A stretch of DNA of 64,000 nucleotides. Origin: an uncultured Eubacteriales bacterium (GTDB taxonomy: Bacteria; Bacillota; Clostridia; Christensenellales; CALVMC01). Below, piece after piece: positions 1 to 64,000 of the stretch. Made by a program: the position numbers and the translations under genes. The stretch is taken from NCBI GenBank assembly GCA_949296455.1, contig CASFOZ010000006.1, positions 1 through 64,000 on the forward strand, given 5' to 3'. How positions within the stretch are numbered: the stretch's first letter is position 1; the number at the start of each line of letters is the position of its first letter. The notes beneath the pieces were generated by a model. The model saw only the letters and a program-made list of their open reading frames with translations. It searched no databases and was not told the DNA's origin.

Positions 1-49
1 CTTTCCTTCACTTTTCAAGTTACACGCTGCCTTTTTCGACAGCCTACTT

Positions 50-79
50 ATATTATCACACCACTTCCCTCCTTGTCAA
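50..79 (-). promoter_or_regulatory. sigma-A promoter reading left out of the window
   Basis: On the minus strand a TTGACA (74-79) is followed after 18 bases by TAATAT (50-55). Transcription would run leftward past position 1, so it would serve a gene outside the window. Both hexamers are close to consensus. No start codon of the target gene is visible in the remaining 49 bases. Confidence 0.5.
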
Positions 80-126
80 TACTTTTTTAATATTTTTTTA
101 TAATATTTTATTATTTCAAAAGATAA

Positions 127-153
127 AAAAAGACGGAATGTATCCGTCTTTTT
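127..153 (-). terminator. rho-independent terminator after the WG-repeat operon
   Basis: An 11-bp perfect stem (127-137 with 143-153, loop ATGTA) has A/T tails on both sides. It lies about 170 bases downstream of the WG-repeat gene and upstream of the outgoing promoter, so it separates two transcription units. Confidence 0.7.
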
Positions 154-262
154 ATGCTTTTACTTTGCGCTTTATTTTTTATCGGCAAATTAAATACGAT
201 TGAATAATAATGTGTCTTTTTATGCTTTTACTTTGCGCTTTATTATTTTTATGCTTTTCTTT
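146..262. repeat. direct repeat in 3' intergenic region
   Basis: A 31-base sequence at 146-176 recurs without mismatch at 214-244 (68-base period), and a shortened, degenerate third copy follows at about 247-270. Copy one overlaps the right arm of the terminator at 127-153. The 1-325 region contains no credible ORF; apart from this repeat, the terminator and the outgoing promoter I see nothing in it. Confidence 0.8.
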
Positions 263-325
263 GCTCTTTAATTGTTTATTCTTACCCGATAAGAGTTATT
301 CGTTACTTTCCGGCCGATTTAAGCG

Positions 326-1531
326 TTATTGATATGAAAGCTGCACGTTTTTGTAATCGGGGTCAAGCACATACTTTCCTTTGGTATTGATTATTCCGAC
401 AGCTTCCCCTAAAAACACTATTGCATAGCCGTCTATAAAATCCGATACTTGGTCGTAATAACAAGTTATAACTTCTTTGCATTTTGAATTAACAAAGCCC
501 CATTTTCCGTTTGCGGCTTTAACTGCGCCGAACCCTTCGTTAAAACTTCTTATTTCGGCGTACTCATAACTTTTCTTCTTTCCGGATTTATCGATATAAT
601 AATAAACATCTCCGAACTTTACGCAAGCATATCCTTCGCTGAAATCTTCCGCTCCGTCATATGCAAAATTAATTACAGTCTTTCCGGAAGTATTGACAAA
701 ACCGTATTTACCGTTTCTTACCGCCCAACAAAGTTTCGTGTCTTTGTCGAAATTTCCTACCATACTGTACCTTTCGCTTTTCTCGTTGCCTTTGCCGTCG
801 ATAACCACCCAATATTCCTGAATTGCTCCGTTTTCGATACTGCTTACTTTAACGAGAGCACCGCCGCTGCAAAACGGCTTTGCTTCTTCATACTGAAAAT
901 CTATTTTTACCTTTCCGAATTTATCTACATAACCCCATTTATAAATCGGGTTGCCGTCGGTGTCGTTCCCTACGCTTTTTTGAACGGCTACCAAATTATC
1001 GGTATATATTTCGAGTTTATCTTCTTCGTAAGAGAGCTTTACGGGTACGGTAATAAGATAAACAAGCAAGACGATAATAAGTATTACGATAAACGCATTG
1101 ATATATCTTATAGGCAATTCGTGTTTGAAAATTTTTCTTATACAATAATTTATTCCCTTAGAAACAGTGGTAACGGAAGCAACCATAACAGCCCATAAAG
1201 AAATAAAAAATCTGTCGAAAGCGTTATATCCGCCCTGAGCCTTATGTTGTTTTTCAGACGACTGCTTTATTTTTGACTTTTCTTTTTTCTTCTTTTCCTT
1301 TAATTCCGACTCGATAGCAGTTGTTTTATCTTCGTTATTTTCCGACTTGTTTATTTCGTCGTCGATTTTATCGATTACTATTTCGACATCGTTAAGGTCG
1401 ACTATATCCTTTTTCGCATCGCCGTCTGTGCTTTCGGCAACCTCGTCCGAAACCTTATAATTGCTTTCAATAACGGTCTGTTCTTCGGCTTTTTTTTCTT
1501 CGCCCTTTTTATTGTTCTTCCAAACTCCCAT
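326..1531 (-). CDS. WG-repeat membrane-anchored protein
   Basis: 401 residues. A charged, Lys/Glu-rich cytoplasmic N-terminus (1-100) leads to a hydrophobic stretch near 108-125 and a clear membrane segment at about 143-163. The C-terminal half, from about residue 195, is built of WG-type repeats (KWGYVD, KYGFVN, KWGFVN, each followed by a conserved [VI]I...Y....F...[GY]A pattern). WG repeats are beta-rich modules of unknown ligand, common in Clostridia and Bacteroidetes. One membrane pass would put the repeats outside the cell. The start has a GAGGTGA site. It begins 11 bases after the acyltransferase gene stops, so the two are probably cotranscribed. Exact function is unknown. Confidence 0.85.
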   Translation of the reverse strand: MGVWKNNKKGEEKKAEEQTVIESNYKVSDEVAESTDGDAKKDIVDLNDVEIVIDKIDDEINKSENNEDKTTAIESELKEKKKKEKSKIKQSSEKQHKAQGGYNAFDRFFISLWAVMVASVTTVSKGINYCIRKIFKHELPIRYINAFIVILIIVLLVYLITVPVKLSYEEDKLEIYTDNLVAVQKSVGNDTDGNPIYKWGYVDKFGKVKIDFQYEEAKPFCSGGALVKVSSIENGAIQEYWVVIDGKGNEKSERYSMVGNFDKDTKLCWAVRNGKYGFVNTSGKTVINFAYDGAEDFSEGYACVKFGDVYYYIDKSGKKKSYEYAEIRSFNEGFGAVKAANGKWGFVNSKCKEVITCYYDQVSDFIDGYAIVFLGEAVGIINTKGKYVLDPDYKNVQLSYQ

Positions 1532-1542
1532 AAATCACCTCG

Positions 1543-2736
1543 TTAAGAATTTAAAAGCTGACATATCAAATCGAATTTTATAATTGTTTGCTTGTTATCG
1601 GGAAATATTTTATACATATTTTCTTCGTCGTAAAAAGCTATAAACTGATTGTCTTTAAACATAACTGCGGGATTTTGTTTGATATTCTGCTCGAAAATTA
1701 TATTTTCGTTTTTGCATATTATTCTGTCTCTATCTACCGAAAGCGTTACCTTGCCTTTTTCGGTAAAATTAAATTCTTCCGCCTTCGAAATTTGAAGAGT
1801 TCCTTCAATGCTGAAAGTAAAATCTTTTGCCGATTCGATTTCCTTTTTCAGTACTTCCCTTTCATAATCGTACCAATCGGGTATCGTGGGCGCAATATCC
1901 AAGGGATTGGAAAATCTGCCGTAATCGTCTATAAGCGTAGTATAACCGCACTCTTTGCAAAACAGTTTATTGTCTTCGGTAGCGGTTACATAATCCTTTT
2001 GACAGCTTGGGCATCTGTATAGAACATTTTGAAGACCTTCGGCAACAAGTACCCCTTTATATTTGCGTTTGTTTTCGTAAGCTGTTTTATACTCGTCGTA
2101 TTTGAATTCGTGTGCAATTTTTTTATACATTTCGTCGGCGTCTGTATTCTCCACTTCTTCGGCTGTGAAAAGTTCGAAAAACTTAACCTTTACAAGCCCC
2201 GACCTTTGTGCGTTAGCCCATCTCGGAATAGCCATATAATTTCCTTCCATTCTCGCACCTATTACGGGAAGTTTCAAAAACTTTATAAGTTTTACTATAG
2301 ACGGCTGAATAAGTGTTTCTCTTCCTGCGATACTTGTTCTTCCTTCCGGAAAAAGAGCTATGTTTCCGCCGTTTTTTGCAATCTCCGAAAGCTGCCTTAA
2401 ACACTTTATATCCATTGAAAACTGCCTTCGCCAAACAACATTCCTTGTCAATTTAAGCATAAAATCAAGCATTCCGTTTCTTTTCATATTCAATGTCGCA
2501 ACCATAGTGTATACGCCCGGAAAAGCCGATTTAATAAGATACATAACATCATTCACGCCGCCGTGATTCGACAACACGATATGCGGTATCTTTTTGTATT
2601 TTTTTAAAACCGAATTGTCTTTTTTGATACGGTAAAAAATCTTTGCGTAAAGAGCGTAAAGACCAAAGAAAAACCAATATGCGAATTTTCTCGGAAGATA
2701 TTTTTTCTTTTCCGTTTTTGTTATACTCTTATTCAT
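1543..2736 (-). CDS. PlsC-family 1-acylglycerol-3-phosphate acyltransferase with zinc ribbon
   Basis: 397 residues. The acyltransferase signature HX4D is at H58-D63 (NHGGVND), and the second block FPEGR is at 129-133 (LFPEGRTS). These are the catalytic and phosphate-binding motifs of the PlsC/LPLAT fold, which transfers an acyl group to lysophosphatidate at the inner face of the membrane. After the catalytic domain a four-cysteine zinc ribbon (C242, C245, C260, C263) and a C-terminal beta-rich domain of about 130 residues extend it beyond the usual ~240 residues, so its acceptor may not be a standard lysophospholipid. The ribosome site is AAGGTG. It is the first gene of a two-gene unit with the WG-repeat gene. 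Confidence 0.85.
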   Translation of the reverse strand: MNKSITKTEKKKYLPRKFAYWFFFGLYALYAKIFYRIKKDNSVLKKYKKIPHIVLSNHGGVNDVMYLIKSAFPGVYTMVATLNMKRNGMLDFMLKLTRNVVWRRQFSMDIKCLRQLSEIAKNGGNIALFPEGRTSIAGRETLIQPSIVKLIKFLKLPVIGARMEGNYMAIPRWANAQRSGLVKVKFFELFTAEEVENTDADEMYKKIAHEFKYDEYKTAYENKRKYKGVLVAEGLQNVLYRCPSCQKDYVTATEDNKLFCKECGYTTLIDDYGRFSNPLDIAPTIPDWYDYEREVLKKEIESAKDFTFSIEGTLQISKAEEFNFTEKGKVTLSVDRDRIICKNENIIFEQNIKQNPAVMFKDNQFIAFYDEENMYKIFPDNKQTIIKFDLICQLLNS

Positions 2737-2860
2737 AATTCACCTTACTGATAAAGAATAACACATATTTTATTCTAATGAAAGCAAATTTTGAATAAGT
2801 AATCAAAATAAACAAAATTCTTTCTACAAAAAAGTACTTTAATATTAAAACTGCGGGTTT

Positions 2861-3868
2861 TTAATCGTAAATATCCGAAAAAATCAAATCCCCTTCATAA
2901 TTGCTTCCCGTAAAAACAAATTCACATTTTGTTTCTACCTGGTCAAACTTATTGTTTGCAATAATCCCGTTTGCGTTATTTGTTTTTCTGCCGTCTTCGC
3001 TTTTAAGATTTACCCCTATTCCGTATTGATTTTTAGTAAAATTGCAGCCGTCGATATTTATAGTGCCGCCCGAATTTTGAAGAAAAACGGCATATCTGAA
3101 ATTTTCAAATTCGCAGTATGATATAGAAAGATTTTTCCTTTCGCCTTTTGCAAGTATCGCATACCCGCCGGTAGGCTCGTCGGCAGCATTTACCGTAAAA
3201 TTACAAAATGATACTGCTATATCCGAATTTCTGTCTATTTCCAAAGCTCCCGTATTACTGTCGGGATATGAGTCGAGAAAAAAGTTAATGTTCTTCAATT
3301 TCAGAAATGTTCCTTCTCCCGTAACTTTCAGTCCTTTTAAAGAAGGATTGTTTATTCCGGTCAAAGAAAGACTTTTCGAAACGACGATATTCTCGTCGAA
3401 CCGACCTTCGTAAATTATAACGGAATCTCCCTTTTGTGCGTTTTCCACGGCTTCGCAAACGCTGGCGAATTTGTTTATCCCGTATCCTTCGGTATCGCTG
3501 TCGTAACTTAAACTTACAAGTATATCACCGACCGACAAATTGCATGTTTTGAACAATTTATTGTCCTGCGTGCTTACCGTTATTTCCGTTTCGCCGCTTC
3601 CGACTGCGGTAACCATTCCGTACTCGTCGACGACGGCTATACTTTCGTCGCTGCTTTTCCAAATCAGTTTTGTGTTTTCATCTTTGGGTAATGTGGAAGC
3701 ATAAAGTTTTACTTTTGAACCTACGCATAAAATTTCACTGTTGGTGTTCAGAATAAGCACTTCGTCGTCATTGCTTTCAGGTTGATTTTCGGAATTTTTA
3801 TCCGAGCAGGAAATTAATGTAAGCATTAAAAATATCAACAGCATTATGGCAATCAGTTTCTTTTTCAT
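2861..3868 (-). CDS. lipoprotein with Big_2 Ig-like domain and right-handed beta-helix
   Basis: 335 residues. The N-terminus is a lipoprotein signal with lipobox LISC (lipidated C21). Residues about 36-112 form a bacterial Ig-like (Big_2) domain, recognised by the pattern KLIWKSSDESIAVVDEYG followed by GMVTAVGSGETEITV. The remainder reads as a right-handed parallel beta-helix of the pectin-lyase-like type (periodic I/V-N-G and F/C-N-F rungs). Family members bind or cleave polysaccharides, but no lyase catalytic residues are identifiable, so an adhesive or glycan-binding role is equally likely. Ribosome site GGAGTG. It is flanked by other envelope genes on the same strand but separated by more than 100 bases on each side. 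Confidence 0.8.
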   Translation of the reverse strand: MKKKLIAIMLLIFLMLTLISCSDKNSENQPESNDDEVLILNTNSEILCVGSKVKLYASTLPKDENTKLIWKSSDESIAVVDEYGMVTAVGSGETEITVSTQDNKLFKTCNLSVGDILVSLSYDSDTEGYGINKFASVCEAVENAQKGDSVIIYEGRFDENIVVSKSLSLTGINNPSLKGLKVTGEGTFLKLKNINFFLDSYPDSNTGALEIDRNSDIAVSFCNFTVNAADEPTGGYAILAKGERKNLSISYCEFENFRYAVFLQNSGGTINIDGCNFTKNQYGIGVNLKSEDGRKTNNANGIIANNKFDQVETKCEFVFTGSNYEGDLIFSDIYD

Positions 3869-3976
3869 ATTTCACTCCGAATAAATAAAATAGATTATTA
3901 ACATAAAAAATAAAAAAATACCGCAATGCGATATTATTGAAAATCAACGGCGTTAATATGAACAAATGTCAATATA

Positions 3977-4945
3977 TTAATTTTCTTTTTCCTGCGGATA
4001 AACGAAAGAATTCTGCTTTCTGCAAATATCGAGCATTTTCATAACTTCGAGGGTATCTTTAAGCGGAATAAATTCAGATTGTTTCAGTCCCTTTCTTATC
4101 TCTTCGGCGACTTTATCGAACTGATAGATATATCCTCTTTTGCATTTTAATTTTTCCCTTTTTCCTTCTGAATAAATTATACATCTTTGAGGCTTATAGA
4201 ATGTAAAAGGAAATACGATTTTGCCCTTTTCCCCCTTTATAATTGCGTTACAGAGGCTGAAACGGGTAAAAGAAGATATAAGACAGGCTTTTGCGTCGGG
4301 ATAAACAAGTTCGATTTTATCGAAGCAATCGGAACCTTTTTTAAACTTTAACTTTGCATTGATATTATCGGTAAAACCTAAAAGCATCTGAGCATAAGAA
4401 AGATTATATACTCCCAAATCGAGAAGGGCTCCTCCGCCTTTATTTATGTTTTTCACCCTGTCTTTTACAAAAGGTAGATATGCGTAATAGGAAAACTCGG
4501 AACGGAAAAATTTTATCTTTCCGATATCTCCCCTGCGTATTCTCTTTAATACTTCGACGGTTATAGGATTAAATCTCGTCCACATAGCCTCGCAGAAAAA
4601 AACATTTTTTTGTTTTGCAAGTTCTATCAGTTCTTCAAGTTCAGTCGCATTAAGGGTAATACATTTTTCGCAAAGAACATTTTTTCCGTTTTCAATGCAT
4701 TCTTTTATCTGCTCATAATGAACATGATGCGGAGTTGCGATATAAACGCAATCCGCATCATGGTTAATACATTCGCTTATGGTTTTATAGGGTTTTGCTC
4801 CGAACTCTTCGCCGAATTTTACTGCGCTCGTAAAGCCTTGCGAACATACCGATACTATTTTATGGCGTTTCGAACTAACTATTTCACGGGCGGTTTTATA
4901 CGCTATATGCCCCGCTCCTATAAAAGCCCACCTGAACTCATTCAT
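3977..4945 (-). CDS. Gfo/Idh/MocA-family NAD(P)-dependent oxidoreductase
   Basis: 322 residues from the ATG at 4945. A longer in-frame ORF exists, but this start overlaps the stop of the preceding surface-protein gene as ATGAATGA, a typical coupled junction. The N-terminal Rossmann fold has GAGHIA (10-15). The catalytic-lysine motif, usually EKP, reads CEKCI, so the proline is replaced by cysteine while the lysine stays. A DLGVYNLS block matches the conserved substrate-domain helix. Family members oxidise or reduce hydroxyls of sugars, inositols or related polyols; the substrate cannot be read. Coupling to a secreted protein gene is odd for a cytoplasmic enzyme. Confidence 0.85.
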   Translation of the reverse strand: MNEFRWAFIGAGHIAYKTAREIVSSKRHKIVSVCSQGFTSAVKFGEEFGAKPYKTISECINHDADCVYIATPHHVHYEQIKECIENGKNVLCEKCITLNATELEELIELAKQKNVFFCEAMWTRFNPITVEVLKRIRRGDIGKIKFFRSEFSYYAYLPFVKDRVKNINKGGGALLDLGVYNLSYAQMLLGFTDNINAKLKFKKGSDCFDKIELVYPDAKACLISSFTRFSLCNAIIKGEKGKIVFPFTFYKPQRCIIYSEGKREKLKCKRGYIYQFDKVAEEIRKGLKQSEFIPLKDTLEVMKMLDICRKQNSFVYPQEKEN

Positions 4946-7900
4946 CGCTATCGGTACCGTCGCCTTCTTTTTTATTCTTAATGTTAAGATAAACGGCAAC
5001 ACCTATAAGAATAAGAAGTACGCCTGCAAGACAGCCTGTAACTATATAAATCCAACTGCCGTCTTCGTCGCCCGTTTCGGAAGTATCGCTATTAGTAACG
5101 GTTAAGGTTCCGCTAGTAGAAGTCAGCTCGTACATTTCGGTAACATCCTGCCCCTGTCCGTTAATAATTTTTGAAACATAAATTGTATACTTATTCGCTT
5201 CGCCTTCTATTTTGGAAGTCGAAAGAACGAGCTTATCGTTTGCCGCAAGCGAACCGGAAGTCAGAGTATATCCGAAACTAAGACCTTCGTATTTTTCGCT
5301 CGATAGGTCGTTGACCTTTACTGAAATAGCTCTTTTGCCGACATTTTTCAAATCTATCGAACCGCTGAGCGCAACTTCGTTCATAGTACCCGGCGATAAG
5401 ATTACGCTGAAATTGACAGTATAATCCCCTGTCTTCATAACGGTAATTTGTTTGTTGTCTTTATAAACCGTTCCGTTTTCCGCCGAGGTAATTTTATAAC
5501 TGTATCCGCCGATAACGGCGATATCGTCGTCAATCGGAGAAATATTGTCGCCGTAAGAAATATTTTCGGAATTCAAAGAAAATGTATAACTCGAAAAGTC
5601 AATATTATCCGAAGAACTTTCAGAAAGATTTCCTATTTTATAAACCGTATTTGCGTTTACCGTTCCCGAAACAAGACATTTATTGAAATCGAGCTCTGAC
5701 ATAGTCTGAGTTCCCGCAACACCGAAAGCCGTTTCGACTCCGTTGACCGTACCTGTATTGTGGCATTTTTCCAAAGAGATATTTAAACCGTTCGATGCGT
5801 AAGTCACACCGTAAGCGTAATTCGCTTTGACGGAACCTGAATTCGAACAGTTTACAAAAGTTATATCGCCCGACGCATTTTCGAGAATAACACAGCCGGC
5901 AGCCTTTCCGCCGTAAACCGAACCTTTATTGTAGCAGTTCTCGAATTGCGTTGATACAGAAGATATCGCAACACCCGCAACTTCGCTCTGCATGGAAATA
6001 TCGGGTTCGAATAAGGAATTTACGGAAGCGACAATTCCGTAATTTACAAGATATTCAATTTTTGTCAAATCCGTAGAAATCACTACTCCCGAAGCTGTCG
6101 TTCCCGAAGTCAAAACCGTTGCATAATTGTAAAGATTCTTTATTTCCGCATTAATACTTTCGGTAACGAAAGCGGCTGCGCTGACCGTTCCGTAAATATA
6201 ACCGCTTATTTTCAGATTTTTAAGAGCGGGGGTAACGGTAAAGGTTTCATTTCCGCCCAAAGTTTTGATAAAAGAACTTATACCGCCGTTATACTCGTCG
6301 TCTATATAAATATTTTTCAGAGTAAAACCGTTGCCCGAAAAAACTCCTTTGAATGTTTCTATTGTTTTAAAAGCTTTTCCCGAAAGGTCTATATCGTTAT
6401 CGAGACGGAAGAAAAGTCCTTCAAAACCTGTCGAAGAATAATCTTTATAAAATTCCGAGTTTTCATCGATAAGATTTGCAAGCTGTGCGGCAGTTTTGAT
6501 AACATAAGGGTCGCTTTCGCTTTTACCCCAATTATCCAACGAATCGGACTGTGCTTCGACTGTTCTTGAAAACCGACTCAGATTACTTGTATGAGTAAAC
6601 CAATTTTCCACATTCGAAGGTTTTACCGTTTCGGTTGCGGTAACTCCGTAAGAAGCCGAAGTGAATGCGTTGAGTTTTATATAATTATTTTCGTACCATG
6701 TATAATCGCTCGAAGCCGAACCTTTAATCGACCATACCCTTGAATTATCGGAAAAAGAAGGAAGAAAATCGACGGCTTCTACATTAACGCTGTTCAGTAT
6801 AAATTCTTCGCTGTCCGGATTTTCCGGATCATAATCGGGATTGTTTTCATATTGGAAAAGCTCTATGTTTTTATCGACTACAAAACAATATGATTTAACT
6901 TCTTCGGATGCTGAATTCCATTTTATACCGAGTTCGATAATGTCCCCCGGATTATCGAAAAACAATATAAGATTTAAGGATTTTTCGTTAATTCCTTCTC
7001 CTTGTATATCGGTCACCGAAAGTCTTTTCGAATCGGTGGTTATTAAACTGTATTCCGTTCCGTTTTTGTAAACATAAACTTCCGGGGAAGAAAGAGTAAA
7101 ATCGTTAACGAATTCGTCTTTTACCTTAATGTTAACCGCAACGGCAAAGGTATTAAAGCTTAAATCCATATCGCTGTAATCGGTTTTTATTATGCTTCCG
7201 CCGATTACATAACTGCCGCCGCTTTGAGTAACGGTAGTATTTTGCTGATTATCTAAAACAGAATTCAATTCTTGCGATATATTTGTTGCCTTTGAAATGA
7301 TTTCATCGCCGCCGATATTCGGTAGCCTTAAAAAAACGGCAGTTGAAAGTATAGTTTCGTACTCGGCTTCGAAGCCGTAAGAATTAGGCTGTCCTTCGCA
7401 TGGCGAAAATTTAACGGTATTTTCCTTATAAAGACATTTTTCCGCAGTGTTACCTTCTTCTATAAAACCTGCAATCGCTCCTACCGTATTGAAATCGAAT
7501 GAAGAAGTTTGACCTTCTTCCGGATTATTTACAGTAACGTTTATATTACCTTTATTGTAACAAATTCCTATTTTTTTTGCTTTGGCAATAACTCCGCCCA
7601 CATAGCCCGAACTGTCGGCGTCGTTCTCGCCTTTTGCGTTGATTGTACCGCCGTTAAAGCAGTTCAGAATTTCATCGCTCTCGCATGCGACTCCGCCGAT
7701 ATACCCTTTTGCATTTATTTCACCTTCGTTGAAGCATTGTTCGACAGTGCCAGCCTTGCAAACGACTCCTGCTGCGTAATTACCCGTTGCGTAAATTTTA
7801 CCGTGATTTGCAAGACCTGAAATATATCCGTATAGAGAAGAGTTTTCTCCGTATGCGTAAACCACGCCGCCCGAAGCAAAAGAATTTCCGCTTGCGTCGC

Positions 7901-8651
7901 TGCTTTCTGCTTTAACCGTTCCGGTATTGTAAGTCTGAGAAACAATGCCGGATTTTACGGTGCTTTCATCAACGGTAGTTTCGGTATAAAAATTCTTGCA
8001 AATTATACCTGCGACATTGGTTTTCCCGACTACCGTTGCTTTATTTACGCAGTTTTGGATAGTTCCGTAGTTTTCGGAAACGAAGGAAGCGACGCAGTCA
8101 ACTCCTTCTATATAACTGTTAGAATCGATAGTGAGATTTTTAATGGTACCGTGATTTTTTCTGAAAAGAGCGGTATCGGTGCTTGTTTCATCGGTTTCGG
8201 ATATGGTAAGATATCTGATAGAAAAACCGGCTCCGTCGAATATACCGTTGTAATCTTCGATAGGGGTAAATTTTTTACGGGGATTTACGCTTCCCATATC
8301 CAAGGAAGAAGTTAATTTGAAATTTGCGTCGATATAAATCGAATAATCGGAATTTGAACTGTCGGAAAGTATTTCTGAGAGTAACGCCAGCTGCTCTGCG
8401 GAAGATAAAAGATAGGTAGGCTTTCCGCCTTCGTCTTCGGAAGTAATATTCCCTTCGTCGTCACGATACACTGTTTCTCCGTTTTCGTCTGTTTCGGTAC
8501 CGAACGATACGCTTTCCGTTTTCCATACATCGCCGGGTTTTTCGGTTTTCAAAGAAGTTTCCGCAAAAGCCGAAACGGTAGAAAAAGCCGACAGACTGAA
8601 TATTACGGTAAGGCATATTATAAAGGTTAAAAGTTTAAATAATTTTTTCAT
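4938..8651 (-). CDS. giant anchored surface protein with GLUG-like repeats
   Basis: 1237 residues. A Sec signal peptide (about 1-30, ending SAFAET), a long extracellular region and a single C-terminal membrane segment (about 1200-1222) with a short charged cytoplasmic tail of Lys and Asp/Glu. No LPXTG motif is visible, so it is held by the membrane segment. The ectodomain contains many degenerate repeats of the form N.G.I.A.G..GGV, resembling GLUG motifs of bacterial adhesins, in two blocks (about 85-400 and 700-1030) separated by a Thr/Ser-rich, less repetitive region. Each block opens with a D.S..AQLA.L-type segment typical of this repeat class. A cell-surface adhesin or S-layer-associated role is inferred; the ligand is unknown. 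Ribosome site AAGGGAA. Confidence 0.8.
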   Translation of the reverse strand: MKKLFKLLTFIICLTVIFSLSAFSTVSAFAETSLKTEKPGDVWKTESVSFGTETDENGETVYRDDEGNITSEDEGGKPTYLLSSAEQLALLSEILSDSSNSDYSIYIDANFKLTSSLDMGSVNPRKKFTPIEDYNGIFDGAGFSIRYLTISETDETSTDTALFRKNHGTIKNLTIDSNSYIEGVDCVASFVSENYGTIQNCVNKATVVGKTNVAGIICKNFYTETTVDESTVKSGIVSQTYNTGTVKAESSDASGNSFASGGVVYAYGENSSLYGYISGLANHGKIYATGNYAAGVVCKAGTVEQCFNEGEINAKGYIGGVACESDEILNCFNGGTINAKGENDADSSGYVGGVIAKAKKIGICYNKGNINVTVNNPEEGQTSSFDFNTVGAIAGFIEEGNTAEKCLYKENTVKFSPCEGQPNSYGFEAEYETILSTAVFLRLPNIGGDEIISKATNISQELNSVLDNQQNTTVTQSGGSYVIGGSIIKTDYSDMDLSFNTFAVAVNIKVKDEFVNDFTLSSPEVYVYKNGTEYSLITTDSKRLSVTDIQGEGINEKSLNLILFFDNPGDIIELGIKWNSASEEVKSYCFVVDKNIELFQYENNPDYDPENPDSEEFILNSVNVEAVDFLPSFSDNSRVWSIKGSASSDYTWYENNYIKLNAFTSASYGVTATETVKPSNVENWFTHTSNLSRFSRTVEAQSDSLDNWGKSESDPYVIKTAAQLANLIDENSEFYKDYSSTGFEGLFFRLDNDIDLSGKAFKTIETFKGVFSGNGFTLKNIYIDDEYNGGISSFIKTLGGNETFTVTPALKNLKISGYIYGTVSAAAFVTESINAEIKNLYNYATVLTSGTTASGVVISTDLTKIEYLVNYGIVASVNSLFEPDISMQSEVAGVAISSVSTQFENCYNKGSVYGGKAAGCVILENASGDITFVNCSNSGSVKANYAYGVTYASNGLNISLEKCHNTGTVNGVETAFGVAGTQTMSELDFNKCLVSGTVNANTVYKIGNLSESSSDNIDFSSYTFSLNSENISYGDNISPIDDDIAVIGGYSYKITSAENGTVYKDNKQITVMKTGDYTVNFSVILSPGTMNEVALSGSIDLKNVGKRAISVKVNDLSSEKYEGLSFGYTLTSGSLAANDKLVLSTSKIEGEANKYTIYVSKIINGQGQDVTEMYELTSTSGTLTVTNSDTSETGDEDGSWIYIVTGCLAGVLLILIGVAVYLNIKNKKEGDGTDSDE

Positions 8652-8749
8652 AATTTCCCTTTTAAATTTAGTATTAGTTACTTTATAATAAATATTCTAA
8701 ACGAACATTTCTTTAAAGTCAATAAATATTTATATATATAGAGCAAATA

Positions 8750-8773
8750 AAAAAACGGCTTTCGCCGTTTTTT
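8750..8773 (-). terminator. rho-independent terminator of the TM2/kinase-like operon
   Basis: 10-bp stem AAAAAACGGC / GCCGTTTTTT with a four-base loop, directly after the stop of the TM2-like gene; the U run lies on the minus-strand transcript. Confidence 0.85.
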
Positions 8774-8776
8774 TAT

Positions 8777-9010
8777 TTAAGCAAGTAATTTTACTTTCTT
8801 ATAGATTATGATTGAAACGATATCGATAATCCAACCTATACCCAAAAAGCCGATTGTAATAATCCATATAATACCTATAAGGATTTTACCTTTACAGATA
8901 CGATAAATACCGTAGACAATAAAATCGAGAAAAATAACAAGAAGCAATTTGATAATGATATTAAAACTGTCTAAGGTTTTAACATAACTCGTTGAAAATT
9001 TGTCAGCCAT
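8777..9010 (-). CDS. small TM2-like membrane protein
   Basis: 77 residues with two predicted membrane segments (about 17-37 and 46-68). The second half, with GKILIGIIWIITIGFLGIGW and then IIDIVSI, resembles the C-terminal half of the TM2 domain (GI.QL.T.G..GIWW.ID). TM2 proteins are small hairpin membrane proteins with no established biochemical role. It has a very strong AGGAGG site seven bases before the ATG. It is the last gene of a unit after the two kinase-like genes (33-base gap) and before a terminator. Confidence 0.7.
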   Translation of the reverse strand: MADKFSTSYVKTLDSFNIIIKLLLVIFLDFIVYGIYRICKGKILIGIIWIITIGFLGIGWIIDIVSIIIYKKVKLLA

Positions 9011-9043
9011 ATATATACCTCCTAAAATTATTTCGTTACTTAA

Positions 9044-9868
9044 TTATTTTACATGTATGAGAGTACAAGGAACGGAATTTTCAAGTATTTTCTTTATAGG
9101 ATATTTTGAATTTGCGATAATTATTCTCGTTCCGTTTTTGGCAGGCTCTTTGATATATTCGAGTTTAGCTTTAGCCCCTCCTGCACCTTTTCTGCTTGCG
9201 CCGTCGCAAAGAGTCTGAAAATGGGAAATATTTTCGATAAGTTCGTAAATATCCTTACCGCTGATTTCCTTTACGAGAGTATTTTTGTCTTTATGGTCGG
9301 AATAAATTCCGTCAACGCTCGTTAAAATAAGTAAGGTATGCGGTTTTAAAAGACAAGCTATCTGACTTGCTGTTTCGTCGTTATCGAGACAGTGGACGGG
9401 TTTGAAATTTTCTTTCGTGAGAGCGGAAATTTCCATTTTGACATTTTCCTCGTAACTTACAGCATCGTTGTAATTTATAATCGGGATAGCATTTTCCTTG
9501 GGACATCTTAGAAGCATTTTTCTTAAATATTCGAGTTTATTTTTATCGTTGAAATGCTGATGCTCTACAAGAATTTGTCTTAAACTGTAATTGGATTTTA
9601 CATAGGTTCTGTAAAGACTCATTAAAATAGATTGCCCTTGAGCTGCATAATCGGTTTTTATTTCCTCATCGGTTCCCGAAAGTTCTTTACCGTTTCTTTT
9701 AATATAATCTATTCTTCCTATTTCGGTAGCGCCGCTTGTAACCCAAACATACCCCGGTTTAAGTTCGGAAGAAAGGCGTGCAAGGATATTATAATCAATA
9801 TCGTTGTATTCGCTGTTTATAAGGGCCATTGAGCCGATTTTTCCCACAAGTTCAATATCGAAAGCCAT
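9044..9868 (-). CDS. amino-acid-kinase fold protein, glutamate 5-kinase-like
   Basis: 274 residues, the length of a ProB kinase domain without PUA. Blocks can be matched in order: VGKIGS (ATP phosphate loop, usually VKVGSS), VTSGATEIG (VSSGA), PIINYNDAVS (ProB PIINENDTVS, with Glu changed to Tyr), LDNDETASQIACLL (GDND.LSA..A), LTSVDGIYS (LSDVDGLY), GAGGAKAKLE (GTGGM.TKL). The fold is secure; the Glu-to-Tyr change in the glutamate-binding block suggests a different substrate or lost activity. No proA lies nearby. It starts one base after the stop of the shikimate-kinase-like gene, so the two proteins are made together. Proline synthesis is possible but not supported by context. Confidence 0.75.
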   Translation of the reverse strand: MAFDIELVGKIGSMALINSEYNDIDYNILARLSSELKPGYVWVTSGATEIGRIDYIKRNGKELSGTDEEIKTDYAAQGQSILMSLYRTYVKSNYSLRQILVEHQHFNDKNKLEYLRKMLLRCPKENAIPIINYNDAVSYEENVKMEISALTKENFKPVHCLDNDETASQIACLLKPHTLLILTSVDGIYSDHKDKNTLVKEISGKDIYELIENISHFQTLCDGASRKGAGGAKAKLEYIKEPAKNGTRIIIANSKYPIKKILENSVPCTLIHVK

Positions 9869-9869
9869 A

Positions 9870-10397
9870 TTAATTGTATCCTTTTATGTTTTTCACTTTT
9901 TGATAAACTTTTGACGCAATTTCAGTTGCATTAAAATTGTCGGCAGATAAAATCATATCGCAGTCTTTTTCAATATTTGATTCGATAGACCTATCTTTTG
10001 CGATATCTTTTTTTATTATATCCGAAAGGAAAAAACCGCTTTTTGCAATAAGTTTTTTTAAACTGCTGACTTTATAAGTAAGACCTACCGTAAAATAGTG
10101 TTCTTTAAGAGTCAGAATATTTTCTTCCTTTAAAGCAAGAGTCGGAGTAGTTTGCAGTATTGCTCCGTCGAAACCGGAAATATCTGATAAAGCTTTATAC
10201 TCTGTTTTCATATAGTGGCCGTCTCCGAAATGGTTTACAAAATCCTTAACCTTGTAATTATTTGTATACTCTATAAAATCGATAAGATTTAAAATTATGA
10301 CATTTTTCTCATCGCTCATTTTATCGAATAAAGCGTTTGCAGCTTCGAGAATATCCTCGTATACAGCTCCTAAAAAAGCAATATTGAGTTTTTCCAT
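9870..10397 (-). CDS. shikimate-kinase-like protein lacking the P-loop (probable pseudoenzyme)
   Basis: 175 residues, the size of shikimate kinase. Segments align by eye with AroK: N-terminal beta strand LNIAFLGA; DFIEYTNNYKVKDFVNHFGD resembling the D.EIE...G..V..IF...GE block; and a C-terminal CDMILSADNFNATEIASKV resembling the AD..I.T...S...VA end. The Walker A motif GxxxxGKS is absent (GAVYEDIL), the shikimate-binding arginine after GE is gone (GDGHYM), and the GGG loop is replaced by LQTTPT. It therefore should not bind ATP in the usual way. An extended -10 box (TGTTATAAT, minus strand, 10457-10465) lies 60 bases upstream. Family assignment is inference from residue pattern; confidence is moderate. 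Confidence 0.6.
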   Translation of the reverse strand: MEKLNIAFLGAVYEDILEAANALFDKMSDEKNVIILNLIDFIEYTNNYKVKDFVNHFGDGHYMKTEYKALSDISGFDGAILQTTPTLALKEENILTLKEHYFTVGLTYKVSSLKKLIAKSGFFLSDIIKKDIAKDRSIESNIEKDCDMILSADNFNATEIASKVYQKVKNIKGYN

Positions 10398-10492
10398 AAT
10401 ATTTATAACTCCTGTTAGTTTAAAAGAGCCAGCCTTGATTACATAACAACAAAGTCATTATAACACATTTAAAGCAATAGTTTAAACATATT

Positions 10493-11710
10493 TTACAAAG
10501 ACGCAAAATTTAAACGAGTTAAATTGTAAATGAAATTCGAAAAAGCAAGATAAAAGTCTAATTTATCCAATTTTTCGATAACCGTATTTTCGTAATTGAC
10601 ACCCGTTGTCTTTTCTGTCGTAAAACTTCCGCCCGTATCGGTTACGGTATATATAATATCTCCTTGCAAGTCTGTTCTGTAAACATTAATATTTGCGTTT
10701 GAAAGAGCGGTTAATGTTTCTTCATGAGGGTGACCGTAAGAGTTTCCTGTTCCGCAGCTTATAACAGCCGATTCAACGGTAATATATTCCAGAAAATCCT
10801 GAGAACTGCTTGTTCGGCTTCCGTGGTGACCTACCTTCAAAAGGTCGCAGTCGTAAGGGGAAGAAATTTCTTTTATGAATTTTTCTTCGGTTTCTTTCGT
10901 TGCGTCGCCCGTTAAAACTATATCGTTGTTTTTAGTGGAAAGAATACAGATAGGCGATTCTCCGTTTTTTGTTTCAGCGTCGGAATTGTTGGAAATTGCG
11001 TTATAATAGTCTTCGCTTTGACAGAACATAGAAAACCTGTATCCTTCTCCCGTAATTTCTATATAGTTTGTATTGTAAATAATTTCGGCTTTTTTATCTT
11101 CCCCGTTTTCGCTGTAAACTTCGCTGTTTGCCAAGGTATAGAACTCGTAATACTGTTTAGTGCTTATTGCGCCTTTTACGGAAGCTGCGCCGTCAAGCCC
11201 GTAACTTGCGGTAAGCTTCGGCATAAATATATTTTTTATCTGAAAACTTTCTATAACCTTATCCAAAGAGCCTACATGGTCTGCGTCCGAATGAGTTAGA
11301 ATCATATAATCGAAAACCTGTATATTGAGTTCGTTTATATAACTTATTAAAGCGTCCGCAACTTCGCTGTCATAGTCGCCGCCGTCGATTATCATATTTC
11401 TGCCGTCGGGAAGACATATAACAATAGCGTCTCCTTGTCCGACATCTACAAAATGAACGCCGAGTTTCTTACCGTTCCCTATAACTGCAAGACTTTCGTT
11501 AAGCTGACTGAGATTTTCGGAAGTAGGAAAGGTATCGGATTTCGTGATAAGACCGCTTCCCGTTACAGCCGTTCCCGGCTGATAATTGCTGCCTCTTTCG
11601 GGCAATCCGTTGTTCTTGATATAAAAATATATACCTATGCAAATTGCAATCACAAGTATAAAAACTATTACTGCAGTAAATATCTTTGATTTTTTGGTTA
11701 ATTTTCTCAT
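10493..11710 (-). CDS. ComEC/Rec2-like metallo-beta-lactamase-fold protein, membrane-anchored
   Basis: 405 residues. An N-terminal membrane segment (about 11-31) anchors a metallo-beta-lactamase domain: FVDVGQGDA (88-96), MIIDGG (106-111), metal motif THSDADHVG (139-147), VLTGDA and VGHHGSRTS. These match the hydrolase domain of the competence protein ComEC, here detached from the transport channel. Such stand-alone proteins are common in Clostridia; a nuclease or phosphodiesterase acting outside the membrane is likely but unproven. No Shine-Dalgarno site precedes the ATG, and the -10 box lies exactly seven bases before it (see finding on leaderless start). Confidence 0.85.
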   Translation of the reverse strand: MRKLTKKSKIFTAVIVFILVIAICIGIYFYIKNNGLPERGSNYQPGTAVTGSGLITKSDTFPTSENLSQLNESLAVIGNGKKLGVHFVDVGQGDAIVICLPDGRNMIIDGGDYDSEVADALISYINELNIQVFDYMILTHSDADHVGSLDKVIESFQIKNIFMPKLTASYGLDGAASVKGAISTKQYYEFYTLANSEVYSENGEDKKAEIIYNTNYIEITGEGYRFSMFCQSEDYYNAISNNSDAETKNGESPICILSTKNNDIVLTGDATKETEEKFIKEISSPYDCDLLKVGHHGSRTSSSQDFLEYITVESAVISCGTGNSYGHPHEETLTALSNANINVYRTDLQGDIIYTVTDTGGSFTTEKTTGVNYENTVIEKLDKLDFYLAFSNFIYNLTRLNFASL

Positions 11711-11716
11711 ATTGAC

Positions 11717-11745
11717 ATTTTATCATAAAAACAAATAAATGTAAC
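11717..11745 (-). promoter_or_regulatory. promoter abutting the MBL gene start
   Basis: Minus strand GTTACA (11740-11745), 17-base spacer, TAAAAT (11717-11722). The predicted first transcribed base is 11710, the A of the start codon. Confidence 0.5.
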
Positions 11746-11836
11746 CTAAATAAAATATTTTATTTCGATTGTGTTTTAGGTATTCTTATCTGTTTACGAA
11801 AAGATTTTATTACTTAACAAAAAAATAGTACAAAAA

Positions 11837-11864
11837 AAAGACGCAGTTTATAAACTGCGTCTTT
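11837..11864 (-). terminator. rho-independent terminator of reverse rubrerythrin
   Basis: A perfect 28-base palindrome (14-bp arms, AAAGACGCAGTTTA and its complement) followed on the minus strand by a run of T, 16 bases after the rubrerythrin stop. Confidence 0.85.
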
Positions 11865-11879
11865 ATATGTATTTCTTTA

Positions 11880-12425
11880 TTATTTAAAATATCTTGTCAA
11901 AAGACCGTTGAATGCAGCGCCGTGACGAGCTTCGTCTTTTGCCATTTCGTGAACGGTATCGTGGATAGCGTCAAGTCCTAACTGTTTAGCTTTTTTTGCT
12001 ATCATCATTTTTCCTTCGCAAGCGCCCTGCTCGGCGTCAACTCTCATTTTAAGATTGGTCTTCGTGTCGGCAGTAACTACTTCGCCTAAAAGTTCGGCAA
12101 ATTTTGCAGCGTGTTCGGCTTCTTCGAAAGCTATTCTCTTATAAGCTTCACCTATTTCGGGAAAACCCTGTCTGTCGGCAACTCTGCTCATGGCAAGATA
12201 CATACCTACTTCGCAGCATTCGCCGTTAAAGTTATCTTTTAAACCTTGCAAAATTTCAGCGTCGACATCTTTTGCGATACCTACTCTGTGTTCGTCGGCA
12301 AAGCTTAATGCGCCGCCTTCTTCTTTCTTAACAAATTTAGATTTATCGGCTTTGCACTGCGGACAAACTGCCGGTGGCTCGTTACCTTCGTGAACATAAC
12401 CGCAAATAGTACATACAAATTTCAT
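11880..12425 (-). CDS. reverse rubrerythrin (N-terminal rubredoxin, C-terminal ferritin-like)
   Basis: 181 residues from the ATG at 12425; a longer ORF would start at a TTG overlapping the GGAGG ribosome site, so the internal ATG is chosen. The N-terminus has a rubredoxin-like FeS4 site (C5, C8, C21, C24; [10 protein letters not shown] and CPQCK). A ferritin-like diiron domain follows, with [11 protein letters not shown] and [11 protein letters not shown] supplying the paired Glu/His ligands. In clostridia this reversed architecture is an NADH-linked hydrogen-peroxide and oxygen reductase induced by oxidative stress. The promoter and a perfect PerR/Fur-type box lie directly upstream, consistent with repression by peroxide-sensing PerR. 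Confidence 0.9.
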
Positions 12426-12444
12426 AATACTGACCTCCAAAATT

Positions 12445-12459
12445 TAATAATGATTATTA
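12445..12459 (-). promoter_or_regulatory. PerR/Fur-type 7-1-7 operator of reverse rubrerythrin
   Basis: TAATAATGATTATTA is a perfect 7-1-7 inverted repeat (plus-strand reading), the geometry of Fur-family boxes and close to the PerR consensus TTATAATnATTATAA. It lies at about +5 to +19 of the predicted transcript, a repressing position. Confidence 0.7.
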
Positions 12460-12470
12460 GTCTTAAAAAT

Positions 12471-12499
12471 ATACTATATTATACTGAAAATTTTGTCAA
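12471..12499 (-). promoter_or_regulatory. promoter of reverse rubrerythrin
   Basis: Minus-strand TTGACA (12494-12499), 17-base spacer, TAGTAT (12471-12476). The -35 box overlaps the stop codon of the upstream GH36-like gene. Confidence 0.65.
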
Positions 12500-14037
12500 G
12501 CGTTTTTTTTCAGAATTTTACCGTTTTTCATATTAAAAAGAAGTCTGTTATGATTTCCGTTGACGGTATAGACGGTTTCGAGAATTTTTTTATTTTTCAC
12601 AGATACAGACTTGACAACGAACTCGTTGTTTTTAAAGTTCCCGAAAGAAGGGTCGGAAGGTATGTTTTTTGCAAAAACCAGATCGTCCGAAGTTATGGCG
12701 GCGACAAGTGAAAGAAGTTTTGCATCGTATCCGCTTTTTTCAAACTGTTTTATGGGATAACTTTGATACTGAACAAAGAATTCGTTAAGCAGTGCGTTAT
12801 ACAATGAACTTATTACAGCGTGTCTTGAACTTTTTCTGAAAAAAGAAATATAACGCCATCTTTCAGTAGCTTCGAGTCCTAAATTAACGGTATCTGCAAA
12901 AAGAACGCAAGGAACCAAAGGTCCGTCCGAAACGCAAAGTTTGGAATTTGAACATATTTTTTTCAGAATGTTCAAAGCATAGCAGCAAGTCTCCCCTCTT
13001 GTATGTCCCGGAATAAAAGGAGCGCATATTATATAGAAATTTTTTATAACGAAATCCGAAACGGTAAGGTGTTCTTTCAATAAAGATATAATTTTTTCGA
13101 GAGCGGACTTTCCTTGTTCGGAATATATGTCCAATAAAAAGCCGTCATTTAAAGTTAAAGGTTTTCCTTTTTTGTTTTTCAGTATGCTGTTTTCGAATTT
13201 ACCGTAAAGATAAGAATTTCTTTTAAATATGAACGGCGAAATAATTACTCCTGTTTTAAGTCCGCATTCGGAAATTTTTTCAGCCGTATTTTTCAATTCT
13301 TTAAAATCTTCCGCCTCGTCGATATTTTTTTCGGAAAGAGAAGTGAAATCTATATAAACGGTATCTCCGCCCGAATTTTTAAAATCATTAATTTTAGAAT
13401 AAGCGTCGCCGCTTTTTAAATCTTCGAAATCGAGATTTAAACTTATTTGTTTGTTTTTCGTTTTCTTTTTAAGTCCGAGCTCTTTAAAATACGGATAGAA
13501 TTGATTTGCCTTTCTGTTGGTATAACATTTGACATTAAGTATCTCTATTTCCTTATTGATTTTAAGGCCGAGAACTTCTTTTTCGACAACAAGCAAATCA
13601 TTAACGGTATCGAATCCGAAAACGGTAAAACCCTGACTTTCGTCGAGAGAACCTATAACCATTTCGTCGCCGTTTATTTTTATTCTCGTAAAACCGTAGC
13701 TTTTAAATTTTCCGTAATGAAGATTAACGGGCTTTATATCGCTGTTTTTAATTTTGAAAGGTTTTTCCTTTTCCTTTATATCGCTCATCAGATATTCTCT
13801 GGAAGTAATCTGATTGTAGAAACTGTTTTCATAAACCAAAAAATCTTTTTGGAACTTCATATCGATAAGCATTGCAAACTTTAAAAGAGTCAATGTCTGT
13901 TTCGGTTCAAAAAAGATTTTTATACTGTCTTCGTTTTTTTCGAAATAAACGGAATAGAATCTATTGTTAAGACCTGAAAGACAATATTCTATGCCGTCGC
14001 ATCTGAAAATAGTTTTAATTTCGAAACTTTCGAACAT
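12496..14037 (-). CDS. degenerate GH36-like paralogue, probably non-catalytic
   Basis: 513 residues. It shares the layout of the upstream GH36-like protein: an N-terminal beta-sandwich region (about 1-200; MVIGSLDESQGFTVFGFD parallels the neighbour's ELLGSVSEACGFTIIKF), then a TIM-barrel-like region with GLKTGVIISPFIF where the active enzyme has GMLAGIWLAPFAC. The nucleophile segment, AIKIDNLY in the neighbour, reads here as FVIKNFYI, with no aspartate. The barrel is also shortened. It probably binds a glycan or the partner rather than cleaving. It begins three bases after the partner gene stops, so they are co-produced. That it is a diverged duplicate is inferred from these aligned blocks. 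Confidence 0.65.
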   Translation of the reverse strand: MFESFEIKTIFRCDGIEYCLSGLNNRFYSVYFEKNEDSIKIFFEPKQTLTLLKFAMLIDMKFQKDFLVYENSFYNQITSREYLMSDIKEKEKPFKIKNSDIKPVNLHYGKFKSYGFTRIKINGDEMVIGSLDESQGFTVFGFDTVNDLLVVEKEVLGLKINKEIEILNVKCYTNRKANQFYPYFKELGLKKKTKNKQISLNLDFEDLKSGDAYSKINDFKNSGGDTVYIDFTSLSEKNIDEAEDFKELKNTAEKISECGLKTGVIISPFIFKRNSYLYGKFENSILKNKKGKPLTLNDGFLLDIYSEQGKSALEKIISLLKEHLTVSDFVIKNFYIICAPFIPGHTRGETCCYALNILKKICSNSKLCVSDGPLVPCVLFADTVNLGLEATERWRYISFFRKSSRHAVISSLYNALLNEFFVQYQSYPIKQFEKSGYDAKLLSLVAAITSDDLVFAKNIPSDPSFGNFKNNEFVVKSVSVKNKKILETVYTVNGNHNRLLFNMKNGKILKKNA

Positions 14038-14040
14038 ATA

Positions 14041-15648
14041 TTACATTTTGCCGTTTTTAAGGTCAATGTCGGCATCCTTTTTTTCAGCGTTTTCAGTATA
14101 TTCGATTTCTAATACTCCTGTTTTTTTGGCAAGTTCTACAAAATCGATATGGGAATTGTTTTCTTGGGTAATAAGACTGAAAAAATCTTTTTCCTTCTTT
14201 TTAACCTCTGCAAAATCATCCACTATAATTTTACCGCCGGTAGTCATCTGAGCGATTTTAAGCATCAATTCTTTATTGTTCTGTTTATACTTTTTATTGT
14301 TTGCGCCCAACGGAATAAGACCTGAACAAGACAGAAATGCCCTGCCGTTGAGCTGACGGCGGAAAATCATACTTTCTATTGCAGAAGCCGAATTTGTCTG
14401 TTCGGGGAAATCGAGTTTAAAATCGTCTTCCCATTCTTCCCCGAAATCGCAACAAACGCTGCAAACATCCACATTACCGAAAGCGGCGCCTAACGGAACT
14501 TCGCCGGCAATAATAAGTTTATCATCGCTTATTTCTCTTAAAAATGTCAGAGCGTCGTACATAATCTGACCTCTGTTCTGATCGTATCTCGGGTAAATAC
14601 ATTGAGGATAAAGATTATCTATTTTAATGGCGTCGAAATCCCATTCGTCGAAAATTTTACTTATAACTCCGTTTATATAAACCTGAACTTTCGGATTGTA
14701 ATAATCCATAGTGTAATAGGCCTTTCCGTTGGAATAGCAGATAATAGGATTGTTGCTGTCGTCTTTTATCAACCATTGCGGGTGCTGAACAGCGATTTCA
14801 GAATCGGGAGCGCAGGCAAAAGGAGCAAGCCAGATACCTGCAAGCATACCAAGGTTATGGACTTTATCGACAAATTTCCTGTAACCTGACGGGAACTTTG
14901 TAGCGTAACTGAGCCAATCTCCCGTTTTAAACTGATGTCCGTCGCCTAAAAGCACCATATCGGCTTTTGTTTTGAGATTTTTGAATATTTCGATATTGCT
15001 TAAAGCATAAGCTTCATTGTATCCGGAAGGTTTGAGTACCGAGTAATAAAGCAAACTTTTCATTTTAGGAGGTTTAAGTTCGGTTTTTTCAAAATACTTG
15101 TTGAATGCGTTTTCTATATCCGATTTTACATAAACCAAATCGAAAAGGGTAATCATATTCGTAATAACCGAACCTTCTATGTCTTTGACGATTTCGATTT
15201 TATTTTCTTTCGGTTTGAATTTGATTATAGTAAAACCGCAAGCTTCCGAAACCGACCCTAAAAGTTCTATTTCTCTTCCGTTTCTTATATAGCCGTAAGT
15301 ATAACTTATAAAAGAGTTGCCTTTTTTGTCTTCATCGGAAAGCATCATATCCCCGGTTAAAGAGCCCGATTTATTGTCGAAAACTACTTTATCGGAAATA
15401 TCGTATTCTTTCGAAAGTGAACTTGACTGATAACCGTTAATAAATATTTTATCGTTTTTCTGAAAATCGTAATTTATCGTAACGGTAGCCTTAACAAGCT
15501 CCACTTCATTAATCAGCGGAAGCATATTGACAAGAAGTTTATTGGGAGTTCCGTTAACTACAAGAGAAAAGTTTTCGGTATCTCCGCTTACCGTTCTCTC
15601 TTCCCCGTCTGCCATATAAGTAATTTTCAAACTGAAATTTTCAAGCAT
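14041..15648 (-). CDS. GH36/melibiase-like glycoside hydrolase
   Basis: 535 residues from the ATG at 15648, preceded by AGAGGTG; the longer ORF adds a hydrophobic stretch without a ribosome site. After a beta-sandwich domain, the catalytic barrel shows MVLLGDGHQFKTGDW, GMLAGIWLAPFACAPDS, HPQWLIKDD and the GH27/GH36 nucleophile motif FDAIKIDNLY; IIAGEVPLG and DVCSVCCDFGEEW fill later strands. These identify the clan GH-D alpha-galactosidase fold. No signal peptide, so the substrate is taken up first. At 535 residues it is shorter than typical GH36 (about 700). No sugar transporter is adjacent, so the glycan is unknown. Confidence 0.75.
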   Translation of the reverse strand: MLENFSLKITYMADGEERTVSGDTENFSLVVNGTPNKLLVNMLPLINEVELVKATVTINYDFQKNDKIFINGYQSSSLSKEYDISDKVVFDNKSGSLTGDMMLSDEDKKGNSFISYTYGYIRNGREIELLGSVSEACGFTIIKFKPKENKIEIVKDIEGSVITNMITLFDLVYVKSDIENAFNKYFEKTELKPPKMKSLLYYSVLKPSGYNEAYALSNIEIFKNLKTKADMVLLGDGHQFKTGDWLSYATKFPSGYRKFVDKVHNLGMLAGIWLAPFACAPDSEIAVQHPQWLIKDDSNNPIICYSNGKAYYTMDYYNPKVQVYINGVISKIFDEWDFDAIKIDNLYPQCIYPRYDQNRGQIMYDALTFLREISDDKLIIAGEVPLGAAFGNVDVCSVCCDFGEEWEDDFKLDFPEQTNSASAIESMIFRRQLNGRAFLSCSGLIPLGANNKKYKQNNKELMLKIAQMTTGGKIIVDDFAEVKKKEKDFFSLITQENNSHIDFVELAKKTGVLEIEYTENAEKKDADIDLKNGKM

Positions 15649-15746
15649 TTTGCACCTCTTAAAAATTAATAATATAATTATACTATATTTAAAGATGACT
15701 TTCAACACATTTATCGTTTAAATATCGAAAAAAGTATATTTAAGAC

Positions 15747-15782
15747 ATAATTATTAAAAAATTTAATTACTTTAATAATTAT
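15747..15782. promoter_or_regulatory. AT-rich inverted repeat upstream of fba promoter
   Basis: Perfect 12-base arms (ATAATTATTAAA at 15747-15758 and its complement at 15771-15782) with a 12-base loop, ending four bases before the -35 box of fba. It may be an operator or simply AT-rich sequence. Confidence 0.4.
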
Positions 15783-15786
15783 AGTA

Positions 15787-15815
15787 TTGAAAAATAAATA
15801 ATATTATGGTAATAT
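15787..15815 (+). promoter_or_regulatory. sigma-A promoter of fba
   Basis: TTGAAA (15787-15792), 17 bases, TAATAT (15810-15815), followed by an AGAGGTG ribosome site before the ATG at 15845. Confidence 0.7.
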
Positions 15816-15844
15816 AAATCTATTAAAAATTAAGAGGTGTTATT

Positions 15845-16813
15845 ATGGCGATGGTAACTTCGAAAGAAATGTTTGAACTTGCATACAAAGAAGGATTTGC
15901 AATAGGAGCCTTCAATGTAAACAATATGGAGCTTATTCAAGGAATAACCGAAGCGGCAAAAGAAGAGAACGCTCCCCTTATTCTGCAAGTTTCCGCAGGA
16001 GCAAGAAAATATGCAAATCAAACCTATCTTTTAAAAATGGTTGAAGCTGCAAATATAGAAACCGGACTTCCTATCTGTCTGCATTTAGACCACGGAGAGG
16101 ATTTCGAAATATGCAAATCCTGTATTGACGGCGGTTTCAGTTCGGTAATGATAGACGGTTCTAAATATCCTTTAAAAAAGAATATAGAATTGACCAAACA
16201 AGTTGTAGAATATGCTCACGAAAGAGGCGTGACCGTAGAAGGCGAACTCGGAAAACTTTCCGGTATCGAAGACAATATCAATGTATCCGATGAAGACGCT
16301 CAGTTTACCAATCCCGACGAAGTAGAAGAATTTGTAAAAAGCACGGGAGTGGACAGCCTTGCGATAGCGATAGGAACAAGTCACGGAGCATTCAAGTTCA
16401 AAGGCACTCCGAGACTCAGATTCGACATACTCGAAGAAGTTTCGAAAAGACTTCCGAATTTCCCGATAGTACTGCACGGTTCTTCTTCCGTTCCCCGTGA
16501 CTTTCTCGAAACAATAAACAAATTCGGCGGAGATATGACGGGAGCGCAAGGGGTTCCCGAAGAACTTTTAAGAAAAGCCGCTTCTATGGCTGTCTGCAAA
16601 ATAAATATAGACTCCGATCTCAGAATGGCATTTACCGCAGGAATACGCAAGCATATGGCGGAAAATCCGACTCATTTCGATCCAAGACAATATCTTACCG
16701 ACGCAAGAGCAAATGTAAAATCCATAGTAAAGCATAAACTTAAAGAAGTATTGGGCTGTGCGGGAACGGCTGACAGAATCTTAAAGGTTGCAAAGCCTTT
16801 CGTAAAAAAATAA
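15845..16813 (+). CDS. fba: class II fructose-1,6-bisphosphate aldolase
   Basis: 322 residues. Reversible cleavage of fructose 1,6-bisphosphate into dihydroxyacetone phosphate and glyceraldehyde 3-phosphate in glycolysis and gluconeogenesis. Zinc and catalytic motifs: CLHLDHGEDFE (the catalytic Asp and a zinc His), VEGELGKLSG (Glu), AIAIGTSHGAFKF (zinc His) and PIVLHGSSSVP (zinc His), then INIDSDLR for substrate phosphate binding. Start chosen at the ATG after AGAGGTG. It stands alone with its own promoter and a bidirectional terminator shared with rho. Confidence 0.95.
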   Translation: MAMVTSKEMFELAYKEGFAIGAFNVNNMELIQGITEAAKEENAPLILQVSAGARKYANQTYLLKMVEAANIETGLPICLHLDHGEDFEICKSCIDGGFSSVMIDGSKYPLKKNIELTKQVVEYAHERGVTVEGELGKLSGIEDNINVSDEDAQFTNPDEVEEFVKSTGVDSLAIAIGTSHGAFKFKGTPRLRFDILEEVSKRLPNFPIVLHGSSSVPRDFLETINKFGGDMTGAQGVPEELLRKAASMAVCKINIDSDLRMAFTAGIRKHMAENPTHFDPRQYLTDARANVKSIVKHKLKEVLGCAGTADRILKVAKPFVKK

Positions 16814-16840
16814 GAAATTAAGGCAGAAATTTAATGAATA

Positions 16841-16870
16841 AAAAAATCCGATTTTTAAATCGGATTTTTT
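16841..16870. terminator. bidirectional terminator between fba and rho
   Basis: 12-bp perfect stem AAAAAATCCGAT / ATCGGATTTTTT with a six-base loop between two convergent genes; U runs on both strands. Confidence 0.85.
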
Positions 16871-16888
16871 ATTTCACAATCGAATTTT

Positions 16889-18418
16889 TTACATACCGCT
16901 GTTTTTTCTTAAAGAATAGCCTTCTTTCTGTAATTTTTCAAGATGCATGGTAATCTGTTCGATAAACTCCTGATTGTCTGTGGTTTTAACCAGCATATTG
17001 ATAAGATTTTCGGTAGCTTCCGCATTGTCGCCCGAAGCAAGTATTTTACGCATAGCCCATACTCCTTCGAGTTCCTTCTGAGAAAGAAGAAGCTCTTCCC
17101 TTCTCGTTCCCGATTTATTAAGGTCGATTGCGGGGAATATTCTTTTTTCGGAAAGTCTTCTGTCCAAATGTATTTCCATATTGCCCGTACCCTTGAATTC
17201 TTCGAAGATTACATCGTCCATTCTCGAACCTGTATCGACAAGAGCCGTCGCAATAATAGTGAGGCTTCCGCCGTTTTCTATGTTTCTTGCGGCACCGAAA
17301 AATCTTTTAGGACTGTATAATGCTCCCGGGTCTATACCGCCGCTCAATGTTCTTCCTGTCGGGGGAATGGTAAGGTTATATGCTCTTGCGAGTCTTGTCA
17401 GACTGTCAAGAAGAATAACGACGTCTTTTCCCATTTCCACATAACGCTTTGCGGAATTTATAGTTAAATCGGCAGCTCTTGTATGGTGTTCGGGCATTTC
17501 GTCGAAAGTCGAAAAGATAACATCGCCTTTTATAGAACGCTTCATATCCGTAACTTCCTCCGGACGCTCGTCGATAAGAAGAACCATAAGTTTTATATCG
17601 GGATAATTAGTAGATATGGAATTTGCGATTTTCTTTAAAAAAGTAGTTTTACCGGTTTTCGGCTGAGAAACAATCATGGCTCTCTGTCCTTTACCGATAG
17701 GCGCAATCAAATCAACGCAACGGACGGAAAAATCGTTTTTGATTCCGGGAATTTCCATTTTAATTCTTTCATTGGGATATATAGGAATAAGACTGTCGAA
17801 ATGCGGTCTTTTCCTTGCCTTTTCGGGATTTTCGCCGTTTATTTCGGTAACGGATATGAGCGAAAGGGCTCTGTCTTCACCCGAACTTCTTGCAAGACCT
17901 TTTACGAAATCCCCCCTTCTCAATCCGTACATACGCATAATTTCGCCTGAGACATGGGTATCGTTTGCGCTGTTTTCACAGTTATTGCTTCTTAAAAATC
18001 CGAACTTATCCTGATTGTCGAAAATACCTTCTCTTACGACGGTATTTTCCGATGCGGGCTCCTGCTCGATTTGTTCGCCGTCAAAGTACTTGTCTTTCAA
18101 AAGATGATTTTCGGAAAGTTTGAATTCCGAACCGTACTTGATTTCCGGCAGATTCTTCATACTTTGTTTTGTAAGATATTCGCCGTAATCTTCGCCGCCT
18201 TTCTGGCTTCCCAATATTTTAGCAGGCGGCCTTCCCCTGCTGTTCGAATTAAACTGAGGTTTTTCGTCGCCTTCCTGTATAGCGAGTATTCTGTCGATAA
18301 TTTCGTTTTTACGGCAGGAGGTCGGAGATTTTACTCCGAGTCTTCTTCCTATAACACGAACTTCGAAAACGGAACATTTTTCAAGCTCTTCCTTGGTGTA
18401 CTTAAATTTCTCTTCCAT
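16889..18418 (-). CDS. rho: transcription termination factor Rho
   Basis: 509 residues. Domains in order: SAP-like Rho N-terminal domain (about 1-50), a polar linker of about 80 residues, cold-shock-like RNA-binding domain (about 125-200; [14 protein letters not shown]), and RecA-like ATPase with Walker [10 protein letters not shown], catalytic [15 protein letters not shown], Walker [18 protein letters not shown]-loop [12 protein letters not shown] and R-loop [11 protein letters not shown]. Hexameric RNA translocase that ends untranslated transcripts. It is about 90 residues longer than the E. coli protein because of the linker, a feature common in clostridial Rho. AGGAG ribosome site. Confidence 0.95.
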
Positions 18419-18528
18419 TATCCGCTCCTGCTTTAATACATACTAATAGTATAAGATATAATAAACTGAATTATATTTTTTTTGGTGATTTTATTGTTAA
18501 CAGACTAAAAACAATTTAGTCAAAAAAA

Positions 18529-19179
18529 TTAATGATTTAATTTAAGAATAACAAGTTTGGTTTTTTCATCGTCGAACTTGGTTCTGTCGAATTCTATTGT
18601 ATCGCCGTCGACTTCTATAATTTCGTCATCTTCGAAAAGTTTAACGAATTCGTCTATTTTATCTATATCCAATTCGCATTTTTTGGTTTTATAATGCATC
18701 GGAATAACTATATCGGGCATAACTCTGTCAACATATTCTTTTGCCTGAACTGCGTCAATAGTGTAATTGCCGCCTATCGGAATAAGCAGGACATTGACTG
18801 AACCTAAATTTTCAAGGATATCGGTAGAACATTCTTCGCCTATATCGCCCATATGGCAGACATCGACTCCGTCCATTCTGAACTTAAAAATCAGATTAGA
18901 ACCTCTTTCAGAACCCGAACTTGCGTCGTGAAAGGTTTTGAAAGAAGAAATATGGACGCCCTTGATTTCGAACGCACCGCTTTCGGTCAGAACACGGGGG
19001 CTGCCCAAAACGCCTTCGATATAATTGTGGTCTTTATGAGAATGACTGAGAGTAACGCAGTCACAACTGAATTTTTGCATTTCCTCACCCACATAGGGGT
19101 GGTAAGGGTCGGTAATTATAGTGGTTCCGGTACTCTCTGTCAGTTTAAACGAAGAGTGTCCCAACCATTGAATATTCAT
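18529..19179 (-). CDS. MBL-fold metal-dependent hydrolase, UPF0173/UlaG-like
   Basis: 216 residues. Metallo-beta-lactamase domain starting at IQWLGHSSFKL, with ITDPY, metal motif SHSHKDHNY, CHMGDIGEE, PIGGNYTIDA and PMHYKT in order, the pattern of UlaG-like hydrolases and UPF0173. Cytoplasmic. UlaG opens ascorbate-6-phosphate lactone, but most relatives have no known substrate. GGAGGAAT ribosome site; same strand as prs (76 bases upstream) and rho (110 bases downstream). Confidence 0.85.
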   Translation of the reverse strand: MNIQWLGHSSFKLTESTGTTIITDPYHPYVGEEMQKFSCDCVTLSHSHKDHNYIEGVLGSPRVLTESGAFEIKGVHISSFKTFHDASSGSERGSNLIFKFRMDGVDVCHMGDIGEECSTDILENLGSVNVLLIPIGGNYTIDAVQAKEYVDRVMPDIVIPMHYKTKKCELDIDKIDEFVKLFEDDEIIEVDGDTIEFDRTKFDDEKTKLVILKLNH

Positions 19180-19254
19180 AATTCCTCCGTAAAAAATCTC
19201 AATTTAGGACTATTATATTATAATTTCAAAAAAATTTCAATACATTTTCGCTAT

Positions 19255-20415
19255 TTATTGATTTTTTTTAATGAGCTCTGAAATCTTCTCGTGAGGAGCG
19301 AGAAGAACGCTGAAAGACTTATCCTGAGCGCAGGCAGCGATTATATAAGCGATAAACTTTGACATATCCGCTTCAACGAACCATTTTGTATCTTTAAGTT
19401 CGGGTTTAAGATATGTAAGATTTGTCGAAAGCAATGCGGTAAATAAGCCTTCTTCGTAAGCTTTATTGAATCTTTCCACTCCTTCCGTAAAAAGAGCGAA
19501 TGTCGCAGAAATGAATATTCTTTTTGCGCCGTCTTTTTTAAGGTCGGTTGCAAGTCTTAAAATGGAGTCGCCGGTAGCTATGATATCGTCTGCGACGAAA
19601 ACATCTTTATCTTTGACGCTGTTACCGATATATTCGTGAGCGACGATTGGATTTCTTCCGTTTACGATTGTCGAGTAGTCACGGCGTTTATAGAACATAC
19701 CCAAATCCAGACCGAGTTCGGAGGCATAGTAAATATTTCTGCTCATAGCCCCCTCGTCGGGGCTTACCACCATAAAATGTTCTTTATCGAATTTGGTATC
19801 AGGGTATTTATTCAGTAACGCTTTAAGAATCTGATATGTAGGAAGGAAATTATCGAAGCCCATTAAAGGAATAGCGTTTTGAACCCTCGGGTCGTGAGCG
19901 TCGAATGTAATTAAATCTCTTATTCCCATAGCCTCCATCTCTTGTAGCATCATAGCGCAGTCGAGCGACTCTCTCGAATTTCTTCTGTGCTGACGCCCTC
20001 CGTAAAGCATAGGCATAATAAGAGTCAGACGGTTTGCCTTTCCCGCTATTGCCGAAAGTATTCTTTTAAGGTCGGCATAGTGGTCGTCCGGCGACATAGG
20101 AACTTCCATACCGAACATAGAGTATTTACAGCTGTAATTTCCCACATCGACAACAAGATAAATATCTTTACCTCTTACCGTTTCGTTGATAATGGCTTTT
20201 GCGTCGCCCGTTGTAAATCTGGGACATTTGGTATTGATAAGAAAACTGTCTACCTGTTTGGTTTTAAAACTAACCTTTTTTCTGTCCTCGTTGTACATTC
20301 TGACAAGATAATAGTCTATTTTGTCGGCAAGAGACTTCGCCCCTTCCAAGGCGATAATACCTATATTAGGTTCCCCTTTGTTAAAGTCAAATGTTGATTC
20401 GAAAAACGATGCCAT
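19255..20415 (-). CDS. prs: ribose-phosphate pyrophosphokinase, divergent long form
   Basis: 386 residues, compared with about 315 for the classical enzyme. It makes PRPP from ribose 5-phosphate and ATP for nucleotide, His and Trp synthesis. Flexible catalytic loop YGGRQHRRNSRESL, active-site strand ITFDAHDPRVQNAIP (classical DLHSGQIQGFF), VVSPDEGAMSR and the PRPP loop VADDIIATGDSIL are all present. The replaced residues and length mark a clostridial divergent subclass. CAGGAG ribosome site; 32 bases after the DUF1846 gene, probably cotranscribed with it. Confidence 0.9.
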   Translation of the reverse strand: MASFFESTFDFNKGEPNIGIIALEGAKSLADKIDYYLVRMYNEDRKKVSFKTKQVDSFLINTKCPRFTTGDAKAIINETVRGKDIYLVVDVGNYSCKYSMFGMEVPMSPDDHYADLKRILSAIAGKANRLTLIMPMLYGGRQHRRNSRESLDCAMMLQEMEAMGIRDLITFDAHDPRVQNAIPLMGFDNFLPTYQILKALLNKYPDTKFDKEHFMVVSPDEGAMSRNIYYASELGLDLGMFYKRRDYSTIVNGRNPIVAHEYIGNSVKDKDVFVADDIIATGDSILRLATDLKKDGAKRIFISATFALFTEGVERFNKAYEEGLFTALLSTNLTYLKPELKDTKWFVEADMSKFIAYIIAACAQDKSFSVLLAPHEKISELIKKNQ

Positions 20416-20447
20416 AAAAAACTCCTGATTTAAAATTTATATATTGA

Positions 20448-21932
20448 TTATTTATTATAAAATAATTCTTTCGAATAAAATTCCGGTTCTTCACTTATAT
20501 TGACTTTAAGTCTTTTAAGAACATCTTCGTCCGATGCACAGAGAATACAGGAAGAATGGGCTTCCAACCCTTCGAGTTCGCCGAGTTTGGAAAGAGCGGC
20601 TTCCACCGCAGGATTTGTTGCGGCGCATATCGAAAGAGCGATAAGCACCTGTTCGAGATTCAATACTCTGTCTTTCTGTTTTAAAATATTCTTTTTAAGT
20701 TTCAATATAGGATTAATTACAAGCGGCGAAATAAGTTTGATGCCGTCGCTTATTCCCGCAAGGCTTTTTATTGCGTTAAGAAGCATCGAACAGCTTGCCG
20801 TCATAAGTTCGGAAGCCTTACCTGTAATAATCTTACCGTCCGGAAGCTGAATTGCAGTAACGGGCAACATTTCCTTTTTGGATTTTTCGAGAGCTGCCGC
20901 AACCACCGGTCTGTCGTTGACGGATATATTGAGTTCGCCCATTAAAAATTCTATTTTTTCGGGAACGGAATTGTCGCAAAGACCTTGCTTGCAATCGCAA
21001 AGAGCTTTATAGTATCTTCTTATAACTTCCTTGCAAGCGGCTTTTCTTACGATTTCGTCGTCGGTAATGGCAAACCCCGCCATATTAACCCCCATATCGG
21101 TAGGAGACTGATATACAAGGTCTCCGTTGGAAAGTTTTTTCATTATGGCTCTGACAACGGGGAAAACCTCTATGTCTCTGTTATAATTTACGCAGGTTTT
21201 GCCGTAGGCTTCAAGGTGAAAGTGGTCGATCATATTCACGTCTTTAAGGTCTGCGGTAGCGGCCTCGTAAGCGACGTTGACGGGGTGCTTTAAAGGAAGG
21301 TTCCAGATAGGAAAGGTTTCGAATTTAGCGTATCCTGCTTTAACTCCCCTTTTATACTCGTGATAAAGCTGGCACATACAGGTTGCAAGTTTACCGCTGC
21401 CGGGACCGGGTGCGGTAACTACGACTAACGGTTTTGTCGTTTCTATATATTCGTTTTTGCCGTAGCCTTCGTCGCTTATAATTGTTTCTATATCGGTAGG
21501 ATAACCTTTTGTTTTGGTATGAAGATAAACCTTTATTCCCAAGTGTTCGAGTTTCTGCTTATAAATTTCTGCGGCAGGCTGATTTTCGAACTGAGTTATG
21601 ACTACGCTGTTTACGGAAATTTTTCTTTCTCTTAAATTATCTATAAGGTGAAAAACCGTAAGACCGTAATTTATCCCGTAATCGGCGCGGATTTTATTTC
21701 TTTCCAAATCCTTTGCGTTGATCGGAATAATAATCTCGGCTTTATCTTTCAATTTTTCGAGAAGTTTGATTTTTGCATTCACGTCGAAGCCGGGAAGAAC
21801 CCTTCCTGCATGAAAATCTTCAAGAAGTTTTCCGCCGAATTCAAGATAAAGTTTATCGAATTTCTCGATACGCTCCAAAATGAACTGGCTTTGTTTTTTC
21901 ATATAAAAATCTTTATCGAAACCTATTTCCAT
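20448..21932 (-). CDS. DUF1846 family protein
   Basis: 494 residues, full length for DUF1846. Characteristic blocks include IGFDKDFYMKKQSQFI at the start, LEFGGKL, FHAGRVLPGFD, VVVTAPGPGSGKLATCMCQLY, HPVNVAYEAATADL, INYGLTV and SPTDMGVNMAGFAI. The GPGSGK segment suggests phosphate or nucleotide binding. Structural work on a relative showed a large cytoplasmic protein; no reaction is established. Its own promoter is at 21955-21983, and prs follows after 32 bases, suggesting a link to nucleotide metabolism. Confidence 0.9.
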   Translation of the reverse strand: MEIGFDKDFYMKKQSQFILERIEKFDKLYLEFGGKLLEDFHAGRVLPGFDVNAKIKLLEKLKDKAEIIIPINAKDLERNKIRADYGINYGLTVFHLIDNLRERKISVNSVVITQFENQPAAEIYKQKLEHLGIKVYLHTKTKGYPTDIETIISDEGYGKNEYIETTKPLVVVTAPGPGSGKLATCMCQLYHEYKRGVKAGYAKFETFPIWNLPLKHPVNVAYEAATADLKDVNMIDHFHLEAYGKTCVNYNRDIEVFPVVRAIMKKLSNGDLVYQSPTDMGVNMAGFAITDDEIVRKAACKEVIRRYYKALCDCKQGLCDNSVPEKIEFLMGELNISVNDRPVVAAALEKSKKEMLPVTAIQLPDGKIITGKASELMTASCSMLLNAIKSLAGISDGIKLISPLVINPILKLKKNILKQKDRVLNLEQVLIALSICAATNPAVEAALSKLGELEGLEAHSSCILCASDEDVLKRLKVNISEEPEFYSKELFYNK

Positions 21933-21954
21933 AATACCTCTTACTTATACCGAT

Positions 21955-21983
21955 ATTTTACCATTTTAGCGCAATAATGACAA
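21955..21983 (-). promoter_or_regulatory. sigma-A promoter of the DUF1846-prs unit
   Basis: Minus-strand TTGTCA (21978-21983), 17-base spacer, TAAAAT (21955-21960), then AAGAGGTATT before the ATG. Confidence 0.65.
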
Positions 21984-22132
21984 ACTTTTACGGTATAGAA
22001 ATGAATTTTTTTATATAATTTTTTCTGTCTTAAAAAAACCGCTTTATACAACTTCCGACGAAAGTAAAAAGCCTTTCAAATTCTTTAAACTAATAACTAC
22101 ATAATAAAAAAAATAAAGCAAAAAATAAAATT

Positions 22133-23083
22133 ATGAAAAAATTATTTTGCAGTCTGAAAATTGTTTTAACATTTTTAATTTTGATTCAGATTCTGTTTGC
22201 GTTGACCGCATGTTTGCCGTCCGAAAACTTGAAAGACGGAAATGAAATACAGATTTCCGAAAATCAAAACAGTCTTCATATAGGCGACGAAAAACAAGAA
22301 AAATCGGAAAACGAAACGGATAACCTATCCCCTGAGGAATACGACCTGCCGATAATTATGTATCATTCCGTACTTCAAAAAGGCGGAACGGCTTACACTA
22401 TTTCCGCCGACATGCTCGAAAGCGATTTTAAATATATTAAGGAAAAAGGATATAATACGGTAACCGTAAACGAAGTAATAGCCTTTACGGAAGGAAAAGG
22501 CACCCTTCCCGATAAACCTATAATGCTTACATTCGACGACGGTTATTACAATAATTTCGTATATGTAATTCCATTGCTTGAAAAATACGATTTCAAATGC
22601 GTTACGGCAATAGTAGGTTCTTTTTCGAATTCCAAGGATAACATAGAGGGAAAAAAGCAATCATTGAGTTATTCGCATATGAACAAATATCAGATTAAAG
22701 AAGCAGTAAAAAGCGGAAGAGTGGAAATTCAGCATCATTCCTATTCCTTGCACTCATACGGCAAAGCGAGAAAAGGAATGAGAATAAACAAAGGCGAAAG
22801 TTATGAAGATTACAAAGAAATGCTTGTAAAAGACACTTTAAAACTTAACGAATGGCTGTTTGAAAATTGCGAAGTCACTCCCACAGCTTATTTTTATCCG
22901 TTCGGCGCATGGTGCAAAGAGGGATATGAAATTCTGAAAGAACTCGGATTTAAAGCGACGCTTGGGGTGGAAGCGGGACTTAACAGAATAAAGGTCGGTA
23001 TAGAACTTAAAAATCTTTACCGTTATAACAGAACGGGAACATTAACCACAAATCGCTTTTTTGAGAAAAACAATATCCTATAA
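22133..23083 (+). CDS. polysaccharide deacetylase (NodB-like) lipoprotein
   Basis: 316 residues. Lipoprotein signal with lipobox LTAC (C27), a Glu/Asn/Lys-rich linker to about residue 70, then a carbohydrate esterase 4 domain: PIIMYHSV, MLTFDDGYYNN (catalytic and metal Asp), VEIQHHSYSLHSYG (metal His pair in the usual H.[ST]..H context) and AYFYPFGAW. Removes acetyl groups from peptidoglycan or another N-acetylhexosamine polymer outside the membrane. No good ribosome site; the leader is almost pure A/T. Confidence 0.9.
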   Translation: MKKLFCSLKIVLTFLILIQILFALTACLPSENLKDGNEIQISENQNSLHIGDEKQEKSENETDNLSPEEYDLPIIMYHSVLQKGGTAYTISADMLESDFKYIKEKGYNTVTVNEVIAFTEGKGTLPDKPIMLTFDDGYYNNFVYVIPLLEKYDFKCVTAIVGSFSNSKDNIEGKKQSLSYSHMNKYQIKEAVKSGRVEIQHHSYSLHSYGKARKGMRINKGESYEDYKEMLVKDTLKLNEWLFENCEVTPTAYFYPFGAWCKEGYEILKELGFKATLGVEAGLNRIKVGIELKNLYRYNRTGTLTTNRFFEKNNIL

Positions 23084-23124
23084 AAGTCTTTTTTCAACAT
23101 ATTTTTCTTAAAACGCTAAAATAA

Positions 23125-23153
23125 TTTACTAATTCGATATTTTATGATATACT
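23125..23153 (+). promoter_or_regulatory. promoter of the DUF2188 gene
   Basis: TTTACT (23125-23130), 17 bases, TATACT (23148-23153); a CGGAGG ribosome site precedes the ATG at 23193. Confidence 0.55.
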
Positions 23154-23192
23154 TTCGAATATAATAAAATAAATAATAACCGGAGGAATATT

Positions 23193-23402
23193 ATGGCAAA
23201 AAATTATCATATAGCAAAAAGAGACGACGGAAAATGGCAGGTTAAACTTGCAGGCGGCGAAAAAGCAATAAAACTTTTCGACACACAGGCTGAGGCAATC
23301 GATTATGCAAAAACCGTTGCTGAAAATCAGGAAGGAAATATTACCATTCATAAAAGAGACGGTAAAATTAGAAAACAAAATTACACAAGCGACAACGATT
23401 AA
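23193..23402 (+). CDS. DUF2188 small protein
   Basis: 69 residues. The pattern YHIAKRDDGKWQVKLAGGEKA, then a helix F.TQAEAIDYAKTVAENQEG and IHKRDGKIR, is that of DUF2188, a compact alpha/beta fold often found as a single-domain protein in Firmicutes; function unknown. Strong GGAGGAAT ribosome site, own promoter and own terminator, so it is an independent and probably well-expressed gene. Confidence 0.85.
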   Translation: MAKNYHIAKRDDGKWQVKLAGGEKAIKLFDTQAEAIDYAKTVAENQEGNITIHKRDGKIRKQNYTSDND

Positions 23403-23403
23403 T

Positions 23404-23433
23404 AAAAAAACGGTTCTTTCGAACCGTTTTTTT
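23404..23433 (+). terminator. rho-independent terminator of the DUF2188 gene
   Basis: 13-bp stem AAAAAAACGGTTC / GAACCGTTTTTTT with loop TTTC, immediately after the stop codon. Confidence 0.9.
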
Positions 23434-23623
23434 ATTAATGATTTTTATTACATAAAACTTATCAAAAATTTTATCAGCCCGATTATTACCGATATTACGA
23501 AAACAGTTTCTGATTTTAATACGATACGGTTTTAATATATTTCAAATCTTTATTAATTTCCGAATTTTAAAAAGCAAACTTTTTTAATCGGAATAAACAT
23601 TTTTGAATATTTTAAAAAGCATA

Positions 23624-23652
23624 TTGATTTTTCGGTAATAAAAATTTATAAT
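23624..23652 (+). promoter_or_regulatory. promoter placing transcription start at the PI-PLC start codon
   Basis: TTGATT (23624-23629), 17 bases, TATAAT (23647-23652). The seventh base after the -10 box is 23659, the A of the ATG. Confidence 0.6.
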
Positions 23653-23658
23653 TTAATT

Positions 23659-24669
23659 ATGAAAAAGTTTCTGAAAATTTTTACGGTAATTCTTGCAGCC
23701 GTCATATCGGTAACAATACTTTCGTCGTGCAAAAACAACAAAGCGGAAACAACGGCGGACAATGTTCCCCTGTTTTACTCGGAATGGATGAAATACATAA
23801 ACGGCGATACTCCCGTAAAAAACATAGCAATCCCCGGAAGCCACGACGCAGGAACATACAATATGCTGTCGCTTGGCGAAACGCAAAGTTCTTCTATACT
23901 TACCCAACTCAAATTCGGAGTCCGTTATTTTGACATAAGAGTGGAAGAGAAAGGCGACAGTCTTGTAATATTCCATTCCGTACTTTCGGGAATGGATTTT
24001 AATGAAGTAATAAACGATATTTCCGAATTTATGGAAACTAACGACAGCGAAGTATTGATACTCGACTTTCAGCATTTTAAAAACGATTCCATGCAAAAGG
24101 TAATAGATACTCTCGAAAGCAGTCTTAATACCGAAAGGTATGCGGTAAAAAACGATACCGAAATGTCCGACGCAGATTTTATCGATAATTTAAAACTCAA
24201 AGATTGCAGAGGAAAATTTATAATTACTTGGGGAAGCGACTACAAAATAGACGAAAAGAATTATCTTTTCAGAAGAAACAACGACGAAGGAAGTCTTTCC
24301 GAGTGCAGTCTCGAATCCTATTACGAAGGAGACCTTCACAAAAAAAGTTCAACCGAATTTATAGAAACTGCTCTTCCTTTGTACTTTGAAAAATTTTCTT
24401 TGAAAAACAAAGGGCTTTTCGTTCTTCAAGGTCAGTTAACCGCACCCACTTTGGTTACTACTCCCCTTTCTCTCGAAGAGAGTCATTCCGAAAATATGAA
24501 CAATTATGTCAGAAATCTTAAAAGCAGCGATTTATTGAAATATGTAAATATAATAATGCGTGATTATGTAACCGACGATATCGAAAAAACAGATTCGGTA
24601 CTGTCTTTGAATATCTCAAAAAATATAGTCTACGACACAAAGGAATTTTTAAAATACATTGAAATTTAA
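23659..24669 (+). CDS. phosphatidylinositol-specific phospholipase C-like lipoprotein
   Basis: 336 residues. Lipoprotein signal with lipobox LSSC (C25). PI-PLC X-domain motifs follow: NIAIPGSHDAGTYN with the first catalytic His, FGVRYFDIRV, LVIFHSV with the second catalytic His, EVLILDFQHF. In Gram-positive bacteria these calcium-independent enzymes cleave phosphatidylinositol or GPI head groups; membrane tethering suggests action at the cell surface, possibly on host lipids. No ribosome site precedes the ATG; see the leaderless finding. Confidence 0.88.
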   Translation: MKKFLKIFTVILAAVISVTILSSCKNNKAETTADNVPLFYSEWMKYINGDTPVKNIAIPGSHDAGTYNMLSLGETQSSSILTQLKFGVRYFDIRVEEKGDSLVIFHSVLSGMDFNEVINDISEFMETNDSEVLILDFQHFKNDSMQKVIDTLESSLNTERYAVKNDTEMSDADFIDNLKLKDCRGKFIITWGSDYKIDEKNYLFRRNNDEGSLSECSLESYYEGDLHKKSSTEFIETALPLYFEKFSLKNKGLFVLQGQLTAPTLVTTPLSLEESHSENMNNYVRNLKSSDLLKYVNIIMRDYVTDDIEKTDSVLSLNISKNIVYDTKEFLKYIEI

Positions 24670-24694
24670 TGTATAAATATTATTTAAATACAAT

Positions 24695-24718
24695 AAAAAC
24701 GCACATTCGTGCGTTTTT
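24695..24718 (+). terminator. rho-independent terminator of the PI-PLC gene
   Basis: 10-bp stem AAAAACGCAC / GTGCGTTTTT with loop ATTC, 25 bases after the stop. Confidence 0.85.
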
Positions 24719-24809
24719 TGTTAAAATAAGTATATCGTAATTTTAGCGGACTTTTCAATCGAAATTCAATCAGCAGATTCCGCAATCGAAATTCAAACTG
24801 CAAAGAGGA

Positions 24810-26426
24810 TTATTTATAAGAATCTTTAAGAGAACAAATACAGTTAAATACTGCTTTACCGTTTTCCTTTTTTCCGCAAGCCATATAATAACCTTCACGC
24901 ATAAACTGGAATCTGTCGTAAAGTTTTGCCTCGCTTAAAAAGGCTTCGCCCTTTGCATCGTAAATCTTTTCTGTTTCAGAATTAAGTCTTTCGGAAAAAT
25001 CACCCTCGCCTTCGTTAATTAAATAATCGTATTCTTTTACCAAAAGATTGCTCGCATACTTTGCGCTGACCCACTGAATAACGCCTTTGACTTTAATGGA
25101 AGAATTTTTACCGCCGCTGACGCTGTCTTCAATAAGTCTTGTGCGAACTTCGGTAACCTTTCCGTCTTTTTCGGTATGGGAAAGATATTCGAGAATATAT
25201 GAATCTTTAAGCCTTACCATTCCGCCGGGAACGAGTCTATGATATTTAGGCGGTGGATTAGGACTGAAATCTTCGCTGTCAATATAAATTTCCGATGTAA
25301 GAATAACATCTCTTTGAGAAAGGTCGTTTTCGTCCATAGGATTGTTTCTCGATTTCATTATCTCTTCGCCTTTAAGATTCTCTATTACGAGTTTTAAAGG
25401 TCTTTTTACAACCATTGCCCTTTTAGCTTTGACATTGAGATAATCTCTTACGAAATGTTCGAATAAAGCGATATCGACTTCCGAATTGGATTTGGAAACC
25501 CCTATTTCGGCACAGAAATTCTTAATAGCCTCAGGCGGAACCCCTCTCATACGAAGTCCGCTGAGCGTAGGCATACGGGGGTCGTCCCAACCGTTTACTA
25601 CCTTTTCGTCTACGAGTTTTTTAAGATATCTTTTACTCATAATCGTTCTTGTCATATTGAGTCTTGCAAATTCAATCTGCTTCGGTCCGTTTTCGTATCC
25701 GCAATTAATTTTAACCCAATCGTAAAGCGGTCTGTGGTCCTCGAATTCCAAAGTACATATAGAATGAGTTATCCCCTCGTAGCAGTCGCTCAAAGGGTGT
25801 GCAAAATCGTACAGAGGATAAATAATCCACTTGTCTTTTGTTCTGTGATGAGGTGTTCTCGAAATTCTGTAAATTACCGGGTCACGCATATTGATATTAG
25901 GACTTGCCATATCGATTTTGGCACGAAGAACCTTTTCGCCGTCTTTAAACTTGCCGTTTTTCATTTCTTCGAAAAGTCTCAGATTTTCTTCTATGCTTCT
26001 GTTCCTTGACGGACTTTCCTTGCCGGGTTGCGTAAGCGTTCCCCTGTTTTCTCTTATTTGTTCTGCGCTCATATCGCAGACATAGGCAAGACCTTTTTTA
26101 ATGAGAAGAACTGCTGACTCGTACATTTTATCGAAATAATCGGAAGCGTAAAGTTCTCTGTCCCATTTAAAGCCGAGCCATTTTATATCTTCCTTTATGC
26201 TTTTAACATACTCTTCGTCTTCTTTTATAGGATTGGTATCGTCGAAACGGAGATTGCATTCGCCTTTGTATTTATCTTTCATACCGAAATTTATGCAAAG
26301 GGATTTTGCGTGTCCTATATGAAGAAAACCGTTAGGTTCAGGCGGAAAACGAGTAATTATTTTTTTACAGCCCTTTTCGATATCTTTATTTATTATCTCT
26401 TCTATAAAATTGAATTTTTCTTCCAT
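24810..26426 (-). CDS. glnS: glutaminyl-tRNA synthetase
   Basis: 538 residues, near the 550 usual for bacterial GlnRS. Class I signature PPEPNGFLHIGHAKS, LRFDDTNP, DYFDKMYE, the second ATP motif MSKRYLKKLV (KMSKS equivalent), then the anticodon-binding beta-barrels (VVKRPLKLVIENL onward). It charges tRNA-Gln directly. Many Firmicutes lack GlnRS and use the GatCAB amidation route, so its presence is notable. AGAAGGATT ribosome site; 67 bases after fhs. Confidence 0.93.
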   Translation of the reverse strand: MEEKFNFIEEIINKDIEKGCKKIITRFPPEPNGFLHIGHAKSLCINFGMKDKYKGECNLRFDDTNPIKEDEEYVKSIKEDIKWLGFKWDRELYASDYFDKMYESAVLLIKKGLAYVCDMSAEQIRENRGTLTQPGKESPSRNRSIEENLRLFEEMKNGKFKDGEKVLRAKIDMASPNINMRDPVIYRISRTPHHRTKDKWIIYPLYDFAHPLSDCYEGITHSICTLEFEDHRPLYDWVKINCGYENGPKQIEFARLNMTRTIMSKRYLKKLVDEKVVNGWDDPRMPTLSGLRMRGVPPEAIKNFCAEIGVSKSNSEVDIALFEHFVRDYLNVKAKRAMVVKRPLKLVIENLKGEEIMKSRNNPMDENDLSQRDVILTSEIYIDSEDFSPNPPPKYHRLVPGGMVRLKDSYILEYLSHTEKDGKVTEVRTRLIEDSVSGGKNSSIKVKGVIQWVSAKYASNLLVKEYDYLINEGEGDFSERLNSETEKIYDAKGEAFLSEAKLYDRFQFMREGYYMACGKKENGKAVFNCICSLKDSYK

Positions 26427-26493
26427 AATCCTTCTCGTATAATTATTTTCGTCAAAACGGTTAATAGTTTAACCTACCGTAAAATAAGAAATT

Positions 26494-28101
26494 TTAAAAT
26501 ATACCGGTAATCTTATCTCCGTTTATAGTCATATTGCAAGCTGCGGGTACTTTCGGAAGACCGGGCATAAGCATAATGGAGCCGCACTCGGCAACTATAA
26601 AACCTGCCCCGCTTCTTAAATTAATATCCCGAACCTTAATTTTAAATCCGGACGGAGCGCCGAGTTTTTTTGCGTCGTCCGAAAAACTGTACTGCGTTTT
26701 TGCAATACATACGGGAAGAGCGTCTTTACCCATTTTATTTATTTCTTTTATTTTTTCCTTTGCTTCGGCGGAATATTCAACTCCCGAAGCGCCGTAAATG
26801 TTTACTGCTATTTTTTCTATTTTTTCCTCTATTTTATCGTTGATATTATAAATACATTTGAGTTTAGAAGGCTGCTGAACGGCTACAAGTGTTTCGGCTG
26901 CAAGTTCCAGAGCGCCTGCGCCGCCCTTGCCCCAACCTTCGGTTACTGCAAAGCCTGCGCCTTGTTTTTTGCATTCTTTTCTGACGGCTTCTATTTCTTC
27001 TTCCGTATCGGTATTGAATTTATTTAAAGCGACTACAACAGGAAGATTGAATTTCCCTTTAATGTTATCGATATGTCTTGTTAAGTTTGCCATACCTTTT
27101 TCCAGACATTCCATACTCTCTCCGCCGCCGTTGAATTTAAGAGAACGGACGGTTGCGACAAGTACTACTGCGTCAGGTTCGATACCTGCAATTCTGCATT
27201 TTATATCGAGAAATTTCTCTGCGCCCAAATCGGCTCCGAATCCTGCTTCCGTAACCGTAAAATCCGCAAGAGACAAAGCCTGTTTAGTGGCTATTACAGA
27301 ATTACAGCCGTGTGCGATATTTGCAAAAGGTCCGCCGTGAACGATTGCCGGGTTACCTTCGAGGGTTTGAACGAGATTGGGTTTTATTGCGTCTTTCAGA
27401 AGTATCGCCATAGCTTCTTCGGCTTTCAAATCTTTGGCAAAAACCGGTTTTTCGTCTTTTGTATAACCTACAAGAATATTACCTAATCTTTTCTTTAAAT
27501 CGTCTCCGTCTTCCGCAAGACACAAAATCGCCATAATTTCGGAAGCTGCGGTTATATCGAAACCGCTTTTTCTTTTTCCGAGAGAAATCTCTCTTAGCGC
27601 TCTTTCGTTGACGTCCATACAATAACGGTGCAGAATTCTGTTTTCGTCGATATTGAGTTCGTTTCCCTGATAAATATGATTGTTTATGAGCGCACAAAGA
27701 AGATTGTTTGCGGAAGTTATAGCGTGCAAATCGCCCGTAAAATGCAAATTTATATCAACCATAGGCGCAATCTGAGCCCTGCCGCCGCCCGTTGCACCGC
27801 CTTTAAGCCCGAAGACGGGGCCTAAAGAAGGCTCTCTTAACGCAAGGCATACCTTTTTGCCTGTTTTTCTGAGAGCGTCGCAAAGACCGATTGAAACGGT
27901 TGTTTTCCCTTCTCCCATAGGGGTGGGATTTATTGCGGTAACAAGAATAAGTTTACCCTTTCTTTTGCCTACGGGTTTATTTATTTTTGCGATTTTGTCG
28001 CCGTAAAAAATCAAATCTTTCTTTTTAAGACCGAGTTTTTTTGCAACGGACTCTATTGATTTTAGTTTTGTGCTTTCAGCAATTTCGATATCGGAACTCA
28101 T
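26494..28101 (-). CDS. fhs: formate-tetrahydrofolate ligase
   Basis: 535 residues, slightly short of the usual 555. P-loop region ITPxxxGEGKTT appears as INPTPMGEGKTTVSIG, followed by CLREPSLGPVFGLKGGATGG, INLHFTGDLHAI and KFNTDT. ATP-dependent formation of 10-formyl-THF from formate, feeding purine synthesis and one-carbon or acetogenic metabolism. The TAAGGAG ribosome site lies in the last codons of the upstream acetyltransferase gene; the two genes are three bases apart. Confidence 0.95.
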   Translation of the reverse strand: MSSDIEIAESTKLKSIESVAKKLGLKKKDLIFYGDKIAKINKPVGKRKGKLILVTAINPTPMGEGKTTVSIGLCDALRKTGKKVCLALREPSLGPVFGLKGGATGGGRAQIAPMVDINLHFTGDLHAITSANNLLCALINNHIYQGNELNIDENRILHRYCMDVNERALREISLGKRKSGFDITAASEIMAILCLAEDGDDLKKRLGNILVGYTKDEKPVFAKDLKAEEAMAILLKDAIKPNLVQTLEGNPAIVHGGPFANIAHGCNSVIATKQALSLADFTVTEAGFGADLGAEKFLDIKCRIAGIEPDAVVLVATVRSLKFNGGGESMECLEKGMANLTRHIDNIKGKFNLPVVVALNKFNTDTEEEIEAVRKECKKQGAGFAVTEGWGKGGAGALELAAETLVAVQQPSKLKCIYNINDKIEEKIEKIAVNIYGASGVEYSAEAKEKIKEINKMGKDALPVCIAKTQYSFSDDAKKLGAPSGFKIKVRDINLRSGAGFIVAECGSIMLMPGLPKVPAACNMTINGDKITGIF

Positions 28102-28104
28102 AAA

Positions 28105-28473
28105 CTACTCCTTACATTTAGACGGAAAAACCAATTTATCGGGAAAGACCGACATAACCCCGCCTTTTTTTTTGAAACCGAATTTATAAAAATAATCGGA
28201 AACATAATCGACAACTATTTCCTTACCGTAATCTGCAAGTCTTGATATTAAAACTCTTGTAGTAAAATCTCCGTAACCTTTACTGCGGAATTCTTCGAGT
28301 ATTCCTACCCCTTTTATATGTACCGTATCCGAATAATAAAATGCGGCGATACCGACGGGAGTTTTGTCGCATTCCACAACTGCAAAAACAGCATTTTCAG
28401 GTTTTTCGACTTTTAAAGAATCGAACATAGAATCGATAAGAGAATTATCTTCGGTAAGTTCAAGATTAATCAT
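28105..28473 (-). CDS. small GNAT-family acetyltransferase
   Basis: 122 residues, short for GNAT (about 150). The core acetyl-CoA strand-helix is visible: VHIKGVGILEEFRSKGYGDFTTRVLI (the R.KGYG equivalent of the Q/RxxGxG/A loop), followed by YVSDYFYKFGFKKKGG, the typical C-terminal YxxxGF block. Substrate unknown. First gene before fhs on a shared transcript, three-base spacing. Confidence 0.8.
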   Translation of the reverse strand: MINLELTEDNSLIDSMFDSLKVEKPENAVFAVVECDKTPVGIAAFYYSDTVHIKGVGILEEFRSKGYGDFTTRVLISRLADYGKEIVVDYVSDYFYKFGFKKKGGVMSVFPDKLVFPSKCKE

Positions 28474-28530
28474 AAATTTATTTTAAATAATAGATATAAT
28501 TATGTCAATTTATTTTATTAAAACTTAATA

Positions 28531-28555
28531 AAAACCGCCTTTATAAGGCGGTTTT
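28531..28555 (-). terminator. rho-independent terminator of the cytidylate-kinase-like gene
   Basis: 11-bp stem AAAACCGCCTT / AAGGCGGTTTT with a three-base loop, 44 bases after the stop of the gene to its right. Confidence 0.85.
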
Positions 28556-28598
28556 CAAATCAATAAATCACATATTGTAATATGAGCATATTTTCATA

Positions 28599-29213
28599 TT
28601 ACTTGCTTTCGAGAACATTTACATACTCTATAATAAAATCTCCGACCTTTTCGATACCGAGTTTAGAGGTATTAATACAGATATCGTAATTTATGGGATT
28701 TCCCCATTCCTGCTCAGTATAAGTGCTGTAATAGTGAGCTCTTTGCTTATCGATACGAAGAATTTGTTTTTCGGTATTTTTAAATTTCTGGTCGTATTTT
28801 TCTTCCACTCTTTTTTTACGGCTTTGAAGGTCGGCATATAAAAAGACATTCACGACGTTGGATTGTTTTTTAAGGACGAAATCAGAACATCTTCCGACGA
28901 TAACGCAAGGTTCTTTTGCTTTTTCGAGAATAATATCCGATTGAGTTTTAAATAATTTGTCGTTTATCGCCATCTCTCCTATATAAGGCGAAAAATATCC
29001 CATGGAAGGATTGGCATAAACCATATTGCCGAACAACTTGCTGGCTTTCTCGTCGTAAGCTGCGTAAACCTCGGGAGAGACATTGTTTTCCTGTGCTGCA
29101 AGAGAAATCAGTTTATTATCATAGAAAGGAATTTTTAATTTTTCCGCAATGTAATAACCTATAATTCTTCCGCCGGAACCGAATTGCCTGCTGATAGTGA
29201 TTACATGTTTCAT
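28599..29213 (-). CDS. cytidylate-kinase-like family protein
   Basis: 204 residues. Starts ITISRQFGSGGRIIGYYIAEKL; the Walker A is the divergent GSGGR form typical of the cytidylate-kinase-like family rather than GxxGxGKS. ILEKAKEPCVIVGRCSDFVL and VNVFLYADLQSRKKRV match the NMP-kinase core. Members are abundant in Clostridia; the phosphate acceptor is generally not known. AAAGGGGG ribosome site, own promoter and terminator. Confidence 0.85.
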   Translation of the reverse strand: MKHVITISRQFGSGGRIIGYYIAEKLKIPFYDNKLISLAAQENNVSPEVYAAYDEKASKLFGNMVYANPSMGYFSPYIGEMAINDKLFKTQSDIILEKAKEPCVIVGRCSDFVLKKQSNVVNVFLYADLQSRKKRVEEKYDQKFKNTEKQILRIDKQRAHYYSTYTEQEWGNPINYDICINTSKLGIEKVGDFIIEYVNVLESK

Positions 29214-29252
29214 AGAAAAGCCCCCTTTAAATCCTTTAAGGATTATAGAAAT

Positions 29253-29281
29253 ATTTTATCAAAATCCTTTGCAAAAGTCAA
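29253..29281 (-). promoter_or_regulatory. promoter of the cytidylate-kinase-like gene
   Basis: Minus-strand TTGACT (29276-29281), 17 bases, TAAAAT (29253-29258). The leader holds a short palindrome AATCC-N5-GGATT (29230-29244). The rest of the 29214-29543 gap holds short inverted repeats (GTCAAC/GTTGAC at 29297-29319) but no ORF or recognisable RNA. Confidence 0.6.
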
Positions 29282-29543
29282 TTAAACTTATTAACCGTCA
29301 ACAGTTAAAAGCCGTTGACATTTAATGCAAAATCATTAATTTCGATATCCGATATTACAATTAACAATTAACTGAAATTATACCCTTTTTTTCTGCGATT
29401 ATAATCAAGTTAAATACGGCACTCAAACGCCGTCAATCAGAAAATTTTCAATATTCGGCCGCCATACGGCGATAATCCGTTACGATAAATTTCCGTTTTT
29501 TGGAAGAAAGTCCATAATCCGATAAATTATAAATTGAAAATAA

Positions 29544-30311
29544 CTACCCTTTTTTTCTTATATAGGTAAATGCTTCTATATCCTTGATTGCACGGCTTTT
29601 AGAGTTACCGCTTTTATAATCTGCTTTATCTTTAATTTTTACGGAATCACTGTTCTTTTTCTTTTTTGAATAGGAAGTATTTTCGATTTTTTCCCTTCTG
29701 TATCCGCCGTAATCTTTCTTACTTGCAGAAAAATCATTACTTTTATTTTTAGCCTTTTTATACTGTTCCGCTGTTTGTCCCGTTTTATGATTTTTATATT
29801 CATTGTTATTACGGTGCTTTTTTTGAACGGTACCGGAAATATTTAGAGAATTTTCGTTACCGTTTTCACCGCTTTTTTTCTTATTGAAAGTATTTAAAGG
29901 TTTGTTGCTTTTTATATTCTGCGAAGTTCTTTTTTTCTCGGGATTTTTTTTAGAAGACAATTCATTGTTATAACTTTGTCCTTCGCTTTTGAAGGCAGTT
30001 TTCGTTACTTTTCCTTTTCCTTTAAAGTTATTTTTACCGTAATTTAAGGAATGGTTTTCAGTTCCTTTATTTTTATTGTCAGATTTTTTTACGCTCTTTC
30101 TTCCGCTGTTTTTCATTTCTTCTGCGGATATTTTATTTTTTCCGTTTTCCGATTGCGATTCGTTTTTAAGATAAGAAGCGAAAAAATCGAGAGGGGTAAA
30201 ATCGGTACCGTTTTCGAAATTATACCTTCTGAGAGCGGAATTTATCTCTTCTTTTTCTTTAAAGTTGCTTCTTTCTATTAAAGTCAGCGCTTTGATAAGT
30301 TTGTTTTCCAT
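29544..30311 (-). CDS. Lys/Asn/Ser-rich protein of unknown function
   Basis: 255 residues. The first ~52 residues look folded (NKLIKALTLIERSNFKEKEE, RRYNFENGTDFTPLDFFASYL), and the remaining 200 are low-complexity, strongly basic and rich in Lys, Asn, Ser and Gly with few hydrophobics, ending AIKDIEAFTYIRKKG. Such a tail is likely disordered and could bind RNA or DNA. No signal peptide or membrane segment. Ribosome site AAGAGGTAAC. It lies 29 bases after an AEC transporter gene and probably shares its transcript. I do not recognise a family. Confidence 0.7.
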   Translation of the reverse strand: MENKLIKALTLIERSNFKEKEEINSALRRYNFENGTDFTPLDFFASYLKNESQSENGKNKISAEEMKNSGRKSVKKSDNKNKGTENHSLNYGKNNFKGKGKVTKTAFKSEGQSYNNELSSKKNPEKKRTSQNIKSNKPLNTFNKKKSGENGNENSLNISGTVQKKHRNNNEYKNHKTGQTAEQYKKAKNKSNDFSASKKDYGGYRREKIENTSYSKKKKNSDSVKIKDKADYKSGNSKSRAIKDIEAFTYIRKKG

Positions 30312-30340
30312 AAATGTTACCTCTTGTTTTTTGACAAAGG

Positions 30341-31276
30341 TTAAAATATTCCCAAATGTTTAAAAGTATAAACTGCTAAAAATACGCTTATAAGAGAAAC
30401 GAGCGCCGAAAAAGCCACGATTTCGGCTGCAAGTTCGTAATCTGAGTTTTCGTTTTTTGCCATAACATAACTCGATACGGCAACGGGTGAAAAATAAGCT
30501 GCGGTCAGTACGGCAATTTCTATACCCGTAAAATTCATAGCCCTTGCAATAAGAAGAATAATTACGGGAAGAATAATACCCCTTATGGCAACTGTTGAAA
30601 AAATTAAATTAAGGTCTTTATAAATGTGTTTGAAATTAAGTTCTGCACCCAAAAGCAAAAAGGCAAGAGGAGTAGCCATAGACGCTACTTCCTTAAGGGG
30701 TATAGCTTCGGGAATACGCAATCTGCAAAGGGAAACTATTATTCCTATTACGCTGCCTATTATAATAGGATTTTTTATAACTTCCAAAAGACATCTTTTA
30801 AGGCTGTGTTCTCTTAAAGGATTATAATACGAAAGAATAAAAGAAGCGTAAACATTATAAAGCGGAACGAGAAAGGCTCCGACTATGGCGGCGACATTTC
30901 CGCCCTCCGCCCCGTAAATGGCCTGACAGATAGGAATACCGAACAGAATGAAATTGCTTCTGAACATTGCCTGGATAATTACTCCCCTTTTTTCAGGAGT
31001 TTTAAATATGAAATGGCATATCGGCCATGAACCGAAAAATATAAGCGAAGTAGTTATAAGGACAAATCCTACGAGTTTTCCGTCAAAGTCGGTAAGAAAA
31101 TCGGAAGTTCCTAAATTGTAAATCATAAGAACGGGAAAAAGAAACTGAAAGGTGAAATTATTCGCTCCTTTTAAAAATCCTTCCGATATTATACCGAATC
31201 TTTTAAGTAAAAATCCGGTTAAAATAAGAATGAATATAGGCAAAATTATTTCGCCGGAAAACAGAAAAGCGTCCAT
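30341..31276 (-). CDS. AEC-family (auxin efflux carrier-like) transporter
   Basis: 311 residues from the ATG at 31276. The upstream ATG at 31297 overlaps a -10-like TATAAT (31296-31301), which would place transcription start near 31289, so the internal start is preferred. About ten hydrophobic segments in two groups of five, with PIFILILTGFLLKRFGI at the start and GIPICQAIYG, TPLAFLLLGAEL in the middle, typical of the AEC/malate permease superfamily. Probably exports an organic acid or similar anion. No ribosome site is evident for either ATG. Confidence 0.85.
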   Translation of the reverse strand: MDAFLFSGEIILPIFILILTGFLLKRFGIISEGFLKGANNFTFQFLFPVLMIYNLGTSDFLTDFDGKLVGFVLITTSLIFFGSWPICHFIFKTPEKRGVIIQAMFRSNFILFGIPICQAIYGAEGGNVAAIVGAFLVPLYNVYASFILSYYNPLREHSLKRCLLEVIKNPIIIGSVIGIIVSLCRLRIPEAIPLKEVASMATPLAFLLLGAELNFKHIYKDLNLIFSTVAIRGIILPVIILLIARAMNFTGIEIAVLTAAYFSPVAVSSYVMAKNENSDYELAAEIVAFSALVSLISVFLAVYTFKHLGIF

Positions 31277-31387
31277 AAAACAATAATAACACAACATTAT
31301 AAAAAAACAGAGTGTTTGAAATAAAGTTTTTTAAAAATAAAATAAAAAAAGGCTGAAAGTAAAAATTTTTAAACTTTTAAGTGCGGT

Positions 31388-31415
31388 AACCTAAAATTTT
31401 TAAAAAGCATACATT
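31388..31415 (+). promoter_or_regulatory. candidate sporulation (sigma-K or sigma-E) promoter of dpaA
   Basis: AACC at 31388-31391, 16 bases, CATACATT at 31408-31415. This fits the sigma-K pattern mAC-N16/17-CATAnnnT and the sigma-E -10 box CATACAnT; no sigma-A pair is visible here. In Bacillus the orthologous genes are under sigma-K. Confidence 0.45.
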
Positions 31416-31433
31416 GTAATATCGAGGTGAAAT

Positions 31434-32192
31434 ATGGAAAATCTGACCTTCGTTACCGACCTTACAGACCTTAGAATGACTTACCTTTACGACCAGCTGT
31501 GGGCTTTGGGATACAATACGAAAAAATATAAGAGAAAGGAACAATATCTGGGAAAGGTTTGTTATCTTTTTTCTCCTGCGAGAAAATTCACAAGAGAAGA
31601 GATAGAAGACCTTAACGGAAACAGTATTATGTTTTCAGGCAAGCACCCTTTCGGCGAAATACTTGCCGTAAAGCATATAGAATTTTTCGACCTTACGAAA
31701 GACGAGTTTTATAACTACAAAAATGCAGTTCTCACCGCAGAAGCGGTTCTAATGCTTGTTATACAGAATACCGTTTCGTCGCTAAAAAAATTAAACATAC
31801 TTATTACCGGCTACGGACGGGTGGCAAGTGCAGTTGCCGAACTTTTTTCAAAACTGAATCTCGATATTTCGATAGCCACAAACGATAAAAACGAAAGAGA
31901 CAGAGCCCTTATCGTGACCGATAAGGTATATCCCCTGCTTCCGCCGCTTAACACTTACGATTGCATAATAAACACTGTTCCCAAAGAAATATTTTCTAAG
32001 GACAGAATCGGCGAGATTAAGTCTTCCGCCCTTATACTCGATGTCGCAAGCGTGCAATGCGTTTCGGAAAAAGAGCAGCTCGGTATGAGTGCTAACTATA
32101 TGCATCAGACGGGACTGCCGGGAAAATACTGTCCTAAATGCGCAGGTGCTATTCTTAAAAACTCTATACTCACAACACTTAAAAAAATATAA
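31434..32192 (+). CDS. dpaA: dipicolinate synthase subunit A
   Basis: 252 residues (Bacillus SpoVFA about 297). N-terminal domain, then a Rossmann fold with LNILITGYGRVASAVAELF and the C-terminal LDVASVQCV and MHQTGLPGKYCPKCAG blocks diagnostic of DpaA. With DpaB it makes pyridine-2,6-dicarboxylate from dihydrodipicolinate in the mother cell during sporulation; calcium dipicolinate confers spore heat resistance. GAGGTGA ribosome site. dpaB follows after 16 bases. A DpaA gene strongly implies an endospore former. Confidence 0.93.
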   Translation: MENLTFVTDLTDLRMTYLYDQLWALGYNTKKYKRKEQYLGKVCYLFSPARKFTREEIEDLNGNSIMFSGKHPFGEILAVKHIEFFDLTKDEFYNYKNAVLTAEAVLMLVIQNTVSSLKKLNILITGYGRVASAVAELFSKLNLDISIATNDKNERDRALIVTDKVYPLLPPLNTYDCIINTVPKEIFSKDRIGEIKSSALILDVASVQCVSEKEQLGMSANYMHQTGLPGKYCPKCAGAILKNSILTTLKKI

Positions 32193-32208
32193 AAACGAGA
32201 TGATAAAT

Positions 32209-32793
32209 ATGGAAAAAATAAAAGTAGGATTTTGCATAACGGGTTCTTTTTGCACCTTTGAAAAGGTTTTGAAGGAAATGAAAAACCTTGTCGACAAAAA
32301 TTACGATGTTACCGCCGTAGTCTCAGACAACGCTAAAAGTCTCGATACCCGTTTTTATAAAGCCAAAGATTTTTTGGAAGAACTTAAAAAAATTACAGGA
32401 AAGGAAGTTATTGACTCTATCGTAAAAGCCGAACCGATAGGTCCTAAAAATTATTTCGATATACTTGTGGTTGCTCCCGCAACGGGAAACACCATAGCAA
32501 AAATAAGCAGAGGAATAACCGACACAACCGTTACTATGGCGGTGAAATCCCATCTCAGAAATTCAAGACCCGTCGTTATCGCAATTTCCACAAACGACGG
32601 ACTAGGGGCTGCGGCGGAAAATTTCGGAAAAATTCTTACGAGAAAAAATCTTTACTTCGTTCCCTTCGGTCAGGACGATTTTATAAAAAAACCTTGTTCT
32701 CTCGTTGCCGATATGACAAAACTCGAAGATACCGTTCGCTGCGCTTTGAAAGGCGAGCAAATTCAACCCCTTATTGTGCAACACAATACTTAG
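32209..32793 (+). CDS. dpaB: dipicolinate synthase subunit B (flavoprotein)
   Basis: 194 residues from the ATG at 32209. An ATG nine bases earlier is possible, but GAG immediately abuts it, giving no ribosome spacing. Flavoprotein fold of the HFCD type: KVGFCITGSFCTFEKV at the N-terminus, LVVAPATGNTIAKISRGITD (FMN phosphate and catalytic loop), ISTNDGLGAAAENFG and LYFVPFGQDD at the end, as in SpoVFB. Acts with DpaA. Confidence 0.93.
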   Translation: MEKIKVGFCITGSFCTFEKVLKEMKNLVDKNYDVTAVVSDNAKSLDTRFYKAKDFLEELKKITGKEVIDSIVKAEPIGPKNYFDILVVAPATGNTIAKISRGITDTTVTMAVKSHLRNSRPVVIAISTNDGLGAAAENFGKILTRKNLYFVPFGQDDFIKKPCSLVADMTKLEDTVRCALKGEQIQPLIVQHNT

Positions 32794-32980
32794 TGCATAC
32801 AACACTTAACGCACAGTGAAATATATAATTATTAAGAGATTATTAAATAAATAGCAATAGATTTAAAGATATTCAGTTAAAGAAGAAATTTTCTGATTTG
32901 TCTTAACTTTAAATTAAAACGGAATTTACCTTAAAGTATATTGCAAAATGGAAATCGGTGTGCTAAACTATAATCGCAAT

Positions 32981-33054
32981 GCGGATATAGTTTAGTGGTA
33001 AAACTTCGGCTTCCCAAGCCGCCGTTGTGGGTTCGATTCCCATTATCCGCTCCA
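32981..33054 (+). tRNA. tRNA-Gly(CCC)
   Basis: 74 bases with encoded CCA. Acceptor GCGGATA / TATCCGC with U discriminator, D-loop TTTAGTGGTAAAA, anticodon loop TTCCCAA (CCC at 33013-33015), T-arm GTGGGTTCGATTCCCAT. A TATAAT at 32969-32974 places transcription start at or next to the mature 5' end. Confidence 0.93.
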
Positions 33055-33056
33055 AA

Positions 33057-33079
33057 AAAACCTGCTTTACGCAGGTTTT
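33057..33079 (+). terminator. rho-independent terminator of tRNA-Gly
   Basis: 9-bp stem AAAACCTGC / GCAGGTTTT with loop TTTAC, starting three bases after the tRNA. The remaining bases to 33337 hold no credible gene. Confidence 0.85.
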
Positions 33080-33337
33080 CTTAATTTATGAATCGTTAAT
33101 CAACAATCTTATAATAAGGATAAATAACTATATTTTTAATATCGATATCGAAAAAACCTATTTTATTTGTATTTACGATTTTTCGGTTAACGCTCTTGCG
33201 GTGCTCGACTTTCCGTAAGCATAGTCCTGTCTTGAAAATTTCCGTTATCGATTTGCGATACAAATTTATTTTTAACAAGAAAAAAGATTTACTGTTTTTC
33301 CGTTACTTCTTTAGCGTTATCCATTCAAAACACACCG

Positions 33338-35824
33338 CTATTCCGTTCTGAGAGCGGTTACGGGATTTTTCTTTGCTGCAATCTTTGACGGAATAAGTCC
33401 TGCGACCAAAGTTAGCACCATACTTATCGCAATCAGAATAAGAGCTGTTGCCCAATGCAAGTTCGCAAGATTGGAAATACCGAAACTGTTTGAAACGGCA
33501 ATATTTATCGGAATGTTGATAAGCGCTGTTATAAAGATTCCCAAAACTCCCGCAAAAAGTCCTATAATAAGCGTTTCGGCTTTAAACACTCTCGAAACAT
33601 CTTTTTTGCGTGCGCCTAAACTTCTTAAAACGCCTATTTCCTTTGTTCTTTCTATTACCGAAACATAAGTAATTATACCTATCATAATAGAGGATACAAC
33701 AAGGGAAATTGCGCTGAATGCGACAAGAACGACCGATACCGTATCGACCATTTCATCCATAACGGTGAAAATTATTCCCGACATATCGGTATAAATAATC
33801 TGTTCCTCTTCACTCTTTCCTTCGTTCCATTTATCGAGATAGGCAATTATCTCGTTTTTGCTGTCAAAGTCAGAAGGATATATTGAAACCGACGACGGAA
33901 CGGATATAGCACCTAACTTTCTGAGTTGGGTTTGTAAAGCTTCTTCAAGTTCCTCTTCATCGGTAATAGGCTTTTCAAACTCTCCTACTTTTAAGGTAAA
34001 AGTCTTACCGGTAGTTACGTCTATCGTTTTATTTTCTTCTTTAAGTTGCTCTTGAACTATCTGAGACTTTCCGTTTTCTTCAAGCACATATTCCGTAAGA
34101 GCCGATGTATAAACGAGTCCCTGATTTAAAAATGAAGTGTCCGAACTTTCCTTGACTCTGATAATACTTACAATCTTTAAAGGCACGCCTTTTTCGTAGG
34201 CGGAATTCAAGTCGTCGGTTACGGTAAAAATGCCGTTGTCATTCTGATAATAAACATCGTTTAAAAGAAGTCGGAACTCTTTGCCTAACAGACTTTCGAA
34301 AGAAACGCTTTCCTGCCCATCTTCGAATCCTATATTAAGGGCATTCAAAGCTTGTGTGGAAAGTCTGTTATACTTATCGACTACAAGACTTATTTCGTTA
34401 TAGGAAGACGGAAATTTTTCGCCTGCAATTAAGTCGTAGTGGCTTTCTATAAACTCATCGTTATTAAGCATTTCCTGAAAGCCGGTGTCGGCGGTATTCA
34501 TTACGGAAACAGTTCCGTTATGCTTTGTAGAAATATTCATACTAACGCCGTAAGAATAATTTATCGCAAGAAGCAAGGAAGAGTCTATCTTATTTATATA
34601 ATCAATATATTCCTGAGTTATAATGTTTTCTTTTATGAACTGATCCGACATGGGTTCATAAGGATAAATGCGGTCGGAATTGTCGGGATATGCTTCGAGT
34701 TCGACTTCGAGTCCGTTCTGCATAGCCATAATTTCGTCTAATTTATAAGCGCTTTTTGTAATCTGAATAGGACTTTGGCTTAAAGATTCGGTTTGAATAT
34801 TGTTTATATACTGACTGAGTCCGTTCGAAAGGGACAGAACGAGTGCGATGCCGATAATACCTATACTGCCCGCAAATCCCGTCATAAAAGTCCTTCCTTT
34901 TTTAGTAAGAAGATTTTTTAAACTTAAAGCTATTGCGGTAAAAAACGACATTGAGGTTCTGCTTTCATTGTTTTTTCTTTTAAAAAGCCTTTTGAAATTC
35001 TTTTTCTTAACCGCACCATCGTCAATCTTTCCGTCGGCTATATCCGCTGAGTTATCGTTTTGACTTTTAACCGAGTTTTCAGCGGTCTGATTTGTTTGTT
35101 TTGATTTTGCTTTCTTTTTTTCGGAAGAAAGGGAATTTTTATTCGTGTCGATTCTGTTTTCGCTTGAAATTATTTCGCCGTCAAGAAGTCTTATTATTCT
35201 CGAACTGTATTTATCGGCAAGGGAATCGTTATGGGTTACCATAATTACGAGTCTTTCGTTTGAAACCTCTTTAAGAAGTTCCATTACCTGATTGCTCGTC
35301 TCACTGTCGAGTGCGCCGGTAGGCTCGTCGGCAAGGATAATATCGGGATTATTTACAAGAGCCCTTGCGATAGCTACTCTCTGCATTTGACCGCCCGAAA
35401 GCTGATTGGGCCTTTTATTAATCTGTTCGCTGAGTCCTACCCTGTCGAGAGCTTTTAATGAAGCTTCTCTTCTTTCTTTCGGTGAAAGACCGCAAAGAGT
35501 AAGAGCAAGTTCAACATTACCTAAAACCGTTAAATGGGGTATCAGATTGTAACTTTGAAACACAAACCCGATAGAACGATTTCTGTAAGCGTCCCAGTCT
35601 TTGTCTTTATACTCTTTTGTGGAAGTTCCGTTTATAATAAGGTCGCCCTCCGTGTAAGAGTCTAAGCCGCCTATGATATTTAAAAGAGTTGTCTTTCCGC
35701 AGCCGGAAGGTCCTAAAATACTGACGAATTCGTTCTTTTCGAATTTAAGATTTATATTTTTAAGCGCTGTAACTGTTCCGCTGCCTGCTTTATAAACCTT
35801 TTTGATATTGACAAGTTCCAACAT
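33338..35824 (-). CDS. ABC transporter ATPase-permease fusion (MacB-like)
   Basis: 828 residues from the ATG at 35824 with AAAGGGTG upstream; the longer ORF has no ribosome site and would cross the promoter. ATPase domain (about 1-225) with Walker A GPSGCGKTT, signature LSGGQMQRVA, Walker B ILADEPTGALD and the H-loop MVTHND. A charged linker (about 230-300), one membrane segment near 325-345, a large extracellular domain, and three C-terminal segments of the FtsX type with ISLVVSSIMIGIITYVSVIERTKEIGVLRSLGARKKDV. Mechanotransmission-type exporter of peptides, lipids or antibiotics rather than a classical importer. Divergent from marR, which probably regulates it. Confidence 0.9.
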   Translation of the reverse strand: MLELVNIKKVYKAGSGTVTALKNINLKFEKNEFVSILGPSGCGKTTLLNIIGGLDSYTEGDLIINGTSTKEYKDKDWDAYRNRSIGFVFQSYNLIPHLTVLGNVELALTLCGLSPKERREASLKALDRVGLSEQINKRPNQLSGGQMQRVAIARALVNNPDIILADEPTGALDSETSNQVMELLKEVSNERLVIMVTHNDSLADKYSSRIIRLLDGEIISSENRIDTNKNSLSSEKKKAKSKQTNQTAENSVKSQNDNSADIADGKIDDGAVKKKNFKRLFKRKNNESRTSMSFFTAIALSLKNLLTKKGRTFMTGFAGSIGIIGIALVLSLSNGLSQYINNIQTESLSQSPIQITKSAYKLDEIMAMQNGLEVELEAYPDNSDRIYPYEPMSDQFIKENIITQEYIDYINKIDSSLLLAINYSYGVSMNISTKHNGTVSVMNTADTGFQEMLNNDEFIESHYDLIAGEKFPSSYNEISLVVDKYNRLSTQALNALNIGFEDGQESVSFESLLGKEFRLLLNDVYYQNDNGIFTVTDDLNSAYEKGVPLKIVSIIRVKESSDTSFLNQGLVYTSALTEYVLEENGKSQIVQEQLKEENKTIDVTTGKTFTLKVGEFEKPITDEEELEEALQTQLRKLGAISVPSSVSIYPSDFDSKNEIIAYLDKWNEGKSEEEQIIYTDMSGIIFTVMDEMVDTVSVVLVAFSAISLVVSSIMIGIITYVSVIERTKEIGVLRSLGARKKDVSRVFKAETLIIGLFAGVLGIFITALINIPINIAVSNSFGISNLANLHWATALILIAISMVLTLVAGLIPSKIAAKKNPVTALRTE

Positions 35825-35841
35825 ATTATCACCCTTTAAAT

Positions 35842-35870
35842 ATTTTAACCTATTTAAAGTAATATGTAAA
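35842..35870 (-). promoter_or_regulatory. sigma-A promoter of the ABC fusion gene
   Basis: Minus-strand TTTACA (35865-35870), 17 bases, TAAAAT (35842-35847). Confidence 0.65.
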
Positions 35871-35880
35871 CCGATTGTAA

Positions 35881-35909
35881 ATAAATGTTTATAATTAATA
35901 TTCATTTAT
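35881..35909. promoter_or_regulatory. candidate MarR operator between divergent promoters
   Basis: Inverted repeat ATAAATG (35881-35887) and CATTTAT (35903-35909) lies between the two -35 boxes, where a bound MarR dimer could affect both promoters. Long spacing makes this tentative. Confidence 0.35.
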
Positions 35910-35911
35910 AT

Positions 35912-35940
35912 TTGACAATTTTTTAATTTAAAGTTATAAT
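35912..35940 (+). promoter_or_regulatory. consensus sigma-A promoter of marR
   Basis: TTGACA (35912-35917), 17 bases, TATAAT (35935-35940): a perfect match to both consensus hexamers at optimal spacing. An unrepressed promoter of this kind would be very strong, which suggests a repressor. Confidence 0.85.
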
Positions 35941-35973
35941 AAGCAAAATTAATTAATAATTTCGGAGTAAAAA

Positions 35974-36426
35974 ATGACAAGAGAAAACGTTAAAAATCTT
36001 ATTGAAGAACTAATGATATTAATGCCTAATTACAGGAAGAATTTTTCTCAGCCTACAAGGGTGCTCAGAAATTTTAATATATCGCACACTCAGCATATAT
36101 GCCTTATTTTGGTTGCCGAAAAAGGTCCGATATCGATGAGCGACCTTGCGGCGGAACTTTATGTGTCGAATCAAAGACTTACTAAAATAGTGGATTCTCT
36201 TGTAGAATACGGTTTTGTGGAAAGAAAGGAAGATAAAACAAACCGCAGAGTAATACTTGCCGAAATTACCGAAAAAGGCCGGATGCAACTCGAACATTTT
36301 AAAAACTGTTTTTACGAACAGCTTTATAACAATTTCAACAAACTCAGCGATGAGGAAATCAAAATTTTTATAAAAGATATAAGAGAAATAAATTCTATAT
36401 TGAACAAAGTTACCGTTTCAGAATAA
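35974..36426 (+). CDS. MarR-family transcriptional regulator
   Basis: 150 residues. Winged helix-turn-helix with MSDLAAELYVSNQRLTKIVDSLVEYGFVERKEDKTNRRVILAEITEKG as the HTH and wing (residues about 55-105; only key parts recognised: SNQRLTKIVDSL and R..D.TNRRV). Dimeric repressor responding to small phenolic or antibiotic-like ligands. GGAG site before the ATG. Divergent from the ABC gene and followed after three bases by an AEC transporter, so it likely controls both exporters. Confidence 0.9.
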   Translation: MTRENVKNLIEELMILMPNYRKNFSQPTRVLRNFNISHTQHICLILVAEKGPISMSDLAAELYVSNQRLTKIVDSLVEYGFVERKEDKTNRRVILAEITEKGRMQLEHFKNCFYEQLYNNFNKLSDEEIKIFIKDIREINSILNKVTVSE

Positions 36427-36429
36427 TTT

Positions 36430-37347
36430 ATGAACTTTCTTCTTACATTTCAATCCGTTGCGATTTTACTTGTTTACGCAATACCGGGCTATCTTTTAAT
36501 TAAATGCAAGGTATTGAAGCCTGAGCATATCGCCTCGTTTTCGACGGTGCTTTTATATGTATGTCTTCCGAGTCAGTCTCTGTACTCATTTCAGGTAACC
36601 GACTTTACGGTGGAACTTTTTATTCAGATGCTGATATTTTTTGCGTTAGCGGTTTTAGCGGAACTCATTATGCTGGCTTTGGTCTGGTTTATGTACCGCA
36701 AAAAAAGCGATGTCGGGCATAAAGTCGTTATAGTTGCCTCAGCGTTCGGAAATGTCGGATTTTTAGGCGTTCCGCTTGTCGAAGCCCTTCTTCCCGAGTA
36801 TCCCGAAGCGGTTTGTTTTTCGGCAGTGTTCATGGTTGCGCTCAATCTTCTTGCCTGGACTGCGGGGCTTTTCATAATGACGTGCGATAAGAAATTTTTA
36901 AGCATAAAAAAGGTTTTTCTAAATCCGCAAATGCTTATACTCATCGTTGCGCTTCCTTTATTTTTCACTAACACTAAACTTCCCGAACCTCTTTTCAATG
37001 CAATAAACATTATGGGCAAGGGAACTACTTTTCTGTGTATGCTTATTTTGGGAATGCGATTTGCAACGGTCAACAAGAAAAAAGTCTTCGTCGATATAAG
37101 AAATTATGTAGGCTCGTTTTTCAAACTTATAGCCTTTCCTTCCGTTGCCTTTCTCATATCGTTCGCTCTTCCGATAGACTCTAATATCATAAAAGTACTG
37201 TTTATACTGAGTTGCTGCCCTACTGCAAGCATTGTTCATAATCTTGCGGAAATTCACAAAACCGGTCAGCAGGAAGCCTCGAATCTCGTTCTTACAAGCA
37301 CACTTTTTTCGATAATAACGATTCCGGTAATGCTTTTGCTTATTTAA
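36430..37347 (+). CDS. AEC-family transporter
   Basis: 305 residues, ten hydrophobic segments; starts FLLTFQSVAILLVYAIPGYLL, with AFGNVGFLGVPLVEALLP and ILGMRFATV in the positions of AEC-family motifs, and LSCCPTASIVHNLAEIH near the end (the PxAS..Y block of the second repeat). Distinct in sequence from the AEC gene at 30341-31276. Its start lies three bases after marR with no ribosome site of its own, so translation is likely coupled. Confidence 0.87.
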   Translation: MNFLLTFQSVAILLVYAIPGYLLIKCKVLKPEHIASFSTVLLYVCLPSQSLYSFQVTDFTVELFIQMLIFFALAVLAELIMLALVWFMYRKKSDVGHKVVIVASAFGNVGFLGVPLVEALLPEYPEAVCFSAVFMVALNLLAWTAGLFIMTCDKKFLSIKKVFLNPQMLILIVALPLFFTNTKLPEPLFNAINIMGKGTTFLCMLILGMRFATVNKKKVFVDIRNYVGSFFKLIAFPSVAFLISFALPIDSNIIKVLFILSCCPTASIVHNLAEIHKTGQQEASNLVLTSTLFSIITIPVMLLLI

Positions 37348-37480
37348 CAAACTTTGAAATTCCTAAAAAGTTTATTTTTAAATTTAAATAATAAACTTTT
37401 CTGCTTTCGATTTTAACTTATATCATTTACATTTTCTTTTTGACATATGAGCAATTAATGAAAATATCGAAAACTAAACA

Positions 37481-37516
37481 AAAAAAGCCCTCTGAATGCG
37501 TTTAGAAGGCTTTTTT
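37481..37516. terminator. bidirectional terminator between AEC gene and typA
   Basis: Long imperfect stem (AAAAAGCCCTCTGAA with TTTAGAAGGCTTTTT, one mismatch and one wobble) flanked by A and T runs, between convergent genes. Confidence 0.75.
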
Positions 37517-37591
37517 AATCGTTTTAAATAAAAAATTATATTATTTTAGTAATTGCCCTTCTTTAAAAACTATAATTTATAACTTAAAAAA

Positions 37592-39418
37592 TTAACCGTT
37601 TTGTTTTCTGTAACTTTCTTTAAGGCGCTTGGATTTATCGAGAATCTTTTTTCTCATTCTTATATTTTTAGGGGTAATTTCAAGAAGCTCGTCGTCTGCA
37701 ATAAATTCTATGCTTTCTTCAAGGCTCATCTTTTTTATTGGATTCAATCTCAAAGCTTCGTCCGAACCTGCGGCACGCATATTGGTTACATGTTTTTTCT
37801 TGCAGACATTTACCGCTATATCTTCGCCTTTCGGGGAGTATCCTACAATCATTCCTTCATAAACTTCGACGCCGCTTCCGATAAAGAGCATACCTCGCTC
37901 CTGCGCATTGTAAAGACCGTAAGTTGAACTTGTCCCCGTTTCGAAGGCTATTAACGAACCTAATAGTCTTTTGTTTATCTCGCCTTTAAACGGCGCATAA
38001 CATTCGAAAACGGTATTCATAATTCCTTCCCCTCTCGTATCGGTAAGGAACTCGTTTCTGTATCCTAAAAGACCCCTCGACGGAATAAGAAATTCCATTT
38101 TAATGCGGCTTCCGGAAGGTTGCATATCGGAAAGTTCGCCTTTGCGACTTCCTAATTTTTCCATTACGCTTCCGACGCAGGTTTCGGGAACATCGATATA
38201 TACCCTTTCGATAGGTTCGCATTTAACGCCGTCAATAGTTTTATACATTACCTTGGGATTACCTACCTGAAATTCGTAGCCTTCCCTTCTCATTGTTTCG
38301 ATAAGTATGGAAAGGTGTATTTCCCCTCTTCCCGAAACAATAAAGCTTTCGGTAGTGAGTCCGTCCTCTACTTTTAAGGAAACATCTTTTAAAAGTTCTT
38401 TATAAAGTCTTTCCCTTAAATTACGGGAAGTCACGAACTTACCTTCCCTTCCTGCAAACGGACTGTCGTTTACTGAAAATTCCATCTGCAAAGTGGACTC
38501 GGAAATATTTACGAACTTTAACGGTTCCACTTTACTTGTGTCGCATATCGTATCGCCTATCGTAATGTTTTCTATACCGGTAACGCAAACGATATCACCG
38601 GCTACCCCTTCTTCGGTTGCCACTCTCGACAAGGCGTCTATGGTATAAAGATTAACTATTTTCGACTTATAGTTCTTTTCAGGTTCGCTGTAAGAGGCGA
38701 CAATTATTTCCTGACCTTGTTTTATTTTTCCTCTCTGAATCCTGCCTATTGCGATTCTTCCTACATAATCGTTATAATCTATTGCGGAAACGAGCATTTG
38801 AAGGGGCATATTCTCGTCGACTTCGGGACACGGAATTTCTTCAAGGACGGTATCGAGTAACGGAAAAAGATTTTCGCCCTGTTTTTTGTAATCGAGACTT
38901 GCCCAACCTTTTTTCCCGCTGCAATAGACGGCTTTGAAATCAAGCTGCTTTTCGTCTGCGCCTAAATCCGAAAGAAGTTCAAGTATTTCGTATTCCACTT
39001 CTTCGATTCTTGCGTCAGGTCTGTCCGCCTTATTTATTACCACGATAACTTTTAAATTAAGTTCGAGAGCTTTTTTCAATACGAAACGAGTTTGCGGCAT
39101 CGGCCCTTCGTAGGCGTCCACAAGAAGAAGAACGCCGTCAATCATTTTAAGTACCCGTTCGACTTCACCGCCGAAATCGGCGTGTCCCGGGGTGTCTACT
39201 ATGTTTATCTTCACCCCTTTGTAATTTACCGAAGTGTTTTTTGCAAGTATGGTAATACCCCTTTCTCTTTCAAGGTCGTTATTATCCATAACTCTTTCCT
39301 CGACTACCTGATTGCTTCTGAAACTTCCGCACTGACGGAGCATACCGTCTACAAGGGTGGTCTTTCCGTGGTCTACATGGGCAATTATCGCTATGTTTCT
39401 CAAATCTTCTCTTTTCAT
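37592..39418 (-). CDS. typA: ribosome-associated GTPase TypA/BipA
   Basis: 608 residues, full family length. Translation-factor GTPase: G1 [10 protein letters not shown]2 region [11 protein letters not shown]3 [13 protein letters not shown]4 NKADRPDAR; then EF-Tu-like domain II, EF-G-like domains III and V, and the unique C-terminal domain starting around [14 protein letters not shown]. It binds the 70S ribosome and is needed for growth under stress and for ribosome assembly. Ribosome site TTAAGG. Confidence 0.95.
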
Positions 39419-39583
39419 CTTTAAACCTTAACTTTTAATAAAATAAAAAATATTTAAATCATAAAACAAGAAAAAACAATTTTCTTTCGAAAACAATGAT
39501 TTAAAAATACTTACTAATTATACCCTTTTTAAAGTCTGCTGTTAATTAAATAAACGAAAAAAAATATTTTTTTTAAATTTCAA

Positions 39584-40396
39584 TTATTTTTTATTCAACA
39601 GTTTAAGACATTCATCATAAACTTCTTTTTTGGGCTTATCGCACAAGAGCGCCGTTTCGTTAACGGCATCTTTCGTACTGAGTCCGGCTTTCAAAAGAAG
39701 GGATAACTGTTCTCTTACGGAAATTACCTTTTCCTCTTTTTCCTTAGGCATAACGATTATAACGAACTCGCCTTTCGGATTTTCATCTTTAAAAGAAGCA
39801 AGAGAAGAATACACGGCCTTTTCGTGAATTTTGGTAAGTTCTTTAATAACCGTTATTTTTCTGTCACCGAAAACGGAAAACATATCTTTTATATCTTTAT
39901 TCAAATCGTGCGGAGCGCAGTAAAACACTATCGGAAAGACAGAAGAAGAAAGGCTTTTCAATTCTTCCTTTCTCTTTGCCGGTTTTGAATCGAGAAATCC
40001 TGAAAATACAAACCCCTTAAAATCGAGTCCTGCAACCGAAACCGCAGCCGCTGCCGCACAGCAGCCCGGTACGGCATAAACTTCCACCCCTTCTTCCCTT
40101 GCTTTTCCTACGATAACCGAACCCGGGTCGGATACGGCGGGAGTTCCTGCGTCGCTTACCAGAGCCACGTTTTTACCGTTTTTCAATTCTTCTATAACAG
40201 AGGAAGTGACTTCCTGCTCGTTGAATTTATGGTAACTTAAGAGTTTGTTTTTTATTCCGTATTTATCGAGAAGGATTTTGGTATGTCTTGTATCTTCGCA
40301 AAGAATCAAATCGACCTCGTCAAGCACCCTTACCGCACGATAAGTCATATCTTCGAGATTTCCGATAGGCGTTGCAACAATGTAAAGTTTTCCCAT
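39584..40396 (-). CDS. rsmI: 16S rRNA (cytidine1402-2'-O)-methyltransferase
   Basis: 270 residues. SAM-dependent tetrapyrrole-methylase fold: LYIVATPIGNLEDMTYRAVRVL at the start, CEDTRHTKILL, LVSDAGTPAVSDPG and VYAVPGCCAAAAAV, all diagnostic of RsmI. Methylates the 2'-OH of C1402 in the decoding centre. CAGGAAA ribosome site. It follows the TrmN6-like gene by 109 bases, the common pairing of these rRNA and tRNA methylases in Firmicutes. Confidence 0.95.
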   Translation of the reverse strand: MGKLYIVATPIGNLEDMTYRAVRVLDEVDLILCEDTRHTKILLDKYGIKNKLLSYHKFNEQEVTSSVIEELKNGKNVALVSDAGTPAVSDPGSVIVGKAREEGVEVYAVPGCCAAAAAVSVAGLDFKGFVFSGFLDSKPAKRKEELKSLSSSVFPIVFYCAPHDLNKDIKDMFSVFGDRKITVIKELTKIHEKAVYSSLASFKDENPKGEFVIIVMPKEKEEKVISVREQLSLLLKAGLSTKDAVNETALLCDKPKKEVYDECLKLLNKK

Positions 40397-40505
40397 AATA
40401 TTTCCTGAATAAGCTATTTGCTGTTTAAATCATTTTAACATTTTCATTTAATTAAAACTAATTTTTATGCTATTTTTTTAATATCGATATTTATCAGACT
40501 TTATA

Positions 40506-41324
40506 TTATTCTATACCGTAAGCCTTTCTGCCTTCTGAAGTATAACTTCCGTCATCGTTATAGACGGTAAGTTCTTTTAAAATCATTCCTTTTTTCCCGC
40601 CGAGTCTTGCTTTTAAAAGAAATATATCGAAAGACTTGTCCGCTTTCGGTTTGACGAGATATAATTCTTTGACCGAAAAGCCGAATTTATCGAGAGAAGA
40701 GAAAACCTCTTCCATTCTGTTTATCTTGTTCACGGTATAAAAATCGCCGCCGAATTTTAAAAGATAAGCAGCGGCTTTTCCCATATCGCTTAGCGAGAGA
40801 CTTTCTTCGTGACGGCAAAGAGAAATTTCCTTTACGGAATTTTTCATCGAGTCCTGACTTTTATAATACGGCGGATTGCATACAACGGTATCGAAAACAC
40901 CCTGCTTAAAAATTTTATCGCACATTTGAACGGGTTGATTTATAAATTTTATTTTATCCGACAAACCGTTTATTTCCGCATTTTTTAGCGAGAGTTCGAA
41001 AAGATTCTTTTGTATTTCCATTCCGAAAGCAAGACGGCAATTGTTTTTTTGTGAAGCAAGAATGGTGATAACGCCCGAACCGCTTCCGATATCGAGAAGA
41101 AGTCCGTCTTTTTTTACTTTAACGAAATTTGCAAGTGCAACCGCATCGGAAGTAAAACAGTAAAGATTTTTATTCTGAACGATTTTGAGTCCCCTGTACT
41201 GTAAATCGTCCAGCCGTTCGCCTTGTGAAAGAGTTATATTTCCGTTACGGTTTAAATCTTCGTTTACTTCCGAAAAAGATTTTGAAAAAACATTTATATA
41301 TGCGTCTTTTAAAATATTATCCAA
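40506..41324 (-). CDS. TrmN6-like tRNA1(Val) adenine methyltransferase
   Basis: 272 residues, starting at TTG (41322-41324) with an AAGGTGG site that overlaps the PAP2 stop; no nearer ATG fits. Early YRGLKIVQNKNLYCFTSDAV is typical of the family; SAM motif LLDIGSGSGVITILASQ, catalytic NPPYY (N6-adenine NPPY motif) and the C-terminal YLVKPKADKSFDIFLLKA. Family members methylate A37 of tRNA1-Val. It sits between PAP2 and rsmI on one strand. Confidence 0.9.
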   Translation of the reverse strand: MDNILKDAYINVFSKSFSEVNEDLNRNGNITLSQGERLDDLQYRGLKIVQNKNLYCFTSDAVALANFVKVKKDGLLLDIGSGSGVITILASQKNNCRLAFGMEIQKNLFELSLKNAEINGLSDKIKFINQPVQMCDKIFKQGVFDTVVCNPPYYKSQDSMKNSVKEISLCRHEESLSLSDMGKAAAYLLKFGGDFYTVNKINRMEEVFSSLDKFGFSVKELYLVKPKADKSFDIFLLKARLGGKKGMILKELTVYNDDGSYTSEGRKAYGIE

Positions 41325-41333
41325 AAATCCACC

Positions 41334-42266
41334 TTAAAACTTGCACTTTGTAAAAATCAAGGGCCAGAGTCCCGTTGCGGCAAAACCTACAAAGAGATAT
41401 CTCAATGCGCCTAATAAATCCTTTCCTATATCGGAAACATCGAAAAGATTGAATAAAGGTTTAAGCCCTTCTTTGAAAACCATAATAAGAGCGACTCCGC
41501 CGACAACCCTTAAAACCCTTTTCCACCAGACGACGCCGTCGATTTCGAACTTGGTATATTTTTCGTCCATAAATATGCCTGCAAGAGCGCCTATCGCCGT
41601 TCCTAAAAATTTAAGGCTGTCCGGGTCGTAAAGCGACGGAACGGAAACATTGATAATAAGTAAAACTATCAAAGCTGCGTATATATAATATCTTTTATCG
41701 AAAAATTTATTCGCAAGATAAACTGTAAGAAATGCAATACCCATTCCAAGTACGCCGCCGACTAAAACATCGGTCGGATAATGAACGCCCAAATAAGGTC
41801 TTGACAGCATAACGAGAAAAATAATTATCGGACAGACTATGTACGCCCATTTCTTTTTTGCAATAAGCATAAATGTTCCGTAAAAACTGCCTGCAAGCTG
41901 AGCATGACCGCTCGGGAAAGAAAACTGTCTGCCAAGCCCGGTAGTGTTCACAAAGAAATTGTCTATCTGAACAAACCTTACCTTATCGCTGTACCCTTCC
42001 TTAATAAAAGGACGTGGTCTTCTTATAATGTTTTTCAGAATAGAGTTTACCGAAATTGACATAAACATTGCCATCATAAGGGTTTCGCCGGTTTTTTTGT
42101 TCACCGTCCAATATACGATAAGCAAAAGAAGCAGCAAAAGAAGCTCTTCGCAAAAAAAGGTAAAAAAGGCGAACATAAAGTCCATAAAAGCGGTAAAGCC
42201 GCCGCTGCCGCTCATCGCCTGAATACCTTGTTGGAGCCATAAATCGAATGCGTAAATTCCGTCCAT
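41334..42266 (-). CDS. PAP2-family membrane phosphatase
   Basis: 310 residues, about seven membrane segments. The three-part PAP2 signature is complete: KRRPRP-like RRPRPFI, FPSGHAQL (PSGH) and SRPYLGVHYPTDVLVG (SR-x5-H-x3-D). Dephosphorylates phosphatidate, lysophosphatidate or isoprenoid diphosphates such as undecaprenyl diphosphate. GGAGGAT ribosome site, nine bases after the zinc-ribbon gene. Part of a lipid-related run with the acyltransferase and hemolysin III genes. Confidence 0.9.
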   Translation of the reverse strand: MDGIYAFDLWLQQGIQAMSGSGGFTAFMDFMFAFFTFFCEELLLLLLLLIVYWTVNKKTGETLMMAMFMSISVNSILKNIIRRPRPFIKEGYSDKVRFVQIDNFFVNTTGLGRQFSFPSGHAQLAGSFYGTFMLIAKKKWAYIVCPIIIFLVMLSRPYLGVHYPTDVLVGGVLGMGIAFLTVYLANKFFDKRYYIYAALIVLLIINVSVPSLYDPDSLKFLGTAIGALAGIFMDEKYTKFEIDGVVWWKRVLRVVGGVALIMVFKEGLKPLFNLFDVSDIGKDLLGALRYLFVGFAATGLWPLIFTKCKF

Positions 42267-42275
42267 AAAATCCTC

Positions 42276-43106
42276 CTATAAATGAAATATTTTGGAAAAT
42301 TGCGCTGCAAATTCCTTTCTTGCAAAAAATAGTATCGCAAGAAGAACAAGACCCCCCGCAAGGCAGCAAGGAATCACTATTTCGTAAAAAGTGTAACCGA
42401 GTACGGAAGCAACGATTATCGGCACGAAACATAAAATACATGTCAGTGAAAGATATAAAGTATACTCCTGTAATCTCTTATGATAAATAAACAGAAATAT
42501 CACCTGTATGACAATCGATAGAATCAACATTGAACTCAGTATATAAAAGTACAAATAAGCGGGCGCATAAACAATCGCCAGAACCGAAGAAGCCAAAGCC
42601 AGAAGAACTACTGTCTGCCAAAATATTTTACATGAAACCGACCCTTTGTAAAGCACTGTATTTTTAACGAAAAGGTATCCGTAAAAAATCAATATCACGG
42701 CCGGCACAGACCAAAGGTAATCGCTGTAAAATCCGTTAAGAACGGCAAGCATGGCAATAACGGCAAAGGCGACAAAAGTGTATATTACGGTAAAAGAATA
42801 AACCTTCCTCGTCTTTCTGAATTTTCTTTTCATAAAGACTTCACTCTCGCCCGAAGGCTGAACCGGTTCGTGACAAAGAGGACATTTATTAAGTCCCCCT
42901 CCTATTTCCACTTTGCAGTACTTGCAGTAAGAAGGAGTTAAACCGTTCGATTCCGATAATTGATTTTCGGGTTTTTTATCACGGGAAATTCCTTCCATAA
43001 CCTTTTTGACGGCGTCTTTTGCACGGTATTTTTCCACGACATTGCCGCAGCTTATACAGTAAGAACTGTGTCTTGAAATTTTAGCGCCGCAGTTTTTACA
43101 TTTCAT
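42276..43106 (-). CDS. zinc-ribbon, multi-membrane protein (DUF6320-like)
   Basis: 276 residues from the ATG at 43106, which overlaps the last 11 bases of the upstream acyltransferase. Two zinc ribbons at the N-terminus (MKCKNCGAKI, SYCISCG; then YCKYCKVEIGGGLNKCPLC) are followed by six hydrophobic segments (about 115-265). The combination of this ribbon with an adjacent condensation-type acyltransferase resembles the DUF6320 families seen next to alcohol acetyltransferases in Clostridia; the family name is from memory. Function unknown, presumably partner of the acyltransferase. Confidence 0.7.
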   Translation of the reverse strand: MKCKNCGAKISRHSSYCISCGNVVEKYRAKDAVKKVMEGISRDKKPENQLSESNGLTPSYCKYCKVEIGGGLNKCPLCHEPVQPSGESEVFMKRKFRKTRKVYSFTVIYTFVAFAVIAMLAVLNGFYSDYLWSVPAVILIFYGYLFVKNTVLYKGSVSCKIFWQTVVLLALASSVLAIVYAPAYLYFYILSSMLILSIVIQVIFLFIYHKRLQEYTLYLSLTCILCFVPIIVASVLGYTFYEIVIPCCLAGGLVLLAILFFARKEFAAQFSKIFHL

Positions 43107-44403
43107 TTCCGCCGTCCTCCCAAACATTAGAATATATTTTGATATTGAGTCCTTTATCTGCAAGGAAACGGAAAAAGAATTTTTCAACATCGGTATCTCT
43201 TAACAGTCTTCCGAAAGTAATTACCGTATCCGAGCAACTTGTTATAACGGTTAGCGATAAAGGAACGTCTTTATTGTTCCCTAACATAAAGGTAAATCTG
43301 TCCACATACTTTTTCATATCGTCGGGTATTTTTACAACTCCGAGATTCGAAAAGGTAAGCGTCTTTTTCTTGTTTCCGAACATATTCTGAACCATTCTGA
43401 AAACTACCTGTTTAACAAGCAAAGGAAGTATTCTTATGGGCAGAAATTTTTCGGCTTTAACTGTTGTGTCGATTTGTTTTTTTAATTTTTCCTTATTGGT
43501 GTCTCTTTTTAAACTTTCTGTCAAAAGAGTTAAAAAATCTTCGAAAGTCAGGTTTTTGCCGTCTATTTTAAAGCCTATTCTCGAAAAAAGAGAGAAGTTC
43601 AAAAGTGTTGACGACGGAAAAATTTTTCTTAAATTAATCGGAACGAAAAGTTGCAGAGATTCCTTCGGAATACTGTCCTTGATTTTGGTTTTATAAATAG
43701 AATACAATACCAAAGCGCCTATATAGGCGGTAACCGTAACCTTGTTTTCTCTTGCAAGTTTTAAAAGTGCGTCGGAATCGGTAACGCCCTGTACAACGCC
43801 CATTCCGGGAAAATCGAAACGGTAACCGGGAATTTTATAAGCTTCGCTTCCTTTAAGTTCGCCTATATTTTTAATGTCTTTAAGTTTAATGTTATCGGCG
43901 TATTTTAAAAAGCTGTCCTCTTCTTCTTCCTGTCTGACAGGCGAAGTCGGCAAAATAACCGATTCCTGAGCGTCGATATTTTCTCCCGTTTCCAAAAGGT
44001 ACTGATAAACGAGGGTTTTTAAAAATTCCAATCCGCCGCTGCCGTCGCAGATGGCGTGAAAGAAGTCAATCGCTATTCTGTTTTTATAATATGAAACTCT
44101 GAAATTGAATCCGCCGGTTTGAAGATTATTTATAGGTCTTATAAGAAGGTCGCTGTCCTCAACGACATAAGGTCTTCCGTCGAGTTCTTCAAAGTAATGC
44201 CAGAAAATACCTCTTTTAAGACTTACATTGAAAACAGAGTAACGAGGCATAATCTTATATAATGCTTTTTGAAGGCAATCGGGCTTAACCGGACTTTTCA
44301 TTTCAGCCGTAAGTCTGAAAAGGTTCTGAGAACCTCTGCTTGCAATAAGCGGATAAATTTTAGCCGAATTATCCAGCCTGTGCCAATTCTTATGTTTAAT
44401 CAT
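43096..44403 (-). CDS. alcohol acetyltransferase/condensation-fold HxxxD acyltransferase
   Basis: 435 residues. Chloramphenicol-acetyltransferase-like fold with the catalytic HxxxDG motif in DFFHAICDGSGGLEF, and the NLRKIFPSSTLLNFS and LTFSNLGVV blocks usual for the COG4908-type group. Acyl transfer from CoA or a carrier to an alcohol or sugar. GAGGGGAG ribosome site. Overlap with the zinc-ribbon gene shows coupled translation; the pair may act at the membrane. Confidence 0.85.
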   Translation of the reverse strand: MIKHKNWHRLDNSAKIYPLIASRGSQNLFRLTAEMKSPVKPDCLQKALYKIMPRYSVFNVSLKRGIFWHYFEELDGRPYVVEDSDLLIRPINNLQTGGFNFRVSYYKNRIAIDFFHAICDGSGGLEFLKTLVYQYLLETGENIDAQESVILPTSPVRQEEEEDSFLKYADNIKLKDIKNIGELKGSEAYKIPGYRFDFPGMGVVQGVTDSDALLKLARENKVTVTAYIGALVLYSIYKTKIKDSIPKESLQLFVPINLRKIFPSSTLLNFSLFSRIGFKIDGKNLTFEDFLTLLTESLKRDTNKEKLKKQIDTTVKAEKFLPIRILPLLVKQVVFRMVQNMFGNKKKTLTFSNLGVVKIPDDMKKYVDRFTFMLGNNKDVPLSLTVITSCSDTVITFGRLLRDTDVEKFFFRFLADKGLNIKIYSNVWEDGGNEM

Positions 44404-44432
44404 ATACTCCCCTCAATATAACTTTTAACCGG

Positions 44433-45086
44433 TTATATTGCGAAAAAATAAATGGACGCCATAATGAAAAATGTTCCGATTAACACGAAAAAATGCCATA
44501 CGGCGTGTCCGTAATTATGTTTGACCATTGAAAAGGGTATTATTCCTACCGTATAGGCAATACCCCCCGAAAGTAAAAGATAAAATCCCAAAGGGGTAAG
44601 ACCTATATACAAATCCTTTACGAAAACGATAAGTATCCAACCCATTATTACATAACAAATAATTGTTACCACCATAAATTTTTTAGGACTTATGCTGTTA
44701 CATATTATACAAAAAACGGTAATTGCCCAAAGCAACGAAACCATAACTATGGAAACCGTTCCGCCTACTACAAAGAGCAAAAGGGGCGTTGCAGAACCTG
44801 CTATCGAAATACTTATCGATATATGGTCCATTTTCTGCATTTTACGGCGTGTTTCCTCGTTTTTGACATAGTGGTAGATAGTGCTCATACTGAACATATT
44901 TATAACGGTAAGGCAATAAACGGTAACCGCCGCAATTTTCATTGCGCTACCGCTTTCACACGCCTTCATAATGATAAACACACTGAAAACAACGCTTAAA
45001 AGAGCGCCGAATAAATGAGAAAGATAATTGATTTTCCGTTCGAGAGAATTATAATACGGTAATTCTCTGCCTTCAACTTTTGGCAT
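44433..45086 (-). CDS. hemolysin III family membrane protein (TrhA-like)
   Basis: 217 residues from the ATG at 45086 (AAAAGGGA upstream); the longer ORF has no start signal. Seven hydrophobic segments with NYLSHLFGALLS, STIYHY, KMDHISISISIAGSATP and GHAVWHFFVLIG, carrying the conserved metal-site His residues of the PAQR/hemolysin III fold. Bacterial members relate to adiponectin-type ceramidase receptors and have been linked to membrane-lipid homeostasis. 29 bases before the acyltransferase gene. Confidence 0.9.
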   Translation of the reverse strand: MPKVEGRELPYYNSLERKINYLSHLFGALLSVVFSVFIIMKACESGSAMKIAAVTVYCLTVINMFSMSTIYHYVKNEETRRKMQKMDHISISISIAGSATPLLLFVVGGTVSIVMVSLLWAITVFCIICNSISPKKFMVVTIICYVIMGWILIVFVKDLYIGLTPLGFYLLLSGGIAYTVGIIPFSMVKHNYGHAVWHFFVLIGTFFIMASIYFFAI

Positions 45087-45195
45087 AGGACATTTCCCTT
45101 TTGAATTATTATAATTCGGCGTTAAAAATAAGTCAATAATATAAATGATTACTTTGTTTTTAATATGAATAAAATATTTAATATTATATTGATTT

Positions 45196-45223
45196 TTGCA
45201 CTGAAAAAATATATACTTAAAAT
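45196..45223 (+). promoter_or_regulatory. promoter of tRNA-Arg
   Basis: TTGCAC (45196-45201), 16 bases, TAAAAT (45218-45223), seven bases before the mature tRNA 5' end. Confidence 0.55.
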
Positions 45224-45230
45224 ATACCGT

Positions 45231-45307
45231 GTACCCGTAGCTCATTTGGATAGAGCGTCAGACTCCGACTCTGAAGGCGGAAGGTTCGAATCCTTTCGGG
45301 TACACCA
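45231..45307 (+). tRNA. tRNA-Arg(CCG)
   Basis: 77 bases with encoded CCA. Acceptor GTACCCG / CGGGTAC, D-arm GCTCATTTGGATAGAGC, anticodon stem-loop TCAGA-CTCCGAC-TCTGA (CCG anticodon, reading CGG), T-arm GAAGGTTCGAATCCTTT... as expected. Confidence 0.93.
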
Positions 45308-45401
45308 AAAAAATATTTGAAACGAATATTCAAAATCTGTATTTAAAAAATGCAACATATATATTAGATTTTAAATTACAAATTGATTTTTGGAGGGGAA
45401 A

Positions 45402-45956
45402 ATGAAATTTTTAGGTTGGATTTTCAACGCAAGTTCAAGACACCGTTTAGGTATAAGAATGTATGAAAAAGGCAAAGTAGGAACACGACTGATTATTTTG
45501 TTGGTTTCGCTTGCTATAGTGGCGGTTGCTTTTTTGATTGAGTATTGGTTTTTTTCTTCTCTTATGACAAAAGACTCTCTTGGCGGCGGAACGAATAAAT
45601 TTGCGTCGTTATTCGGAATAGGAGTTCTTATGGTAATCGTATTTCTTGCCGCATTGGAATTCTGTTCCATATATTCGCTTACCGCCTTTAAAATGGCTAT
45701 TTACGGAACGGCTTTAACCCTTGCAAAAAGAGCCGAAATAAAAAAGGCAAAAAAGAAAGCCAAAGAAGAAGGCGTTGAATATGTCCCCGACGAAAACATT
45801 CAAAAAATGGAAAGTGAAAAAACCTATAAAGCATTCGATATCTTTATCGGAATTTTGGAAATGGTACTTGCAATCGGAATAATAATAGGATTTTTTATCT
45901 TAATGTATAATATGATTGTAGCCCCCTCTTCCGAGGAAAACCTTGGTAGTTTTTAA
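45402..45956 (+). CDS. three-segment membrane protein of unknown function
   Basis: 184 residues from the ATG at 45402 with GGAGGGG five bases before; the longer ORF begins at a TTG inside that site. Membrane segments near 27-48, 68-90 and 152-176, a central charged helix (KKAKKKAKEEGVEYVPDENI) between the second and third. No recognisable family. It lies between tRNA-Arg and its own terminator and may be read from the tRNA promoter. Confidence 0.75.
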   Translation: MKFLGWIFNASSRHRLGIRMYEKGKVGTRLIILLVSLAIVAVAFLIEYWFFSSLMTKDSLGGGTNKFASLFGIGVLMVIVFLAALEFCSIYSLTAFKMAIYGTALTLAKRAEIKKAKKKAKEEGVEYVPDENIQKMESEKTYKAFDIFIGILEMVLAIGIIIGFFILMYNMIVAPSSEENLGSF

Positions 45957-45984
45957 AATCACAAAAAACAGAATTTATAAAAAC

Positions 45985-46015
45985 AAAAAAACTATTCTTC
46001 GTGAATAGTTTTTTT
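45985..46015 (+). terminator. rho-independent terminator after the membrane protein
   Basis: 13-bp stem AAAAAAACTATTC / GAATAGTTTTTTT with loop TTCGT, 28 bases after the stop. Confidence 0.85.
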
Positions 46016-46049
46016 ATGCAAATTATTTTTTAATGAATTTAATATATTA

Positions 46050-46201
46050 AATTTTTCAGTATCAGTCTTCCGAAAGCGCCGACTACACTTCCCGTACGGG
46101 CATTTTATTATACTGAATTTTTCAGTATCAATCTTCCATAGGCTGTGTCGCTTCCATTGAAAAAAATTTATTATGCCTAAGTTTTTCAGTATCAGTCTTC
46201 C
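46050..46201 (-). repeat. three spaced copies of a 22-base element at the mnmA 3' end
   Basis: Copies at 46050-46072, 46116-46137 and 46180-46201 share TTTTTCAGTATCAGTCTTCC (second copy A for G). Period is 64-66 bases. The third copy covers the mnmA stop codon, so each copy repeats the gene's last two codons plus trailer. Copy two forms a 7-bp hairpin TACTGAA-AAA-TTCAGTA. Confidence 0.8.
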
Positions 46202-47286
46202 CCTCTTTCGGTAACTCCGCCGCCTAAAACCACTAAATTATCGAACCTTTCGTCTTTTTTATACAGCACGGTATACTGACCGGGCGTAATACCCCGTTGC
46301 TTTTCTTCGAATTCTATGCTGTAACCGTTTTTGTGTTTTGTCGCATAGGCTTTTACAAGGGGCTGACGGTGTCTGAGCCTTGCAAAGCAGGAAAATTCGT
46401 CTTTTTCGTATTCTTTGTTTATAAAACTGAAATCTTCGGTTATCGCTCTTTTTTTATACAGTGCGCTCTCGTCCCCGTGACTTACATAGAGAATATTATT
46501 TTTAATGTCTTTGTCAATTACAAACCATCTTCCGTTGACCCCGCTTTTATCGCCGCCGAGTCCTAGTCCCCGTCTTTGTCCTATCGTATAATAAAAAACG
46601 CCGTTATGTTTTCCGACAGTGCGGTTGTCGAGAGTTTTTATTTCCCCTTCTTTCATCGGAAGATATCCCGAAAGAAATTTTCTGAAATTTCTCTCCCCTA
46701 TAAAACATATCCCGGTACTGTCCTTTTTTTGACTTACGGGAATTCCGCTTTTTTCCGCAATTTCTCTTACTTGGCTTTTCATAAGGTTCCCTACCGGAAA
46801 CAGAACCTTTTCAAGCTGTCTTTCGGTAAGCTGATTTAAAAAATAAGTCTGGTCCTTATTTTCGTCCTTTGCGGTAAGAAGTCTGTGTCCGTCTGTATGC
46901 GAAACATTGCAGTAGTGTCCCGTTGCGACAAAGTCTGCGCCGATTTTTAAAGCATAGTTTAAAAAGGCGTCGAATTTAATTTCCTTATTGCAAAGCACAT
47001 CGGGATTAGGGGTTCTTCCTTTCGAATACTCGGAAAGAAAGGTTTTAAAAACCCTTTCGTAATATTCGCTTGCAAAATCGGCTGTGTAATAAGGAATATC
47101 CAAAAGTGCGCAAACCTGCCTTGCGTCACGAAGGTCGTCGTCGGAAGTGCATCTTCCGTTCTCGTCCTTTTCGTGCCAGTTGCGCATAAAAAGCCCTATT
47201 ACTTCATAACCCTGTTCTTTTAAAAGCAAAGCGGACACTGCGCTGTCCACTCCGCCCGAAAGACCTACTACTACGCTTTTTCCCAT
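46192..47286 (-). CDS. mnmA: tRNA-specific 2-thiouridylase MnmA
   Basis: 364 residues, full length. PP-loop SGGVDSAVSALLL at the start, catalytic cysteine pair in NPDVLCNKEIKF and DSTGICFIGERNF, TGHYCN, and PGQYTVLYK near the C-terminus (Q-loop). Adds sulfur to U34 of Lys, Glu and Gln tRNAs using persulfide from a desulfurase. No adjacent cysteine desulfurase gene. The start has no strong ribosome site. Confidence 0.95.
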   Translation of the reverse strand: MGKSVVVGLSGGVDSAVSALLLKEQGYEVIGLFMRNWHEKDENGRCTSDDDLRDARQVCALLDIPYYTADFASEYYERVFKTFLSEYSKGRTPNPDVLCNKEIKFDAFLNYALKIGADFVATGHYCNVSHTDGHRLLTAKDENKDQTYFLNQLTERQLEKVLFPVGNLMKSQVREIAEKSGIPVSQKKDSTGICFIGERNFRKFLSGYLPMKEGEIKTLDNRTVGKHNGVFYYTIGQRRGLGLGGDKSGVNGRWFVIDKDIKNNILYVSHGDESALYKKRAITEDFSFINKEYEKDEFSCFARLRHRQPLVKAYATKHKNGYSIEFEEKQRGITPGQYTVLYKKDERFDNLVVLGGGVTERGED

Positions 47287-47351
47287 AACGAAAGATTAAC
47301 ATTTTTAAATCTTTAAGTCAACGCTAATAATAAAACAAACGAAAATAACTC

Positions 47352-47520
47352 GCATTTAAGGTTTATATTAAAACAGCAAGAATAATCTGCTTTTAAAACT
47401 ACTAATTGAACAGTAGAAACCTTGCATTTAAAGCTTATGATTAAAACCGCAAAAACAATCTGCTTTTAATACTACTAATTGAAACAGCAAAAATAATTTA
47501 TTTAAGGCTTATGATTAAAA
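47352..47520. repeat. imperfect tandem repeat, about 73-base unit
   Basis: About 2.3 units start at 47352, 47424 and 47499 with GCATTTAAGG/AGCTTATGATTAAAAC and ATCTGCTTTTAA..ACTACTAATTGAA blocks conserved. The last partial unit runs directly into the ferritin terminator. The 47287-47584 gap contains no ORF. Confidence 0.7.
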
Positions 47521-47551
47521 CAGTCGAAAATAAGAAATATTTTCGACTGTT
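47519..47551 (-). terminator. rho-independent terminator of ferritin
   Basis: 14-bp stem AACAGTCGAAAATA / TATTTTCGACTGTT with loop AGAAA, 33 bases after the ferritin stop. Confidence 0.85.
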
Positions 47552-47584
47552 CATATGTGCATATAATTTAATTCGGTAAAATTA

Positions 47585-48097
47585 TTATAAAACAAGCGAC
47601 GGTGCGGTATAAACTCTTGCTTTTAACTCGTTATCGAGCATATAAAGGGATTTTGCGTCGCTTCCGAAAAGTTCCATCTTCTTTATAAGATTATCGGCAT
47701 TCGTCTCTTCTTCGCCCTGCTCTTTTACAAACCAATCGAGAAATTGTATTGTTCTGAAATCCTTTACTTCGGTTGCCGCAGAATAAATATTATTTATCAA
47801 AGAAGTTACATACTGTTCGTGTTTCAAACCTTCTTTTAAAGGTGTGAAGTTGTCTTTTAATACTTTGTCAGGTTTAGCAATTTCTTTAAGCACGATTTTA
47901 TGTCCGTTATTTTGCAGATATTTTAAAAACAGCATAGCATGGTCTCTTTCTTCCTGAGCCTGAACATAGTACCAGTTTGAAAAGCCTTGAAGTCCCGCTT
48001 CTTCATAATAATTGGAAAAATCGAGATAAAGATAAGCAGAATAAAATTCCTTGTTGATTTGGTCGTTAATAAGTTCATAAATTTTTTTATCAAGCAT
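47585..48097 (-). CDS. ferritin
   Basis: 170 residues from the ATG at 48097 (GGAGG at eight bases). Four-helix bundle with the ferroxidase ligands in NKEFYSAYLYLDFSNYYEE, QEERDHAMLF and EEETNADNLIKK; short C-terminal helix. Non-haem iron storage in the cytoplasm, as a 24-mer. Divergent from the PerR/Fur-type regulator with one box between the two promoters, so probably iron- or peroxide-controlled. Confidence 0.93.
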   Translation of the reverse strand: MLDKKIYELINDQINKEFYSAYLYLDFSNYYEEAGLQGFSNWYYVQAQEERDHAMLFLKYLQNNGHKIVLKEIAKPDKVLKDNFTPLKEGLKHEQYVTSLINNIYSAATEVKDFRTIQFLDWFVKEQGEEETNADNLIKKMELFGSDAKSLYMLDNELKARVYTAPSLVL

Positions 48098-48119
48098 AAT
48101 TAAAACCTCCATATAAGGG

Positions 48120-48148
48120 ATTATAAATCTAAATCGAAATAAAATCAA
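48120..48148 (-). promoter_or_regulatory. sigma-A promoter of ferritin
   Basis: Minus-strand TTGATT (48143-48148), 17 bases, TATAAT (48120-48125), 22 bases before the start codon. Confidence 0.75.
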
Positions 48149-48154
48149 GAAATT

Positions 48155-48169
48155 TAATAATAATTCTTA
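48155..48169. promoter_or_regulatory. PerR/Fur-type box between ferritin and perR
   Basis: TAATAAT-A-ATTCTTA has 7-1-7 symmetry with one mismatch, lies 7 bases from each -35 box and shares TAATAAT with the rubrerythrin operator at 12445-12459. Confidence 0.6.
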
Positions 48170-48176
48170 ATTTTAA

Positions 48177-48206
48177 TTGACAAATATAATAAAATAAATA
48201 TATAAT
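48177..48206 (+). promoter_or_regulatory. sigma-A promoter of the PerR/Fur-family gene
   Basis: TTGACA (48177-48182), 18 bases, TATAAT (48201-48206). Confidence 0.75.
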
Positions 48207-48226
48207 CATATTAAAAGGTGGTAAAA

Positions 48227-48589
48227 ATGACTCGTCAGAAACAGCTTATTATAGACATATTAAAAAATTCCGAAGGACACATGACTGCGGACGAAATTTA
48301 TATGGAAGCAAAAAAAAGGCTTCCGAAAATAGCCGTGGGCACGGTTTACAGAAATCTCAATATACTTTCTGCCGACAAAATAATTAACCGTGTAGCAATA
48401 GGCAACGGCTCGGACATATTCGATAAAACTCCGAGTCAACACCCGCATATGATTTGTGAAAATTGCGGAAAGGTTTTCGATTTGCCAGAAGAGGTTATAG
48501 ATTATAAAAAAATAGAAAGCGAAGGGAACAAAGTCATATCCTGTAACCTTACCGTTAAATGTTTATGTAAAGATTGCAGAAAAGACTAA
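48227..48589 (+). CDS. Fur-family regulator, PerR-like
   Basis: 120 residues from the ATG at 48227 (AAAGGTGG upstream; a GTG further up lies inside that site). Short Fur-type winged helix (TRQKQLIIDILKN, HMTADEIYMEAKK, AVGTVYRNLNIL), regulatory-metal region FDKTPSQHPHMICENCG and structural zinc site with two CxxC pairs (CENC, CKDC). The length and divergent partner ferritin favour PerR (peroxide sensor), but Fur or Zur cannot be excluded from residues alone. Confidence 0.88.
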   Translation: MTRQKQLIIDILKNSEGHMTADEIYMEAKKRLPKIAVGTVYRNLNILSADKIINRVAIGNGSDIFDKTPSQHPHMICENCGKVFDLPEEVIDYKKIESEGNKVISCNLTVKCLCKDCRKD

Positions 48590-48599
48590 AAAAAATATT

Positions 48600-48624
48600 A
48601 ACCGTATGAAAGTACGGTTTTTTT
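48600..48624 (+). terminator. rho-independent terminator of the PerR/Fur gene
   Basis: 7-bp stem AACCGTA / TACGGTT with a six-base loop and a T run, ten bases after the stop. Confidence 0.75.
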
Positions 48625-48795
48625 ATGCAAACAATAAATTAAATTTTTTTAATTCGGCTTTTAAACATTAAAAAATAAAATTACTAAAATAAGGAAATAA
48701 TAAATAAAATAATAGCTTGATAATGTAAAAATATGCTTGCATTTTGACGGTTAAAATTTTATCATATTAATAACTTTTATTCGGAGGTTTTGCAA

Positions 48796-50211
48796 ATGAA
48801 AAAAACGAAGATAATATGCACGATAGGTCCTGCCTGCACTGACGAAAAGATACTGACCGATATGGCGCTTGCGGGAATGAATGTTGCAAGACTTAACTTT
48901 TCGCACGGAACATACGAAGAACAGCTTGAAAAAATCAATCTTATAAAAAAAGTCAGGGAAAAACTTAATCTTCCCATTCCGATAATGCTCGATACAAAAG
49001 GTCCTGAATACAGAATAAAGACATTTAAAAACGGCAAGGTATTTTTAAAGGACGGAGCAAAATTTTCTCTTACAAGCGAAGATATCGAAGGCGACGAAAA
49101 CAGGGTATCGGTATCTTATAAAAATATGATAAAAGAACTTAATGTAGGCGACCGTGTTTTAATAAATAACGGACTTATAATACTTGAAGTTTTAAGTATT
49201 GATAAAACGGAAGCGGTAACTAAAGTTATAGCGGGCGGCGAACTTTCAGACAGAAAGAGCATGAGTTTTCCCGGCAAGGTACTCAATCAGATATATCTTA
49301 GCGAACAGGACAAAAAAGATATACTTTTCGGAATAAAGAACGATGTGGATTTTATAGCCTGTTCCTTTGTATCGAGAAAAGAAGACCTTATTGCGGTAAG
49401 GAATTTTTTAAAAGAAAACGGCGGCGAAAATATCGACCTTATAGCAAAAATCGAGAACAGAAGCGGAGTTGACAATATCGAAGAGATTATCGACGCAAGC
49501 GACGGAATAATGATAGGCAGAGGCGATATGGGCGTTGAAATTCCTTTTGAAGAACTTCCCGCAATACAAAAGCACCTTATACAGACTTGCAGAATGATAG
49601 GCAAAAGGGTTATAACGGCAACCGAAATGCTTGAATCCATGATACACAATCCCCGCCCCACAAGAGCGGAAATATCCGATGTAGCCAACGCCGTATATGA
49701 CGGAACAAGCGCTATAATGCTTTCGGGTGAAACGGCAGCCGGAAAATACCCTGTACTGACCGTAAAGACAATGAGTAAAATTGCCGAAGAAGCCGAAAAG
49801 AATATTAATTACGAACATACTTTTAAAAATTCCGAATTTAAAATAAAAAACACGATAGACGCACTTTCTCATTCAACCTGCGGAGTTGCGATAGACATAA
49901 AAGCCAAAGTAATCGTAGCCTGTACGAGAACGGGAGGCACGGCAAGAATGGTATCTCGGTTCCGCTCGCCCATTAACATAATCGGTATGACTACCGACGA
50001 AAAGGTCTGGCGAAAACTCGCTTTGTCGTGGGGGGTTCTTCCTATGATGAGCGAAGAGTTCAATTCTATCGATGTTCTCTTCTACCACGCAATCGAAGCC
50101 GCTAAAAAATCCAATCTCGTAAAAAAGAACGATATTATAGTCATAACCGGCGGCTCCCCTAACGGGCAGACGGGAAACACTAATCTTATCAAAATCGAAA
50201 CGATACGGTAA
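48796..50211 (+). CDS. pyk: pyruvate kinase
   Basis: 471 residues from the ATG at 48796 (GGAGG nine bases upstream; the TTG further up is ignored). Barrel motifs in order: KIICTIGPA, GMNVARLNFSHGT, MLDTKGPE, FIACSFVSRKED, LIAKIENRSGVDNIEEI (catalytic Lys), GIMIGRGDMGVEIP, TATEMLESMI, and the activator-binding C-domain ending ITGGSPNGQTGNTNLI. No extra PEP-utiliser domain, unlike Bacillus. Makes ATP and pyruvate from PEP. A TTGACG at 48744-48749 is a candidate -35 box but no good -10 follows. Confidence 0.95.
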   Translation: MKKTKIICTIGPACTDEKILTDMALAGMNVARLNFSHGTYEEQLEKINLIKKVREKLNLPIPIMLDTKGPEYRIKTFKNGKVFLKDGAKFSLTSEDIEGDENRVSVSYKNMIKELNVGDRVLINNGLIILEVLSIDKTEAVTKVIAGGELSDRKSMSFPGKVLNQIYLSEQDKKDILFGIKNDVDFIACSFVSRKEDLIAVRNFLKENGGENIDLIAKIENRSGVDNIEEIIDASDGIMIGRGDMGVEIPFEELPAIQKHLIQTCRMIGKRVITATEMLESMIHNPRPTRAEISDVANAVYDGTSAIMLSGETAAGKYPVLTVKTMSKIAEEAEKNINYEHTFKNSEFKIKNTIDALSHSTCGVAIDIKAKVIVACTRTGGTARMVSRFRSPINIIGMTTDEKVWRKLALSWGVLPMMSEEFNSIDVLFYHAIEAAKKSNLVKKNDIIVITGGSPNGQTGNTNLIKIETIR

Positions 50212-50480
50212 AATAAGTTAACGAAATTATTATGTAATTGGAATTTAAAGATTGACTGAACCGAAAGACAGCTTTATAAAACTAAAATAGAAATTGCAAT
50301 AGCGGAGTTTGCAGATTAAACAAATTATATTAAATTAAAATATAACTGCAAATTAGCGGTTAGATTAATTTAATAAAAATTAAAATTAATTGTAAGTTCT
50401 CAGATTAATTAAAATAAATAAAACTATAATAAAATCGCATACTCGCTGATTAAAGATATATTAATTTTAAATTCAAATAA

Positions 50481-50510
50481 AAAACGGCCGTACTTTGTAC
50501 GGCCGTTTTT
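50481..50510. terminator. bidirectional terminator between pyk and the feo operon
   Basis: 13-bp stem AAAACGGCCGTAC / GTACGGCCGTTTT with loop TTTG-like three to four bases. The preceding AT-rich 50212-50480 stretch shows no ORF, promoter or structured RNA that I can recognise. Confidence 0.85.
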
Positions 50511-50521
50511 CGGTTAGGGAT

Positions 50522-50743
50522 TTATGTTTTATCGGAATTTGCGTTATTTGAATTTTTCTTTTTAGCACAGCAATCGCAATAAGGACAAGCCGCACAATTC
50601 TTTTTGTCTTGACTTTCGTTTTTGTCTTTTTGAGAGATACATCCGCAGCCTTTTCCTTTTTTCCTTCTAACGATATTGAATATTATCGTAAACAGAACAA
50701 GTATTACTGCAAAAATTATAATTATTATTTCCAATGCTTTCAT
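50522..50743 (-). CDS. FeoB-associated Cys-rich membrane protein
   Basis: 73 residues: one N-terminal membrane segment (about 4-24), a basic stretch, then a cysteine-rich tail (KGCGCIS, NCAACPYCDCCAKKK). This matches the small protein often found after feoB in Clostridia, thought to aid Fe(II) import or bind iron. 52 bases after feoB without terminator, so part of the feo transcript. Confidence 0.85.
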   Translation of the reverse strand: MKALEIIIIIFAVILVLFTIIFNIVRRKKGKGCGCISQKDKNESQDKKNCAACPYCDCCAKKKNSNNANSDKT

Positions 50744-50795
50744 TTTATCCCTTCTTTAAATTTAACACTGTTAAGGTTTGATTTATTTAATTAGA

Positions 50796-53084
50796 CTAAG
50801 AACTTTTTTTAGAGTTCTTTTTTAATTTTTTTAGAAACTCGAATTTAGGCATTTTAATAATATGCTTAGCTGAAAGAACAACTAAAGTCACAACAACCGC
50901 AGCTATTACAAGTCCTACTATAAGCGCAGCCCACCAAAGCACGGTAGCAAGCACTCCGAACCAGAATACAAACAGCGAAACAGAATAAGCCGTAAGCATC
51001 CAGAAAGCTATCGCCGTCCATAGTTTCTTTTTTGAATTAAGTTCACCGCTTGCCGCCGCAACAGCAGCCATACAAGGCACCGATAAAAGGTTGAAGCACA
51101 TAAACGAGAACATTGCGGGTATCGCTATATCCACGCCGCCGAGCACTCCCCCTCCTATACCCGTCATCATAATACCGAGCGGAGTTGAGACTATATCGGA
51201 AGCTTCCATTTCCAAAGCGTCTTCTTCGAGACCGGAAAATACGCCGAGAGTGGATACAACCATTTCTTTTGCGATAAGTCCCGTAATTGCCGCAACAACG
51301 AATTTCCAGCCGTCGTCGCCCATGGCAAAGCCCAAAGGAACGAATACCCAGGTAAACAATTTTGCTATTGACCCTAATATACTTTGCCCGCTGTCTTCCA
51401 CAAACTGCCATTCGAAATTAAATGAACTCAAAAACCAAATTATCACGACTGCGCCTGCAATTATAGTTGCGGCTCTGTAAATATAATGTTTAAGTTTATC
51501 CCAAAGGTGCAACATAAGATTTTTGAACTGCGGCGCATGATAGTTGGGAAGTTCCATAATAAAAGGCGGAGTCTCCCCTTTTGCGGCAGTTAATTTTAAA
51601 ATCAGCGCACCGACAATAGCAACAACGATACCGATTAAGTACATGGAAAAGACTATAAGTTCGGCATTAAGTCCTGAATAAACTTGAGCAAACACTCCTG
51701 CAAAAGCCGCCCAGATAGGAAGCTTTGCTCCGCACGAGAAGAAAGGCGCTATACAAATGGCTCTTTTGCGTTCTCCTTCGTTTTCGAGGGTTCTCGTTGC
51801 CATAATACCCGGTACTGCACAGCCGAAACACATAAGAAGGGGCATAAAAGCCTTACCCGAAAGTCCGAATTTTCTGAACGCTCTGTCCATAATGAAAGCA
51901 ACTCTTGCCATATAACCGCTGTCTTCGAGAATTGAAAGGAACAAGAAAAGAACGAGTATCTGCGGTATAAATGAAAGCACCGAAAAAACACCGCTTAAAA
52001 GTCCGTCGCATATAAGACTTGTGTACCATGTTCCCTCCGGCATCGCACCTCCGACTGCTTCGGTTATCGAAGAAGTTATCCAGTCAACGATATTAAAAAG
52101 AATCACACCGGGCGAATTAATTGCGTCGGTTCCTAAAATCGGAATATCGAAACTTCCCTCAGGAATAAAATATCCTATGAAAAGCAAATTTTCACTGAAA
52201 GTCAAATGGAACACCGCAAACATAATAAGAAGGAATATCGGAATACCCCAGATTTTATGAGTAAGCACTTTATCGGCTTTATCGCTTTTAGTCATTCCTT
52301 GCGATATATTACCTTTTTTAAGAGAAGATTCATAGTGCTTATCAATGTACTTATAACGCAAATCGGCTACCACCCCTTCAAAATCGCCCTCGAAGTCGCC
52401 GGTATCGATTTTCTCTTTTAACTCTGAACATTTTTTTTCTATATCGGGAAATTTTTGATTTTCCAAACCGTCTCCTTCAATCATTTTCACGGTATGAAAG
52501 ACGGGGTTTTCGATATTTTCTTTTTCATAAAGTTCGTAAACTTCTTTGTAAATACCTTTAAGGGTTGCGCCGTTTACAACGCAGATTCCCTTTTTCGGCT
52601 CTTTTGCGCATTTCAAAGCTTCTTCCATAAGCTCTTTGATATTCGACCCTTTTAATGCGCTGATTTTAACGGCTTTAACATTCAACTCTTCGGAAAGTTT
52701 TTCCGCATCTATGATATCGCCGTTTTTTTCTGCTACATCGCTCATATTAAGTGCGACAATCATAGGAATATCGAGTTCGTTTAGCTGAGTGGTGAGATAT
52801 AAATTTCTCAATAAATTGGTCGAATCTACTATATTTATAATACAGTCGGGTTTTTCTTCGAGAAGATAATTTCTCGAAACGATTTCTTCAGGGGTATAAG
52901 GAGAAAGCGAATAAATACCCGGTAAGTCTACAATCTCGATTTTTTCACCTTGCTTTTTATAGTACCCCGATTTTTTTTCTACGGTAACGCCCGGCCAGTT
53001 TCCTACATGAGCAGTACTGCCCGTAAGAGCGTTGAACAAGGTGGTTTTTCCCGAGTTCGGATTTCCTGCAAGAGCGAATCTCAT
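50796..53084 (-). CDS. feoB: ferrous iron transport protein FeoB
   Basis: 762 residues from the ATG at 53084, which overlaps the feoA stop by four bases (ATGA) and has GGAGGTGG upstream. N-terminal G-domain with GNPNSGKTT, G3 DLPGIYSLSPYTPEE, G4 NMSD and G5 SALKG; GDI domain; then two Gate motifs in the membrane (LFLFLSILEDSGYMARVAF, MLCFGCAVPGIMATRTL and the related C-terminal repeat). Imports Fe(II) across the cytoplasmic membrane; the main iron route in anaerobes. Confidence 0.96.
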   Translation of the reverse strand: MRFALAGNPNSGKTTLFNALTGSTAHVGNWPGVTVEKKSGYYKKQGEKIEIVDLPGIYSLSPYTPEEIVSRNYLLEEKPDCIINIVDSTNLLRNLYLTTQLNELDIPMIVALNMSDVAEKNGDIIDAEKLSEELNVKAVKISALKGSNIKELMEEALKCAKEPKKGICVVNGATLKGIYKEVYELYEKENIENPVFHTVKMIEGDGLENQKFPDIEKKCSELKEKIDTGDFEGDFEGVVADLRYKYIDKHYESSLKKGNISQGMTKSDKADKVLTHKIWGIPIFLLIMFAVFHLTFSENLLFIGYFIPEGSFDIPILGTDAINSPGVILFNIVDWITSSITEAVGGAMPEGTWYTSLICDGLLSGVFSVLSFIPQILVLFLFLSILEDSGYMARVAFIMDRAFRKFGLSGKAFMPLLMCFGCAVPGIMATRTLENEGERKRAICIAPFFSCGAKLPIWAAFAGVFAQVYSGLNAELIVFSMYLIGIVVAIVGALILKLTAAKGETPPFIMELPNYHAPQFKNLMLHLWDKLKHYIYRAATIIAGAVVIIWFLSSFNFEWQFVEDSGQSILGSIAKLFTWVFVPLGFAMGDDGWKFVVAAITGLIAKEMVVSTLGVFSGLEEDALEMEASDIVSTPLGIMMTGIGGGVLGGVDIAIPAMFSFMCFNLLSVPCMAAVAAASGELNSKKKLWTAIAFWMLTAYSVSLFVFWFGVLATVLWWAALIVGLVIAAVVVTLVVLSAKHIIKMPKFEFLKKLKKNSKKSS

Positions 53085-53314
53085 TTTTCCACCTCCATTA
53101 CTACACATTCTGCTTCGCTTTTTCTGAGCGAAAGCTCGTATCCCCTCAAATTAACTTCGATAGGGTCCCCTAAGGGCGCAGTCTTTCTCATAACTATTAC
53201 CGCACCCGGTGTTACACCCATATCGAAAAGTCTCCTTTTGATTTTGCCTTCGGCTTGTATTTTTTTTACAACGCCCGACTGCTCAGGGATAAATTCGTTT
53301 AACTTTACCAACAT
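53081..53314 (-). CDS. feoA: FeoA-domain protein (second copy)
   Basis: 77 residues. SH3-like beta-barrel: QAEGKIKRRLFDMGVTPGA then IVMRKTAPLGDPIEVNLRGYELSLRKSEAECV, the canonical FeoA pattern with the GDP..V.LRGY..SLRK block. Cytoplasmic activator of FeoB. Ten bases after the first FeoA gene and overlapping feoB. This copy is the closer match to the family. Confidence 0.93.
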   Translation of the reverse strand: MLVKLNEFIPEQSGVVKKIQAEGKIKRRLFDMGVTPGAVIVMRKTAPLGDPIEVNLRGYELSLRKSEAECVVMEVEK

Positions 53315-53324
53315 ATAACCTCCT

Positions 53325-53540
53325 TTATGCTACAATAATTTTCATTGCCAAAGCTTTGTTTATTGCAAGTTTTCCGTCCTTTACTTTGACGATTACATCG
53401 CCTTTTCCGTCGGAATAACTCGTAAGTACGCTCCCGATTAAAATTCCGAGATTCCCTAAATGTTTCTTTGTTTTTTCATCGGCGTAAATGTTTTTAACGG
53501 TCACTTCCCTGCCGTAGGGCGCAAATGCCAATGCCATCAT
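53325..53540 (-). CDS. FeoA-domain protein (first copy)
   Basis: 71 residues. FeoA-like barrel with KNIYADEKTKKHLGNLGILIGS and VIVKVKDGKLAINKALAMKI, more divergent than its neighbour, lacking the GDP..V.LRGY block. It begins ATGATG; AAAGGAG spacing favours either first or second ATG. Possibly forms a heterocomplex with the second FeoA at FeoB. First gene of the operon. Confidence 0.85.
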   Translation of the reverse strand: MMALAFAPYGREVTVKNIYADEKTKKHLGNLGILIGSVLTSYSDGKGDVIVKVKDGKLAINKALAMKIIVA

Positions 53541-53551
53541 AAATCTCCTTT

Positions 53552-53567
53552 GTTCGCATAAGCGAAC
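53552..53567. promoter_or_regulatory. feo operator 1
   Basis: GTTCGCATAAGCGAAC: perfect 6-base arms GTTCGC/GCGAAC, four-base centre. It touches the AAAGGAG ribosome site of the first feoA gene. Confidence 0.7.
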
Positions 53568-53588
53568 TATATCTTAAAAAATTATTTT

Positions 53589-53604
53589 GTTCGCATAGGC
53601 GAAC
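53589..53604. promoter_or_regulatory. feo operator 2
   Basis: GTTCGCATAGGCGAAC, same arms, 37 bases from operator 1. Confidence 0.7.
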
Positions 53605-53649
53605 CGTACTTCAAAAAAATAAAGACCTGATATATTTTATAATTTTTTT

Positions 53650-53665
53650 GTTCGCTTATGCGAAC
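53650..53665. promoter_or_regulatory. feo operator 3 at the transcription start
   Basis: GTTCGCTTATGCGAAC, same arms. It covers the predicted start of transcription of the feo promoter (about 53667), as expected for repression. Confidence 0.75.
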
Positions 53666-53673
53666 TTAATTTT

Positions 53674-53702
53674 ATTATATTTAAAAATTTTTTTGTTGTC
53701 AA
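53674..53702 (-). promoter_or_regulatory. consensus sigma-A promoter of the feo operon
   Basis: Minus-strand TTGACA (53697-53702), 17 bases, TATAAT (53674-53679): exact consensus. Leader of about 125 bases carries three operators. The remaining bases of the 53541-53892 gap hold only the terminator at 53799-53827. Confidence 0.88.
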
Positions 53703-53798
53703 CAATTTTCATTGATTTTTTTTCTACTTTTTTAACTTATAATCGTCAATTATTTTCATTTGTTTTTTTTTATTTTTTAACCTATGAATTATAAATAG

Positions 53799-53827
53799 AA
53801 AAACGGAAAGCCTAACTTTCCGTTTTC
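53799..53827 (-). terminator. terminator of the 337-residue lipoprotein gene's downstream flank
   Basis: 12-bp stem GAAAACGGAAAG / CTTTCCGTTTTC with loop CCTAA, 66 bases after the lipoprotein stop on the minus strand, before the feo promoter. Confidence 0.75.
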
Positions 53828-53892
53828 GAATTTTTTTTAAACTCTGACCTGTTTTAATTTAAATTAAATTCAATTCAATTCAAATTTTTTAA

Positions 53893-54906
53893 TTAACGGC
53901 GATGATGATAATAGTCTTCGTCTATATCCGTTTCTCCCCATCTGTAAATGTGTCTGTACGGATTCGCTTCGCTTCCGTCACCTTCGACGGTGATTATTAT
54001 TTCACGGGAAATTCCTTCTTTCATAATTTCAGCTTCGATTCTCTCTTTTCCGCCTACAGTTTTCTTTTCGTATTCAACGGCAAAAACCTCTCCGTTTTCA
54101 TAGGTTTTCATTTCTATTCCGTTTTCGTTATTTTCCTGTTCGTACTCTATTGAAAACTCTTTCACCAATTTATTGTTGTTGTAATAGGAATATTTGTATT
54201 CCTGTTCGCTTTCACTGCCTTCGATTTCCTCTTCGAGAACAAACCTTATATACTCACCTTCCGTCTGAGTTATAACAAAGGAAAGTTTGGATTCGACTTC
54301 TTCTTTAAGTCCTTCGGTTTCCGTCTCGATTGTTCTTCCGCCGCTGACGGTATAGATTTCGTCGGTCGCCTCTCCGTTTATTACTATTCCGTCAAGAGTG
54401 AATGCCTGAATGGTTTCGGTTTCTCCTCCGTCCTTTCTCGTTATCGGCTCACCTTTTTCGGTAAGGTTATAATAAAGTTTATAAACTATTTCATAGCCTG
54501 TTAAGTCCTTGGTTTTAATAGTAAGAAGATTTTCATATGTTCCGCTGTAAGTATCGTCTGCTTCGACCTTTTCATCGGTTGAAGTTATTGCGTTTTCGCC
54601 TATAAAGTTTTCAAGCACGGAAAGCTGCTGTTTAACTTCCTCTTTTTCTTCTTCGGTCAGCAAACTGCCCTCCGACGCTACAAGAGAACCTTCCGATACA
54701 TTAAAAGATACCGCAACATTAGTCGCAGAGTCGTTTTGAATATCGCCGAGCATCGCAGCCGACGAACCTATTGAAAAGGCAATATCGTTCCCGCCTTTGC
54801 CCGACATAAGTTTATCGCTGTTTCCGGAAGGATTACAAGCAGTGAATGTAGCAGCAAGCATTACCGTTACGATAACTGCAAGTAAACAGATAAACATCTT
54901 TTTCAT
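53893..54906 (-). CDS. lipoprotein of unknown function
   Basis: 337 residues. Lipobox FTAC (C24) after a typical signal; the mature part is acidic and beta-rich (many E, T, Y and V), with a short repeated G.....Y.GTYENLL-like strand pattern and the C-terminal tail DEDYYHHRR. No family recognised. GGAGG ribosome site; the long leader (54907-55000) contains a near-perfect stem TTGAAGGCA/TGCCTTTCAA (54941-54976). Confidence 0.7.
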   Translation of the reverse strand: MKKMFICLLAVIVTVMLAATFTACNPSGNSDKLMSGKGGNDIAFSIGSSAAMLGDIQNDSATNVAVSFNVSEGSLVASEGSLLTEEEKEEVKQQLSVLENFIGENAITSTDEKVEADDTYSGTYENLLTIKTKDLTGYEIVYKLYYNLTEKGEPITRKDGGETETIQAFTLDGIVINGEATDEIYTVSGGRTIETETEGLKEEVESKLSFVITQTEGEYIRFVLEEEIEGSESEQEYKYSYYNNNKLVKEFSIEYEQENNENGIEMKTYENGEVFAVEYEKKTVGGKERIEAEIMKEGISREIIITVEGDGSEANPYRHIYRWGETDIDEDYYHHRR

Positions 54907-55116
54907 AGTGTTTTCCTCCTTAATAATATTATTTGATTATTTGAAGGCAATTATTTGGTTTTTTAGTGCCTTTCAATCGGAGAGACCCCGTTTAGTTATA
55001 TTATACAATATAAATTTTTAAATTTAAATACTTTTAAAAAAATTTCTTTAAAATTTAACTGTTTAAAAACTTAAATTAAGGACAAAATCAGTTTAATATT
55101 TAAAAAGGAGAAAACT

Positions 55117-55707
55117 ATGGAACTTATTAAAAGTAAAACTTATTTGAACCTTGCAAAAGCATATGCAGGCGAATGTATGGCACGAACAAGATACGAATTT
55201 ATCGAGTACGGAGCAAGAATGAAAGGTTATAAATATCTTGCAAAACTCGTTGACGAAGTTGTTTATCAGGAATTCAACCACGCAAGAATGTTGTACTCGT
55301 TTATAGAAACGGCGAGTAAAGAAGAAATCAAAAACATAGATATCTGCTCAGGTTATCCTTTTAAAGAGAAATGGGACCTTCTTGAAAATTTAAGACTTGC
55401 AGCAGAAGACGAAGAATTCGAAGAAAAAAAGATTTATCCCGAATACGAAAAGACTGCCCGTGAAGAAGGGTTTGAAGATATAGCAAATCTTTTTAAAAAC
55501 CTTATTCAGGTTGAAAGCTGCCATAAAAAACTTTTCACGCAGCTCTACGAACAAATGAAGAACGGTACCCTTTACAAAAAGCCGAAACCGGTAAAATGGA
55601 AATGCGACGACTGCGGATACGAGGAAGTGGGCACGGAAGCCTTCGAGACCTGTCCCCTATGCCAGGCAAAGCAAGGAGCGGTAATGCTGAAAATAGCAAG
55701 CGATTAA
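55117..55707 (+). CDS. rubrerythrin (canonical order)
   Basis: 196 residues: ferritin-like diiron domain first (KAYAGECMARTRYEFIEYGAR, QEFNHARM, EVESCHKKLF-type ligands) then a C-terminal rubredoxin site (CDDCGYEE and CPLCQAKQG). Peroxide reductase protecting anaerobes. AAAAAGGAG ribosome site. Opposite domain order to the protein at 11880-12425; no PerR-type box is obvious upstream. Confidence 0.93.
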   Translation: MELIKSKTYLNLAKAYAGECMARTRYEFIEYGARMKGYKYLAKLVDEVVYQEFNHARMLYSFIETASKEEIKNIDICSGYPFKEKWDLLENLRLAAEDEEFEEKKIYPEYEKTAREEGFEDIANLFKNLIQVESCHKKLFTQLYEQMKNGTLYKKPKPVKWKCDDCGYEEVGTEAFETCPLCQAKQGAVMLKIASD

Positions 55708-55713
55708 AAAACC

Positions 55714-55738
55714 AAATTCCCCTGACGGGGAATTTTTT
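55714..55738 (+). terminator. rho-independent terminator of rubrerythrin
   Basis: 9-bp stem AAATTCCCC / GGGGAATTT with loop TGAC and a T run, seven bases after the stop. Confidence 0.88.
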
Positions 55739-55857
55739 ATTTCATTATGGCGTCTTTTCCTTTTGATAATTCAATCCGTTTTATCCGTCGTTCGTTATTT
55801 TTTCTGAATACGAAATAAAACCTTTACCATAGAACATTTAAATATTTTAACTAATCT

Positions 55858-55886
55858 TTGACCTTGTTTTTTTATTGTGATAAAAT
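55858..55886 (+). promoter_or_regulatory. sigma-A promoter of the 151-residue lipoprotein
   Basis: TTGACC (55858-55863), 17 bases, TAAAAT (55881-55886), then AAGGAG ahead of the ATG. Confidence 0.65.
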
Positions 55887-55905
55887 ATTTTAAGGAGATT
55901 ATTTT

Positions 55906-56361
55906 ATGAAAAAATTTTCGGCAAAACATACAGTAGTTCTAATTGTAACGGTAATTTTATTTACCTTTATGCTTTGCGGCTGTAATAGCTATAATGTGAA
56001 AATCGAAAACCATAATTGGAATTTCACTATAATACAAAGCACTGTTGAAGAAGGACAAATTACGCACTGTTCAAAAGAATTGAAAGACCGTTACGAAAAT
56101 GCGAAAGTTTGCGATATAACCTGTCATGTCGAAAACGGTACTATAACGATTTCGGATAATACGGAAAATGAGATTTTGGTTTTTACATATAACTTATTAG
56201 AATACATTTCAAACAAATCCGCAATATACAATTTAGTATCTGAAAGCGGTAATACAATAGCTTCTGTCTCAATTACCGAATATAAAGACGGCAAAGAAGA
56301 ATACACTCTTATCGTTACGGTAAACGAAAAAATATATTATTTCAACGAAACTATAATTTAA
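55906..56361 (+). CDS. small lipoprotein of unknown function
   Basis: 151 residues, lipobox LCGC (C26 region), then a beta-rich domain with alternating strands (NWNFTIIQSTVEEGQI, GTITISDNTENEILVF, TLIVTVNEKIYYF). Similar in style to immunity or shield lipoproteins of Clostridia but unassigned. AAGGAG ribosome site. Followed by the Crp/Fnr gene after about 100 bases on the same strand. Confidence 0.65.
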   Translation: MKKFSAKHTVVLIVTVILFTFMLCGCNSYNVKIENHNWNFTIIQSTVEEGQITHCSKELKDRYENAKVCDITCHVENGTITISDNTENEILVFTYNLLEYISNKSAIYNLVSESGNTIASVSITEYKDGKEEYTLIVTVNEKIYYFNETII

Positions 56362-56463
56362 TAATATATGGAAATGAAATATCTTTAAAATAAAAAAATA
56401 CCGCAAAAATCATTCTACAATCCGTTTAATGACGGTAATCTTATATAAATCGGGGAAAATACA

Positions 56464-57138
56464 ATGAATTCGGAAACAAAAAACGATTATGAAAATGTTT
56501 TGAAAAATCTTCCCTTTTACCCTTATCTTAATCAAGAGGAAAAGCAATTTCTTTTAAGCGGCTATGTGGTAAAAAACTATAAAAAAGGCAGCAATATATA
56601 CAGTGCGACAAACGAATGTTTAGGCGTAATAATAGTGCTCGAAGGCGAACTTAAAGCCTATCTTATGTCTGAACAAGGTAAGGAAGTTACCTTATACAGA
56701 CTCACCGAAAACGGTATCTGCATAATGACGGCTTCCTGCCTTCTTAAAAAAATTACCTTCGATGTTTACATCGACGCAGTAGCCGACAGCAAAATTCTGA
56801 TTATTAAATCCGATGTTTTCGAAAAACTCAAAAGCAGCGATATAAGAGTGGAAAACTTTGCTCTCACCGTTGCAAGCCAAAGATTTTCCGACGTTATGTG
56901 GGCAATGGAACAAATGCTTTTTTTACCGGTCGAAAAGAGAGTTGCCCTTTTTCTTTACGACGAATATTCTAAAAGCAAAAAAACGGTTCTTCCCGTAACT
57001 CAGGAAGCCATAGCAAGTTATATCGGCTCGGCTCGTGAAGTTGTGGGAAGAACTCTCAAAAAGTTCGAAAAGAGGGGTATCGTCGAACTTTCGAACGGAA
57101 AAATAAAATTACTTAAAATTTCCGAACTGAATATTTAA
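56464..57138 (+). CDS. Crp/Fnr-family transcriptional regulator
   Basis: 224 residues. Cyclic-nucleotide-like beta-barrel (about 12-125; IVLEGELKAYL) and a C-terminal winged HTH with TQEAIASYIGSAREVVGRTLKKFEKRGI, the recognition helix being SAREVVGRTL. A CIMTASCLLKK segment with two Cys matches clostridial Crp/Fnr members of the ferredoxin/HcpR-like group, suggesting redox or NO input, though an Fe-S cluster is not certain. Likely binder of the palindrome at 57793-57807. Confidence 0.88.
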   Translation: MNSETKNDYENVLKNLPFYPYLNQEEKQFLLSGYVVKNYKKGSNIYSATNECLGVIIVLEGELKAYLMSEQGKEVTLYRLTENGICIMTASCLLKKITFDVYIDAVADSKILIIKSDVFEKLKSSDIRVENFALTVASQRFSDVMWAMEQMLFLPVEKRVALFLYDEYSKSKKTVLPVTQEAIASYIGSAREVVGRTLKKFEKRGIVELSNGKIKLLKISELNI

Positions 57139-57155
57139 GTAAATTTTTTTCGGTA

Positions 57156-57467
57156 TCAAACATTAAGCATTTTAATTATTTCTTCTTTCGGTCTTACGCC
57201 TACCGCTCTCGTAACTTCTTTACCGTTCTTGATTACTACAAGCGTGGGTATGCTCATAACCCCGAAAGTTTTTGCAAGTTCATTCTCTTCATCCACATTG
57301 ACTTTGCAAATTTTTGCCCCGTCAATCTCCCCTGCAAGTTCGTCTATTACGGGAGATACCATTCTGCACGGTCCGCACCAAGGCGCCCAGAAATCAATAA
57401 GTACCGGTTTATCGCTTTTTAAAACTTCGTTTTCGAAATTGGTATTGTTAAGTTTAACGGCTTCCAT
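57156..57467 (-). CDS. trxA: thioredoxin
   Basis: 103 residues. Active site WAPWCGPCRM, cis-Pro region MSIPTLVVIKNG, and the DFWAPWCGPC and KVNVDEE blocks of classical thioredoxin. Reduces protein disulfides in the cytoplasm. 17 bases from the convergent Crp/Fnr gene. It follows the ferredoxin gene by 90 bases on the same strand; GAAGGAG ribosome site. Confidence 0.95.
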   Translation of the reverse strand: MEAVKLNNTNFENEVLKSDKPVLIDFWAPWCGPCRMVSPVIDELAGEIDGAKICKVNVDEENELAKTFGVMSIPTLVVIKNGKEVTRAVGVRPKEEIIKMLNV

Positions 57468-57557
57468 AATAATCTCCTTCGATAATTCAGTTTTTGAATA
57501 TCTTTAATATAATTTGTTTTCGAATTTTTTATATTTTATTAACTTTAATCTTCTTCC

Positions 57558-57740
57558 TTACTCCAAAACAATGGCTTTTTTCGGACAGAAAGTCGAACAT
57601 TTTCCGCACTTAATACATTTTTCTTTATCAACCGTCGGGGCAGCGTTTCCAACCTGAGTCAAAGCATTCACCGGACAGACCTTTACGGCAGGACAAGGAT
57701 GATTCTGCGGACATTTTTCATTATTGACTATAAGTTCCAT
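57558..57740 (-). CDS. 2[4Fe-4S]-type ferredoxin-like protein
   Basis: 60 residues from the ATG at 57740 (CGGAGG upstream); the longer ORF lacks a ribosome site. One complete ferredoxin motif CIKCGKCSTFCPKKA (CxxCxxCxxxC with CP) and a first half NEKCPQNHPCPAVKVCPVNAL with altered spacing (C-x5-C-x5-CP). Electron carrier, or a small regulatory Fe-S protein. Promoter with the Crp/Fnr palindrome in front. Confidence 0.88.
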   Translation of the reverse strand: MELIVNNEKCPQNHPCPAVKVCPVNALTQVGNAAPTVDKEKCIKCGKCSTFCPKKAIVLE

Positions 57741-57764
57741 ATTATTACCTCCGTTTACAATTTT

Positions 57765-57770
57765 ATTATA
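57765..57770 (-). promoter_or_regulatory. -10 box of the ferredoxin promoter
   Basis: TATAAT on the minus strand without a recognisable -35 element; the 22-base gap to the palindrome places that site at about -41.5, so transcription probably depends on an activator. Confidence 0.6.
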
Positions 57771-57792
57771 TAGCATGAAATTAAAAATTGTA

Positions 57793-57807
57793 TGTGACAA
57801 AGTCACA
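57793..57807. promoter_or_regulatory. Crp/Fnr-type palindrome
   Basis: TGTGACAAAGTCACA: perfect 6-3-6 inverted repeat in the shape of the Crp/Fnr half-sites TGTGA/TCACA. It is between the divergent ferredoxin and MATE genes, and the Crp/Fnr gene is about 650 bases away. Confidence 0.65.
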
Positions 57808-57829
57808 AACCGAAAAACTTTTTCCTAAA

Positions 57830-57858
57830 TTGACAAAATTATTTGTTTGTGTTAATTT
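57830..57858 (+). promoter_or_regulatory. candidate promoter of the MATE gene
   Basis: TTGACA (57830-57835), 17 bases, weak TAATTT (57853-57858). Confidence 0.4.
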
Positions 57859-57886
57859 AACATTGATTTTGCGACGGAAAAGTCAG

Positions 57887-59248
57887 ATGATTTTAACCCG
57901 GCGCTTTTTTATGGATATGAACAAAAGCGTTTTAATTAAAGAATACTTAAAATATACTTCGCTCAGCATATTGGGTATGCTGGGTTTTTCCTGTTATATA
58001 CTTGTCGATACCTTTTTCGTATCTTTGGCGCTCGGAACAAGCGGTCTTACGGCACTCAATATCGCAGTACCCGTTTACGGCGTTATTCACGGTATAGGGC
58101 TTATGCTCGGAATGGGCGGCGCAACAAGATTTACCATAATGAAAAACAGCGGCGAAACTGAAAACTGTAATAAGATATTCACAAATACCTTTTATATCGC
58201 AGTTGTATTTTCGGCAATATTTATCTTAACGGGAATATTTCTTCATTCGGAAATTTCGGTTTTGCTCGGCGCCGACGAAACGGTTTTTGAAATGACGGAT
58301 ATTTACATAATGGTTCTTCTTCTTTTTGCACCCGCTTTTATATTCAATGATATTCTGATATGTTTTGTTCGTAACGACGGCAGTCCTCAGCTTTCAACAG
58401 TGTCTTCGCTCAGCGGAAGCGTATCGAATATAATTCTCGACTACATTTTAATCTTTCCTTTAAAACTCGGTATGCTCGGCGCAGTACTTGCCACGGCTCT
58501 TGCGCCGGTAATCGGAATTTCTCTCTCTTCCATACATTTTCTGCGCAAAAAAGGCGGACTCAGACTAGTTAAAACAAAACCGGAATTTAAACATATAAAA
58601 TATAATTTCATTTTGGGTTTCCCTTCTTTTATGGACCAGATATCCATATCAATAGTTATTTTCGCATTCAATTTTTTAATGCTGAGACACGGCGGAAATA
58701 CTGCCGTTGCGGCATACAGTATTATTGCTAATGTCGCAATCGTTATAAACGCATTTTTCAACGGAACAGCTCAGGGCACTCAACCACTTTTAAGCAGGTC
58801 TTACGGTCAAGGAAATAAAGAAAATATAAAGTTTTATTTTTTCCTTGCACTTATAACGGTTTTTGTTTCGGCAGTTATACTGTATCTTCTGATTTACTTC
58901 CTTGCAGCTAACATATCGGATATTTTCAACAGCGAAAATAACCTTTTGCTTAAAGAATTATCGGTAGAAGGACTACGACTGTATTTTATCTCGGTTTTCT
59001 TTAGCGGTTTGAATATAATAATAACTATATTCTTCACTTCGACGGGAAAACCGCTTTTTTCACAGATACTTTCCGTTTCAAGAGGATTGATTATCATAGT
59101 TCCCATGGCATTTGTCTTTGCACAGTTTATGCAGATAAAAGGTATATGGCTGTCTTTCCCCGTCACGGAAGCAGTTACACTTGTTGCAAGCATAGCGGCA
59201 CTTTTGATAATGAAAAAAAGAATGTTCGATTTTAAATTGAAAAATTGA
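57887..59248 (+). CDS. MATE-family efflux transporter
   Basis: 453 residues if started at the ATG at 57887; ATGs at 57911 and 57917 are also possible, and no ribosome site is strong. About twelve membrane segments in two related halves; VDTFFVSLALGTSGLTALNIAVPVY matches the conserved MATE N-lobe. Na+- or H+-coupled export of cationic drugs or flavin-like compounds. Divergent from the ferredoxin gene; shares the Crp/Fnr palindrome region. Confidence 0.87.
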   Translation: MILTRRFFMDMNKSVLIKEYLKYTSLSILGMLGFSCYILVDTFFVSLALGTSGLTALNIAVPVYGVIHGIGLMLGMGGATRFTIMKNSGETENCNKIFTNTFYIAVVFSAIFILTGIFLHSEISVLLGADETVFEMTDIYIMVLLLFAPAFIFNDILICFVRNDGSPQLSTVSSLSGSVSNIILDYILIFPLKLGMLGAVLATALAPVIGISLSSIHFLRKKGGLRLVKTKPEFKHIKYNFILGFPSFMDQISISIVIFAFNFLMLRHGGNTAVAAYSIIANVAIVINAFFNGTAQGTQPLLSRSYGQGNKENIKFYFFLALITVFVSAVILYLLIYFLAANISDIFNSENNLLLKELSVEGLRLYFISVFFSGLNIIITIFFTSTGKPLFSQILSVSRGLIIIVPMAFVFAQFMQIKGIWLSFPVTEAVTLVASIAALLIMKKRMFDFKLKN

Positions 59249-59308
59249 TTTGCTGTTAATATTTAATTAAAATATAACAGTTATAACCGTTTTAAATGAA
59301 TTTTTAAA

Positions 59309-59338
59309 TAAAAGCCGATAAACTATATCGGCTTTTTT
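59309..59338. terminator. bidirectional terminator between MATE gene and dapL
   Basis: 10-bp stem AAAGCCGATA / TATCGGCTTT with loop AACTA between convergent genes; its T run reaches the dapL stop codon. Confidence 0.85.
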
Positions 59339-60531
59339 TATTTGATTTCTTTTAAGAGTTCTTTTAATTTTTCACTTGCCTTTAAGGTATCTTCTCTGCT
59401 TCCGAATGTAGAAAATCTGATATAACCTTCTCCGCACTTTCCGAATCCTTCTCCGGGTGTCGCCACAATTTGAGCATTATTTAAAAGCAAATCGAAAAAT
59501 TCCCAACTGCCGTATTTATCAGGACATTTCATCCATATATACGGAGCATTCTTGCCGCCCGTATACCATATACCCATCTCGTCTAATGCCTTGGTTATAA
59601 TTTCGGCATTATCTTTATAAAATTTTATATTTTGTTTTATCTGTTTCCGACCTTCACTGCCGAATACGGCAGCTGCCCCTTTTTGGATAATATAAGATAC
59701 TCCGTTAGTCTTTGTAGTTCTGTTTCTGACCCACATTGAATTAAGACTCATTTCGTTTCTTTTCAAATCTTTGGGGATTACGGTATAACCTAATCTGGTT
59801 CCTGTAAAGCCCGCAGTTTTCGAAAGGGAACAAATTTCTATTGCGCATGTTCTTGCTCCTTCGATTTCGAAAATGCTGTGCGGAAGTTCCTCGTCTTCTA
59901 TGAAGGCTTCGTAAGCCGCATCGAAAAGGATTATCGCACCGTTTCCGTTTGCAAAATCAACCCAACTTTTCAACTGTTCCTTGTTATAGACTGCGCCCGT
60001 GGGATTGTTAGGAGAACAAATATAAATCAAATCGGCTTTAAGATTTTTATCGGGTAAAGGTAAAAATCCGTTACTTTTGTCGGAATTAAGATGAACAATA
60101 TTTCTTCCCGCCATAATATTAGCGTCTACATAGGCAGGATAAGACGGTTCTATAACAAGAGCCGAACTGCTACGGTCAAAAATATCCAATATATCCCCGA
60201 GTTCATCGCTTGCACCGCTCGATACGAAAACCTCGTCGCTTTCGATGCCGACGCCACGGTTATTGTAATATTCGGATATTGTATCTCTTAAAAACGGGGC
60301 TCCGCATTCGGGCATATATCCGTGAAATGTTTCCTTTGAAGCCTGGTCGTCAACAGCTTCATGCAAGGCTTTAATAACGGCACCGCAAAGCGGCAACGAA
60401 ACATCCCCTATCCCTAACCTTAATAATTTTTTTTCGGGATTGTTTTTTAAGTATTCCTTAGTTTTTTGGGCTATGCGAAAAAACAAGTAAGAATCTTTGA
60501 GATTAGAGTAATTCATATTGACTTTTATCAT
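59338..60531 (-). CDS. dapL: LL-diaminopimelate aminotransferase
   Basis: 397 residues. Fold-type I PLP enzyme: LRLGIGDVSLPL, HGYMPECGAPFLRDTI, VSSGASDELGDILDIF, SPNNPTGAVY, and the PLP lysine in SLSKTAGFTGTRLGY, the DapL signature. It converts tetrahydrodipicolinate directly to LL-diaminopimelate, bypassing succinyl or acetyl intermediates. The ATG overlaps the dapF stop (ATGA), with the ribosome site GGAG in the end of dapF. Confidence 0.94.
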   Translation of the reverse strand: MIKVNMNYSNLKDSYLFFRIAQKTKEYLKNNPEKKLLRLGIGDVSLPLCGAVIKALHEAVDDQASKETFHGYMPECGAPFLRDTISEYYNNRGVGIESDEVFVSSGASDELGDILDIFDRSSSALVIEPSYPAYVDANIMAGRNIVHLNSDKSNGFLPLPDKNLKADLIYICSPNNPTGAVYNKEQLKSWVDFANGNGAIILFDAAYEAFIEDEELPHSIFEIEGARTCAIEICSLSKTAGFTGTRLGYTVIPKDLKRNEMSLNSMWVRNRTTKTNGVSYIIQKGAAAVFGSEGRKQIKQNIKFYKDNAEIITKALDEMGIWYTGGKNAPYIWMKCPDKYGSWEFFDLLLNNAQIVATPGEGFGKCGEGYIRFSTFGSREDTLKASEKLKELLKEIK

Positions 60532-61316
60532 AACGTATCTCCTTCGTAAACAAATTTTGCCGGCCCTTCCATAATTACGCTGCCGCCTTCGTCAACCTTG
60601 ATTTTAAGATTACCGCCGTCAAGCTTTACGGTAACGAATTCGTTTTCATTAACATAATTTTCTTTTATAGCCGCAACAACGCAAGCGCAAGCACCCGTAC
60701 CGCAAGCCAATGTAACACCGCTGCCTCTTTCCCATACACGCATACGAAGGGTGTTTTTATCTATAACCTGAACAAATTCGGCATTGACTCCGTCTTTAAA
60801 AATCTTGTTTTTTTCTATTATAGGACCTAACTCGAAAATAGGCTCGTTTTCGGCATTATCCACAAAAGTCACGGCATGGGGATTGCCGACGGAAACGGGA
60901 ATGACGGAAATTTTCCTGCCCTTTACATCGATAATTTTTTTATCGTAAGATTCGGCTTTTCCCATATCCACGGAAACGGAATTAACTTTTCCGTAAACAA
61001 CGCTGAGAAAGAGTTTTTTTATTCCCGACAAAGTCTCCACTGTTATTTCCTTTTTATCGGTCAGCCCCTTGTCGTAAACATATTTGCCTACGCACCTTAT
61101 TCCGTTGCCGCACATTTTTGCTTCGCTGCCGTCGGCATTGAATATTCTCATTTTAAAATCCGCAACGGAAGAGGGCGAAATAAAAATCATACCGTCCGAA
61201 CCTGCACCGAAGTGTCTGTCGGAAAGTTTAACGGAAAGTTCTTCGATATTTTCGGGGACCTCTCCGTAAACATAAAGATAATCGTTACCTATTCCCTGCA
61301 TTTTGGTAAAGTGCAT
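60528..61316 (-). CDS. dapF: diaminopimelate epimerase
   Basis: 262 residues. FTKMQGIGNDYLYV at the start, first catalytic cysteine in NADGSEAKMCGNGIRC, second in VTLACGTGACACV, and GNPHAVTFVD. Interconverts LL- and meso-diaminopimelate for peptidoglycan and lysine. AAAGGAG site; 14 bases after pyrG and overlapping dapL by four bases. Confidence 0.95.
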   Translation of the reverse strand: MHFTKMQGIGNDYLYVYGEVPENIEELSVKLSDRHFGAGSDGMIFISPSSVADFKMRIFNADGSEAKMCGNGIRCVGKYVYDKGLTDKKEITVETLSGIKKLFLSVVYGKVNSVSVDMGKAESYDKKIIDVKGRKISVIPVSVGNPHAVTFVDNAENEPIFELGPIIEKNKIFKDGVNAEFVQVIDKNTLRMRVWERGSGVTLACGTGACACVVAAIKENYVNENEFVTVKLDGGNLKIKVDEGGSVIMEGPAKFVYEGDTL

Positions 61317-61330
61317 AATCGAATCTCCTT

Positions 61331-62962
<1,632 letters not shown>

Positions 62963-63041
62963 CTATTAAAAAGAATAAATTTAATAATTCAAGTTGTTTT
63001 TCACCGATTTAACTCATTAACCTGAGTTTAAATTTTAAATA

Positions 63042-64000
63042 CTATTTGCCGCTTTCTCCGTAATTCGAAAGAACCCTTGCCGACGGGTCGTTTACATTAC
63101 AGCCTTCCCACTCTTTATTAGGCATCCAGAAATCTTTTACCATATCGCTTTGTGACGGATAAAATTCTTCGAATATTTCCCTGTACCACAAAGATTCTTT
63201 TGTAAAAGGCCGTGCGTGTGAATATTTTTCTCTTTTGCTCTCATATTCGATATCGGAATAAAGTTTTTCCGCATATTCTTTAAGAAAATCGACCATAGAA
63301 TGACCTACCGCATCCGAAAATGCAGCTTTTTCTCTGTAGAGTATTTCTTTGGGCAGATAATCGCCTTCAAAAGCCTTTCTTAAAAGATATTTTCCTTTAC
63401 CGTATTTATTAATTTTCTTTTCAGAGTCAATGCTGAGCACATATCTGACAAACTCTATATCGCCGAAAGGCACCCTTGCTTCGATGGAATTTGAGGATAT
63501 ACATCTGTCCGCTCTTAGAACATCGTACATATTGAGTTCTCTCACCCTTTTTTCCGATTCCGCTTGAAACGCCTTTGAAGAAGGTGCGAAATCAGTGTAT
63601 TTATACCCGAAAAGTTCGTCTGAAATTTCACCTGTCAAAAGAACTCTTATATCGGTGTTTTTATGTATTTCCTTACATAGCAAATACATTCCGATACTTG
63701 CCCTTATCGTGGTTATATCGTAAGTTGCAAGATTGTAAATAACTTCTCTTACAGACGCAAGAACATCGTTTTTATCGATAATGACTTCGGTATGGTCGCT
63801 TTTAATATAATCGGCAACCTGTCTTGCATACTTTAAATCTATTGCGTCCGTGTTCATACCTATTGCAAAGGTTTTAATAGGAACCTGACTTTCTTTTTGC
63901 GCAATAGCACACACGAGAGAAGAATCGAGTCCGCCTGAAAGCAAAAATCCCACTTTCGCATCGGCAACAAGCCTTTTTTGAATACCTTTTATTAATTTGT
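63042..64000 (-). CDS. asnB: asparagine synthase B, C-terminal part (cut by window edge)
   Basis: Only the synthetase domain is visible; the reading frame stays open to position 64000, so the amidotransferase N-terminus lies outside the window. Seen: KRLVADAKVGFLLSGGLDSS (PP-loop SGGLDSS), LTGEISDELFGYKY, SIEARVPFGDIEFVRYVLSI, YREKAAFSDAVG, and the C-terminal NDPSARVLSNY, as in the E. coli AsnB type. Makes asparagine from aspartate, glutamine and ATP. A GTG inside the frame (63951-63953) is not a start. Same strand as pyrG, 88 bases away. Confidence 0.9.
   Translation of the reverse strand, partial: KLIKGIQKRLVADAKVGFLLSGGLDSSLVCAIAQKESQVPIKTFAIGMNTDAIDLKYARQVADYIKSDHTEVIIDKNDVLASVREVIYNLATYDITTIRASIGMYLLCKEIHKNTDIRVLLTGEISDELFGYKYTDFAPSSKAFQAESEKRVRELNMYDVLRADRCISSNSIEARVPFGDIEFVRYVLSIDSEKKINKYGKGKYLLRKAFEGDYLPKEILYREKAAFSDAVGHSMVDFLKEYAEKLYSDIEYESKREKYSHARPFTKESLWYREIFEEFYPSQSDMVKDFWMPNKEWEGCNVNDPSARVLSNYGESGK

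Follow-up and report, generated by a model that had tools for sequence, protein, structure and literature searches.

Gene layout at the locus

Two genes on the minus strand of the window, by which the whole stretch of 64,000 nucleotides analysed is meant, lie one base apart, as an earlier note on this DNA had observed. The upstream gene, P0002 (9870–10397, 175 aa), encodes a shikimate kinase-derived protein without the P-loop or the substrate residues, and the downstream gene, P0001 (9044–9868, 274 aa), encodes a divergent amino acid kinase, proposed here to be a glutamate 5-kinase from a sister subfamily of ProB. At the junction (9865–9888, minus strand), an RBS-like AAAGGAT, which lies within the 3′ end of P0002 and some 9 bases before the P0001 start, is followed by the stop codon TAA, a single base, and the ATG of P0001 (TAA-T-ATG), an arrangement that suggests translational coupling. 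Comparison with the second species of the genus (L002) gave dN/dS values of 0.074 for P0002, over 44 synonymous differences, and 0.012 for P0001; both open reading frames are therefore genuine genes under purifying selection.

P0003 (8777–9010, minus strand), a gene for a small TM2-like membrane protein of 77 aa, begins 33 bases after P0001 and is probably co-transcribed with the pair, and a hairpin resembling an intrinsic terminator (8745–8778, minus strand; 15-pair stem, −18.9 kcal/mol, z −5.98) closes the transcript. The earlier note had placed a TM2 protein and then a terminator behind the kinase. The hairpin is indeed found after the membrane gene, and the membrane gene itself is present, but it scores 23.9 bits against TM2 (PF05154), below the gathering cut-off of 27.9, and falls outside positions 9044–10397, to which the note had assigned it. 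A homologue of P0003 was found only in L002, of the same genus, and the gene is not part of a conserved unit. Upstream of the pair lies a gene for a metallo-beta-lactamase-fold protein whose N terminus carries a hydrophobic segment (10493–11710, minus strand; PF00753, 55.3 bits). Between this gene and a rubrerythrin-like gene, the window carries a perfect 12-pair inverted repeat at 11837–11864 (AAAGACGCAGTT TATA AACTGCGTCTTT).

The match of P0002 to the Pfam shikimate kinase family (SKI, PF01202) is 23.7 bits, above the gathering cut-off of 22.1. Compared with the intact AroKs of the order, P0002 lacks the P-loop GxxGxGK[ST] with its lysine, the F-R substrate arginine, the GGG loop, and the R-P lid arginine. 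Profile–profile comparison using hhalign aligned the P-loop-less proteins of nine loci with eleven intact shikimate kinases from the order over their full length at 98.7% probability. Other P-loop-less proteins in the set retain one or two shikimate-site residues, and identity between lineages is 13–21%. An AlphaFold2 model built from four sequences was too poor to use (pLDDT 39.7), and the fold of P0002 therefore rests on sequence profiles. A complete AroK is encoded elsewhere in the same genome, within an aromatic gene cluster. Judged from these alignments, P0002 is a derivative of shikimate kinase whose catalytic apparatus has been lost, together with the residues that serve ATP and shikimate binding in that enzyme. 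The shikimate kinase likeness that the earlier note proposed is thus borne out, as is the loss of Walker A, the shikimate-binding arginine, and the GGG loop, to which the lid arginine can be added.

The kinase and the glutamate 5-kinase family

Membership of P0001 in the amino acid kinase superfamily is clear from its match to AA_kinase (PF00696; 72.5 bits, gathering cut-off 24.9). The top NCBIfam model is proB (TIGR01027) at 81.3 bits, which is 105 bits short of the equivalog cut-off of 186 bits and leaves P0001 outside the curated ProB group; P5CS ranks next, and acetylglutamate kinase and isopentenyl phosphate kinase follow at about 30 bits. All 19 P0001 orthologues scanned also matched the proB model. 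An AlphaFold2 model of P0001 built from 19 sequences had a mean pLDDT of 86.6, and when it was compared with the PDB, the 18 best entries by Z were all glutamate 5-kinases or P5CS kinase domains (Z 21–25), with acetylglutamate kinase next in the ranking (Z 20). The alignment of P0001 stops with the kinase domain, and at 274 aa the protein has no PUA domain; this does not discriminate between the two types, because the standard ProBs of the order are open frames of 255–304 aa that are likewise too short for one.

Active-site positions were compared across 104 P0001-type sequences in Escherichia coli ProB numbering, using residue equivalences based on the alignment and on the 2J5T structure. Lys10, Gly12, Ser50, Gly51, Ala52, Gln80, Asn134, Asn136, Asp137, Asp148, Asn149, and Asp150 are invariant, and the equivalent of Lys217 is present in 103 of the 104 sequences, with a gap in the other. 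The residues on which a predicted glutamate 5-kinase function would depend (Lys10, Asp137, Asp148, Asn149, Asp150, and Lys217) are therefore retained. At the position of Glu135, all 104 sequences have Tyr, and the position of Asp170 is mostly Ser, changes that may alter the preference for substrate or nucleotide. In P0001 itself, the change to the substrate block amounts to this single Glu-to-Tyr replacement (NEND to NYND) together with a longer loop ahead of the DND motif. The description in the earlier note of a ProB-like protein with a changed substrate block agrees with these results, proB being the best model and the catalytic residues being kept. Paired lysines, Lys8 and Lys217, and Asp162 have been named as catalytic in the related acetylglutamate kinase (PMC2851564).

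In a maximum likelihood tree rooted on four argB-like sequences from the order, which were picked by sequence inspection, the P0001 group is placed next to, rather than within, a clade containing both E. coli ProB and the standard ProBs of the order (support 93–100), a sister position that, given the long branches, could also arise from fast evolution. Both sequence and predicted structure place P0001 closest to glutamate 5-kinase. A literature search of limited reach returned nothing relevant on the P0001 subfamily, on proline synthesis or auxotrophy in Christensenella, or on non-orthologous ProB.

Distribution and gene neighbourhood

Proline biosynthetic genes were surveyed in a sample of 161 genomes of the order. 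P0001-type kinases occur in 97 genomes and standard ProBs that pass the cut-off in 12, and the two never share a genome. ProA was found in 90 of the 97 genomes with the P0001 type, 11 of the 12 with standard ProB, and 5 of the 52 with neither kinase; the genome context of a glutamate 5-kinase, namely ProA present and no other ProB, is thus seen for P0001 (0 of 97 with standard ProB). Outside the ProB genomes, the association between the P0001 type and ProA has a Fisher p value of 2e-25, a value that ignores relatedness. P0001, ProA, and ProC occur together in 81 genomes and ProB, ProA, and ProC in 11, and 44 genomes have none of these genes. Both kinase types are found, in different genomes, within each of six families (f4, f9, f12, f14, f16, and f17), and in four families (f3, f4, f14, and f32) genomes without the whole set stand alongside genomes with it. 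With families mixed in both respects, the pattern does not reflect one ancestral event and arose more than once.

The exceptions are 7 of the 97 P0001-type genomes, in which no ProA was detected, and the 5 ProA genomes without either kinase, and not all of these are poor assemblies. Completeness is 70–83% for the four P0001 genomes in which both ProA and ProC are missing. Three others (G008, G029, and G097) contain ProA and ProC with neither kinase type, in assemblies that are 91–96% complete, and may represent either a third solution or an assembly gap; an amino acid kinase beside proA was looked for in G008 and G029, and none was found. ProC was not detected in the genome of the window itself. 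On contig C7 (L202) of that genome, the only ProC match, a weak one, resembles prephenate dehydrogenase and adjoins a prephenate dehydratase-like gene, and it was rejected as ProC on these grounds. Because a true ProC is present in the sister species, the missing gene is probably an assembly gap. Standard proB adjoins proA, by coordinates, in all 11 genomes with a ProA match; proA adjoins a P0001-type kinase in none of the neighbourhoods examined, including those of four genomes outside the order. Beyond the order the P0001 type is rare, occurring 4 times in a class-level sample, in two families.

The genes around the kinase vary. Of the 97 kinase genomes, about 7 have a P-loop-less gene ahead of the kinase; such genes were seen in the genus of the window, in L007 and L008, in four f6 genomes, and weakly in one f3 genome. 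Elsewhere in f6, four genomes have the metallo-beta-lactamase-fold gene directly adjoining the kinase, without a partner between them, and with or without an intervening gene it precedes the kinase in about 12 relatives (among them L005, L007, L008, L109, L114, L125, L128, L129, L131, and L136). Two f4 genomes have an intact shikimate kinase directly upstream (L186:2406–2921 and L173:3842–4348; gaps of 55 and 22 bases), with P-loop, GGG, and lid arginine all present. A type II 3-dehydroquinase gene (aroQ) overlaps or abuts the kinase start at L003:3207–3647 and L004:577–999 and in L107, L120, and L194, and the AroQ gene overlaps the kinase start in f24 genomes. In Christensenella sp. SUG1028, a Peptidase C26 (gamma-glutamyl hydrolase-like) gene lies 32 bases after the kinase (L005:6852–7610). 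The recurrence of aroK-like and aroQ genes next to the kinase raised the idea that it might act in the shikimate pathway; against such a role, shikimate kinase matches occur in 39 of 41 genomes regardless.

The kinase is constant while its neighbours change, and P0002–P0001 is not a conserved module. The earlier note had predicted a conserved unit of pseudokinase and kinase and had proposed a gene-neighbour survey to look for it. Similar P-loop-less genes do occur directly upstream in several relatives, but several close relatives have no partner, and the low frequency of the partner among the kinase genomes contradicts the prediction.

Proposed function and known counterparts

The most probable reading, to which we give a probability of about 0.85, is that P0001 is the unannotated glutamate 5-kinase of the order, its reaction being deduced from genome content. 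P0001 would phosphorylate the glutamate side-chain carboxylate with ATP, giving gamma-glutamyl phosphate, which would pass to the unlinked ProA and then, by way of ProC, to proline. The P0001 group would be a deeply diverged sister of standard ProB that has replaced it across this Clostridia order, so that a ProB-like subfamily not previously recognised probably fills the gap in the proline pathway. A kinase acting on some other substrate, such as another carboxylate destined for a ProA-like reductase, with the link to ProA and ProC reflecting general self-sufficiency in amino acids, seems improbable to us. The invariant change in the substrate block, the longer loop, and the lack of proA linkage would suit such an enzyme, and the 44 genomes that lack all these genes at once look as general auxotrophs would. 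General self-sufficiency does not, however, predict that the P0001 type and standard ProB never share a genome, and the 81 genomes with ProA and ProC would be left without a source of glutamyl phosphate. Shikimate kinase family matches in 39 of 41 genomes also indicate that loss does not simply extend across all pathways.

For P0002, the leading guess, held tentatively, is an optional binding partner that, in some lineages, would be translated just ahead of the kinase and would regulate or stabilise it; a small protein with such a role would be in line with both the coupling and the purifying selection. That P0002 is instead a decaying, functionless copy of shikimate kinase, placed beside the kinase by chance of gene order, we consider rather unlikely. 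Decay would account for the low identity between lineages, the varying loss of shikimate-binding residues, the absence of a P0002-like gene from many relatives, and the intact shikimate kinase in the same position in two genomes. It sits poorly with a dN/dS of 0.07 between two species over the 44 synonymous differences, with frames that are undisrupted in nine loci from several families, and with the consistent loss of the same motifs. The earlier note had proposed a new small-molecule sensor or synthesis module formed by the two proteins, and the close coupling in several families and the recurring upstream metallo-beta-lactamase-fold gene would be in keeping with one. No P0002-like gene accompanies the kinase in about 90 of the 97 genomes, and the distribution of the kinase follows proline synthesis and points to an ordinary enzyme of that pathway, which makes a dedicated module very improbable. 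A bolder version of the glutamate 5-kinase reading, which we regard as doubtful, makes P0001 a second, deeply separate lineage of the enzyme with its own control and P0002 its regulatory subunit, perhaps linking proline and aromatic synthesis. Such a link, for which gene order is the only hint, would have left its trace in the repeated occurrence of aroK, aroK-derived genes, and aroQ immediately ahead of the kinase.

Because the first enzyme scores below the annotation cut-off, genomes of this order would be interpreted as lacking the capacity to convert glutamate to proline. If the assignment of P0001 as a glutamate 5-kinase is right, 81 of the 161 sampled genomes gain a complete proline route, which alters the nutritional requirements predicted for common bacteria of the gut and rumen. 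The P0001 type would also give studies of feedback inhibition a naturally occurring ProB variant whose substrate block is altered, and P0001–P0002 is a candidate pairing of a metabolic kinase with a catalytically inactive relative of another, unrelated one.

Among known systems, P0001 most resembles ProB (TIGR01027; E. coli 2J5T and 2J5V) and the P5CS kinase domain, with which it shares the amino acid kinase fold (Z 25.3 for the top structural match), every checked active-site residue, a size near that of the PUA-less ProBs of the order, and co-occurrence with ProA and ProC. It differs from ProB in its identity of 25–30%, its score below the curated cut-off, Tyr for Glu135, a mostly Ser position 170 in place of Asp, the longer loop before DND, its position as sister to the ProB group, and the absence of any example found in a proBA operon. 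N-acetylglutamate kinase (ArgB) has the same fold and superfamily (Z 20), but its profile scores 29 bits against 81 for proB, and it forms a separate, long-branched group in the tree. P0002 aligns with AroK (PF01202) over its full length and passes the Pfam cut-off, whereas the P-loop lysine, substrate arginine, GGG, and lid arginine of AroK are missing from it. Plant SKL1 and SKL2 are shikimate kinase duplicates that have lost shikimate kinase activity and have been retained (PMC2593004). Unlike P0002, SKL1 has retained Walker B and most of the P-loop, and extra motifs or domains are present in both plant proteins (PMC2593004). Neither of the two is coupled with an amino acid kinase; what they have in common with P0002 is that all are retained derivatives of shikimate kinase, of separate origin.
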